From NCBI GenBank assembly GCA_022651245.1, contig JALCQM010000030.1, forward strand, positions 1 to 35,551: 35,551 nucleotides of DNA, given 5' to 3'. Position numbers and translations under genes: made by a program. Shown in pieces: positions 1 to 35,551 of the stretch. Within the stretch, counting starts at the first letter, position 1; the number at the start of each line of letters is the position of its first letter. Under the pieces are notes generated by a model, which made no database searches, had not been told where the DNA came from, and saw only the letters and a program-made list of their open reading frames with translations. This DNA comes from Lactobacillus sp. (GTDB lineage Bacteria > Bacillota > Bacilli > Lactobacillales > Lactobacillaceae).

Positions 1-548
1 TCTTCGATATCCCAGTCGATCACCTGATGGGTGCGCCGCTGTTGGCGGACTACTTCTTGCGTAACGCGTATACCGGTGAAGATACCGTCGTGGTTTCCCC
101 TGATCACGGCGGCGTGACGCGGGCCCGAAAGCTCGCGGAGTTCCTGAAGGCCCCGATCGCGATCATCGATAAGCGCCGTCCGCGGCCGAACGTTGCGGAA
201 GTGATGAATATTGTGGGGAAAGTCGAAGGCAAGCGCTGCATCATCATCGATGACATGATCGATACAGCCGGCACCATTACCTTAGCCGCAGCTGCCTTGA
301 AGAATGCTGGCGCGACTGAGGTCTTGGTTGCTGCCACCCACGCGATCTTCTCTGGTCCTGCGGTTGAACGCCTCGAGAACTCTGTGATCGAGCAAGTGGT
401 CGTGACCGATTCGATCCAACTGGCAGAAGATAAGAAGCTGTCTAAGCTGGTGACCGTTTCTGTTGGGCCACTGCTCGGCCGTGCGATCACCCGTATCCAA
501 GAAAACAAGCCGGTTTCCCCGCTGTTTGAAAACCGCTTCAAAAAATAA
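1..548 (+). CDS. prs: Ribose-phosphate pyrophosphokinase, C-terminal part (5' end outside window)
   Basis: This enzyme makes PRPP from ribose-5-phosphate and ATP for nucleotide, histidine and tryptophan synthesis in the cytoplasm. The reading frame is open from base 3, where codons give [18 protein letters not shown], a typical Prs segment, so the gene enters from the left and the ATG at 27 is internal. Visible family motifs are [13 protein letters not shown], the KRRP segment, and the PRPP-binding loop [10 protein letters not shown] near base 250. About 182 residues are present, roughly the C-terminal 55 percent of a ~320-residue enzyme. The gene ends with TAA and is followed at once by a strong hairpin. 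Identification is by motif and is secure; only the N-terminus is missing. Confidence 0.96.
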
Positions 549-551
549 GTT

Positions 552-596
552 AACCCCTCCGCAGTGCACTCTATGAAAGCGCGCTGCGGAGGGGTT
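552..596 (+). terminator. Strong hairpin after prs
   Basis: A perfect 13-bp inverted repeat (552-564 with 584-596, AACCCCTCCGCAG type) starts four bases after the prs stop. The plus strand lacks a clean U-tract (ggcgtta follows), so termination may be imperfect or helped by the next hairpin downstream. Confidence 0.6.
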
Positions 597-877
597 GGCG
601 TTACGGGGCTAAAATCATGACAAAACCGTCGTCGGATGATCAAACTTTCTTCACAGACGACCGGTAGTATGAACAACATAGAAAGCAACTACCCCAGCTT
701 TCTACCCCACTTTTTCATTTTTACTCCTCCAAAATTAGTCCCAACCCCTATGGCCGCCAAGCCCATGGCGGCTTTTTTGGTGGGCGAGGGGGATAAATCA
801 AGAAATCCCTTTCATTCAACTCGCTTAAGGCTTATGGTAAAGAAGATGATGACGGCACAGACTATGGGAGGCAATCA
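597..877. other. Noncoding gap with hairpin and terminator
   Basis: I see no convincing gene here. A small hairpin (GAAAGC 681-686 with GCTTTC 697-702) lies upstream of the terminator at 753-778, so a short transcript is possible. The only -10-like box (TAGTAT at 665-670) has no acceptable -35 partner. A weak promoter for the next gene could be TTCATT/TATGGT in about 820-846. Confidence 0.4.
753..778 (+). terminator. Intrinsic terminator
   Basis: The stem GCCGCCA (753-759) pairs with TGGCGGC (766-772) and is followed directly by six T (773-778), a textbook Rho-independent terminator. It probably completes termination of prs or ends a short RNA. Confidence 0.8.
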
Positions 878-1123
878 ATGTTTCAGTTTTTGACGTACCC
901 GATGCTTGTTGCAGAAGATGTCCATGATTCCGAACACCGTTTCACGTTTACCAGCCCCGATTTTGCCAGCCTACAAATCAGTGGGCCGACGATCGTTGGG
1001 ACCGCTCGCGCTGCAGGGCGGGCGATCACGGAGACGCTGGCAGAAGGAACGCCGGTGCCAGCACCGACGGCAGTCGATAGCACTCGCCAGCGCGTGGTGT
1101 ATGTCGTGGTTGATCACCGCTAA
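878..1123 (+). CDS. Small HicB-like antitoxin-fold protein
   Basis: This is an 81-residue protein with a good ribosome-binding site (gggagg, then 6 nt, then ATG). The pattern is that of the HicB antitoxin partial-RNase-H fold: an N-terminal strand (FLTYPMLV), an acidic segment leading to SPDFASLQISGPT (matching the PDLPGC..G.T region), an alanine-rich helix (ARAAGRAITETL), and a terminal PVPAPTAVD like the HicB P-x-P-S tail. In the family HicB neutralises the HicA mRNA interferase, but no HicA-like gene is visible next to it, so it would be an orphan or a repurposed domain. It is flanked by terminators on both sides, so it is probably monocistronic. The assignment rests on pattern only. Confidence 0.5.
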   Translation: MFQFLTYPMLVAEDVHDSEHRFTFTSPDFASLQISGPTIVGTARAAGRAITETLAEGTPVPAPTAVDSTRQRVVYVVVDHR

Positions 1124-1130
1124 GTAAGCT

Positions 1131-1179
1131 GAATACCCTGGCCGCACGATTCAGATGAGATCGTGCGGCCAGGGTATTC
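1131..1179. terminator. Perfect 20-bp inverted repeat (terminator-like)
   Basis: Arms 1131-1150 and 1160-1179 are perfectly complementary over 20 bp with a 9-nt loop, starting 7 nt after the small gene's stop. There is no immediate T-run on the plus strand (a T-rich stretch comes only at about 1199-1206). It most likely terminates transcription. Confidence 0.55.
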
Positions 1180-1204
1180 GTGGCTTTGCGCGCACCATTA
1201 TTTT

Positions 1205-1219
1205 TTGTAAACGATTGCA
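1205..1219 (+). promoter_or_regulatory. cre site (CcpA) upstream of galM
   Basis: The sequence TTGTAAACGATTGCA fits the consensus WTGNAANCGNWNNCW at every constrained position. It lies just upstream of a possible promoter and suggests carbon catabolite control of the epimerase gene. Confidence 0.6.
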
Positions 1220-1227
1220 AACTCGTC

Positions 1228-1255
1228 TTGAGTTGATTAAAATTTGCTGTAAGCT
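1228..1255 (+). promoter_or_regulatory. Possible galM promoter
   Basis: TTGAGT (1228-1233), a 16-nt spacer and TAAGCT (1250-1255) form a moderate sigma-A-like promoter between the cre site and the galM ribosome-binding site. Confidence 0.4.
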
Positions 1256-1289
1256 GGCTGCCGAAGTAGGTGGCGAAGGGGGAATAATT

Positions 1290-2288
1290 TTGGTGGAAAC
1301 GCAAGCATTCGGTACGATTCACGGTCAGGCGGTGACCGCGTATACCTTGACCAATCAGCATGGGGTGCGCTTGACGTGCTTGGACTACGGGGCGACTTGG
1401 CTCAAGCTAGAAGTGCCCACCGCGGTTGGCCGACAAAACTTGTTGTTAACCTCACCGAGCTTTGACGGTTATGCCGATCCTAGGAGTTATCATGGCAAAA
1501 CGATCGGGCGTGTCGCCGGGCGAATCGGCGCCGATCAATACCCGCAGCCACTGCCGGCTAATGAAGGCACCTCGACGCTGCACGGTGGGCCACACGGGTT
1601 TAGTACCTTGATGTGGGCGGTACAAGCCACAGCGGAGCAGCTCGTGTTCAGTCGGTACATCACCAGCGCAGAAGACGGCTTTCCAGGCGATATCGACGTG
1701 AAAGTGACGTATACGTTGACGGCCAATGACGATGTGCTGATCGACTTTGATGCCAACACGGATCAGCCGACGTTGTTTAACCCGACCAATCATGCCTATT
1801 GGAATCTGAACGCAGGGGATGAAACGATTCAAAATCATCAGTTGATGCTGAACAGTCACCAACGGTTTGCGGTCCAGACGAATAAAGTACCAACAGGAGA
1901 GCTGCTCGATAACGCCCATGGCGGGTTTGACTTTTCTCACCCGACCGATTTAGGCGCGGCTTTGGCGACGATGCAGACAACTGCCGAAAAAGGGTACGAT
2001 GATATTTTTCTGGTAGCCCCACATACGGCTAGTGAGCCGGTAGCCAAGTTAACGCAAGGAAAGCTTGGCGTAACAATGTATTCGCGCCGAAATGCGCTGG
2101 TCGTCTTTACGGCCAATGCTTTCGGTGACGAGTTAGACTTCGGCGAGAAAACGTCGCGGCCATACATCGGCATCGCGCTGGAAGCACAAACAGCGCCAAG
2201 CGCCGTGGCCGATCCGCGTTATGGGGACATCACGTTATTGCCAGGGCAGCCACGGCATGAGCAGGTGCGGTACCATTTTGAGTATTGA
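1290..2288 (+). CDS. galM: Aldose 1-epimerase (mutarotase)
   Basis: This cytoplasmic enzyme interconverts alpha and beta anomers of galactose, glucose or arabinose before kinase or isomerase steps. The frame is open from an ATG at 1155, but that start would lie inside the 20-bp hairpin and add an unlikely 45 residues. The TTG at 1290, 7 nt after aaggggga, gives 333 residues, the normal family size. Motifs seen are the N-terminal LDYGATWLKLEVP, GRVAGRIG, LHGGPHGF (conserved His), the NPTNHAYWNL block with the second conserved His, and EAQTAPSA with the likely catalytic Glu near the end. It stands alone behind a cre site. An epimerase next to arabinose genes fits sugar catabolism, but the exact substrate is not shown by the sequence. 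Confidence 0.88.
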   Translation: MVETQAFGTIHGQAVTAYTLTNQHGVRLTCLDYGATWLKLEVPTAVGRQNLLLTSPSFDGYADPRSYHGKTIGRVAGRIGADQYPQPLPANEGTSTLHGGPHGFSTLMWAVQATAEQLVFSRYITSAEDGFPGDIDVKVTYTLTANDDVLIDFDANTDQPTLFNPTNHAYWNLNAGDETIQNHQLMLNSHQRFAVQTNKVPTGELLDNAHGGFDFSHPTDLGAALATMQTTAEKGYDDIFLVAPHTASEPVAKLTQGKLGVTMYSRRNALVVFTANAFGDELDFGEKTSRPYIGIALEAQTAPSAVADPRYGDITLLPGQPRHEQVRYHFEY

Positions 2289-2391
2289 ACCGTGTTTAAA
2301 TATTATGACAATATAACGGAAAGAATATTATGGTATCCATTTATTTGATTTTGCAAGGTATTTCTATGCATGTTGAAACGGAGGATTATTA

Positions 2392-3264
2392 ATGGTTCGT
2401 TATGGAAGCATTGAAGCAGGTGGGACGAAATTTGTGTTGGCTGTTGGAGATAATGACTTAAGCATCATAAAAAGAGTACAAATTCCAACAACTTATCCAA
2501 AAGAAACTTTGGCTAGATGTATTAACTTCTTTTCTGAAAATATGGTTGATGCGCTTGGGGTGGGATCTTTTGGCCCAATTGACGTTGCTGAGGATTCCGA
2601 TACATATGGACAGATACTTGCTACTCCCAAGCCAGAATGGCAGGGGACTAATATATTGCATGAGTTGACAAAGGCTTTAAAAATTCCAATTTCAGTGACA
2701 ACGGACGTTAACGCTTCCGCATATGGGGAATACATCGTTGGCGGAGGGAAAAATGTAAGTTCACTGGTTTACTTTACAATTGGGACTGGAATTGGCGGTG
2801 GAGCAATTCAAGACGATCAATTTATCGGCGGAATTGGACATGCCGAGATGGGGCATGGTTTTGTAATGCCACGTTCTGATGATGGTTTTAGTGGATCTTG
2901 TCCTTTTCATAAAAATCATTGCTACGAAGGTTTGGCTTCAGGTCCCACTATTGAAGGTCGTTTGGGGATACCTGGACAAATGGTGCCGCGTACAGATAAA
3001 GTTTTTGACTTAATTAGTTATTACGTGTCACAAATGCTCTTTAATTGTTATCTTAGTCTGCGACCGCAAAAGATTATTTTAGGTGGTTCTGTGCTATCTG
3101 AAACAGAATTACCTAGGATTCAGAAGTATTTCGCACAATTCAATCACGATTATGTTGTAACACCACCGCTATCGGATATGATTGTCACATCAAAGATGGT
3201 AGATAATTCGTCAGCAACAATCGGAAATTTTGCTTTAGCAAAAAAACAGTACAGTACAGTATAG
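2392..3264 (+). CDS. ROK-family fructokinase-like sugar kinase
   Basis: This is a 290-residue protein with the ROK kinase plan. It has an N-terminal phosphate loop (GSIEAGGTKF), a conserved VTTDVNASAYGEYIVGGGK sugar/catalytic region (Asp in TDVNA), FTIGTGIGGGAI, and a zinc-binding stretch GHAEMGHGF...CPFHKNHCYEGLASGP with the usual His and three Cys. This set is typical of bacterial ROK fructokinases that phosphorylate D-fructose with ATP. A good SD (ggagg) precedes the ATG. The gene is distinctly AT-richer than galM upstream. It ends at a shared bidirectional terminator facing araD. Another hexose such as mannose or allose cannot be excluded from motifs. Confidence 0.8.
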   Translation: MVRYGSIEAGGTKFVLAVGDNDLSIIKRVQIPTTYPKETLARCINFFSENMVDALGVGSFGPIDVAEDSDTYGQILATPKPEWQGTNILHELTKALKIPISVTTDVNASAYGEYIVGGGKNVSSLVYFTIGTGIGGGAIQDDQFIGGIGHAEMGHGFVMPRSDDGFSGSCPFHKNHCYEGLASGPTIEGRLGIPGQMVPRTDKVFDLISYYVSQMLFNCYLSLRPQKIILGGSVLSETELPRIQKYFAQFNHDYVVTPPLSDMIVTSKMVDNSSATIGNFALAKKQYSTV

Positions 3265-3329
3265 CGTTCTTGCCAATTTATATAACTATATCTTGAAAGC
3301 TAGTATAAACATAAGCGGCAAAAAGAAAT

Positions 3330-3360
3330 GGACGAGTCATTTTCGACTCGTCCGTTTTAA
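3330..3360. terminator. Bidirectional terminator between kinase and araD
   Basis: GGACGAGTC (3330-3338) pairs with GACTCGTCC (3345-3353). A T-rich tail (gttttaa) follows on the plus strand and TTTCTTTTT on the minus strand, so it serves the two convergent genes. Confidence 0.85.
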
Positions 3361-3361
3361 T

Positions 3362-4081
3362 CTACTTATGTGCGTTACTCTTGGGATTATCTTGGCCATA
3401 ATAAGCATCTTCACCATGTTTTCGGTAATAATGTTTGTCTAGCAGGTATTGTGGTACGTGGCTGTCACGATGACTGAGAGTCAAGGCGTGATAGTCCATC
3501 TCCGCAACGACCTCCATGACCTTGGCGTTATAGACCGCCTTGGCTGGTGTGGGCCCCCAAGCGAACGGGCCATGTTGGGCGACGAGGACAGCAGGTACTG
3601 CATTGTGATCAATCTCTCGATCGGCAAAAGTCTTGATTATTGCTTGTCCGGTTTCTTCTTCGTAAGCAGTGTTGCTCTGCTCTTTGCTTAATGCTTCAGA
3701 CACAGGAATGTCACCATAAAACGTGTCTGCAGCTGTTGTGTTTAGGTTGGGGATATCCATTTCGGCTGAAGCAAATGCTACAGCCCATGGCGAATGAGTA
3801 TGTACAATTCCCCCGATATCGGGGAAGGCATTGTATAGCACAGTATGTGTTGGCGTATCGCTGGATGGATTAAGCGTACCCTCAACGACTTCCCCATTAA
3901 GGTTAACAACGACCATGTCCTCAGGTGTCAGCTGATTGTAGTCAACACCTGAAGGTTTGATGACAAATAAGCCTTGATCACGATCAATCCCGCTAACATT
4001 CCCCCAAGTGAATGTAACGAGGTCAAGCTTGGGCAGTTGCATATTAGCTTCGTAGACTTCGTGTTTCAGTGCTTCTAGCAT
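3362..4081 (-). CDS. araD: L-ribulose-5-phosphate 4-epimerase
   Basis: This enzyme converts L-ribulose-5-phosphate to D-xylulose-5-phosphate, the last dedicated step of L-arabinose catabolism. The 239-residue class II aldolase-fold protein shows the family blocks: TWGNVSGID, FVIKPSGVDY, SSDTPTH, the metal-binding IVHTHSPWA (HxH), and a third metal His in VAQHGPFAWG. Length is normal for AraD (about 230-240). The SD aggagg lies 9 nt before the ATG. It is transcribed away from the ABC transporter genes, from a promoter whose spacer carries an AraR-like operator. A fuculose or xylulose-phosphate aldolase is less likely given the araA, araB and araR genes nearby. Confidence 0.93.
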   Translation of the reverse strand: MLEALKHEVYEANMQLPKLDLVTFTWGNVSGIDRDQGLFVIKPSGVDYNQLTPEDMVVVNLNGEVVEGTLNPSSDTPTHTVLYNAFPDIGGIVHTHSPWAVAFASAEMDIPNLNTTAADTFYGDIPVSEALSKEQSNTAYEEETGQAIIKTFADREIDHNAVPAVLVAQHGPFAWGPTPAKAVYNAKVMEVVAEMDYHALTLSHRDSHVPQYLLDKHYYRKHGEDAYYGQDNPKSNAHK

Positions 4082-4120
4082 AATAGAATACCTCCTGTTT
4101 TGAGTGGTATGGCTATGCCC

Positions 4121-4149
4121 ACTTTAAAATATTTGTTCGTATAAGTCAA
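4121..4149 (-). promoter_or_regulatory. araD promoter with AraR-type operator in the spacer
   Basis: On the minus strand, TTGACT (4144-4149), a 17-nt spacer and TAAAGT (4121-4126) form a promoter. The spacer is almost filled by ATTTGTTCGTATAAGT (4131-4146), which matches 13 of 16 positions of the Bacillus AraR operator ATTTGTACGTACAAAT. Bound AraR would block polymerase until arabinose is present. Confidence 0.72.
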
Positions 4150-4194
4150 AGCATTATTAATTAACCAGACAATTAGTAACGCTAGAAAAAAACG

Positions 4195-4209
4195 TTTATT
4201 CGTTATAAA
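4195..4209. promoter_or_regulatory. Second AraR-like site in the divergent region
   Basis: TTTATTCGTTATAAA resembles the araD operator (TTTGTTCGTATAAG) with one extra base and is near-palindromic. A half-site (GAACAAAT) also occurs at about 4282-4289. Multiple sites would fit cooperative or looping AraR binding, but this call is weaker than the main operator. Confidence 0.35.
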
Positions 4210-4306
4210 AGGAGAAATTTTACTTAAAATAACATATATACCCATAATAAGTGCTCATTAGTACTAATTTTTCATAAAAAAGAACAAATTATATACGGTT
4301 AAAAAA

Positions 4307-4335
4307 TTGACAGCGGTTTCATTGTATGGTACAAC
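4307..4335 (+). promoter_or_regulatory. Promoter of the ABC transporter operon with operator and cre
   Basis: TTGACA (4307-4312), a 17-nt spacer and TACAAC (4330-4335) form a good sigma-A promoter. A palindrome TTGTATGGTACAA (4322-4334), similar to the AraR core TTGTACGTACAA with one inserted base, overlaps the -10. TTGACAGCGGTTTCA (4307-4321) matches the cre consensus with one mismatch and overlaps the -35. Together these suggest double control by AraR and CcpA. Confidence 0.65.
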
Positions 4336-4390
4336 TTAAGCGTGCCTATTTACAAATTTATACTTTAATTTCAAGGAGGGAAACAACTAA

Positions 4391-4453
4391 TTGATTTTCC
4401 GTAGGGTGAAATGCGTAACTCAGCCAATTTGGAGGGAAATAGGTTATGAATAA
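4391..4453 (+). CDS. Possible upstream ORF overlapping the binding-protein start
   Basis: A very strong Shine-Dalgarno (aaggaggg, 4373-4380) lies about 10 nt before a TTG that opens a 20-codon frame (ending IGYE), whose stop at 4451-4453 overlaps the ATG of the next gene. The next gene has its own SD (ggaggg). The peptide has no recognisable features; it may be a translational coupling device or chance. Confidence 0.25.
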   Translation: MIFRRVKCVTQPIWREIGYE

Positions 4454-5717
4454 GTGGTTCAAGATAGTGGGACTTGTCGCGATTGTAGCATTGGGTCTCG
4501 TCGCGTGTGGTAATAAATCTTCGAGTGATAGTAAGAACACCAAAACGTTGACGGTTTGGACCTCGTACACAGAAGGTGCAGCTACAGGTAAAGAAATTAA
4601 GAAGACCATTAAAGAGTTTGAAAAAGAGACTGGATATAAAGTTAAGCAATCGAATTTCACCTATGACATGATGCACGACAAGATCAAAGCGTCTGCTGCA
4701 GGCGGAAATTTGCCTGATGTCATTTGGGGATTGCCGGAGTGGATTGGTGAATTTAACCAGATGGGGATTGCAGAAGATATCACTTCTGAGGTTAACGATT
4801 GGAGCCAAAAGGGTAAGATTTCCAAGGCTTCACTTAACGCGATGAAAATTAATGGCAAGTACGTAGGGATTCCATACGAATCTACAGTGCGGGCCTACTT
4901 AACACACGAAACGACCTTTCAAAAAGCGGGCGCTGCTGTCCCGACAACATGGGAAGATCTGCTGAGTATGAAAGATTTTAAGAGTAAGACTGGCATTTAT
5001 CCCTATTCTTTCGCAGGTAAGGGTGTTCGTGAACCACAAGAATTGTTAGTTTACTTAGCGCAGTATGGTCTTAACATTGCTACCGAGCAAAAAGGCGGTA
5101 AATTCAAAAATACTTGGAATAATAACCCCGCGCAGCTTGCAAAGGCAACTAAAGTATTTCAGTTCTATAAGGATTTAATTTCTGACGGAATTGTGGATAA
5201 AAACTCTGCAACGCTTGGTTGGGAAGATACAGACGAAAACTTTGCCACGGGGATCTCTGCTTCTTATGTGACAGGTAATTGGCTAGCAGAACGTGAAGCA
5301 ACGAATCCTAAGACGATGAAAGATGTCCAAGTTAATGCTATTCCCTATCCTACGGATGGAAAAGCGGCCACTTATTTGGAGGCAAAACCGTTATTTGTCT
5401 TAAAAAATGACACGGATAAAGCCGCTAAAGTTAAACTTGCTGAAGCTTTCTTGAGCAAGAAAGCACAGAAAGCGGCCTTCTTGGATCGTTCCCCGCGGAC
5501 TGATGTAACAGGCTCCTCGAAATGGAGTAAAGATTTTAAGAAACTCTCTGATACGGGGGTTACCTTCCCGCCTGTCACAGTTTCAAATATTCAACAAAAC
5601 ATGATCGATTCTTTGGCTAAGGTCTTGCAAGATGGTATGGCACCTAAAGATGCCGCTAAGTGGCTCTCCACGGAAGTTAATAAGTCACTTGCTGACAATA
5701 ATGAATTAGCAAAGTAG
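4446..5717 (+). CDS. Sugar ABC transporter substrate-binding lipoprotein
   Basis: This extracellular solute-binding protein (family 1, MalE/MsmE type) of 423 residues is anchored by a lipid. The signal peptide is MNKWFKIVGLVAIVALGLVAC with lipobox LVAC, so mature Cys is near residue 21, followed by a Ser/Lys-rich linker (GNKSSSDSKN). The mature domain begins LTVWTSYTEG and contains the LPDVIWGLPEW segment usual in oligosaccharide-binding proteins. It is first in an operon with two permeases and a GH36 glycosidase, between araD and araR, so an arabinose-containing or galactose-containing oligosaccharide is the likely cargo. Ligand specificity cannot be read from the sequence. Confidence 0.88.
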   Translation: MNKWFKIVGLVAIVALGLVACGNKSSSDSKNTKTLTVWTSYTEGAATGKEIKKTIKEFEKETGYKVKQSNFTYDMMHDKIKASAAGGNLPDVIWGLPEWIGEFNQMGIAEDITSEVNDWSQKGKISKASLNAMKINGKYVGIPYESTVRAYLTHETTFQKAGAAVPTTWEDLLSMKDFKSKTGIYPYSFAGKGVREPQELLVYLAQYGLNIATEQKGGKFKNTWNNNPAQLAKATKVFQFYKDLISDGIVDKNSATLGWEDTDENFATGISASYVTGNWLAEREATNPKTMKDVQVNAIPYPTDGKAATYLEAKPLFVLKNDTDKAAKVKLAEAFLSKKAQKAAFLDRSPRTDVTGSSKWSKDFKKLSDTGVTFPPVTVSNIQQNMIDSLAKVLQDGMAPKDAAKWLSTEVNKSLADNNELAK

Positions 5718-5755
5718 GGGGGAGAAGTGCCTAGTAAAGCAGCTAGGTACAATAT

Positions 5756-6688
5756 ATGGACAATTCGAAAAAGGTTCGCCGTTTCGGCTTTCTGCGTACA
5801 CGTAAACAGCGCGAAATAAGCTTTTCGGTTGGTATGCTGTTGCCAGCGCTAATCTTCCTAGCTGCCCTGATTGGTTATCCACTGGTCAAAGTTATTCACG
5901 ATGCGTTTTATAACGTTAACTTATTGACTAGTACTTCGGCTGGGTTTGCAGGGCTGGGAAATTTCAGAAAAGTTATCGCTGACCCTAATTTTTATCCTGC
6001 GCTACGTCATACGATTGTGTGGACACTTGTTTCGGTCGTGGGTGAGTATGTACTGGGCCTGGGCAGTGCAATCTTATTAAATAAGAAGGTCAAGGGACGT
6101 GCTTTCTTTCGAATGGCGATTTTTATCCCTTGGTTAGTTCCAATCATTGTGGCAGGGATGACTTGGAGTTGGATGCTTAATCCCGATTATGGGGTAATCA
6201 ATTATTTCTTAACGCATCTGGGTATCATTAAGGAACCGATTAATTTCTTGGGTGATACACATTATGCGTTAGGAACAACTATTTTTGTGAATATTTGGCG
6301 GTCATTCCCATATTATACGATTTCGTTACTGGCGGCTTTACAAGCTATTCCAGACGATCTGTATGAAGCAGCTTCAATTGATGGAGCGGGAAAATTTAAT
6401 CAATTCTTGCACGTTACACTACCACAGTTACGATCAGTTTCATTGGTAATTGTTTTTATACATTTAATTTGGACCTCAATTAACTTTGATTTTATCTGGG
6501 TGTTGACTCAGGGGGGCCCGAACTATGCAACTGAGACGTTACCGTTAATGATCTATCGGTACTCAATGCAAAAGTTCGATGTTGGCGCAGCATCTTCGCT
6601 TTCAACAATGATGTTGCTAGGAATGTCATTACTTTTTGTTTTCTACTATAAGTTCAAGTCTAAGATTAGTGAAGAGACGATTAGCTAA
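5756..6688 (+). CDS. Sugar ABC transporter permease (MalF type)
   Basis: This is a 310-residue inner-membrane permease with about six transmembrane helices, the first around residues 26-46 (MLLPALIFLAALIGYPL). The cytoplasmic EAA loop that contacts the ATPase is present (EAASIDGAGKFNQFLHVTLPQL). Only the ATG at 5756 is possible because stops precede it in frame. Its SD is weak (ctagg, 8 nt upstream), while a much stronger gggggag at 5717-5724 sits 30 nt away, directly after the binding-protein stop. Translation may therefore depend on coupling. It pairs with the next gene to form the heterodimeric channel. Confidence 0.9.
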   Translation: MDNSKKVRRFGFLRTRKQREISFSVGMLLPALIFLAALIGYPLVKVIHDAFYNVNLLTSTSAGFAGLGNFRKVIADPNFYPALRHTIVWTLVSVVGEYVLGLGSAILLNKKVKGRAFFRMAIFIPWLVPIIVAGMTWSWMLNPDYGVINYFLTHLGIIKEPINFLGDTHYALGTTIFVNIWRSFPYYTISLLAALQAIPDDLYEAASIDGAGKFNQFLHVTLPQLRSVSLVIVFIHLIWTSINFDFIWVLTQGGPNYATETLPLMIYRYSMQKFDVGAASSLSTMMLLGMSLLFVFYYKFKSKISEETIS

Positions 6689-6704
6689 GAAAGGGGGAAA
6701 CACA

Positions 6705-7532
6705 ATGAAAAAAAAGGGTGGTATTGGGACCTATATACTCTTGACGTTAATCAGCATTTACTGTGTTTTTCCTTTTTTGTGGATGCTAATCTCGTCGTTA
6801 AAACCGTTGGATGAAATTCGAACAAAGGTACCACATTTTGTGATTAATCATCCAACTTTTACTAACTTTACTAAGGTACTGTTTGATGCAGGTTTTACAA
6901 AGTACATTCGTAACAGTTTGATTGTTTCAGTTGCGGCATGCCTGTTATCGCTTTTAATTGCTGTATGTGCGGGATATGTCTTTAGTCGTTATTTCAGATT
7001 AAGGGTGGTTAAGTATTCAAACTTCTTCATGCTTGTGTCACAAATGATTCCTGGGGTTCTACTTTTAATCCCCCTGTACTTGACGATGAAGATGTTTGGC
7101 ATTTTGGAGTCATACCTATCCCTAATTTTGGCTTATACGACATTTGTAATTCCGTTATGTACATTCATGATGAGCAGCTTCTTTGATACCGTACCGATAG
7201 CCTTGGAAGAAGCAGCAGAATTAGATGGGTATAACAAACTACAAACGCTGTTTAAAATTATTTTACCAATATCTATACCAAGTCTAATTTCTACAGCCTT
7301 ATATGCATTTATTAATGCTTGGAATGAATTCATGTTTGGTTATGTCTTCATTTCTTCCGAAGACTATCGGACCTTAACGCCGGCTATTATGTTGTTTAAA
7401 GGGGCTAATACCGTTGATTGGGGTTCATTGATGGCAGCATCTGTAATTGCGATTGTCCCTGTGACCTTAATTTTCTTACTATTGCAACGTTATTTCTTAG
7501 CGGGATTATCAAACGGGTCAGTCAAAGGATAG
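6705..7532 (+). CDS. Sugar ABC transporter permease (MalG type)
   Basis: This 275-residue permease is the partner of the preceding one. The frame is open further upstream, but the ATG at 6705 follows aaaggggg at good spacing and gives the usual short N-terminus MKKKGGIGTYILLTLISIYCVFPFLWM, leading straight into the first membrane helix. The EAA loop reads EAAELDGYNKLQTLFKIILP. No ATP-binding subunit is encoded in the cluster. In Lactobacillales such CUT1 systems commonly share an MsmK/MalK-type ATPase encoded elsewhere, which is the likely explanation here. Confidence 0.9.
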   Translation: MKKKGGIGTYILLTLISIYCVFPFLWMLISSLKPLDEIRTKVPHFVINHPTFTNFTKVLFDAGFTKYIRNSLIVSVAACLLSLLIAVCAGYVFSRYFRLRVVKYSNFFMLVSQMIPGVLLLIPLYLTMKMFGILESYLSLILAYTTFVIPLCTFMMSSFFDTVPIALEEAAELDGYNKLQTLFKIILPISIPSLISTALYAFINAWNEFMFGYVFISSEDYRTLTPAIMLFKGANTVDWGSLMAASVIAIVPVTLIFLLLQRYFLAGLSNGSVKG

Positions 7533-7563
7533 CACTTTAATAATTAGATCTGGGGGTGCTGAA

Positions 7564-9696
7564 TTGGAAAAGATTTCTTTAGCGTCAGGTCACTTAAACT
7601 TAGACTTTATCGTCCAAAATGACGGTAAAGTGTCACTGGTTAATTTTTCTACTGAAAACCATGTGAATTCTTTATTACAGGTCAATCCTAATGAACAAAA
7701 TAGTGCATACAATGTGATGCAGCCTATTGAAGTTAAAGTTACGGGAATAAACTCACCTGCTGAAACTCACGGACCTAAGTATTCTCTGTCTGCACCGAGC
7801 TATCGATTAATGTATGTTAAGCATACTTTGGTGACTAACGATGCAGGTCAGTTACTAACGCTTGTGCAACAGGATAAACCTACCGGGTTGCAAACTAAGA
7901 CATACTATCAGACTTATACCGACTTGGATATTGTGCGAGTGTGGTCTGAACTCGAAAATGTGGGTTCTCAAACTCTGGGCATCGAGTATGTCTCGTCATT
8001 TTCTTATATTGGTATTGATCAAGCCGGAGCGTTACCGGCAGCGGATAAATTGAATGTATGGTTACCGCATAATGCCTGGCAAAAAGAGTTGAATTGGCAA
8101 CAGTATAGTTTGGCTGAACTGGGAATGAGCAATGTTCAAGGCGATAAAAGGCGCAGTTCCAATTTAATCCAGGTCGCTAATACGGGAAATTGGTCAACAA
8201 AGCATTTCTTACCTGAGGCTGTTTTAGAAAATAAGGAAACAGACCAAGTCTATTTCTGGCAAATTGAGCAAAATGGTTCATGGTGTTGGGAAATTGGTGA
8301 TCAAGATGGACAGCTGTATTTGAAGGCAAGTGGTCCAACTGAGCAAGAGTCTGGTTGGTGGCACGCGCTGGCTCCGGGAGGAAAATTCTCAACAGTGAAA
8401 GTCGCAGCAGGACAGACCATTGGTGATTATCAAGCAGCTTTGCAGACTTTAGTGCAATATCGTCGTCGTATTCGGCGTCCTAATAAGGATGACGAGCAGT
8501 TGCCGGTTATTTTTAACGATTACATGAACTCACTTTTCGGGGATCCTACGACTGCAAAAGAAATTCCAATGATTGAAAAGGCTGCTGAGGCTGGATGTGA
8601 ATACTATTGTATTGATTGTGGTTGGTATGATAAAGGTTACTGGTGGGATACCGTTGGCGAGTGGCAGGAGTCCAAAGAAAGGTTTCCTAACGGTCTTAAA
8701 GAGTTAACCAATCTAATCAAAGAAAAAGGGATGGTTCCTGGGCTTTGGTTAGAACTTGAGGTTATGGGAATTAACGGTGAGCGGTATCGACAATCGCCAC
8801 AGAACTGGTTTTTCCAACGGCATGGGCAGACCGTTTTTGATAGAAGCCGAGCGCAGTTGGACTTTAGAAACCCGGAGGTGCGAGCATATTGTACAGACGT
8901 TGTTGATAGGCTGATCCGTGACTACGGAATTGGATATATCAAGATGGATTACAACATAGATGTTGGCATTGGCACTGATTATAAGGCGGATAGTAGTGGC
9001 CAAGGTCTATTAGAGCATAACCGTGCCTACCTCAAGTGGCTTGACCGAATCTTTGCACGCTATCCTGATCTTGTGATTGAAAATTGTTCTAGTGGTGGTT
9101 TACGGATGGATTATGCGATGCTGTCTCGTTACAGCATTCAGTCAACTAGTGATCAAGAGGATTATCGTCACTATGCGACTATCGCGAGCAATGCAGCTTC
9201 TGGAGTTAACTCAGAACAAGCCGCAATCTGGTCGTATCCGATGGTTGATGCAACAGATGAAGCCGTCATTTTTAATATGACTAATGCGTTATTACACCGG
9301 ATTCATCAAAGCGGTCACTTAGCTAATCTTAGTTCGAAGCATTTTAATTTGGTCAAAAAAGGAATATCTGCATATAAAGAAATTCGTCCACACATCAAGA
9401 ATAGTTTGCCAGTATGGCCGCTTGGCTTAGCAACGTATGAGGATCAATGGCTAGCATATGGTGAAATGGATGAAGAAAATCAGGTGCTTTATTTAGCAGT
9501 TTGGCGGAGAGAAAGTGCAGATGCGCAGCAAGTTTTACCACTGGAGATGCTGCGTGGAAAGCCGATAAAGGTCACGCAAGTTTATCCCGATCAGGCTGAA
9601 TATTCATCGACGGTTCACTGGAATGAAGCTTCAGGGTTGTTGACTGTAACTCTTCCCGAAACTGTTTGTGCACGGGTATATCGGGTTGAATACTAG
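7564..9696 (+). CDS. GH36 family glycosidase (alpha-galactosidase type; arabinopyranosidase possible)
   Basis: This is a 710-residue cytoplasmic glycoside hydrolase starting at TTG 7564, after ggggg at 5-8 nt. The N-terminal beta-sandwich is followed by a (beta/alpha)8 barrel from about residue 310. Barrel motifs are IDCGWY (350-355), the WLELEVMG strand, IKMDYN with the likely nucleophile Asp462, ENCSSGG, and TSDQEDY with the likely acid/base Asp530. There is no signal peptide, so it acts on imported sugar. In ordinary GH36 alpha-galactosidases the pocket motif is DDGWF, whose two Asp bind the galactose O4 and O6. Here the second is Cys352. With arabinose genes on both sides, release of beta-L-arabinopyranose, which is galactose without C6, is an attractive alternative. 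Family call is firm; substrate is open. Confidence 0.85.
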   Translation: MEKISLASGHLNLDFIVQNDGKVSLVNFSTENHVNSLLQVNPNEQNSAYNVMQPIEVKVTGINSPAETHGPKYSLSAPSYRLMYVKHTLVTNDAGQLLTLVQQDKPTGLQTKTYYQTYTDLDIVRVWSELENVGSQTLGIEYVSSFSYIGIDQAGALPAADKLNVWLPHNAWQKELNWQQYSLAELGMSNVQGDKRRSSNLIQVANTGNWSTKHFLPEAVLENKETDQVYFWQIEQNGSWCWEIGDQDGQLYLKASGPTEQESGWWHALAPGGKFSTVKVAAGQTIGDYQAALQTLVQYRRRIRRPNKDDEQLPVIFNDYMNSLFGDPTTAKEIPMIEKAAEAGCEYYCIDCGWYDKGYWWDTVGEWQESKERFPNGLKELTNLIKEKGMVPGLWLELEVMGINGERYRQSPQNWFFQRHGQTVFDRSRAQLDFRNPEVRAYCTDVVDRLIRDYGIGYIKMDYNIDVGIGTDYKADSSGQGLLEHNRAYLKWLDRIFARYPDLVIENCSSGGLRMDYAMLSRYSIQSTSDQEDYRHYATIASNAASGVNSEQAAIWSYPMVDATDEAVIFNMTNALLHRIHQSGHLANLSSKHFNLVKKGISAYKEIRPHIKNSLPVWPLGLATYEDQWLAYGEMDEENQVLYLAVWRRESADAQQVLPLEMLRGKPIKVTQVYPDQAEYSSTVHWNEASGLLTVTLPETVCARVYRVEY

Positions 9697-9806
9697 TCTT
9701 GTAGCGTGTGGCTGGAGGTCACGCTATCAACGTAATGGTTGTGTTCGCCGGGAATTGGTACGATAAGTAAACCATTAGCAAATTCGCTCGATCGAAATTA
9801 GTAGCT
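9697..9806. other. Intergenic region with inverted repeat and AraR-like half-site
   Basis: TAATGGTT (9733-9740) and AACCATTA (9769-9776) form a spaced inverted repeat. Between them lies ATTGGTACGATAAGT (about 9754-9768), which resembles the araD operator with one base missing. It may be an AraR autoregulatory site; no clear -35/-10 pair accompanies it. Confidence 0.3.
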
Positions 9807-9851
9807 GCCCGGCTAGATGAATCGAACGGTTCATTCGACCGGGCTTTCTGT
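9807..9851 (+). terminator. Terminator after the GH36 gene
   Basis: GCCCGG (9807-9812) pairs with CCGGGC (9839-9844), with an inner ATGAA/TTCAT stem, followed by tttctgtt. It separates the transporter-glycosidase operon from araR. Confidence 0.65.
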
Positions 9852-9925
9852 TACAATTATTGCGGAAAACGAAAAGATAATGTGCTACTAGCGATAACAA
9901 TCGGACAAAGTGAGTGGGATTGAAT

Positions 9926-11014
9926 ATGGAGAAAAAATATCAGACAGTAAATCGAGTAATTCAGTCGTGGATTGCGGATGGTGAATATAAAGAAAATGAA
10001 AAGCTACCCACAGAATCTGACCTGATGAAACGATTTGAAGTGAGTCGGCATACAGTTCGTAAAGCCTTGGCTGATTTAGAGACTGATGGTATCGTCTACC
10101 GCATCCAGGGTGGAGGTACCTATGTTAGAGGGCTAGAGCCGCGTTTGCCGAAATTGGCTGAGCGTAATGCTGTAGGCGTAATGGCCACTCACTTGAATGA
10201 TTATATTTTCCCCTCTATTATCGCCGGTATCGAACGGATATTGAGTCAAGACGCGACATCGCTGGTGTTAAGTAGTACGCAAAATGACGAGATGATTGAA
10301 GCGCAAAGTATTACAAAGCTCAGTAATATTAATGGATTGATTGTCGAACCGGCGCGTAGTGCTTTTATTATCAAAAATGAACCACGATTTGCTGAATTAA
10401 GCGCACAAAACATCCCAATTGTGACGATAAACGCAAAGTTTAAACAGCTGGCCACCCCATATTTTGTGATGGATGATTTTTCAGGCGGTAAATTAGCCGC
10501 GGAGTATATCCTGAAAAATAACCATCGACATATACTAGGTATCTTTAAAAACGATGATCAACAGGGCGTAGATCGGCTTGAAGGGTTCACCTATGCGCTT
10601 CAAGCATTTGATATTGAAGATGTCACGGCGACGTTATTTTATCAGTCAAGTACACCACAAGAAAAAATTGGGGCGAAGTTACAATCTATCTTGTCAGGAG
10701 CTGATCGCCCTACAGCAATCGTGTGCTATAACGACCAGATGGCGGTTTTAGCGTATAACACCGCACAGACGTTAGGGGTTAAGGTACCACAAGACTTGTC
10801 AATTATCGGGTTTGATAACTCTTCATTGGCAAGTGGATATGGGTTGCACCTTACCTCAGTTAATCATCCAAAAGCTCAGATGGGTGAGGATGCTGCTGAT
10901 TTAATTTTAAAGATGATTAAAGAACCGAACAAAGAATTTATGAATATGTCAAAAGTATACGCACCAGAGCTAGTTATCGGCGATTCAGTGCGACGTTTAC
11001 CGGATTCAGAATGA
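9926..11014 (+). CDS. araR: Arabinose operon repressor AraR (GntR HTH + LacI-type sensor)
   Basis: This regulator binds operators of arabinose genes and releases DNA when L-arabinose binds. It has 362 residues counted from the ATG at 9926, the size of Bacillus subtilis AraR; GTG 9914 would add four residues. The N-terminal winged helix is GntR-like (YKENEKLPTESDLMKRFEVSRHTVRKAL, then IQGGGTYV). From about residue 75 a LacI/periplasmic-binding-like sensor domain follows (VGVMATHLNDYIFPSII, GLIVEP, MDDFSGGKLAAEYIL, TAIVCYNDQMA, IIGFDNSS). These blocks closely parallel B. subtilis AraR. It precedes araA by 50 nt and probably shares its transcript. Target-like sites are in the araD/transporter divergent region. 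Confidence 0.93.
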   Translation: MEKKYQTVNRVIQSWIADGEYKENEKLPTESDLMKRFEVSRHTVRKALADLETDGIVYRIQGGGTYVRGLEPRLPKLAERNAVGVMATHLNDYIFPSIIAGIERILSQDATSLVLSSTQNDEMIEAQSITKLSNINGLIVEPARSAFIIKNEPRFAELSAQNIPIVTINAKFKQLATPYFVMDDFSGGKLAAEYILKNNHRHILGIFKNDDQQGVDRLEGFTYALQAFDIEDVTATLFYQSSTPQEKIGAKLQSILSGADRPTAIVCYNDQMAVLAYNTAQTLGVKVPQDLSIIGFDNSSLASGYGLHLTSVNHPKAQMGEDAADLILKMIKEPNKEFMNMSKVYAPELVIGDSVRRLPDSE

Positions 11015-11064
11015 TTTTTACGGGATTTTATTTCGGATGAATATAGGTGTTAAGGAGTGAGTGA

Positions 11065-12492
11065 ATGATGTTAGTAGTGCCAAAGTATAAATTCTGGTTT
11101 ATCGTTGGGAGCCAAGCCTTGTACGGCGAAGATGACCTCAAGGTGGTTGAAAAGGATGCTAAGCAGCTCGTGGCAGCGCTGAATGAAGCGGGAACCTTAC
11201 CATACCCAGTTGAGTTTAAAGAAGTGGCGATCGATGCCCAAACGATTACTCAAGGAATGAAGGATGCTAACTTTAACGATGAGGTCGCGGGGGTAATTAC
11301 TTGGATGCACACGTTCTCTCCAGCTAAGAACTGGATTCGGGGAACAAAATTGTTACAAAAACCGTTGCTGCATCTAGCCACACAATTTCGTGAAGATATT
11401 CCATGGGATACGATCGATATGGATTATATGAACCTTAATCAAAGTGCCCACGGGGATCGCGAGTATGGGTTTATCAACGCACGTCTACGTAAACATAATA
11501 AGGTTGTTTATGGCTTTTGGGGGAGTGGCGAAGTTCAACAAGAAATTGCTGACTGGATGGATGTGGCCGTGGGTTACAACGAAAGCTTTAACATCAAAGT
11601 GGCACGCTTCGGAGACAACATGCGCAACGTTGCGGTTACTGAAGGTGATAAGGTCGAAGCGCAGATTCAATTCGGTTGGACGGTGGATTATTTCGGCATT
11701 GGTGATTTAGTCGAAGAGATATCTCATGTCACTGAAGAAGAAATCGATACGGAGTACGCTGACTTAGAGCAACGCTACGATTTAGTCGTTGGTGATAATG
11801 ACCCAGACTTCTTCGAAGCACATGTTCGCTACCAACTGAAAGAAAAGATAGCAATGGAGCGCTTCTTTAAGCGCGGCGGCTATACCGCTTTCACGACGAA
11901 CTTCGAAGATCTTTGGGGGATTAAACAACTCCAAGGCTTAGCAGTGCAGTTACTCAATCGGGAAGGTTATGGCTTTGCTGGCGAGGGCGACTGGAAAACC
12001 GCGGCGCTCGATCGTTTGTTGAAGATTGTGGGCCATAATGAAACCACTGGTTTTATGGAAGACTACACGTTAGATTTGCGTCCTGGCCATGAGGTGATTT
12101 TAGGTTCTCACATGCTGGAAGTAGACCCAACGTTGGCAACAACGAAGCCGCGGGTTGAAGTTCATCCATTTGGGATTGGTGATCGTGAGGATCCAGCCCG
12201 GCTGGTCTTTGATGGTCAAGTCGGTGACGGTATCGATGTGACGATCTCTGATTTTGGAGATGAGTACCGCATGATCGGCTACGCGGTTGACGCTAAAGCC
12301 GCAGAGGCACCAGCACCTAAGCTACCTGTGGCACGGCAGTTGTGGACGCCTAAGTCAGGTTTAAAGGTGGGGGCGACTCAGTGGATTGAAAATGGCGGAG
12401 GGCATCACACCGTCTTCTCCACGAAGGTTACGCCTCAGCAAGTGCGTGATTTGGCGACGATGTTTGATCTGAAGTACATCGATATCAAATGA
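11065..12492 (+). CDS. araA: L-arabinose isomerase
   Basis: This enzyme isomerises L-arabinose to L-ribulose, and D-galactose to tagatose as a known side activity, in the cytoplasm with Mn2+. It has 475 residues, the normal length. The opening [16 protein letters not shown] is diagnostic. The four metal-ligand regions are visible: EGDWKTAA (Glu), FMEDYTLDL (Glu), GSHMLEVDP (His), and GGGHHTVFS (His) near the C-terminus. Two consecutive ATGs (11065, 11068) follow taaggag, and either could be used. It follows araR closely without a separate promoter that I can see. A terminator-like hairpin follows it before araB, so araB may be expressed at a lower level. Confidence 0.97.
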
Positions 12493-12497
12493 TGAAC

Positions 12498-12548
12498 AGG
12501 CGACCTGGTCAGGACTCCGTGGGGTCTGGCTAAGTCGCCTATTTTCTC
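12498..12548 (+). terminator. Terminator-like hairpin between araA and araB
   Basis: AGGCGAC (12498-12504) pairs with GTCGCCT (12534-12540) around a 29-nt loop, followed by attttct. The stem is short, so partial read-through into araB is likely. Confidence 0.5.
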
Positions 12549-12552
12549 GAGA

Positions 12553-12566
12553 TCAACAATTGTTGA
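12553..12566. promoter_or_regulatory. Perfect 14-bp palindrome upstream of araB
   Basis: TCAACAATTGTTGA is a perfect palindrome about 46 nt before the araB start. It could be an operator for an unidentified regulator; it does not resemble the AraR box. Confidence 0.3.
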
Positions 12567-12611
12567 GCGGCACGCAACGGTAACCAGCTTCAAGATAAAG
12601 GAGTGATGATG

Positions 12612-14228
12612 ATGGGAATCAATCCAAGTCAAGAGATTCAATCTGGAACTGCAACGTTAGGGATTGAGTTAGGCTCGACCAATATCAAAGCGGTTTTGAT
12701 TGGTAGTGACTTTACGACATTAGCCAGTGGTAGTTTTGGGTGGGAAAATCAGTTTATCAAGGGAAATTGGACTTACGCACTCGACCAAGTATGGACTGGA
12801 ATTCAAAGTAGCTACAGGGTTTTGCGGCAGCAGGTACAAGATCAGTATGGTGTCGCGTTGACTCGCGTTGGCGGTATCGGTATCAGTGCGATGATGCATG
12901 GGTATTTGGCTTTTGATCAGGAGGGAACGCAGCTTGTACCGTTTCGTACCTGGCGTAATAATACGACCGCCCAGGCGGCGGATGCCTTAACCACGGCACT
13001 TGGTTTTAATATTCCGCAGCGTTGGAGTATCGCGCATTTTTATCAGGCAGTCTTGAACCAAGAAGCGCATGTACCAGAAGTGGCCTTCTTCACGACACTA
13101 GCTGGATACGTCCACTGGCAATTGTCGGGTAAGAAGGTTTTAGGAATCGGTGATGCGTCTGGGATGTTTCCGATTGATTCACAAATCAAGGGCTATGATG
13201 CCCATATGCTGGCAATAGTTGATGATCTGCTACATCAACATAACTTACCACAGGCGCATGTTGTTGATTTGATGCCAAAGCCGCTTGTGGCGGGTACTAT
13301 CGCTGGAAAGCTAACGCCTGCTGGGGCAAAATTACTGGATGTCAGTGGACACTTAACAGCAGGTGCCGTGATGGCGCCCCCCGAAGGTGATGCTGGAACG
13401 GGTATGACCGGAACTAACGCAGTGCGTGAGCGTACCGGAAATATTTCGGCAGGGACATCGGCATTTTCCATGGTGGTATTGGAGCGGCCACTTCAAGCCG
13501 TGTACCGCGATATTGACTTAGTCACCACCCCTGAAGGCGCTGCCGTCGCAATGGTTCATGCGAATAACTGCACCTCTGATATTAATGCCTGGGTCGACTT
13601 GTTCAAACAATTCGCAGACCTGATTGGTGCTGATTTGGAACCCAATGAGTTATATGGTCAGTTGTTTAACGTCAGTGCTACCGGTGATGCGGATTGTGGT
13701 GGCCTGCTGAACTACGCCTATTTATCTGGGGAAAATCTCACCCAAATCGAAGCTGGTCGGCCGCTATTTGTCCGGACACCGAACAGTCACTTTACTTTGG
13801 CAAATTTTATTAAGAGTCAGGTTTATTCCGCTTTTGCCCCACTGAAAATTGGAAATGATATTCTTGTCAAACAAGAGCATATTCCAACCGATATGATGGT
13901 TGCCCAAGGTGGTATCTTCCGGACACCGAAGATTGCACAGCAGATCTTAGCAGATGCTTTGAACACACCGATTACCGTTATGGCTAACGCCAGCGAAGGC
14001 GGCCCATGGGGGATGGCTGTCTTAGCGGCCTACGCTCAAGATTCGCGTGGGGCACACGATCTGGCCGATTACCTTGATCAACAAGTCTTTATCGACGCAC
14101 AAAGTACCACATTGGCACCGAAGCCATCCGGAGTTGCTGGGTATGACACATATATTCATGATTACCAAGTTGGACTAGCGGCAGAAATTGCGGCGCAAGC
14201 GGTAGGCGACTATCAAGCGTCGCGGTAG
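12612..14228 (+). CDS. araB: Ribulokinase (FGGY family)
   Basis: This enzyme phosphorylates L-ribulose to L-ribulose-5-phosphate, linking AraA to AraD. It is an FGGY carbohydrate kinase of about 538 residues with the N-terminal phosphate loop LGIELGSTNIKAVLIG, GISAMMHGYLAFD and FRTWRN in the sugar domain, GDASGMFP, and the C-terminal ATPase-side NASEGGPWGMAVLAAY. The start is GTG-ATG-ATG-ATG (12603-12614). With aaaggag at 12597-12603, the last ATG has the best spacing. The protein resembles the lactobacillus ribulokinase branch more than xylulokinases, but the strongest evidence is its place directly after araA. Confidence 0.85.
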   Translation: MGINPSQEIQSGTATLGIELGSTNIKAVLIGSDFTTLASGSFGWENQFIKGNWTYALDQVWTGIQSSYRVLRQQVQDQYGVALTRVGGIGISAMMHGYLAFDQEGTQLVPFRTWRNNTTAQAADALTTALGFNIPQRWSIAHFYQAVLNQEAHVPEVAFFTTLAGYVHWQLSGKKVLGIGDASGMFPIDSQIKGYDAHMLAIVDDLLHQHNLPQAHVVDLMPKPLVAGTIAGKLTPAGAKLLDVSGHLTAGAVMAPPEGDAGTGMTGTNAVRERTGNISAGTSAFSMVVLERPLQAVYRDIDLVTTPEGAAVAMVHANNCTSDINAWVDLFKQFADLIGADLEPNELYGQLFNVSATGDADCGGLLNYAYLSGENLTQIEAGRPLFVRTPNSHFTLANFIKSQVYSAFAPLKIGNDILVKQEHIPTDMMVAQGGIFRTPKIAQQILADALNTPITVMANASEGGPWGMAVLAAYAQDSRGAHDLADYLDQQVFIDAQSTTLAPKPSGVAGYDTYIHDYQVGLAAEIAAQAVGDYQASR

Positions 14229-14229
14229 A

Positions 14230-14272
14230 GCATAATAAAAACGACCTCGTCATGAGGTCGTTTTTATTATGC
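14230..14272. terminator. Bidirectional terminator between araB and fsa
   Basis: A perfect 19-bp inverted repeat (14230-14248 with 14254-14272) has a 5-nt loop. T5 and A5 runs lie inside the arms, so it works for both convergent genes. The fsa stop codon (14267-14269) lies inside the stem. Confidence 0.9.
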
Positions 14273-14953
14273 TTGCAGGTTAGCAACGGTACTATCTGCG
14301 CCAAAGATTGTCTCCCAGTCACTGGTAAAGTCGCTCACGGCCTTGTCAATCGCGGGCATTCCTAGTGCGGATTGTAAAATATCGACACCCATTGTGGCAG
14401 CCTGAGCGCCGTTTTCAAAGGCTTCTGTGACCTGATTGACGTTATGAAAGCTAGCAGCCAAAATTTTGGTTTGGGCATGTGTCGTGGCAATCAGGTGGGC
14501 AAAATTGGCGACGGCATCGGCGGCATCAATATTCATATTTTGCATGCGGTTGTAGTAGGGGGCAATATAATCTGCGCCTGCCGCAATTGCGAGGTAGCCT
14601 TGAAATTTGGTGTAAATAGCGGTCGCGGTGACATTAATATTTTGTTCCTTGAGTTTCTTGATGACCTTCAAGCCATCCTCGGTCGTCGGGACCTTAATGT
14701 AGGTATGAGGATCGATACGATTAAGAATAGTATCGGCATCGGCCAGCATGGCATCAACACTTTGACCAACCACTTGGACGTGTAAGCTAGCGGATGCAGG
14801 CAATAGGTGGCGAATCTCACGCATATGGGCAAAAAAATCGATCTTGCCTTCTTTTTTGACGATGGAAGGATTAGAGGTAACACCAGCTAGTGGCATGCTG
14901 GCAGCATAGCGTTTGATGTCTGGGATATGAACGGTGTCCAAAAGAAATTCCAT
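14267..14953 (-). CDS. fsa: Fructose-6-phosphate aldolase / small transaldolase
   Basis: This is a 228-residue single-domain transaldolase-like enzyme. It has the hallmarks of the FSA/TalC subfamily: MEFLLDTVHIPDIKR, LAGVTSNPSIVKKEG, the Schiff-base lysine in TYIKVPTTEDG, NVTATAIYTKFQGYLAIAAGADYIAPYYNRM, and ILAASFHNVNQV. In the family it either cleaves fructose-6-phosphate to dihydroxyacetone and glyceraldehyde-3-phosphate or acts as a transaldolase; motifs alone do not settle which. It lies 20 nt after the SorC-type regulator on the same strand and divergent from the sorbitol operon, whose product is fructose-6-phosphate. The context therefore favours a role in handling that product. Confidence 0.82.
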   Translation of the reverse strand: MEFLLDTVHIPDIKRYAASMPLAGVTSNPSIVKKEGKIDFFAHMREIRHLLPASASLHVQVVGQSVDAMLADADTILNRIDPHTYIKVPTTEDGLKVIKKLKEQNINVTATAIYTKFQGYLAIAAGADYIAPYYNRMQNMNIDAADAVANFAHLIATTHAQTKILAASFHNVNQVTEAFENGAQAATMGVDILQSALGMPAIDKAVSDFTSDWETIFGADSTVANLQA

Positions 14954-14973
14954 AATGTTTACCTTCTTTTTAA

Positions 14974-15912
14974 CTAAAATAGTGCGCGTGCGGTTTCTTC
15001 GTCTGTAATCAATGTATTAACGATAGCCATTGAGAGTAAGGCTTTGAGCGACGGCACCTTATTTTGAGAGCGAGCGACAGCGACGCTGATGGGGACTTTT
15101 TGTAATTGGGATAACGCAATTGCAATGGTTCGCTGTCGTAAAGACGGTGCGAGCAATTTACCGTGTTGGTCGAAGAACGTGCAACAGCAATCGCCGATGG
15201 CTTTTTGTTCTTTTAATAACATGATATCGGCTTCGGTCAGAAGATCTCGCCAATGGCTATTGGTGGCTTTGGCGAGTGGACCACCTACGCCGACAAATGC
15301 GATATCAAGATGTTGCCAGGCATTGGCAAGCTCTTGGAAGTAGCGTGCGTGCATGATGCCGTCCCGAAGGTAGCGACTTTCTTGAACGGCAGCGGCGTTG
15401 ATGTAGACACTAGTGCCCCCGAATTGACGCGCAAGGTCATAAACGATGGTGTTGACGTGATACTCTGCGTTGGCAGCGCTGGGGCCGCCGACTAACGGCA
15501 CAAAAATGGCGTTGGTGGTTTTGGGATGATCCAGTTGACCGACCATCTTAGCGAGAATGCTGCCCCAAGCAATTCCGACATGGTCGTTTGGCCGGATGAT
15601 TTGTTTGAGGTAGCGTGCACTTTCGTGGGCGAGTGCAGTTTCTTTGTCTTGCTCAGACATGTCGGTAGTGGTTGAGATCAAGTCAACGTTGCGCAGGCCG
15701 AAGCGTTCTTTAAGTTGTGCTTCTAAGGCTAACAGTTCTGTATCGGCACCAGCAATTTTAATTGAGATGATGCCTTCTTGGCGCGCGCGCGTTAAGAGCC
15801 GGCTAATGGTCGAGCGGCCTAAGTTTAGGGTTTCGGCTATTTCTTGTTGCGTTTGCCCTAAGATATAGTACTGATAAGCGACACGTGTCAGTAGATTTTG
15901 TTCAGATGCCAT
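14974..15912 (-). CDS. SorC/DeoR-type sugar-binding transcriptional regulator
   Basis: This 312-residue regulator has an N-terminal HTH (LTRVAYQYYILGQTQQEIAETLNLGRSTISRLLTRARQEGII) and a C-terminal SorC effector-binding domain that usually senses a phosphorylated sugar. Features include HVGIAWGSILAKMV, FVPLVGGPS, and the terminal region with ALSMAIVNTLITDEETA. The SD aaagagg precedes the ATG. It is co-directional with fsa and divergent from gutF. It may control fsa, the gut operon, or both. GutR and GutM are already dedicated gut regulators, so this second regulator is an unusual extra layer. Confidence 0.83.
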   Translation of the reverse strand: MASEQNLLTRVAYQYYILGQTQQEIAETLNLGRSTISRLLTRARQEGIISIKIAGADTELLALEAQLKERFGLRNVDLISTTTDMSEQDKETALAHESARYLKQIIRPNDHVGIAWGSILAKMVGQLDHPKTTNAIFVPLVGGPSAANAEYHVNTIVYDLARQFGGTSVYINAAAVQESRYLRDGIMHARYFQELANAWQHLDIAFVGVGGPLAKATNSHWRDLLTEADIMLLKEQKAIGDCCCTFFDQHGKLLAPSLRQRTIAIALSQLQKVPISVAVARSQNKVPSLKALLSMAIVNTLITDEETARALF

Positions 15913-15951
15913 ATGACAGCCTCTTTCTTGTGTTCGAACCCCTTTATCATA

Positions 15952-16084
15952 ACGGGGATGGCGAAGAAAATAAAACCGTTACCAAAGCGGGCTTAATCGT
16001 CTCGCAAGTGATATCCCCGTCAGCATAACCTTTTCGTAGTTTATTTTCACTTAAAAAACTCTCGCCTGCACATTTGTGCAGGCG
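15952..16084. promoter_or_regulatory. Regulatory structures between sorC-type gene and gutF
   Basis: Two structures stand out. ACGGGGAT (15952-15959) and ATCCCCGT (16013-16020) form a spaced inverted repeat, a possible paired regulator site. CGCCTGCAC (16063-16071) pairs with GTGCAGGCG (16076-16084). Read on the minus strand, this second hairpin is followed by agagttttttaag, so it could terminate or attenuate leftward transcription before the regulator gene. Confidence 0.5.
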
Positions 16085-16125
16085 TTAGTCAATCGTTTTA
16101 CATCACCGCCTGGAAAAAGAGTGAA

Positions 16126-16154
16126 TTAACCACCGCTTCAGTAAGCGCTAACAT
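16126..16154 (+). promoter_or_regulatory. gut operon promoter with cre site
   Basis: TTAACC (16126-16131), a 17-nt spacer and TAACAT (16149-16154) make a moderate promoter, consistent with dependence on an activator (GutR). AGTAAGCGCTAACA (16140-16153) fits the cre consensus TGWAARCGYTWNCW with one mismatch and covers the -10, suggesting CcpA repression. Confidence 0.6.
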
Positions 16155-16197
16155 TAATTTTGTTAAATGATGTTGCAAGAAAGGATGTTCACTCGAT

Positions 16198-16998
16198 ATG
16201 GCAGATTGGTTAGGTTTAACAGGTAAGACGATTATTGTTACAGGTGGCTCGTCAGGTATTGGTGACGCCATTGTCCGAGCTTTGATTGCTAACGGTGCGA
16301 CGGTGGTTAACGGCGATTTGAAGGCGGGCACGTATCGACACGAGCGGCTGCACTTTGTTGAAACAGATGTCAGTCAAGCAGAAGCGGTCGAACATTTAGC
16401 GGCGACGGCTGAAGCGATTAACGGCGAGATCTGGGGCGTTGTCAACAATGCAGGGATTAATTTACCAAGGTTACTGGTTGATGCGCAGGCACCTCATGGT
16501 AAGTTCGAACTATCCGATGCAGTTTTCACTAAGATTTTTGATGTGAACGTGCGCAGTGTCTTCTTGGTGACGCAAGCAGCTGTTCGGCGGATGCTTAATC
16601 AGGGACACGGTGTGATCGTCAATATGTCGTCTGAAGCGGGCCTTGAGGGTTCTGTTGGGCAAAGCGTCTACTCAGCATCAAAAGGCGCAATTAACGGCTT
16701 TACGCGGTCTTGGGCAAAAGAATTAGGTAAGCAAAACATCCGCGTGGTAGGTGTTGCACCAGGCATTATGGAAGCGACTGGCCTGCGTACACAAAGTTAT
16801 GAGGATGCATTAGCATATACTAGGGGAATTACAGTCGAGACATTGCGCAAAGGCTACTCATCAACCTCGACAACGCCTATGGGACGTAGCGGTAAGCTTA
16901 GTGAGGTGGCGGATTTGGTTAATTACTTCCTGTCAGATCGCGCAAGTTATATTACCGGCGTGACCACCAACGTTGCGGGTGGTAAATCCCGTGGCTAA
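16198..16998 (+). CDS. gutF: Sorbitol-6-phosphate 2-dehydrogenase (SDR)
   Basis: This enzyme oxidises sorbitol-6-phosphate, delivered by the PTS, to fructose-6-phosphate with NAD+. It is a 266-residue short-chain dehydrogenase with the dinucleotide motif VTGGSSGIGDAIV, NNAG, catalytic Ser in VNMSSEAG, the YSASKGA Tyr/Lys pair, and a C-terminal ITGVTTNVAGGKSRG. It is the first gene of the operon gutFRMCBA as described in L. casei, and the context fixes the substrate better than the sequence does. The SD (aagga) is about 12 nt from the ATG, slightly long. Confidence 0.92.
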   Translation: MADWLGLTGKTIIVTGGSSGIGDAIVRALIANGATVVNGDLKAGTYRHERLHFVETDVSQAEAVEHLAATAEAINGEIWGVVNNAGINLPRLLVDAQAPHGKFELSDAVFTKIFDVNVRSVFLVTQAAVRRMLNQGHGVIVNMSSEAGLEGSVGQSVYSASKGAINGFTRSWAKELGKQNIRVVGVAPGIMEATGLRTQSYEDALAYTRGITVETLRKGYSSTSTTPMGRSGKLSEVADLVNYFLSDRASYITGVTTNVAGGKSRG

Positions 16999-17028
16999 TT
17001 AAGCTTATTTCTGAAGGGGGAGGCCTGA

Positions 17029-18897
17029 TTGAACAGTTTAGATTACAGACTTGTGCGGTATTTGCTAGCAAACGGTCCGATAAAACTTGAAGATCTGGCC
17101 AACAGTGAAGATGTCTCAACGCGAACGATGCAAAAGTATTTGCATCAGCTTAATGAGCAACTTGGAGAAGTTGCTGAGATTCGGATTAATCAATCGGGTT
17201 ACTTTTTGCATATCCTAGACTACCGGGGGTTTTCTAAGATTCAGTCTGGTAGTTTAAAGCAAGATATCGACAATAATGATCAACAAAAACGGCAGGCCGA
17301 AATTCTATTGCGGTTAATTCTCACACCGGGCTATGTCGCGACGGACGAGTTGGCTGAAAGTTTTGCTGTCAGTCGCGGCACGCTGCTCAAAGATATTCAA
17401 CACATTCGGTCCTGGTTAGGCGAGTATCGACTCGAAATTGTTGGAACAACTAGCCGTGGGATCAAACTGGAAGTTGATTCGGCCGCAGAGTTGATCATGC
17501 TGATCTATAATCGCTTGTTTGATTATGTACGGTCAACATTTGCGATTAGTGAACCATTATCGGTGGCCATTGAGCAGGTCTTCGATGGTGCGGGGATCAA
17601 AAATCAAACGGTACAGATCTTTATTAAGATCGTACGGATTGTCGCAACGTTGAAACAATATGGGTTAGTCGTAACGACACTTAGTCCGCAATACGATAAT
17701 TTGGTTCATGTGAAAGGCCCCTTTTCTCAAGCGGTTGTACTGGTTGAAAGTGCCTATCACCTTAAATTTTCCCCTGAAGAAATCGACTTTTTAGCGTTCC
17801 CATTTAATTTATACACCAATCAGTTACTGGATAAGGAACGCTTAGCTGTTAGATGCGAGAATAACCAGCGGATGTTCATGGCGATCGCAGGTGAGATACA
17901 GCAACAGGTTGAGACGAGGATTGATTACGACCGTTTTTACCGACAGATACAATATCACCTGATTTTCTTGATCAATCGCGGGATCTTCCATGTTTCACCT
18001 TCTGATTATGTCACGGATAAAATGCTGCAGCGCTTCCAGTTGGCTGCGGATCTCGCAGGGCTGATGGTGCAAAAGCTTAGTGACAAATTGCAAATTACAA
18101 TTGCAGATGTCGAAGTCAATTATTTAACGGTCTATTTTCAGATGGCGCTTGAAGAAGATGACCTGGCACAAGCGGATAGCCCTGCGGTAGGCTTCTTGAG
18201 CAGTATGGGTAGCAGTATCAAGCAGTATCTCCAAAATCAGCTTAATACGATGTTCGAGTCGCAGGTGACCGTGGTCACGTATGCGAGTGAATCTGAAGTC
18301 ATGGCAGCGCAGACCCATTTGACCATGCTGTTCACAGATCATCCCCCAACACATCAATTTGCGATCCCTGTAGTGATGGTCGGAGATATCTTTCGCGACC
18401 GGGTTTTCGAGCTGAAGGTCAAGACGGCGACGATTCAGTATGAAATCGATGCAGGCAGGGTACTGTGGAATGTGACTGCCTTCCAAGTTGGCGATTATGA
18501 AGATTATCGTGATATTTTGACGCGTGCGACCCAGCTAGATATTGCTGGTGGGGAAGTGGCGGCGGATTTCACGGATAATCTATTAAAACACGAGTCGGTG
18601 ACTAAATTTACTTTAGATAATGGCATTGCGATTCCGCATGCGATTGCCACAACGAAGGGCAATCAATTACTGTTACACCTTTGCCGATTAGCGCATCCAG
18701 TCGTCATTGAGAATGTCCCGGTGACCTTTATTTTTATCATTGGGATTCCTCGGGTCTTGAGCGAGCAAACGGTGCGGACGCTGGCAATATTATATGATCT
18801 ACTTTTCCTTATTGCGGTCAATGAAACAGCAATCATGAACTTAAATAAAGTTGTCGACCGTAACGGTAGTTTGGTTAGTGTCATGGAGGGGTTATAG
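17029..18897 (+). CDS. gutR: Sorbitol operon activator with PRD and PTS-like domains
   Basis: This is a 622-residue transcriptional activator. The start is TTG 17029, just after gaagggggagg. Apparent order: N-terminal HTH (residues 1-60, VSTRTMQKYLHQL), a second HTH near 95-150 (YVATDELAESFAVSRGTLLKDIQHI), two PTS-regulation domains at about 170-390, a divergent EIIB-like segment at about 400-490, and an EIIA (mannitol/fructose-type) domain to the end with its phosphorylatable His in GIAIPHAIATT. Phosphorylation by HPr and the sorbitol EII would couple activity to substrate and carbon status. It lies between gutF and gutM, as in L. casei. Domain edges are estimates. Confidence 0.9.
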   Translation: MNSLDYRLVRYLLANGPIKLEDLANSEDVSTRTMQKYLHQLNEQLGEVAEIRINQSGYFLHILDYRGFSKIQSGSLKQDIDNNDQQKRQAEILLRLILTPGYVATDELAESFAVSRGTLLKDIQHIRSWLGEYRLEIVGTTSRGIKLEVDSAAELIMLIYNRLFDYVRSTFAISEPLSVAIEQVFDGAGIKNQTVQIFIKIVRIVATLKQYGLVVTTLSPQYDNLVHVKGPFSQAVVLVESAYHLKFSPEEIDFLAFPFNLYTNQLLDKERLAVRCENNQRMFMAIAGEIQQQVETRIDYDRFYRQIQYHLIFLINRGIFHVSPSDYVTDKMLQRFQLAADLAGLMVQKLSDKLQITIADVEVNYLTVYFQMALEEDDLAQADSPAVGFLSSMGSSIKQYLQNQLNTMFESQVTVVTYASESEVMAAQTHLTMLFTDHPPTHQFAIPVVMVGDIFRDRVFELKVKTATIQYEIDAGRVLWNVTAFQVGDYEDYRDILTRATQLDIAGGEVAADFTDNLLKHESVTKFTLDNGIAIPHAIATTKGNQLLLHLCRLAHPVVIENVPVTFIFIIGIPRVLSEQTVRTLAILYDLLFLIAVNETAIMNLNKVVDRNGSLVSVMEGL

Positions 18898-18899
18898 CT

Positions 18900-19415
18900 A
18901 TGAGTATGTTAATTTTAGGGCTCTTTGTTGCCGGAGCTTTCTTCATCCAGGCGTTTATGGCCTTTTTCCAAGTTCGTAACTTTGCCCGCAATTATCATCA
19001 AGTCAGACAGGCTGGCCGAGTCTTGATCGGCAAGAATCCGCGCCGGTTCCGGGCGGGTAGTTTGATGCTGGTAGGCCTTGATCAAGAGGATCGAATTGGT
19101 GAGATACGGATTATGCAGGGGCTAACCGTCTTTAGCCGTTTCCGGGAAATGCCGGGCTATGAAGGCATGTTGATCGCTGAGTTGGGCGCAGATTATGAAA
19201 AACTGCAGAAAATGGGCCGTACGCAACGTGAGTGTTTATTAAATGCTTATCGCAACTATGTCAATTACAAGACTAATAACTTGAGTTTCGAAGATTTTGA
19301 TACGAGTGGGCCTAACATGTTATCACTACCGGTATTTTCTGCAGTTGGGTCAAAGTTAAAACAATCAGTGTCAGGTTTTAAGCAGCACCATACGCGGATG
19401 GATAAACTGGAATAG
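18900..19415 (+). CDS. gutM: Sorbitol operon accessory activator GutM
   Basis: This is a 171-residue protein starting 2 nt after gutR. An N-terminal hydrophobic helix (MLILGLFVAGAFFIQAFMAFFQV) is followed by a basic stretch and a conserved cytoplasmic domain (VLIGKNPRRFRAGSLMLVGLDQEDRIGEIRIMQGLTVFSRF) typical of GutM/SrlM. The family is a membrane-associated coactivator that helps express the glucitol operon. Two ATGs (18900, 18906) are possible starts. Tight spacing implies translational coupling with gutR. Confidence 0.9.
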   Translation: MSMLILGLFVAGAFFIQAFMAFFQVRNFARNYHQVRQAGRVLIGKNPRRFRAGSLMLVGLDQEDRIGEIRIMQGLTVFSRFREMPGYEGMLIAELGADYEKLQKMGRTQRECLLNAYRNYVNYKTNNLSFEDFDTSGPNMLSLPVFSAVGSKLKQSVSGFKQHHTRMDKLE

Positions 19416-19427
19416 GAGATGAATTCC

Positions 19428-20000
19428 ATGAAGTATATTACAGATTTTGCGGCCGGTTTCATGAAGTTATTTCAAACTGGTGGGAAGACGTTTATCGGCT
19501 GGATGACGAGTATCGTTCCCGTTGTTTTGCTCCTGTTAGTTTTAATGAATACGATCATTGCCTTTGTGGGTGAAGCGCGAATTGAACGCTTTGCGCAAAA
19601 AGCTGGCCGAAACGTGTTGATGCGTTATCTCGTCTTACCATTCCTCGCAGCGTTTATGCTTGGTAACCCAATGGCGTTTACTTTAGCACGCTTTTTGCCA
19701 GAATATTACAAGCCGAGTTACTATGCCGCTCAAGCGCAGTTTTGTCACACCAGTAACGGGGTTTTCCCACACATTAATCCAGGGGAACTGTTTGTTTGGC
19801 TAGGCATTGCGCAAGGGGTCGAAAAGTTAGGCTTTAATACGATGGACTTAGCGATACGGTATATGTTGGTCGGAATTGTGATGAATTTCATTGGTGGTTG
19901 GGTCACAGACTTCACAACAGCGATGGTCAGCAAGCAAATGGGGATCAAGTTGTCCAAGACAGTTGACCTCACGTCGTCAACGGCTAGCAGTTTAAATTAA
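19428..20000 (+). CDS. gutC: PTS sorbitol transporter subunit EIIC
   Basis: This membrane subunit is SrlA-like: 190 residues with several hydrophobic helices (IVPVVLLLLVLMNTIIAFV, YLVLPFLAAFMLGNPMAF) and the family segment CHTSNGVFPHINPGELFVWLGIAQG. An in-frame ATG at 19419 touches the SD itself (aggag, 19414-19418), so the ATG at 19428, 9 nt downstream, is the true start. It forms the sorbitol channel together with the membrane part of GutB. Confidence 0.92.
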   Translation: MKYITDFAAGFMKLFQTGGKTFIGWMTSIVPVVLLLLVLMNTIIAFVGEARIERFAQKAGRNVLMRYLVLPFLAAFMLGNPMAFTLARFLPEYYKPSYYAAQAQFCHTSNGVFPHINPGELFVWLGIAQGVEKLGFNTMDLAIRYMLVGIVMNFIGGWVTDFTTAMVSKQMGIKLSKTVDLTSSTASSLN

Positions 20001-20018
20001 TGAAGGGAGGACGCAAAA

Positions 20019-21086
20019 ATGGCAGAGTGGCATAGTATTCAAGTGGTTAAAGGCTCCGGTGGTTACGGTGGCCCGTTGACGATTACCCCAACTCCTGAGA
20101 AGCATAAGTTCATTTATGTGACGGGGGGGAATCGCCCGGCAATCGTGGATAAAATTGCAGAGTTAACGGGAATGGAAGCCATTGACGGCTTTAAAACCTC
20201 GATTCCTGACGAAGACACGGCATTAGCAATTATTGATTGTGGTGGGACTTTGCGTTGTGGGATCTACCCTAAAAAAGAGATCCTCACCATCAACGTTTTA
20301 CCCACCGGCAAAAGCGGTCCTTTAGCGAAGTACATTACCCCTAAATTGTACGTATCAAATGTTGATGTCGATCAGATTTCTGCATTGCCAGATAACTCGG
20401 TTCCAGATCAATCACTTAACGGCGTCCCGCTTGATCAGCGGGAAGGGTACGTTGCGCCGACGCAATCAGAGACTGCAGCGCTCACGGAAAAGCGGGAAAC
20501 AGAAGCGTCTGGTAAGTACGATACGGGTAAGACGTTGACTGGCCAAATGAAAAAGCCAAGCTTTATTGCCCGAATTGGTATCGGCGCTGGCCGTGTCATT
20601 GCGACATTTAACCAGGCAGCTAAGGATTCTGTTCAAACGATGTTGAACACAGTGATTCCGTTTATGGCGTTTGTTTCACTACTGATTGGGATCATTCAGG
20701 GATCGGGTATTGGTAATTGGTTTGCGAAGATCATGACGCCATTAGCAGGTAATGTTTTTGGGTTGATCGTGATTGGCTTTGTTTGTTCGCTACCATTCCT
20801 ATCGCCTATTCTGGGCCCGGGGGCCGTTATCGCTCAGGTTGTCGGTACACTGATCGGGGTTGAAATTGGGCGTGGGCATATCGCCCCGCAGTACGCTTTG
20901 CCAGCCTTGTTCGCGATTAATACGCAAAATGCGTGCGACTTCATTCCGGTTGGTTTAGGCTTGGAAGAAGCAAGTAGTGAAACGGTTGAAGTTGGTGTGG
21001 TTTCTGTTTTGTATTCCAGATTCATTAACGGGGTGCCACGCGTTGTTGTTGCTTGGTTAGCAAGCTTTGGGTTATATTCTGGTTAA
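20019..21086 (+). CDS. gutB: PTS sorbitol transporter subunit EIIBC
   Basis: This is a 355-residue SrlE-like protein. The N-terminal EIIB part (about 1-160) contains SGGYGGPLTITPTP and DCGGTLRCGIYPKK, the latter carrying the likely phosphorylated Cys. A charged linker (about 140-185) leads to a C-terminal membrane domain with QTMLNTVIPFMAFVSLLIGIIQGSGIGNWFA and SLPFLSPILGPGAVIAQ. It receives phosphate from GutA and phosphorylates sorbitol during entry. A strong SD (gaaggga) precedes the ATG. Confidence 0.93.
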   Translation: MAEWHSIQVVKGSGGYGGPLTITPTPEKHKFIYVTGGNRPAIVDKIAELTGMEAIDGFKTSIPDEDTALAIIDCGGTLRCGIYPKKEILTINVLPTGKSGPLAKYITPKLYVSNVDVDQISALPDNSVPDQSLNGVPLDQREGYVAPTQSETAALTEKRETEASGKYDTGKTLTGQMKKPSFIARIGIGAGRVIATFNQAAKDSVQTMLNTVIPFMAFVSLLIGIIQGSGIGNWFAKIMTPLAGNVFGLIVIGFVCSLPFLSPILGPGAVIAQVVGTLIGVEIGRGHIAPQYALPALFAINTQNACDFIPVGLGLEEASSETVEVGVVSVLYSRFINGVPRVVVAWLASFGLYSG

Positions 21087-21100
21087 GAGGTTAAAGTGAT

Positions 21101-21478
21101 ATGTCTGAATTAAGTAAAGTCAAATTTCGTACCACTGTCGTTGAAGTTGGTGCAGAGGCACGAGATTTTGAAGAAATTAACATGGCAATATTATTTGGTG
21201 ATGAGGCGCCAGATGCGTTGAGGTCTTCATGCTTCATCATTCAAGTGCAGCCTGTCGCAGATTCAATCGTCGTTGGGGATCAATTGGTCATTAATGAGAC
21301 CCACTATGACATCACAGCCGTTGGCGGTGAGGTTAATATGAATTTGGCTCAGTTAGGGCATATCGCAATTGTTTTTGACGGTGCTGATAAGGCAGAGTTG
21401 CCAGGTACGTTGTATGTTGAAGCTAAGCCGTACCCGCAAATCGATGTTGATAGTGTCATCGAAATCGGACAAGCTTAG
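21101..21478 (+). CDS. gutA: PTS sorbitol transporter subunit EIIA
   Basis: This is a 125-residue soluble SrlB-like protein that passes phosphate from HPr to the EIIB domain of GutB. It shows the family segments ILFGDEAPDALRSSCFI, YDITAVGGEVNMNLAQLGHIAIVFDG and LPGTLYVE. The His in the QLGH segment is a conserved position, but I do not assign the phosphorylated residue with certainty. It is the last gene of the gut operon, 14 nt after gutB, followed by two terminators. Confidence 0.9.
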   Translation: MSELSKVKFRTTVVEVGAEARDFEEINMAILFGDEAPDALRSSCFIIQVQPVADSIVVGDQLVINETHYDITAVGGEVNMNLAQLGHIAIVFDGADKAELPGTLYVEAKPYPQIDVDSVIEIGQA

Positions 21479-21484
21479 TGAGAA

Positions 21485-21548
21485 TGCCCAACACTTGGAG
21501 ATAATGATAACACTCAAACACACCTGTCATTTTGTGTTGGGCAGTTTT
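21485..21548 (+). terminator. Terminator of the gut operon
   Basis: TGCCCAACAC (21485-21494) pairs with GTGTTGGGCA (21534-21543), followed by gttttac. The 39-nt loop is long, but the stem is perfect over 10 bp. Confidence 0.65.
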
Positions 21549-21551
21549 ACG

Positions 21552-21578
21552 GACGTGACCACGGAGTCACGTCTTTTT
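21552..21578 (+). terminator. Second terminator in tandem
   Basis: GACGTGAC (21552-21559) pairs with GTCACGTC (21566-21573), then five T. It lies only 30 nt before the HAD gene start, leaving no room for a separate promoter downstream of it. The HAD gene is therefore either expressed by read-through or this element is an attenuator. Confidence 0.8.
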
Positions 21579-21608
21579 CAGTTTTTTGGCCATAATAGGA
21601 GGACTTCA

Positions 21609-22397
21609 ATGTACCGGGCAGTTGCGCTGTTTGACTTAGACAAGACGTTACTAAATGACGAAAAGAACATTCCAGAAGAGAACCTGGCGGCCTTGGCGGC
21701 GTTACGTGCAGGCGGTGTATTGCCCGCCTTAGCGACGGGGCGCAACCACTATGAGTTGCTGGCAATGATGGCCGAAGCAGGGGTGGAGACGGCCGTTGAG
21801 GCCAATGGCGCCGCCGTTTTCTTTAAGGCGAGACACATTCTTGAGACGCCGCTGCCGCAAGGGCAGATCGCGGCGCTGGTCGCACAAGCGGAGCAAGATG
21901 GGATCGCGATCGCTTTTTATAATAACCGCGGGGTGGCATTGACACGGGCTACGGCAGAAACGCAGACGCATTATCGTGAGTTTATTCGTAAGCCGCAACC
22001 GCGGCAACAGCTGGATTTTTATCTGACGGCGCCAGTGCTGATGATGGTGATTTTTATTCCCGATACGTCGCAGGGGAATCAGCTCGCGGCGCGGTACCGG
22101 CAGCAATTTCCGGCGCTGAACTTTTATCGTAACGCACCGCTGACGTTAGATGTGGTGGCTAAAGGCATCAATAAAGCGACTGGACTCGCCGCGTTAATGG
22201 CCCAGCCTGAGCTACAAGGACTGCCAACCTATGCTTTTGGGGATGGCAATAACGATATTGAAATGTTGCAGTCGGCGACGACGGGGATCGCGATGGGCAA
22301 TGCCTTGCCCCAAGTCGCCGCGGTGGCGGATTACCAGACGGCTGACTACCGGCATGGCGGGATCGTGAAGGCGCTCAAGCATTTTGCGTTGATTTGA
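21609..22397 (+). CDS. Cof-type HAD-IIB sugar-phosphate phosphatase
   Basis: This is a 262-residue haloacid dehalogenase-superfamily hydrolase. The catalytic motif I is FDLDKTLLND with the nucleophile Asp. Motif II lies in ALATGRN, and motifs III/IV are in KGINKATGL and FGDGNNDIEML. The cap is of type IIB between residues of about 80 and 185. Family members dephosphorylate sugar phosphates or nucleotide coenzymes, and specificity cannot be read here. The frame stays open upstream to 21369, but the ATG at 21609 after aggagg is clearly the start. Confidence 0.88.
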   Translation: MYRAVALFDLDKTLLNDEKNIPEENLAALAALRAGGVLPALATGRNHYELLAMMAEAGVETAVEANGAAVFFKARHILETPLPQGQIAALVAQAEQDGIAIAFYNNRGVALTRATAETQTHYREFIRKPQPRQQLDFYLTAPVLMMVIFIPDTSQGNQLAARYRQQFPALNFYRNAPLTLDVVAKGINKATGLAALMAQPELQGLPTYAFGDGNNDIEMLQSATTGIAMGNALPQVAAVADYQTADYRHGGIVKALKHFALI

Positions 22398-22457
22398 TGC
22401 GGCACGGAACTTACTTTTTGTAAATGTTGTGTAAATGTTCGTGTAAGGGGTTCCATC

Positions 22458-22478
22458 TCCGGTAAAAGCTGGTATACT
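22458..22478 (+). promoter_or_regulatory. Extended -10 promoter of the structured RNA
   Basis: TGGTATACT (TATACT at 22473-22478) is an extended -10 box that can act with a weak -35. Transcription would start at about 22485, 88 nt after the HAD stop. Confidence 0.6.
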
Positions 22479-22484
22479 GACCTT

Positions 22485-22893
22485 AGCTTATACAGCTGGG
22501 TATGGTGGTGGCCACTCCATATGCTTTCCCAGTCTGTACCGGTGGGGGTACCAGTCGATGATCCTTGTCGGCCTCCACACGCGCTAAGGGATAAATCCTG
22601 AAAATGGCCTGGAAAGACTCGGGCACAGGCGAGACATCTGGTAGTATGACCCTCATGGCGGGACCAACCCGCGTGAGGCCGCTGTTATCCCAGTCCTGAG
22701 CGCAAACTCAGGCACCGTAACCAAAGCTTTTCGCGGGTCGGCAACCGCGCCTCTTCATTTGGGGAATCGCCCGGGACACGTTTGGGGAGACCTGACGTGT
22801 CTTTGTTGCGCACCGGGAGGCTGAGGGCGCAAACTTACCCAAACCAAAAGCGCCGCGACACCACAACTGAACGGTGGTGTCGCGGCGCTTTTT
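22485..22893 (+). ncRNA. Large structured noncoding RNA, family not recognised
   Basis: A stretch of about 410 nt has its own promoter and intrinsic terminator, no plausible reading frame, and many compact hairpins. Examples: CTGGG 22496-22500/CCCAG 22528-22532 with inner TATGG/CCATA; GTACC 22536-22540/GGTAC 22547-22551; CCTCA..GCGGG 22651-22662/CCCGC..TGAGG 22668-22678; CCTGAG 22695-22700/CTCAGG 22707-22712; CGCGG 22732-22736/CCGCG 22745-22749; GACACG 22775-22780/CGTGTC 22796-22801; TTGCGC 22806-22811/GCGCAA 22827-22832. Longer-range pairs are GGGATAA 22588-22594/TTATCCC 22685-22691 and TTTGGG 22758-22763/CCCAAA 22838-22843. Size is that of RNase P RNA or tmRNA, but I do not find the RNase P core (GAGGAAAGTCC, ACAGAA), a tmRNA tRNA-like end, or the SRP loop. 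Confidence 0.62.
22846..22893. terminator. Bidirectional terminator of the structured RNA and yhgE-like gene
   Basis: A perfect 19-bp stem (22846-22864 with 22874-22892) with an 8-nt loop begins with four A and ends with T5. It therefore terminates the RNA on the plus strand and the convergent membrane-protein gene on the minus strand. Confidence 0.92.
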
Positions 22894-22909
22894 AGTTTGG
22901 GCGCAGGTT

Positions 22910-25645
22910 TTATTCCATGATCTTGCTCTTCTTGGTAACCGTGTGCATCTTGTCGATCCACGGCCGGATCGGGCCTTTCAGCAGCAGGCCGCCGAAGAAG
23001 AAGACTAGGCCGAATGCTAAGAGGTGCCAGAGATCACTCCAGAGGTTAGGCCAGTAGATCCCCCCGACGGTTTCACGCAAGAGGTTGACCGCATAGGTGA
23101 AGGGTAACCAGGGGTTGATCATCTGGAAGAACTTGCCGGACAAGACCACCGGGAAGTTCCCACCGGCTCCGGAAATCGACAGCACCAGGATAATAATGCC
23201 GATCCCTTTGCCGATGTTGCCGAATAAGGCAATCAGACTATAGAGGATCGAGACGAAGATCACCGATAGTCCCATTGCAAACAGCACATACAACGGTTTG
23301 TTGACGACGTAAGTGCCGATCAAGAAAATGTTACCGAGTGCGGCGATCAGCCCTTGGCACATGCCTAATCCGACGAAGGTCAGCCAGCGCGCGGTATACC
23401 GCTGCTTGGTCGTGACTGCCGCGAGGGCTTCTGGTAACGCCTCGTATTCGGTGATTAAGATCGCCCCTAGCAAGAGGGCGCCGACCCAGATACATAAGGC
23501 CAGGTAGAACGGGGCGCTTTGTGAGCCGTAAGTCGGGATCGGGTACAGCGCGTTTTCTTGGATCGAAACGGGGTTGGCTAAGAAGTCCGCTTCTTTACCG
23601 GCGTCGCGGCGCAAGAGCTTGAGCAAGGCAGAGAGGTCGATCGACTTTTCGCCTTTTTTGATGGCCGTGGCGCCTTTTTGAATGGCGTCTTTCAAGGTCG
23701 GCCAGTCGGTTTGGATCAGCGTATGGGCTTGATTCAGGCCGCCTTCGAGAACGGGCAGCTTCTGGTTCGCCAGCGCCAGCGACGTGGTCAGCTCGGTTTC
23801 GATTCCGGGCAGGTCGTTGTTGACGAAGGCGGTCGCTTGGGCCAGCTTGGCTTTTAACGTGGGAAAATCGTTTTGGTAGAGCTCGGCGACTGTGTTGATG
23901 CCGCTCGTGATCTGGCTCATATGGCCGTTGAGCAAGGTGTTCGCATCGGCGAGTTCTTGTTTCAACGCCGGCAATTCGGTTTGCACCTTGACCAAGACGT
24001 CTTGAGCTTGTTGCAAGAGGGACTTGGTGTTTTGCAACAGGCTCGGCAGTTGCGGCACGACTTTATCGTTGATGTCGCTCAAGGTCGTGTCGGCGGACGT
24101 TAACGCCGCTTTGAACTGTGATAGCAGGGTCTGGACGCTGGCGGATAAGCCGAGGTTTTGCAAGGTGGTGGCGGCATCCGCGAATTGAGTCGCGGTTTGT
24201 TGTAAGGCCGCGACGCGCGTCTGCAGTTCTGCGGTGCTTAAGTTAGGGGCCGCTTGGGCCAGGCTCGCCGCTTGTGAGCTGACGGCGCTGGCTACGGTGT
24301 TGACGGCCTTGAGTTGCGCGATGGCGCCGTCTAAACCGGTGTCTTGCGTGCCGTGGAGCTGGTTGTAGCTTGCTTGCACCTGCGTCAAGGTGGCGGCGAG
24401 TTTGGTCGCGACGCTGGCGGTGTTGGCTTGCCGCTCGGCGATGCCTTGCAGCAGCGTGGCGATGGCTGCTTTATCCGCTGCGGTATCGGCACTCGCGTCG
24501 AGGTCTGCCAGCTGGTCGTTGAGGCTGGTGAGGTCTTGGCTGAGCTTAGTGTTGGCCGTAGCGATCAAGGCGAGGCCGGAATCGGCGGCGTTTTGGACGA
24601 CGGTCAGACCGGTTTCGACTTGAGGCAGGACTTGGGTTTTGGTCGTGCCGATCGCGGCTTGCGCTTGTTTGCCGAAGGCCGTCAGGCTCGGCAAAGTACC
24701 ATCGACGCTATCGATCACCTTGAGGCCTTGGTTGGTGACGGTGACGGCTTTGGTGACACCGGTTTCCAGTTGGGAAAAGTTGTCGTTGACTAAGCTCAGT
24801 TGCCGCCCGGCGTTTTGCACTTCCGGCAGCTTGCCTTGCACTTGTAGGGCCAATTGGCCGGCCGAGTCTGCCATCGGTAAGTAATCGTTGGCTTTGACCA
24901 GCTTTTGAGCCATCTTGTTGACTTCCGGCAGGTAGGCGGCCATGTCGTTGGCAGCGGCTAACTTTTGCTTGATGTCCGGCAGCTGACTGCGGACGGTTTC
25001 GACTTCGTTCAAGTACGATTCGATCGTCGGCAGTTGGTCGTTAGTTTTCGTGACCAAGCTGGCGAAGCGCCGGATCATCGGCAAGTTGGTGTCGAGTTTG
25101 ACCCCTGCTTGGTTGAAGGTGGTCATCAGCGTTTTGGCGACGGTATCGACGAATTGGTCGGAAATCGTACTTTGCAACGTCGACGCCCCGGTGCTGGTGA
25201 TCTTAGGGGCGATCGCGTTGATCTTCTCATTGACATAGTAGTTGAGCTGCGGTTTTTTGACCTTGCCTTCGACGATGGTCATCAGGTCTTCAGAGAAGTC
25301 TTTGGGCACCACGATCCCGGCGTAATATTTACCGGATTTGACGCCTTCTTTGACCGCCTTTTTGGAATGCACGAACCGCCACCCGAGCTTCTTGTTGTCG
25401 TGGAGCTGGGTGATCAATTCGTCTCCGATCGCGATGGTTTTCCCATTAAAAGTCGTGGCTTTATCTGCGGAATAAACGGCGACGGTGAGGTCTTGGGTGT
25501 TGCTGTAGGGGTCCCAAAGCGCCCAGACGTTGAACCAACAATATAATGATGGGATCACGACTAAGGCAAGGACCAAAAGGAAGGCTGGTGGGCTCTTGAT
25601 GAGCCGGCGCCAGTCGAGGACGAACAGTTTGCCAATATTTTTCAT
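22910..25645 (-). CDS. YhgE/Pip family membrane protein
   Basis: This is a 911-residue membrane protein; the start ATG at 25645 follows ggagag. Upstream frame extension has no ribosome site and lacks family character. The plan is that of YhgE/Pip (phage infection protein): a first membrane helix (SPPAFLLVLALVVIPSLYCWFNVWA), an extracellular YhgE N-domain with FNGKTIAIGDELITQL and YYAGIVVPKDFSEDLM, then about 500 residues rich in Ala, Gln, Leu and Thr in heptad-like helical repeats, then about five C-terminal helices of ABC-2 permease type (LALCIWVGALLLGAILITEYEAL, GIGIIILVLSISGAGGNFPVVL). Relatives include the Lactococcus phage receptor Pip and type VII secretion EsaA-like proteins. The cellular role here is unknown. 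Confidence 0.85.
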   Translation of the reverse strand: MKNIGKLFVLDWRRLIKSPPAFLLVLALVVIPSLYCWFNVWALWDPYSNTQDLTVAVYSADKATTFNGKTIAIGDELITQLHDNKKLGWRFVHSKKAVKEGVKSGKYYAGIVVPKDFSEDLMTIVEGKVKKPQLNYYVNEKINAIAPKITSTGASTLQSTISDQFVDTVAKTLMTTFNQAGVKLDTNLPMIRRFASLVTKTNDQLPTIESYLNEVETVRSQLPDIKQKLAAANDMAAYLPEVNKMAQKLVKANDYLPMADSAGQLALQVQGKLPEVQNAGRQLSLVNDNFSQLETGVTKAVTVTNQGLKVIDSVDGTLPSLTAFGKQAQAAIGTTKTQVLPQVETGLTVVQNAADSGLALIATANTKLSQDLTSLNDQLADLDASADTAADKAAIATLLQGIAERQANTASVATKLAATLTQVQASYNQLHGTQDTGLDGAIAQLKAVNTVASAVSSQAASLAQAAPNLSTAELQTRVAALQQTATQFADAATTLQNLGLSASVQTLLSQFKAALTSADTTLSDINDKVVPQLPSLLQNTKSLLQQAQDVLVKVQTELPALKQELADANTLLNGHMSQITSGINTVAELYQNDFPTLKAKLAQATAFVNNDLPGIETELTTSLALANQKLPVLEGGLNQAHTLIQTDWPTLKDAIQKGATAIKKGEKSIDLSALLKLLRRDAGKEADFLANPVSIQENALYPIPTYGSQSAPFYLALCIWVGALLLGAILITEYEALPEALAAVTTKQRYTARWLTFVGLGMCQGLIAALGNIFLIGTYVVNKPLYVLFAMGLSVIFVSILYSLIALFGNIGKGIGIIILVLSISGAGGNFPVVLSGKFFQMINPWLPFTYAVNLLRETVGGIYWPNLWSDLWHLLAFGLVFFFGGLLLKGPIRPWIDKMHTVTKKSKIME

Positions 25646-25841
25646 GCCACTCTCCAGAAAATTAGGATAATTATCACCAGTGTAGCATATGCCAGACAGC
25701 CGAAAAAGTGATGCCGTTAACAGATGACACACCGGGGTTGGGGGCGTGGCGCGCGCGGCTGGGAGGCAACCGTTTTGGCCGCACAAAAGGCGATCCGAGG
25801 ACATAACGCAATAGTCGCGTTCCCTCAAGCAACGTCTAGAC
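25646..25841. other. Intergenic stretch with the yhgE-like promoter
   Basis: On the minus strand an extended -10 (TGCTACACT; TACACT at 25679-25684) lies about 35 nt before the membrane-protein start, with only a weak T-rich -35 17 nt away. No gene is visible in 25690-25841, which is GC-rich with several short repeats of GCGCG. Confidence 0.45.
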
Positions 25842-25888
25842 ACACAAACGCCATTGCGCCGTGAATCGCGGCGCAATGGCGTTTGTGT
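25842..25888. terminator. Perfect 20-bp inverted repeat after serA
   Basis: Arms 25842-25861 and 25869-25888 are perfectly complementary over 20 bp with a 7-nt loop. It lies 32 nt past the serA stop on the minus strand. The downstream side (gtctag) has no long U-run, but the stem is very strong. Confidence 0.7.
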
Positions 25889-25920
25889 TATGGGCTCGCC
25901 TCTTTGTGTAGGTCGCCGCT

Positions 25921-27090
25921 TTAGCCGGCTTTGCGGGTCAGCAGGCGCACGCGGTACACCGCGTTGATCTGGCGTAGTTGGTCGAGCAGGTCCGCTTGGG
26001 CTTGCAAGTTGTTGGTGTCGATGATCGAGTAGGCGACGTTGGCGCGCGCGGCGTTGCTCATCGATTCGATATTAATGTTGTTTTGCGCCAACAGCGTGGC
26101 GATTTGGCCGACCATGTTGGGGATGTTTTGGTGCATGACAGTCAGGCGGTAGTGGCTGATGAAGGGCACTTCTAGCGTGGGCAAGTTGACGCTGTGGACG
26201 ACGTTGCCGGTTTCCAAGAAGTTCATGATCGTCTCGGCGCCTTGGACCGCGCCGTTGGCTTCTGCTTGTTCGGTCGAGCCGCCGATGTGTGGGGTGACTA
26301 AAACGTCGCGGCGGTCGAGGATCTCGGGGTCGCCGAAGTCGGTCATATACCGCTTTACGTGGCCGGCGTCTAATGCGGCGCAAACGGCGTGGTTGTCCAC
26401 GATGCCGCCGCGCGCGAAGTTTAAGATCACCACGTCTGGTTGCATTTTGGCGATGGTGTCCGCGTTGATCATGTTGGTGGTTTCGGCGTTCTTCGGGACG
26501 TGGACGCTGACGTAATCGGCGTGGGCGATCGCGTCTTCTAAAGTCGCGGCGCGCACGGTCGTCGTGGGGATGTGCCAAGCGTCGTTGGCGCTGAGGTACG
26601 GGTCGTAGCCGATCACGTGCATCCCCAAGTCGCTAGCGGCGTGCGCCACCAGTGCGCCGACGTGGCCGACGCCGATGACAGCCAGGGTCTTGCCGGCGAG
26701 CTCGGTACCGTTGAACTGGGTCTTCTCCCGCTCGGTGCGCGTCGAGATATCCGCGCCGTTATTGGCGGCGGCATACTTGGCGGCGGAAAAAAGGTTGCGG
26801 CTGGCCGTGATCAGCATCGCGATCACCAGTTCCTTGACCGCGTTGGCGTTGGAGCCGGGGGTATTGAACACGGCGGTCCCGTTGGTGGTCGCGACGTCTA
26901 GCGGGATGTTGTTGAAGCCGGCGCCGCAGCGGACGATGGCTTTGAGTTGTTGGGGAAAATGATAGGGATGTAAATCGACGCTGCGGATCAACAACGCGTC
27001 GGCGTCGTCGGTTTGGTTGAGGGTGTAGTCGGGTTTGAAGCGGTCGAGGCCTTGTTGGGCGATGGCATTAAAGGTTTTGATTTGATACAT
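25921..27090 (-). CDS. serA: D-3-phosphoglycerate dehydrogenase
   Basis: This enzyme oxidises 3-phosphoglycerate to 3-phosphohydroxypyruvate with NAD+, the first step of serine synthesis. It has 389 residues: substrate domain halves around an NAD domain with GVGHVGALVAHAASDLGMHVIGYDPYL. The catalytic set is visible as Arg in ILNFARGGIVD, the Glu region (DFGDPEIL), and His in VTPHIGGSTEQAE. A C-terminal ACT domain from about residue 317 (RLTVMHQNIPNMVGQIATLLAQNNINIESMSN) suggests allosteric control, usually by serine. The SD aggagg precedes the ATG. It follows serC by 19 nt in the same operon. Confidence 0.95.
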   Translation of the reverse strand: MYQIKTFNAIAQQGLDRFKPDYTLNQTDDADALLIRSVDLHPYHFPQQLKAIVRCGAGFNNIPLDVATTNGTAVFNTPGSNANAVKELVIAMLITASRNLFSAAKYAAANNGADISTRTEREKTQFNGTELAGKTLAVIGVGHVGALVAHAASDLGMHVIGYDPYLSANDAWHIPTTTVRAATLEDAIAHADYVSVHVPKNAETTNMINADTIAKMQPDVVILNFARGGIVDNHAVCAALDAGHVKRYMTDFGDPEILDRRDVLVTPHIGGSTEQAEANGAVQGAETIMNFLETGNVVHSVNLPTLEVPFISHYRLTVMHQNIPNMVGQIATLLAQNNINIESMSNAARANVAYSIIDTNNLQAQADLLDQLRQINAVYRVRLLTRKAG

Positions 27091-27109
27091 AGCGAGTTCC
27101 TCCTGGGGG

Positions 27110-28183
27110 TTATAAGTGGGTTTCGAAGTCGTGCAAAAAGTCGATCAACGCGTCGACGCCGGCAAGCGGCATGGCGTTGTACAAGCTGGCGCGCAAGCCG
27201 CCGACGCTGCGGTGGCCCTTGAGGTTCATGAGCCCTTTCGTCGCTGCCTGGGCGACAACGGCTTGATCGAGCGCTTCAGAGCCGGTGTTGAACACCACGT
27301 TGGTCAAACTGCGGTCGGCTTTGGTGACTAAGTTGGCGAAGACTGGCGATTGATCTAAAAAGGCGTACAGTTTATTGGCCTTGATCCGGTTGCGGCGCTG
27401 CATTTCAGCGACCCCGCCTTGTTCTTCGACCCATTGCAAGACCAGGTTCAAGGCGTAAATCGCAAACACCGGTGGGGTGTTGTACAGCGATTTTTTCTGG
27501 TCGAAAAGGTGGTAGTCGAGCATGCTCGGAACGGGGGCGACGTCTTGTAGCAAGTCGCGGCGAACGATGACGACGGTCACCCCGGCCGGCCCGAGATTTT
27601 TCTGGGCGCCGGCAAAAATCAGGCCAAAATCGTTCACGTCATAGTGTTCGGCCAGAATGTTCGACGACATGTCGCCTACCAGCGGGGTGCCGGTGACAGG
27701 CGGTAGGTGGTGAAACGCGGTGCCTTCAACGGTATTATTGAGGCACAGGTGGAGGTAGTCGTAAGTATCGGCGGGCACGGCCGGCAGCTTGGGCAGGTGC
27801 CGGTAGTGGGTCGCCTTGGTCGTCGCCAAGACCTCGGCGGGAATCCCTAGGCGGGCCGCTTCGGCTGCTGCCCGGCTCGCCCACTGGCCGCTATCGAGAA
27901 CCGCGATGCGCCGGTGGTGCGTCGCCAAGTTCAGCGGGGCGGCGGCGAATTGACCGGTGCCGCCACCTTGCATGAACAACACGGCGTAGTGATCCGGGAT
28001 CGCCATCAACTGGCGCAGCCGCGTCTCGGCTTGGGTGATGATGACGCCAAACGCCGCCGCCCGGTGGGAGACTTCCATGATGCTCATGCCGCTACCGCCT
28101 AACGACGGCAGTTCGGCTTGAATCTGGGTGACGACAGGGGCGGGCATCATCGCGGGCCCGGCAGCAAAATTATAGACGACCAT
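27110..28183 (-). CDS. serC: Phosphoserine aminotransferase
   Basis: This PLP enzyme converts 3-phosphohydroxypyruvate plus glutamate to phosphoserine and 2-oxoglutarate. It has 357 residues. The ATG at 28183 after aaggagg starts the canonical YNFAAGPAMMP; eight upstream codons open in frame are not part of the gene. Visible features are MEVSHRAAAF, MQGGGTGQFAAAPLN, a DMSSNILAEHYDV stretch, and the PLP lysine in FGLIFAGAQKNLGPAGVTVVIV. The C-terminal KGHRSVGGLRASLYNAMPL is family-typical. It is the first gene after the serine leader attenuator. Confidence 0.95.
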   Translation of the reverse strand: MVVYNFAAGPAMMPAPVVTQIQAELPSLGGSGMSIMEVSHRAAAFGVIITQAETRLRQLMAIPDHYAVLFMQGGGTGQFAAAPLNLATHHRRIAVLDSGQWASRAAAEAARLGIPAEVLATTKATHYRHLPKLPAVPADTYDYLHLCLNNTVEGTAFHHLPPVTGTPLVGDMSSNILAEHYDVNDFGLIFAGAQKNLGPAGVTVVIVRRDLLQDVAPVPSMLDYHLFDQKKSLYNTPPVFAIYALNLVLQWVEEQGGVAEMQRRNRIKANKLYAFLDQSPVFANLVTKADRSLTNVVFNTGSEALDQAVVAQAATKGLMNLKGHRSVGGLRASLYNAMPLAGVDALIDFLHDFETHL

Positions 28184-28204
28184 AAGTTTCCTCCTTGTGA
28201 GTAA

Positions 28205-28245
28205 CAAAAAAACGCGCCTTCACAGCTGACCTGTGAAAACGCGTT
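28205..28245 (-). terminator. serCA attenuator terminator
   Basis: On the minus strand the stem AACGCG..TTCACAG / CTGTGAA..CGCGTT (28211-28245, two-nt internal mismatch) is followed by seven U (28204-28210). It lies 21 nt upstream of the serC start, after the leader peptide, so it can only act on the leader transcript. Confidence 0.88.
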
Positions 28246-28261
28246 GAAGGTGGTCCATCGC

Positions 28262-28290
28262 GGTCTCACAGGTGTTATACCTGCGAGACC
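28262..28290 (-). promoter_or_regulatory. Competing hairpin of the serCA attenuator
   Basis: On the minus strand GGTCTCGCAGGT pairs with ACCTGTGAGACC (one G-U) around a 5-nt loop. Its 3' arm contains ACCTGTGA (28266-28273), which is fully complementary to TCACAGGT (28229-28236) in the 5' arm of the terminator. Hairpin and terminator therefore share a possible antiterminator pairing. Confidence 0.75.
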
Positions 28291-28315
28291 ATTTGGCAGA
28301 AGCGCAAACATTGGC

Positions 28316-28378
28316 CTACACAGATACGGTAGTAGACCATGATGATGACTTGAGGTTGTTAAGGGCTAAATTTGTCAT
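28316..28378 (-). CDS. Serine-rich leader peptide of serCA
   Basis: This is a 20-codon ORF with an ideal SD (cggagg, 8 nt before the ATG), starting about 22 nt after the predicted transcription start. The peptide MTNLALNNLKSSSWSTTVSV contains five Ser, including three consecutive TCA codons and two TCT. It ends before the hairpin and terminator that precede serC. This is the arrangement of amino-acid operon attenuators, where ribosome stalling for lack of charged tRNA-Ser would allow transcription to continue. No expression is shown; the call rests on architecture and codon content. Confidence 0.82.
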   Translation of the reverse strand: MTNLALNNLKSSSWSTTVSV

Positions 28379-28406
28379 TGCAAAAACCTCCGCTTCGTTG
28401 TTTATT

Positions 28407-28435
28407 AAGATAGCACACCGGTAATAATCCGTCAA
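28407..28435 (-). promoter_or_regulatory. serCA promoter
   Basis: On the minus strand TTGACG (28430-28435), a 17-nt spacer and TATCTT (28407-28412) make a good sigma-A promoter upstream of the leader peptide. The divergent phosphatase gene may use TTGTTT (28398-28403)/TAATAA (28422-28427) on the plus strand, overlapping it. Confidence 0.8.
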
Positions 28436-28483
28436 TACGGTTATAAAAGAATGAGTTTTTTATGATAACGACAGGAGGCACAC

Positions 28484-29107
28484 ATGACCACATTTTATTT
28501 CATTCGCCACGGGCAAACCACCGCCAATGCGCTGGGGTTAAAGCAAGGCACGATCAACGATGACCGCACCCACTTGACCGCCAAGGGGCAACAACAAGCG
28601 GCCCACCTCGCGAGTCAATTCGACTTGCGGACCGTCGACGCGCTTTACGTCAGCCCGCTGGCCCGTACGCAAGAAACCGCGGCGCTTTTGAACCAACAGG
28701 CGCAACTCACACCCCAGCTGGACCCGCGCTTGTTGGAGATCTCCTATGGTAACTGGGACGGCCAGCAAAACGCAACACTTGAAGCGGCGCACCCTGAGGT
28801 GTTCGATCCGGTGTTGCATGATGTGCTCCCGAGTTACGTTGAGGTGGCCCAAGGCGGCGAAAGCTTTGCCCAAGTCCAAGCACGGGTGGCTGAATTCATG
28901 CAGGCGGTCGCCGCCGTTCGGCCGCAGGCGGCCGTCGCCTGTGTGACCCACGGGTTTACGGTCAAGGCCGCCGCCTTGGCCGCATTGATGCCGGAATCGG
29001 CGATGGCGCTGCCGGAACCGGACAACACCAGCGTGACGAAACTGACGCTGACGGCGGGGCAGTATTATTTGTGGTATTACAACCGCTTTGATGCCCAGAC
29101 CTACTAA
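28484..29107 (+). CDS. Histidine phosphatase family protein (candidate phosphoserine phosphatase)
   Basis: This is a 207-residue member of the phosphoglycerate-mutase-like superfamily. The catalytic RHG is in FYFIRHGQTTAN (phospho-His near residue 8), a second Arg is in SPLARTQETA, the Glu/Tyr region is RLLEISYGNWDG, and the C-terminal His is in VACVTHGFTVK. The SD (caggagg) lies 6-8 nt before the ATG. Family members act on many phosphomonoesters. One branch comprises metal-independent phosphoserine phosphatases. Its divergent position next to serCA, which lacks serB in this window, makes phosphoserine a reasonable guess. A general sugar-phosphate or phosphoglycerate phosphatase is the alternative. 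Confidence 0.85.
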   Translation: MTTFYFIRHGQTTANALGLKQGTINDDRTHLTAKGQQQAAHLASQFDLRTVDALYVSPLARTQETAALLNQQAQLTPQLDPRLLEISYGNWDGQQNATLEAAHPEVFDPVLHDVLPSYVEVAQGGESFAQVQARVAEFMQAVAAVRPQAAVACVTHGFTVKAAALAALMPESAMALPEPDNTSVTKLTLTAGQYYLWYYNRFDAQTY

Positions 29108-29244
29108 TGAGAAACCGATCGGCGAAAAATTAATTTTAAAAGAGAATTCGCTGTGAGCTACTTTGTTATCCTTGCTATGACAGGGTTCTTTTAGGAGCGT
29201 GCCACTTTAATTTAATTTTTACTCACCAAAATTAAATATTTTTA
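29108..29244. other. Gap before the aro promoter
   Basis: AT-rich stretch without a gene. ATTTAATTTT (29210-29219) and AAAATTAAAT (29228-29237) form a perfect 10-bp A/T stem followed by attttta, a weak terminator candidate for the phosphatase gene. Confidence 0.4.
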
Positions 29245-29273
29245 TTGACAAGACCAGAAACGGGCGGTATGCT
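29245..29273 (+). promoter_or_regulatory. aro operon promoter
   Basis: Consensus TTGACA (29245-29250), a 17-nt spacer and TATGCT (29268-29273) place the transcription start near 29280, about 20 nt before the leader peptide. Confidence 0.85.
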
Positions 29274-29299
29274 CATTGCAACATTTCAAAGGGGTTTTG

Positions 29300-29356
29300 A
29301 TGATGACGACAACAACAACGAAAGTTTATTATGCCTGGTATGCGTTTTATCGCTAG
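29300..29356 (+). CDS. Aromatic leader peptide of the tkt-aroFBDE operon
   Basis: This is an 18-codon ORF (or 17 from the second ATG at 29303, which has the better spacing to aaagggg at 29288-29294). The peptide MMTTTTTKVYYAWYAFYR carries four Tyr (all TAT), one Trp and one Phe within its last ten residues, then TAG. It precedes hairpins and terminators in the leader of a shikimate-pathway operon. Enrichment for exactly the pathway's end-product codons argues for ribosome-mediated attenuation sensing mainly tRNA-Tyr. The run of five Thr codons rich in A and C may keep the initiation region unstructured. Confidence 0.85.
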   Translation: MMTTTTTKVYYAWYAFYR

Positions 29357-29474
29357 CACGTAGGTTCACGCGAATGTGATCCTGCGAGATAGGGATCACA
29401 TTCGTCTGCATACCGGATCATCGAATCACACGGTCAGCACTCGGATGAACACAATTCAGCCGGGTGCTTTTTTC
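29335..29474 (+). promoter_or_regulatory. Attenuator of the aro operon: alternative pairings and terminator T1
   Basis: Three elements are seen. (a) Leader-peptide codons CTGGTATGC (29335-29343) pair with GCATACCGG (29408-29416) over 9 bp, enclosing a 12-bp hairpin (29371-29382 with 29393-29404). (b) The same segment 29408-29416 can instead pair with the T1 3' arm CCGGGTGC (29460-29467), eight pairs with one bulged A. (c) Terminator T1: AGCACTCGG (29436-29444) with CCGGGTGCT (29460-29468), then T6. A ribosome stalled on Tyr/Trp codons would cover 29335-29343, free 29408-29416 and so break T1. Confidence 0.75.
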
Positions 29475-29500
29475 TAACTTCATCAGGATCTTCTGGTGAG

Positions 29501-29536
29501 AAAAAACGCCATCGGCTGAAGTCGATGGCGTTTTTT
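29501..29536 (+). terminator. Second leader terminator T2 before transketolase
   Basis: A perfect 14-bp stem (29501-29514 with 29523-29536, AAAAAACGCCATCG type) ends in T6 and lies 33 nt before the transketolase start. Being in tandem with T1, it must also be passed for operon expression. A small CATCAG/CTGGTG hairpin (29481-29498) lies between them. Confidence 0.88.
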
Positions 29537-29569
29537 CGTGGCTGGCGGGACCTGACTAGGAGGAAAATT

Positions 29570-31561
29570 ATGTTTGATACGATCGACGAACAAGCCGTGA
29601 CGGCGGTAAGAATGTTAAGTGTGGCGCAGATTCAAGCGGCCAATTCCGGACACCCAGGGTTGCCGTTAGGGGCAGCACCGATGGCTTACGTCTTATACCG
29701 TAACCACTTGAATGTCACCCCTAACGCCAGCCACTGGTTCAACCGTGACCGGTTCATCTTATCTGCGGGCCATGGCTCCGCGATGCTCTACGCGCTCCAA
29801 CACCTGGCCGGGTTTGACGTGAGCCAAGACGACTTGCGGCATTTTCGCCAGTTTGGTAGCCGCACCCCGGGGCATCCAGAATACGGCTTGGTCGATGGCG
29901 TCGAAGCGACGACCGGACCGCTGGGCCAAGGCTTAGGGATGGCCGTGGGGATGGCGATGGCCGAACGCCACTTGGCCGCGCGTTTTCCTGGTTTAGTCGA
30001 TCATTTCACCTTCGTGCTGGCCGGGGATGGCGACTTGATGGAAGGCATCTCGCATGAAGCGATGGGGCTCGCCGGCCATCAAAACCTTGGCAAGTTGATC
30101 GTGTTGTACGATTCCAACGATGTGTCGCTGGATGGCAACAAGAGCCGCGCTTTCGGTGGCGACGTCGCCGCGCGCTGTGCCGGTGCCGGTTGGGATTACA
30201 GCCAAGTCGGCGATGGCAACGATCTGCAAGCCATCGATGCCGCCTTGACCGCGGCCAAGCAAGTGACCGATCGACCTTCGCTGATCGAAGTGCGCACGAT
30301 CCTCGGGTTCGGGGCGGCGGGGCAAGGCACCAACGCCGTGCACGGCAAGCCGTTGTCGGAAGCGGCCTTTGCCGACTTGAAGCAGACCTTCGAGTGGGAC
30401 CTGCCAGATTTTGCAGTGCCAGCCGCGGTGCGCGAGCGCTTTGTTGCGACCTTGCAGGCGCGCGGTGACGCGGCCCAGCAGGCGTGGCAAGAACAGTTGG
30501 CGCAATTGACGCCGGCCGCTTCGGCGGCGTTTGCCCGCACAGTTGGCGGCTTACAACCCCGCCTGCCAAAATTACCGGCCGATTTGTTGCCGGAAAAAGT
30601 CTCCGGGCGCGATGCCGGCCAACTGGTGATGAACGCCTTTGCCCAACAGCTCCCTGATTTATGGGGCGGGGCGGCAGACCTTGCCAGCTCGACCAAAACG
30701 GTGATCGACAACTCGCCGCTGTTCAACCAAGCCCATCCTGAAGGCCGCAACGTCGCCTTTGGGGTCCGGGAGTTTGCGATGGGGGCGGCCTTGAACGGGA
30801 TGGCCTTACACGGCGGCTCACGGGTCTTCGGCAGTACTTTCTTGGTGTTCTCCGATTACCTCAAGCCGGCGATCCGCTTGGCTGCGATGCAACATTTGCC
30901 TGTGACCTTCGTCTTCACGCATGATTCGATCGCGGTCGGCGAAGACGGGCCGACGCACGAGCCGATCGAGCAGTTGATGATGTTGCGGACGATCCCGAAC
31001 ACGGTCGTCTTGCGCCCGGCCGATGGTCCGGAAGTCGCCGCGGCTTGGCGGGTGGCCTTGACCCGGACGAACGGGCCGACCGTACTGGTGTTGTCGCGGC
31101 AAGACTTGCCGCAGCTGTCGGTGCAAGTGCCAGATGTGGAACGCGGCGCGTACATCGTTCGCGGGGTGCCACAAGGCAAGCGCCAAGACGGCATTTTGCT
31201 GGCCAGCGGCTCAGAAGTCCATGTGGCCATGCAGGCGCAACAAGAGCTGGCCAAAAGCGGCCGCTTCGTCAGCGTCGTTTCAGTCGCCAGTTTTGAACTT
31301 TTTGCCCAGCAAGCCGCAGCTTACCGGCAAATGGTGTTACCGAGTGACGTGACGCGGCGCTTGGCGATCGAAATGGGCAGCCCGCTCGGTTGGGAACGGT
31401 TTGTCGGCTTGGACGGGGCTGTGCTGGGGATGGAGACCTTCGGCGCCAGTGGCACCCCAGACCGGGTCTTGGCCCACTTCGGCTTCACCCCGCAAAACGT
31501 CGCCGACCGCTACTTAGCACTAGACTCTGCCGCGGTTTTACGCACCATGGCACACCGCTAA
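29570..31561 (+). CDS. tkt: Transketolase
   Basis: This thiamine-diphosphate enzyme exchanges two-carbon units and can make erythrose-4-phosphate from fructose-6-phosphate and glyceraldehyde-3-phosphate. It has 663 residues, full length. The start ATG 29570 after taggagg excludes an open extension that would overlap terminator T2. Motifs are ANSGHPGLPLGAAPMAYVLY, FILSAGHGSAMLYALQHL, the ThDP/Mg motif GDGDLMEGISHEAMGLAGHQNLGKLIVLYDSN, and the pyrimidine-domain VFTHDSIAVGEDGPTHEPIEQL. It lies directly upstream of DAHP synthase in the same operon, so its job is probably to supply erythrose-4-phosphate to the shikimate pathway rather than general pentose metabolism. Confidence 0.95.
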   Translation: MFDTIDEQAVTAVRMLSVAQIQAANSGHPGLPLGAAPMAYVLYRNHLNVTPNASHWFNRDRFILSAGHGSAMLYALQHLAGFDVSQDDLRHFRQFGSRTPGHPEYGLVDGVEATTGPLGQGLGMAVGMAMAERHLAARFPGLVDHFTFVLAGDGDLMEGISHEAMGLAGHQNLGKLIVLYDSNDVSLDGNKSRAFGGDVAARCAGAGWDYSQVGDGNDLQAIDAALTAAKQVTDRPSLIEVRTILGFGAAGQGTNAVHGKPLSEAAFADLKQTFEWDLPDFAVPAAVRERFVATLQARGDAAQQAWQEQLAQLTPAASAAFARTVGGLQPRLPKLPADLLPEKVSGRDAGQLVMNAFAQQLPDLWGGAADLASSTKTVIDNSPLFNQAHPEGRNVAFGVREFAMGAALNGMALHGGSRVFGSTFLVFSDYLKPAIRLAAMQHLPVTFVFTHDSIAVGEDGPTHEPIEQLMMLRTIPNTVVLRPADGPEVAAAWRVALTRTNGPTVLVLSRQDLPQLSVQVPDVERGAYIVRGVPQGKRQDGILLASGSEVHVAMQAQQELAKSGRFVSVVSVASFELFAQQAAAYRQMVLPSDVTRRLAIEMGSPLGWERFVGLDGAVLGMETFGASGTPDRVLAHFGFTPQNVADRYLALDSAAVLRTMAHR

Positions 31562-31579
31562 TCAAAAGGAGAAAAATTC

Positions 31580-32563
31580 ATGATCATTCAATTCAAACAA
31601 GCAACCCCACTCATTCAAAGCATCAAGGCCCGTTTAGAACAAACCCCGGCCCAAGTCGAAGTCGTCGGCACGCACCTGGCAGCGATCGGGGTCAAAGAAT
31701 TCACCCCGACGCCCGAAGAAGCGGCGGTGATCGCCTCGATCACCACGGACGACCCGAGCTTCGTGTTGGGTAGCCGTCAGTTCCAGCCGGAAGACACCGT
31801 GATCACCTTGCCGCACACAACCATCGGCGGGGGCCACTTCGTGATGATGGCGGGCCCGTGTTCCGTTGAATCCGAAGCCCATGTGCGTAAAATGGCCCAA
31901 GTCGCCAAAGCCGGTGGCGCAACCGTTTTGCGAGGCGGCGCGTTCAAGCCACGGACGGTGCCGTACTCCTTCCAAGGCTTAGAAGAAGACGGCTTGCGCT
32001 TCTTGCGAGAAGCGGCCGACGAATTCGACATGGACGTGATCACCGAAGTCATGGACGTGCCGCACGTCGACATGGTGGGGCGCTACACCGATATTTTCCA
32101 GATTGGGGCGCGCAACATGCAGAACTTCTCCTTGCTCAAAGCGGTCGGCAAGACGCAAATCGCTGTGGGGTTGAAGCGCGGCATGTCGGCGACGATCGAT
32201 GACTTGTTGAACGCGGCCGAGTACATTCGCGCCAACGGCAACCCTAACGTGTTCTTGATCGAACGCGGGATCCGGACCTTCGATAGTAAGTATACGCGCA
32301 ACACCTTCGACTTGGCGGCCATCCCCGTGTTGAAAAAGTTGTCCCACTACCCGATCATTGCGGACCCGAGCCATGCGGTCGGCGTGCGCGATTTAGTCAC
32401 CCCGATGGCCGTAGCTGCCGCCGCTGCTGGGGCAGATGGCGAAATCGTCGAGATCCATGATGACCCGGCCCATGCTTTTTCCGATGGGCCCCAGGCGTTG
32501 ACGCCTGACTTGTACCGCGACATGACGCAACGGGTGTCGGCTGTACGGGCGGCGTTGGCATGA
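31580..32563 (+). CDS. aroF: 3-deoxy-7-phosphoheptulonate (DAHP) synthase, type I-beta
   Basis: This enzyme condenses phosphoenolpyruvate with erythrose-4-phosphate, the first step of the shikimate pathway. It has 327 residues: an N-terminal regulatory domain of about 60 residues (MIIQFKQATPLIQSIKARLE...), then a barrel with VMMAGPCSVESEAHV, LRGGAFKPRTVPYSFQGL, VGLKRGMSATIDDLL, and ADPSHAVGVRDLV containing a metal-binding His. The N-terminal extension is typical of I-beta enzymes feedback-inhibited by Tyr or Phe, which would add enzyme-level control to the leader-level control. SD aaaaggag precedes the ATG. It overlaps aroB by 4 nt. Confidence 0.95.
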   Translation: MIIQFKQATPLIQSIKARLEQTPAQVEVVGTHLAAIGVKEFTPTPEEAAVIASITTDDPSFVLGSRQFQPEDTVITLPHTTIGGGHFVMMAGPCSVESEAHVRKMAQVAKAGGATVLRGGAFKPRTVPYSFQGLEEDGLRFLREAADEFDMDVITEVMDVPHVDMVGRYTDIFQIGARNMQNFSLLKAVGKTQIAVGLKRGMSATIDDLLNAAEYIRANGNPNVFLIERGIRTFDSKYTRNTFDLAAIPVLKKLSHYPIIADPSHAVGVRDLVTPMAVAAAAAGADGEIVEIHDDPAHAFSDGPQALTPDLYRDMTQRVSAVRAALA

Positions 32564-33624
32564 AGACGCTGACGGTCGCTTTACCCGCGCACCCTTATGA
32601 GATCCGCATCGAAGAAGGCGCGGCGGCGCGCTTAGGCGCGTTGATCGCAGCCGTTTGGTCGGCGCGCAAAGTGTTGATCGTGTCGGATAGCCACGTGGCG
32701 CCGTTGTACCTGGCGGCGACGCAGGCCCAGCTGGAAGCGGCCGGCTTCACCACGGCGACCAGCGTGATCCCAGCAGGCGAAGCGTCCAAAACGCTAGCCG
32801 GGGCGCAACGCGTGTACGCGGATCTCGTCGCCAACGGCTTTTCCCGCAGTGACGGGGTAGTGGCGCTTGGCGGCGGTGTGGTCGGCGATCTGGCCGGCTT
32901 CGTGGCGTCGACGTTCATGCGCGGCCTGAGTTACATTCAAGTGCCGACGAGCCTGTTGGCCCAAGTCGATTCAAGCGTTGGCGGGAAGACGGCCTTGGAT
33001 TTTGGTGCCGGCAAGAATGTGATCGGGACGTTTTTCCAGCCTGATCTGGTCGTCATTGACCCGCTGCAGCTCAAGACGCTGAGCCAGCGCAACCTCGTCG
33101 AAGGCTATGGTGAAGTGGTGAAAATGGCGGCGATGTCTAGCGACCCGAGTTTTTGGAAGCTGCTAGAGACGATCGATTCGCCGGCGGCACTGTTGGCCCA
33201 TGCCGGGGCCTGCAGCGAATACGCGATCGCGGCTAAGGCGGCTTTGGTGGTGGCCGACGAGCGGGATACCGGCGCGCGCCGCCTGTTGAATTTTGGCCAC
33301 ACCTTAGGCCACGCGGCGGAATTGTTGGTGCCGGATACCTTGCACGGTGAAGCCGTCAGCATGGGGATGATGGCGATCACGCGGTTGTGTGAGCGCCACG
33401 GCCTGACCGCCGCCGGCACCGCAGACCAGATTGCGGGCCGCTTGCAGGCGGTCGGCTTGCCGACCAACTTCCCGGCGCTCACGGTGCCCCAACTGGTTGA
33501 CCAGATCCGCTTGGACAAAAAGGTCAAGGCGGACAAGGTGGTGCTCGTGACGCTAGCCCAGTTAGGCGAACCGCGCTTGCACCCGGTGCCGTTAGCCGCA
33601 TTACCGGAATTTTTGGAGGGGTAA
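32560..33624 (+). CDS. aroB: 3-dehydroquinate synthase
   Basis: This NAD- and metal-dependent enzyme turns DAHP into 3-dehydroquinate. It has 354 residues with DGVVALGGGVVGDLAGFVASTFMRGLSYIQVPTSLLAQVDSSVGGKTALDFGAGKNVIG, a diagnostic block, followed by EGYGEVVKMA, the metal ligands in LNFGHTLGHAAE and LHGEAVSMGMM, and RLDKKVKADKV. The start overlaps the aroF stop (ATGA), so the two are translationally coupled. Confidence 0.96.
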   Translation: MKTLTVALPAHPYEIRIEEGAAARLGALIAAVWSARKVLIVSDSHVAPLYLAATQAQLEAAGFTTATSVIPAGEASKTLAGAQRVYADLVANGFSRSDGVVALGGGVVGDLAGFVASTFMRGLSYIQVPTSLLAQVDSSVGGKTALDFGAGKNVIGTFFQPDLVVIDPLQLKTLSQRNLVEGYGEVVKMAAMSSDPSFWKLLETIDSPAALLAHAGACSEYAIAAKAALVVADERDTGARRLLNFGHTLGHAAELLVPDTLHGEAVSMGMMAITRLCERHGLTAAGTADQIAGRLQAVGLPTNFPALTVPQLVDQIRLDKKVKADKVVLVTLAQLGEPRLHPVPLAALPEFLEG

Positions 33625-33625
33625 C

Positions 33626-34348
33626 ATGACGTTTGTCCAAGTTTTGAGTGGTCGCCAACCCGCGATCGCCGTGCCGATAACGGCAACCACGGCAGCGGCG
33701 CTAGAGGCGCAAGTGGCCGCGGTGTGCGTCAGTCCGGCCGCCATCGCGGAATGGCGCCTCGACGCTTGGCCCACCGTCTCCACCGCATTAGCCAAGCAAG
33801 TCGTTGACCGGTTACATGCCGCGGGCAAGCTGCTGTTAGTGACCTGCCGGACCCAGGCGGAAGGCGGCGCGTTTGCCGGCGATTCTTCTGCGTATGTCGC
33901 CTTGTCCCAGCGCCTGTTAGCGCTAGGACCGGATGCGCTCGACGTTGAAGCCCGCTTTGCCGCGCCGACGATAACGGCGTTAGTCGCGCTGGCACACGCC
34001 GCCGGGGCCGCGGTGGTGGGGAGCCACCATGATTTTTCCGCGACGCCGGCATTGGCGACGGGGCAGGCGCTGTTAAGCGCGCAGGCGACTTGGGCGGATG
34101 TGGTCAAGTTGGCCGCGATGCCGCAAGTGCCGGCAGACACGTTGACCTTGTTGACGCTCAGTGCCTGGGCCAAAACGACGCTGGCGTGCCCGGCGATCGT
34201 GATCGGGATGGGCGCGCTAGGCCAACTGACACGGGTGGCGTCCGGGGCCTTCGCGCCGGCGTTGACCTTCGCCAGTTTAGGGCAGTCGTCTGCGCCAGGC
34301 CAGCTGAGCGTGCAGGCAATCGTCGGGATTCAGGGGGCAAGCGTATGA
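33626..34348 (+). CDS. aroD: 3-dehydroquinate dehydratase, type I
   Basis: This enzyme dehydrates 3-dehydroquinate to 3-dehydroshikimate through a Schiff base. It has 240 residues. Visible features are EWRLDAW (substrate Arg/Glu region), LLVTCRTQAEGG, DVEARFA, the general-base His in VVGSHHDFSATP, and the Schiff-base Lys in DVVKLAAMPQ, then IVIGMGALGQLTRV and a C-terminal SAPGQLSVQ. The start follows aroB by 1 nt after ggagggg. Size and motifs are those of class I (AroD), not class II (AroQ). Confidence 0.94.
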   Translation: MTFVQVLSGRQPAIAVPITATTAAALEAQVAAVCVSPAAIAEWRLDAWPTVSTALAKQVVDRLHAAGKLLLVTCRTQAEGGAFAGDSSAYVALSQRLLALGPDALDVEARFAAPTITALVALAHAAGAAVVGSHHDFSATPALATGQALLSAQATWADVVKLAAMPQVPADTLTLLTLSAWAKTTLACPAIVIGMGALGQLTRVASGAFAPALTFASLGQSSAPGQLSVQAIVGIQGASV

Positions 34349-35211
34349 TCGATGCTCAAACCAAGCTGTTTGGCTTACTCGCGCATCCTAGCGGGCACTC
34401 GCTGTCGCCAGCGATGCATAACCATGCCTTCGCGCAATTGGGCCTCAACGCGCGCTATTTGGCATTTGACGTTTTGCCGGAAAATTTGGCGGCTGCTGTG
34501 GCCGGGTTGCGCGCGCTCAACATCGGTGGGGTCAATTTGTCGATGCCGCTAAAAGAAGCCGTCTTGCCGCTGCTAGATGAACTCGATCCTCTGGCGCGCT
34601 TAGCTGGCTCGGTCAATACGATCGTCAACCGCAATGGCCGCTTGTGTGGGTATACCACCGACGGGCTAGGCGTGGTCCAGGCCTTGCCTGCGCGCCTGGA
34701 TTTGGCCACTAGCCGGGTCGTGCTGTTTGGGGCTGGCGGGGCCGCGCGTTCGACGGCCTTAGCCTTGGGCCAGAAAGGCGTGGCCGAGTTGGTCGTGATC
34801 AACCGGCACCGCGCCGCCGCAGAAGCCTTGGCTGCACACGTCCACGCCGCCACCGGCTGTTCAGTGGTGGTCGAAGAGCCGACCGCGCACCAAGCGGTCA
34901 CGGCCCTGGTGCAAGCCAGCCAACTCGTAATCAACGCGACTAGCCTGGGCATGGGTGCCCAAGCGGCGCTCAGCCCGTTGGCGGATGACCAGGCGTTGCG
35001 ACCAGAGCAGGTGGTGTTGGATATGGTTTACGCGCCTTTACAGACGCGCTTTTTGCACCAAGCTGCGGCCGCCGGGGTGCAGACGAGGCTGAACGGCTTA
35101 GCCTTATTGGTGGCGCAAGGCGCGGCGGCCTTCAAGCTGTGGACGGGGCAATCGATGCCAACGGCCGCCGTGACCGCCCACTTGACCCAGTTATTGACTG
35201 AAAACGCCTAA
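34345..35211 (+). CDS. aroE: Shikimate dehydrogenase
   Basis: This NADPH enzyme reduces 3-dehydroshikimate to shikimate. It has 288 residues: substrate-site SGHSLSPAMHN, VNLSMPLKEAVLPLLDELD with the catalytic Lys, GSVNTIVNRNGRLCGYTTDGLGV, the nucleotide motif LFGAGGAARSTALALGQKG, INRHR (phosphate-binding side), and LVINATSLGM. The usual NP in VTMP/NPHK-type motif reads SMPLK here. The ATG at 34345 overlaps the aroD stop (ATGA); the frame is open further upstream inside aroD but that is a shadow. It is the last gene of the operon in this window, followed by a terminator. Confidence 0.94.
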   Translation: MIDAQTKLFGLLAHPSGHSLSPAMHNHAFAQLGLNARYLAFDVLPENLAAAVAGLRALNIGGVNLSMPLKEAVLPLLDELDPLARLAGSVNTIVNRNGRLCGYTTDGLGVVQALPARLDLATSRVVLFGAGGAARSTALALGQKGVAELVVINRHRAAAEALAAHVHAATGCSVVVEEPTAHQAVTALVQASQLVINATSLGMGAQAALSPLADDQALRPEQVVLDMVYAPLQTRFLHQAAAAGVQTRLNGLALLVAQGAAAFKLWTGQSMPTAAVTAHLTQLLTENA

Positions 35212-35220
35212 AAAACAGTG

Positions 35221-35268
35221 ACGCCCCTTGTGAGACCTGAAACTGGGTTTTCGCAAGGGGCGTTATTT
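35221..35268. terminator. Terminator of the aro operon
   Basis: ACGCCCCTTG (35221-35230) pairs with CAAGGGGCGT (35254-35263), followed by tattt. Six A before the left arm (35211-35216) give a U-run for leftward transcripts too, so it may be bidirectional. Confidence 0.8.
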
Positions 35269-35271
35269 GTG

Positions 35272-35299
35272 TTGGCTCACGTGACCGGGGTAGTATGCT
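35272..35299 (+). promoter_or_regulatory. Promoter after the aro operon
   Basis: TTGGCT (35272-35277), a 16-nt spacer and TATGCT (35294-35299) form a likely promoter; the same TATGCT -10 is used by the aro operon. A second, weaker pair, TTGACG (35515-35520)/TATCGG (35538-35543), occurs near the window end. Confidence 0.5.
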
Positions 35300-35305
35300 C
35301 TGTTT

Positions 35306-35551
35306 TTAATGCAGCACAAAGACCCCCAGCGCCTGAACGCTGCGAGCCTTTGAGGCTTCAGTTGTAAGTACCGCGGCGCCAAATCGTCGCGGGTGGTGCC
35401 CACAGGCACGGGGACAACGGACAGTGGCCGGGCCAAGCCGTGAGCAAAGAGGGACCGAGAGGCAACTGGTCCGGACTGCGACATTAGCATAGAGGCTTTA
35501 TAGGGGCGTGTGCATTGACGCTAGCCGGTATCGTGCGTATCGGGATGCTCT
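35306..35551 (+). ncRNA. Hairpin-rich untranslated leader or RNA, cut by window end
   Basis: About 245 nt lie downstream of the promoter without a credible gene and with several compact stems: GCAGC 35311-35315/GCTGC 35338-35342; AGCCT 35344-35348/AGGCT 35352-35356; CCGCGGCG/CGTCGCGG (about 35371-35392, 8 bp with one G-U); GTGCC/GGCAC (about 35396-35409); GGACC/GGTCC (about 35453-35472). No terminator is seen before the end, so it may be a riboswitch-like leader of a following gene or a separate RNA. Confidence 0.4.

Follow-up and report, generated by a model that had tools for sequence, protein, structure and literature searches.

A predicted six-segment, two-terminator leader-peptide attenuator ahead of the tkt-aroFBDE operon of a Lactobacillus, and its relatives in Lactobacillales

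In enterobacteria, attenuation by a leader peptide is the textbook device; its counterpart in Firmicutes is usually the T-box. The attenuator of the enterobacterial his operon is laid out as a scheme of segments lettered A through F. In this system the leader peptide contains codons for the product of the operon, and the first hairpin is separated from the terminator by an extra hairpin, which lowers basal readthrough (PMC1183508, available text). In Firmicutes, regular leader peptides were called a new finding in 2010 (PMC2965389). The His attenuators of this phylum have a classical leader peptide, terminator, and antiterminator and precede hisS/hisZ or his operons of bacilli, Eubacteriales, and Erysipelotrichales; the his genes of Lactobacillales are reported to use T-boxes (available text of PMC2965389 and PMC9413887). 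At the time of PMC3766115 (available text), the attenuators in Rfam covered only His, Leu, Thr, and Trp. For aromatic genes, attenuators before the aro/tyrA clusters of Enterococcus faecalis and Lactobacillus plantarum were predicted from a terminator/antiterminator website (PMC1173090, Table 7); the available part of that paper names no leader peptide, relay, or sensing mechanism for these tyrA supraoperon attenuators. A 195-nt putative sRNA of E. faecium, which gives two transcripts on Northern blots, is filed in Rfam as an sRNA gene (RF02863, 'Enterococcus sRNA 2410'), and the accessible text of PMC5593968 names neither a leader peptide nor an attenuator for it. The available portions of PMC2494555 and PMC8632094 contain nothing on the aromatic leaders described here, and no description of such a leader was found in the open full-text literature, a scope outside which most subscription papers lie.

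The window analyzed here is the whole stretch of 35,551 nucleotides that makes up contig JALCQM010000030.1 of a Lactobacillus sp. Judged by its sequence, attenuation of aromatic genes by a leader peptide is very likely in this window (Table 1); the switch is of a known kind, and its variant, place, and extent are new. The original prediction of ribosome-mediated attenuation by an aromatic leader peptide before tkt-aroF-aroB-aroD-aroE is supported, with the genes identified by Pfam. The segments of the leader RNA are numbered 1 to 6 in order, such that 3:4 is terminator T1 and 5:6 is terminator T2. The leader ahead of tkt-aroFBDE is real: its promoter-like site, ORF, 1:2 pairing, and T1 are confirmed. 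The peptide, of 17-18 codons depending on the ATG used (29300 or 29303), has the YYAWYAFYR ending that had been reported, its C-terminal end being V-Y-Y-A-W-Y-A-F-Y-R, and that of a close relative (L004) is identical. The hallmarks of an attenuator lie together in the window, namely a short ORF with a ribosome binding site and a run of codons for the products, followed by a terminator before the first gene; moreover, the codons lie in segment 1, the strand that competes with the antiterminator 2:3. When both strands of the window were scanned, the combination of mini-ORF, RBS, aromatic cluster, and T2-like terminator occurred only at this leader. Of 200 dinucleotide shuffles, 199 fold less well than the leader RNA (29275-29475; z -2.97). 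An Rfam scan of the window gave no family at gathering score; a psRNA14 match in the leader (29.6 bits, where the cut-off is 60) and four still weaker matches were rejected as below cut-off. T2 ends only 32 nt before the tkt ATG (29570), leaving no room for another promoter, and expression therefore requires readthrough of T2. The operon is visible only as far as position 35551, where the contig stops after aroE. Upstream, on the opposite (-) strand, phosphoglycerate dehydrogenase-like and phosphoserine transaminase (serC) genes occupy 25921-28204.

Table 1. Features of the leader and operon in the window, and further aromatic leaders in the same genome
Feature	Position	Strand	Details
Promoter-like site TTGACA-17-TATGCT	29245..29273	+	10/12 consensus matches; consensus match only
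-35-like TTGACA	29245-29250		17-nt spacer to -10-like element
-10-like TATGCT	29268-29273		
RBS-like AGGGG of leader ORF	29290-29294	+	
Leader peptide ORF, MMTTTTTKVYYAWYAFYR then stop	29300..29356	+	ATG 29300 or 29303; TAG 29354-29356
Segment 1	29334..29345	+	Codons Ala12-Phe16 of leader; partner is segment 2
Apical hairpin within 1:2 domain	29370..29405	+	14 pairs, 8-nt loop
Segment 2	29398..29416	+	Partner 1 (terminated) or 3 (antiterminated)
Segment 3	29430..29448	+	T1 5' arm plus upstream extension; partner of 2
Terminator T1 (3:4)	29436..29474	+	Hairpin 29436-29468, then U run
Segment 4	29454..29467	+	T1 3' arm; partner 3 or 5
Terminator T2 (5:6)	29500..29537	+	17 bp, -27.3 kcal/mol, A- and U-tracts
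Segment 5	29506..29521	+	T2 5' arm and loop; partner 4 or 6
tkt, transketolase	29570..31561	+	RBS AGGAGG 29558-29563; Pfam
aroF, DAHP synthase	31580..32563	+	Pfam
aroB, 3-dehydroquinate synthase	32560..33624	+	Pfam
aroD, type I 3-dehydroquinase	33626..34348	+	Pfam
aroE, shikimate dehydrogenase	34375..35211	+	Pfam; first matched residue to stop
Three tandem TrpX-like genes (L366, L365, L362)	C7:14892-18544		Each with aromatic leader and two terminators
Leader ARRFFSWYFG before aminotransferase (L370)	C17		About 280-223 nt before tblastn match; one terminator

With good confidence, we take the best explanation of this arrangement to be a ribosome-mediated attenuator of the his type, modeled as six alternately complementary segments with two terminators. 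The five successive complementarities of such a relay (1:2, 2:3, 3:4, 4:5, and 5:6) are all present, and they, like the ORF, the two terminators, and the recurrence of these elements in relatives, are established by sequence and statistics. When Tyr, Trp, and Phe are sufficient, the ribosome would complete the leader and depart, allowing 1:2 to form; 3:4 (T1) and then 5:6 (T2) would follow, and transcription would end before tkt. A ribosome stalled at the aromatic codons would cover segment 1, and segment 2, once freed, would pair with segment 3. With 2:3 formed, segment 4 would be free to pair with segment 5 before segment 6 is made, and polymerase would pass both T1 and T2. What we infer from this arrangement is that the ribosome stalls, that the pairings form in this kinetic order, and that the switch responds to the supply of amino acids.

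Within the window, 1:2 has an energy of -16.0 kcal/mol, and 2 of 60 shuffles are as good. The 9-bp pairing first proposed for it (29335-29343, CTGGTATGC, with 29408-29416, GCATACCGG; one G-U, -12.8 kcal/mol) exists and covaries in relatives. The energy of 2:3 (29398-29416 with 29430-29448) is -17.8 kcal/mol, as good in 3 of 60 shuffles, and that of 4:5 (29454-29467 with 29506-29521) is -18.3 kcal/mol, as good in 1 of 100. The window's own clade comprises four sequences. Across the four leaders that are closest to one another here (those of the window, L004, L143, and L144), the T2 stem varies with compensation, from C-G to U-A; CGGCUGA of the T2 arm, part of which sits in the T2 loop, and UUCAGCC of segment 4 are invariant.

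Of 397 Lactobacillaceae genomes, 160 carry genes resembling aroF, and 120 regions upstream of such genes (933,951 bases) were sampled. A lax script gave candidates in 91 of these loci, which were curated to 87 leaders in 86 loci; together with the window and L004, the final set contains 89 leaders from 17 Lactobacillaceae genera. An automatic scan of the same 120 loci under stricter rules yielded 91 sense candidates versus 1 antisense; a T2-like terminator accompanied 86 of the sense candidates, all in curated loci, and 0 antisense. No curated leader was obtained at 34 of the 120 loci, some of which are cut by contig ends (e.g., L145, L182), others belonging to genera in which none was seen (e.g., g31, and g35 except for weak model matches). 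The peptide MNAFYYWH at a Weissella locus (L037) was rejected because it overlaps the terminator of the upstream gene. One locus (L146, aroF on the + strand) has two aromatic leaders about 1.2 kb apart, at 3403-3454 and 4571-4622, and no T2 was called for the first (L146a). At another (L160), a TPP riboswitch scores above the gathering score at 1989-2080.

The leader of the window had been thought to sense mainly tRNA-Tyr. Tyr is indeed the commonest residue of all within the last 12 residues of the 89 leaders (255 of 1068 residues, a mean of 2.9 per leader), but this view is only partly right, given 133 Phe (mean 1.5) and 88 Trp (mean 1.0), with Trp in this stretch in 86 of the 89. Any of the Tyr, Trp, or Phe codons could stall a ribosome on segment 1. 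This predicted sensing of Tyr, Trp, and Phe sets the leader apart from the his attenuator, which belongs to another phylum and which it resembles in design. A second difference is that in the window, and in 52 of the 89 leaders, a T tail follows the extra hairpin itself.

T2 is the more constant terminator, since a T2-like terminator is found in 88 of the 89 leaders versus a script-called, T-tailed T1 in 52. These counts bear on another reading, in which the relay to T2 is correct but 3:4 is a relay and pausing hairpin like the extra hairpin of his and not a true terminator. Such a role would suit the 37 leaders in which the script called no T-tailed T1, as well as the effect of the his hairpin on basal readthrough (PMC1183508, available text); against it, six U directly follow the 3:4 hairpin in the window, and the Enterococcus homologue gives two transcripts, which the available text of PMC5593968 reports without band sizes. 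We regard a 3:4 that does not itself terminate as possible, though somewhat doubtful.

The constancy of T2 also weighs against a simpler switch, in which T1 is the sole regulated terminator, segment 2 pairs with either 1 or 4, and T2 is constitutive or leaky. Much the same had been proposed originally as a 'complete and simple' attenuator, a description that overlooked segment 3 and the second, stronger terminator T2 (29500-29537). Both of the pairings invoked are present in the window: alongside 1:2, segment 2 can pair with segment 4 (29408-29416 with 29460-29467, CCGGGTGC; 8 pairs, one bulge, -9.5 kcal/mol). However, the antiterminator role assigned to 2:4 is not supported, because 2:3 is far stronger (-17.8 kcal/mol) and because 2:4 would occupy segment 4, which has to be free if T2 is to be opened, so that T2 would be left standing before tkt and would still block it. 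In addition, 4:5 recurs in relatives, and T-tailed T1 is the less frequent of the two terminators. The simpler switch is therefore unlikely.

Evidence for the relay through 2:3 and 4:5 comes from pairing tests on 88 leaders (L146a, which has no T2, was omitted). The mean energy of 1:2 is -17.3 kcal/mol, versus -10.8 for shuffled and -13.2 for other-genus sequence; that of 2:3 is -17.1, versus -10.1 and -13.4; and that of 4:5 is -18.4, versus -11.7 for shuffled sequence and -13.4 for other-genus upstream regions, all of these being optimized values, since the segment finder chose the best duplexes, with shuffles handled alike only for the chosen windows. Leader by leader, at most 3 of 60 shuffles match 1:2 in 62 of 88 and 2:3 in 74 of 88, and at most 5 of 100 match 4:5 in 69 of 88; in the 19 others 4:5 does not surpass the best 5% of shuffles. 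The leader's own sequence beats 90% of other-genus partners for 1:2 in only 39, for 2:3 in only 27, and for 4:5 in only 48 of the 88. In 87 of 88 leaders the segment that pairs best with the T2 arm begins between +78 and +114 past the leader stop; the exception (L146b) has a misassigned T2.

Covariation was examined in two MAFFT alignments, A1 and A2 (the latter with 31 leaders from 7 genera), with structure taken from one row of each. In A2, the set 1:2+3:4+5:6 is 83.8% paired and has 192 double-changed cells versus 78.9 when shuffled (0/500), and the set 2:3+4:5 is 74.6% paired and has 76 versus 37.8 (0/500), where cells count sequences and not events; as double-changed pairs, the latter set has 19 versus 15.3 (9/500). 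In A1, 1:2+3:4+5:6 is 81.5% paired with 44 double-changed cells versus 23.0 (0/500), but with only 12 double-changed pairs versus 11.3 (223/500), and 2:3+4:5 is 82.3% paired and conserved, without covariation beyond shuffles (11 versus 11.4; 314/500). When partners were slid by 1-3 columns, pairing fell to 30-49% in all four counts. In sum, covariation is seen for 1:2, 3:4, and 5:6 in both alignments, and for 2:3 and 4:5 in A2 but not in A1. Two 1:2 pairs in A2 swap U-A for C-G at third positions of Tyr codons (16/13 rows and 14/16 rows), changes that are synonymous yet compensated, although they track genus groups and may represent one or two events.

Equilibrium folding supports the full switch only partly. 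When leaders were folded just past segment 3, 1:2 exceeded 2:3 in 86 of 88 unstalled leaders; with the leader masked, as by a stalled ribosome, 2:3 reached at least 5 bp in 64 of 88, and 57 of 88 showed both behaviors. In controls with segment 3 shuffled, the corresponding counts were 167 of 440 for stalled 2:3 and 129 of 440 for both, an enrichment of about twofold. When folding is carried on through segment 5, the complete switch is seen at equilibrium in just 13 of 88 leaders. The window is not among them because 4:5 already exceeds 3:4 when unstalled (6.9 versus 4.7 expected pairs). When the window was folded to 29522, masking of 29300-29345 gave 2:3 plus 4:5, versus 1:2 plus 3:4 without the mask. 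Along the masked series 2:3 is present at 29449 and 29460, T1 is back from 29468 to 29500, and 2:3 plus 4:5 appear at 29522. Once segment 6 is made, T2 forms in the masked and the unmasked window alike (probability 0.99-1.0). Since T2 wins at equilibrium as soon as segment 6 exists, antitermination would have to be kinetic, which is how transcription attenuators are held to work.

A covariance model built from 67 leaders matches 126 of the 397 Lactobacillaceae genomes at E 0.01 or better. It gives 0 matches in the genome of the window, where it misses the leader described above, and its counts are thus lower bounds. Of 40 matches away from aroF that were examined (at least 11 weaker ones lie outside this set), 38 have an aromatic leader. 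Aminotransferases follow 27 of these leaders and TrpX-like substrate-binding proteins follow 5, with 2 EIIC-like membrane proteins, 1 chorismate synthase, and 1 MFS-like protein behind others; these gene calls rely on resemblance, except at L325 (NCBIfam aminotransferase) and at L341, L337, and L329 (Pfam), L337 reaching 324 bits with NCBIfam TrpX, where the cut-off is 390. One leader (L350) runs off its contig, and two matches (L340 and L360) were judged false. A match at L326 (G215:C7) was set aside as a leader remnant, NRFYYYWFIQ, in which the hairpin region is shortened. No aro gene lies near it downstream, where the earliest long ORF, 1.5 kb on, resembles galE.

Four further leaders of this kind are present in the genome of the window (Table 1). 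Those of the tandem TrpX-like genes on C7 (YYGGYYG, AYYYGYYG, and FFTGFFG) are Tyr-only, Tyr-only, and Phe-only, respectively, and such codons provide predictions of transporter specificity. In the C7 and C17 leaders, 1:2 and 2:3 are matched by at most 8 of 100 shuffles, 2:3 having been computed for C7 only. The best partner of the T2 arm is the T1 3' arm in C7b and C7c (5 and 10 of 100 shuffles as good), but segment 2 in C7a. A search of this genome, an assembly about 90% complete in which aro genes are present, gave no match to prephenate dehydratase (PF00800).

The same device is apparently carried by relatives across the order, part of it being catalogued only as a small RNA. Of 395 genomes of the order, 26 match the covariance model with an E value no higher than 0.001, and 14 of these 26 belong to two other families. 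The leaders of these 14 (L386-L399) end in YYFSYFR (13) or FYFSYYRACL (1), and the genes behind them are, by sequence, aroE-like in 8 cases and DAHP synthase-like in 6, with Pfam support for one of each (L386 and L387). The pairings are found here as well. For 1:2, no more than 2 of 60 shuffles are as good in any of the 12 leaders examined, and for 2:3 the same limit holds in 11 of 12; for 4:5, no more than 5 of 60 are as good in 12 of 13. T1 or T2 was misassigned in the misses, L393 and L394, and L399 lies outside these counts. RF02863 scores above the gathering score in 13 of the 14, and has no match in the window or in the Lactobacillaceae loci scanned. With this overlap, RF02863 may be a misfiled attenuator. 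Two terminators would produce two RNAs, the number reported from the Northern blots of the RF02863 RNA, and the relay would then account for a published RNA that had no known role. That these leaders are instead stand-alone small RNAs, in keeping with the listing of the Enterococcus homologue as an sRNA (PMC5593968, available text), is quite improbable, because an aroE or a DAHP synthase gene comes directly after them at all 14 of 14 loci, and because they contain the aromatic ORF and keep the alternative pairings; the two readings could, however, both hold.

We consider it probable that Lactobacillales possess an order-wide aromatic regulon, controlled by six-segment, two-terminator leaders that exist beside T-boxes and govern shikimate operons, aromatic-type aminotransferases, and uptake genes, in which the leader codons predict the amino acid handled and the bands of sRNA 2410 are the products of both terminators. 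One design for one group of amino acids recurs in 17 Lactobacillaceae genera and two further families. The idea that a T-box or some other tRNA- or metabolite-binding riboswitch controls the operon, with the peptide incidental, can be dismissed as highly improbable: the genome of the window has 29 T-box matches, but none is on its contig, no Rfam family reaches gathering score in the window, and aromatic codon runs recur in the 89 curated leaders. T-boxes (RF00230) also sense amino acid supply in this genome, but they bind uncharged tRNA directly, and no RF00230 match is found at the tkt-aro operon. The only Chorismate_bind (trpE-like) gene of the genome (C36:7570) is positioned downstream of a T-box match (C36:6638-6881) that scores below the cut-off of Rfam, and the reason for which a lineage maintains both sensing systems becomes directly testable.
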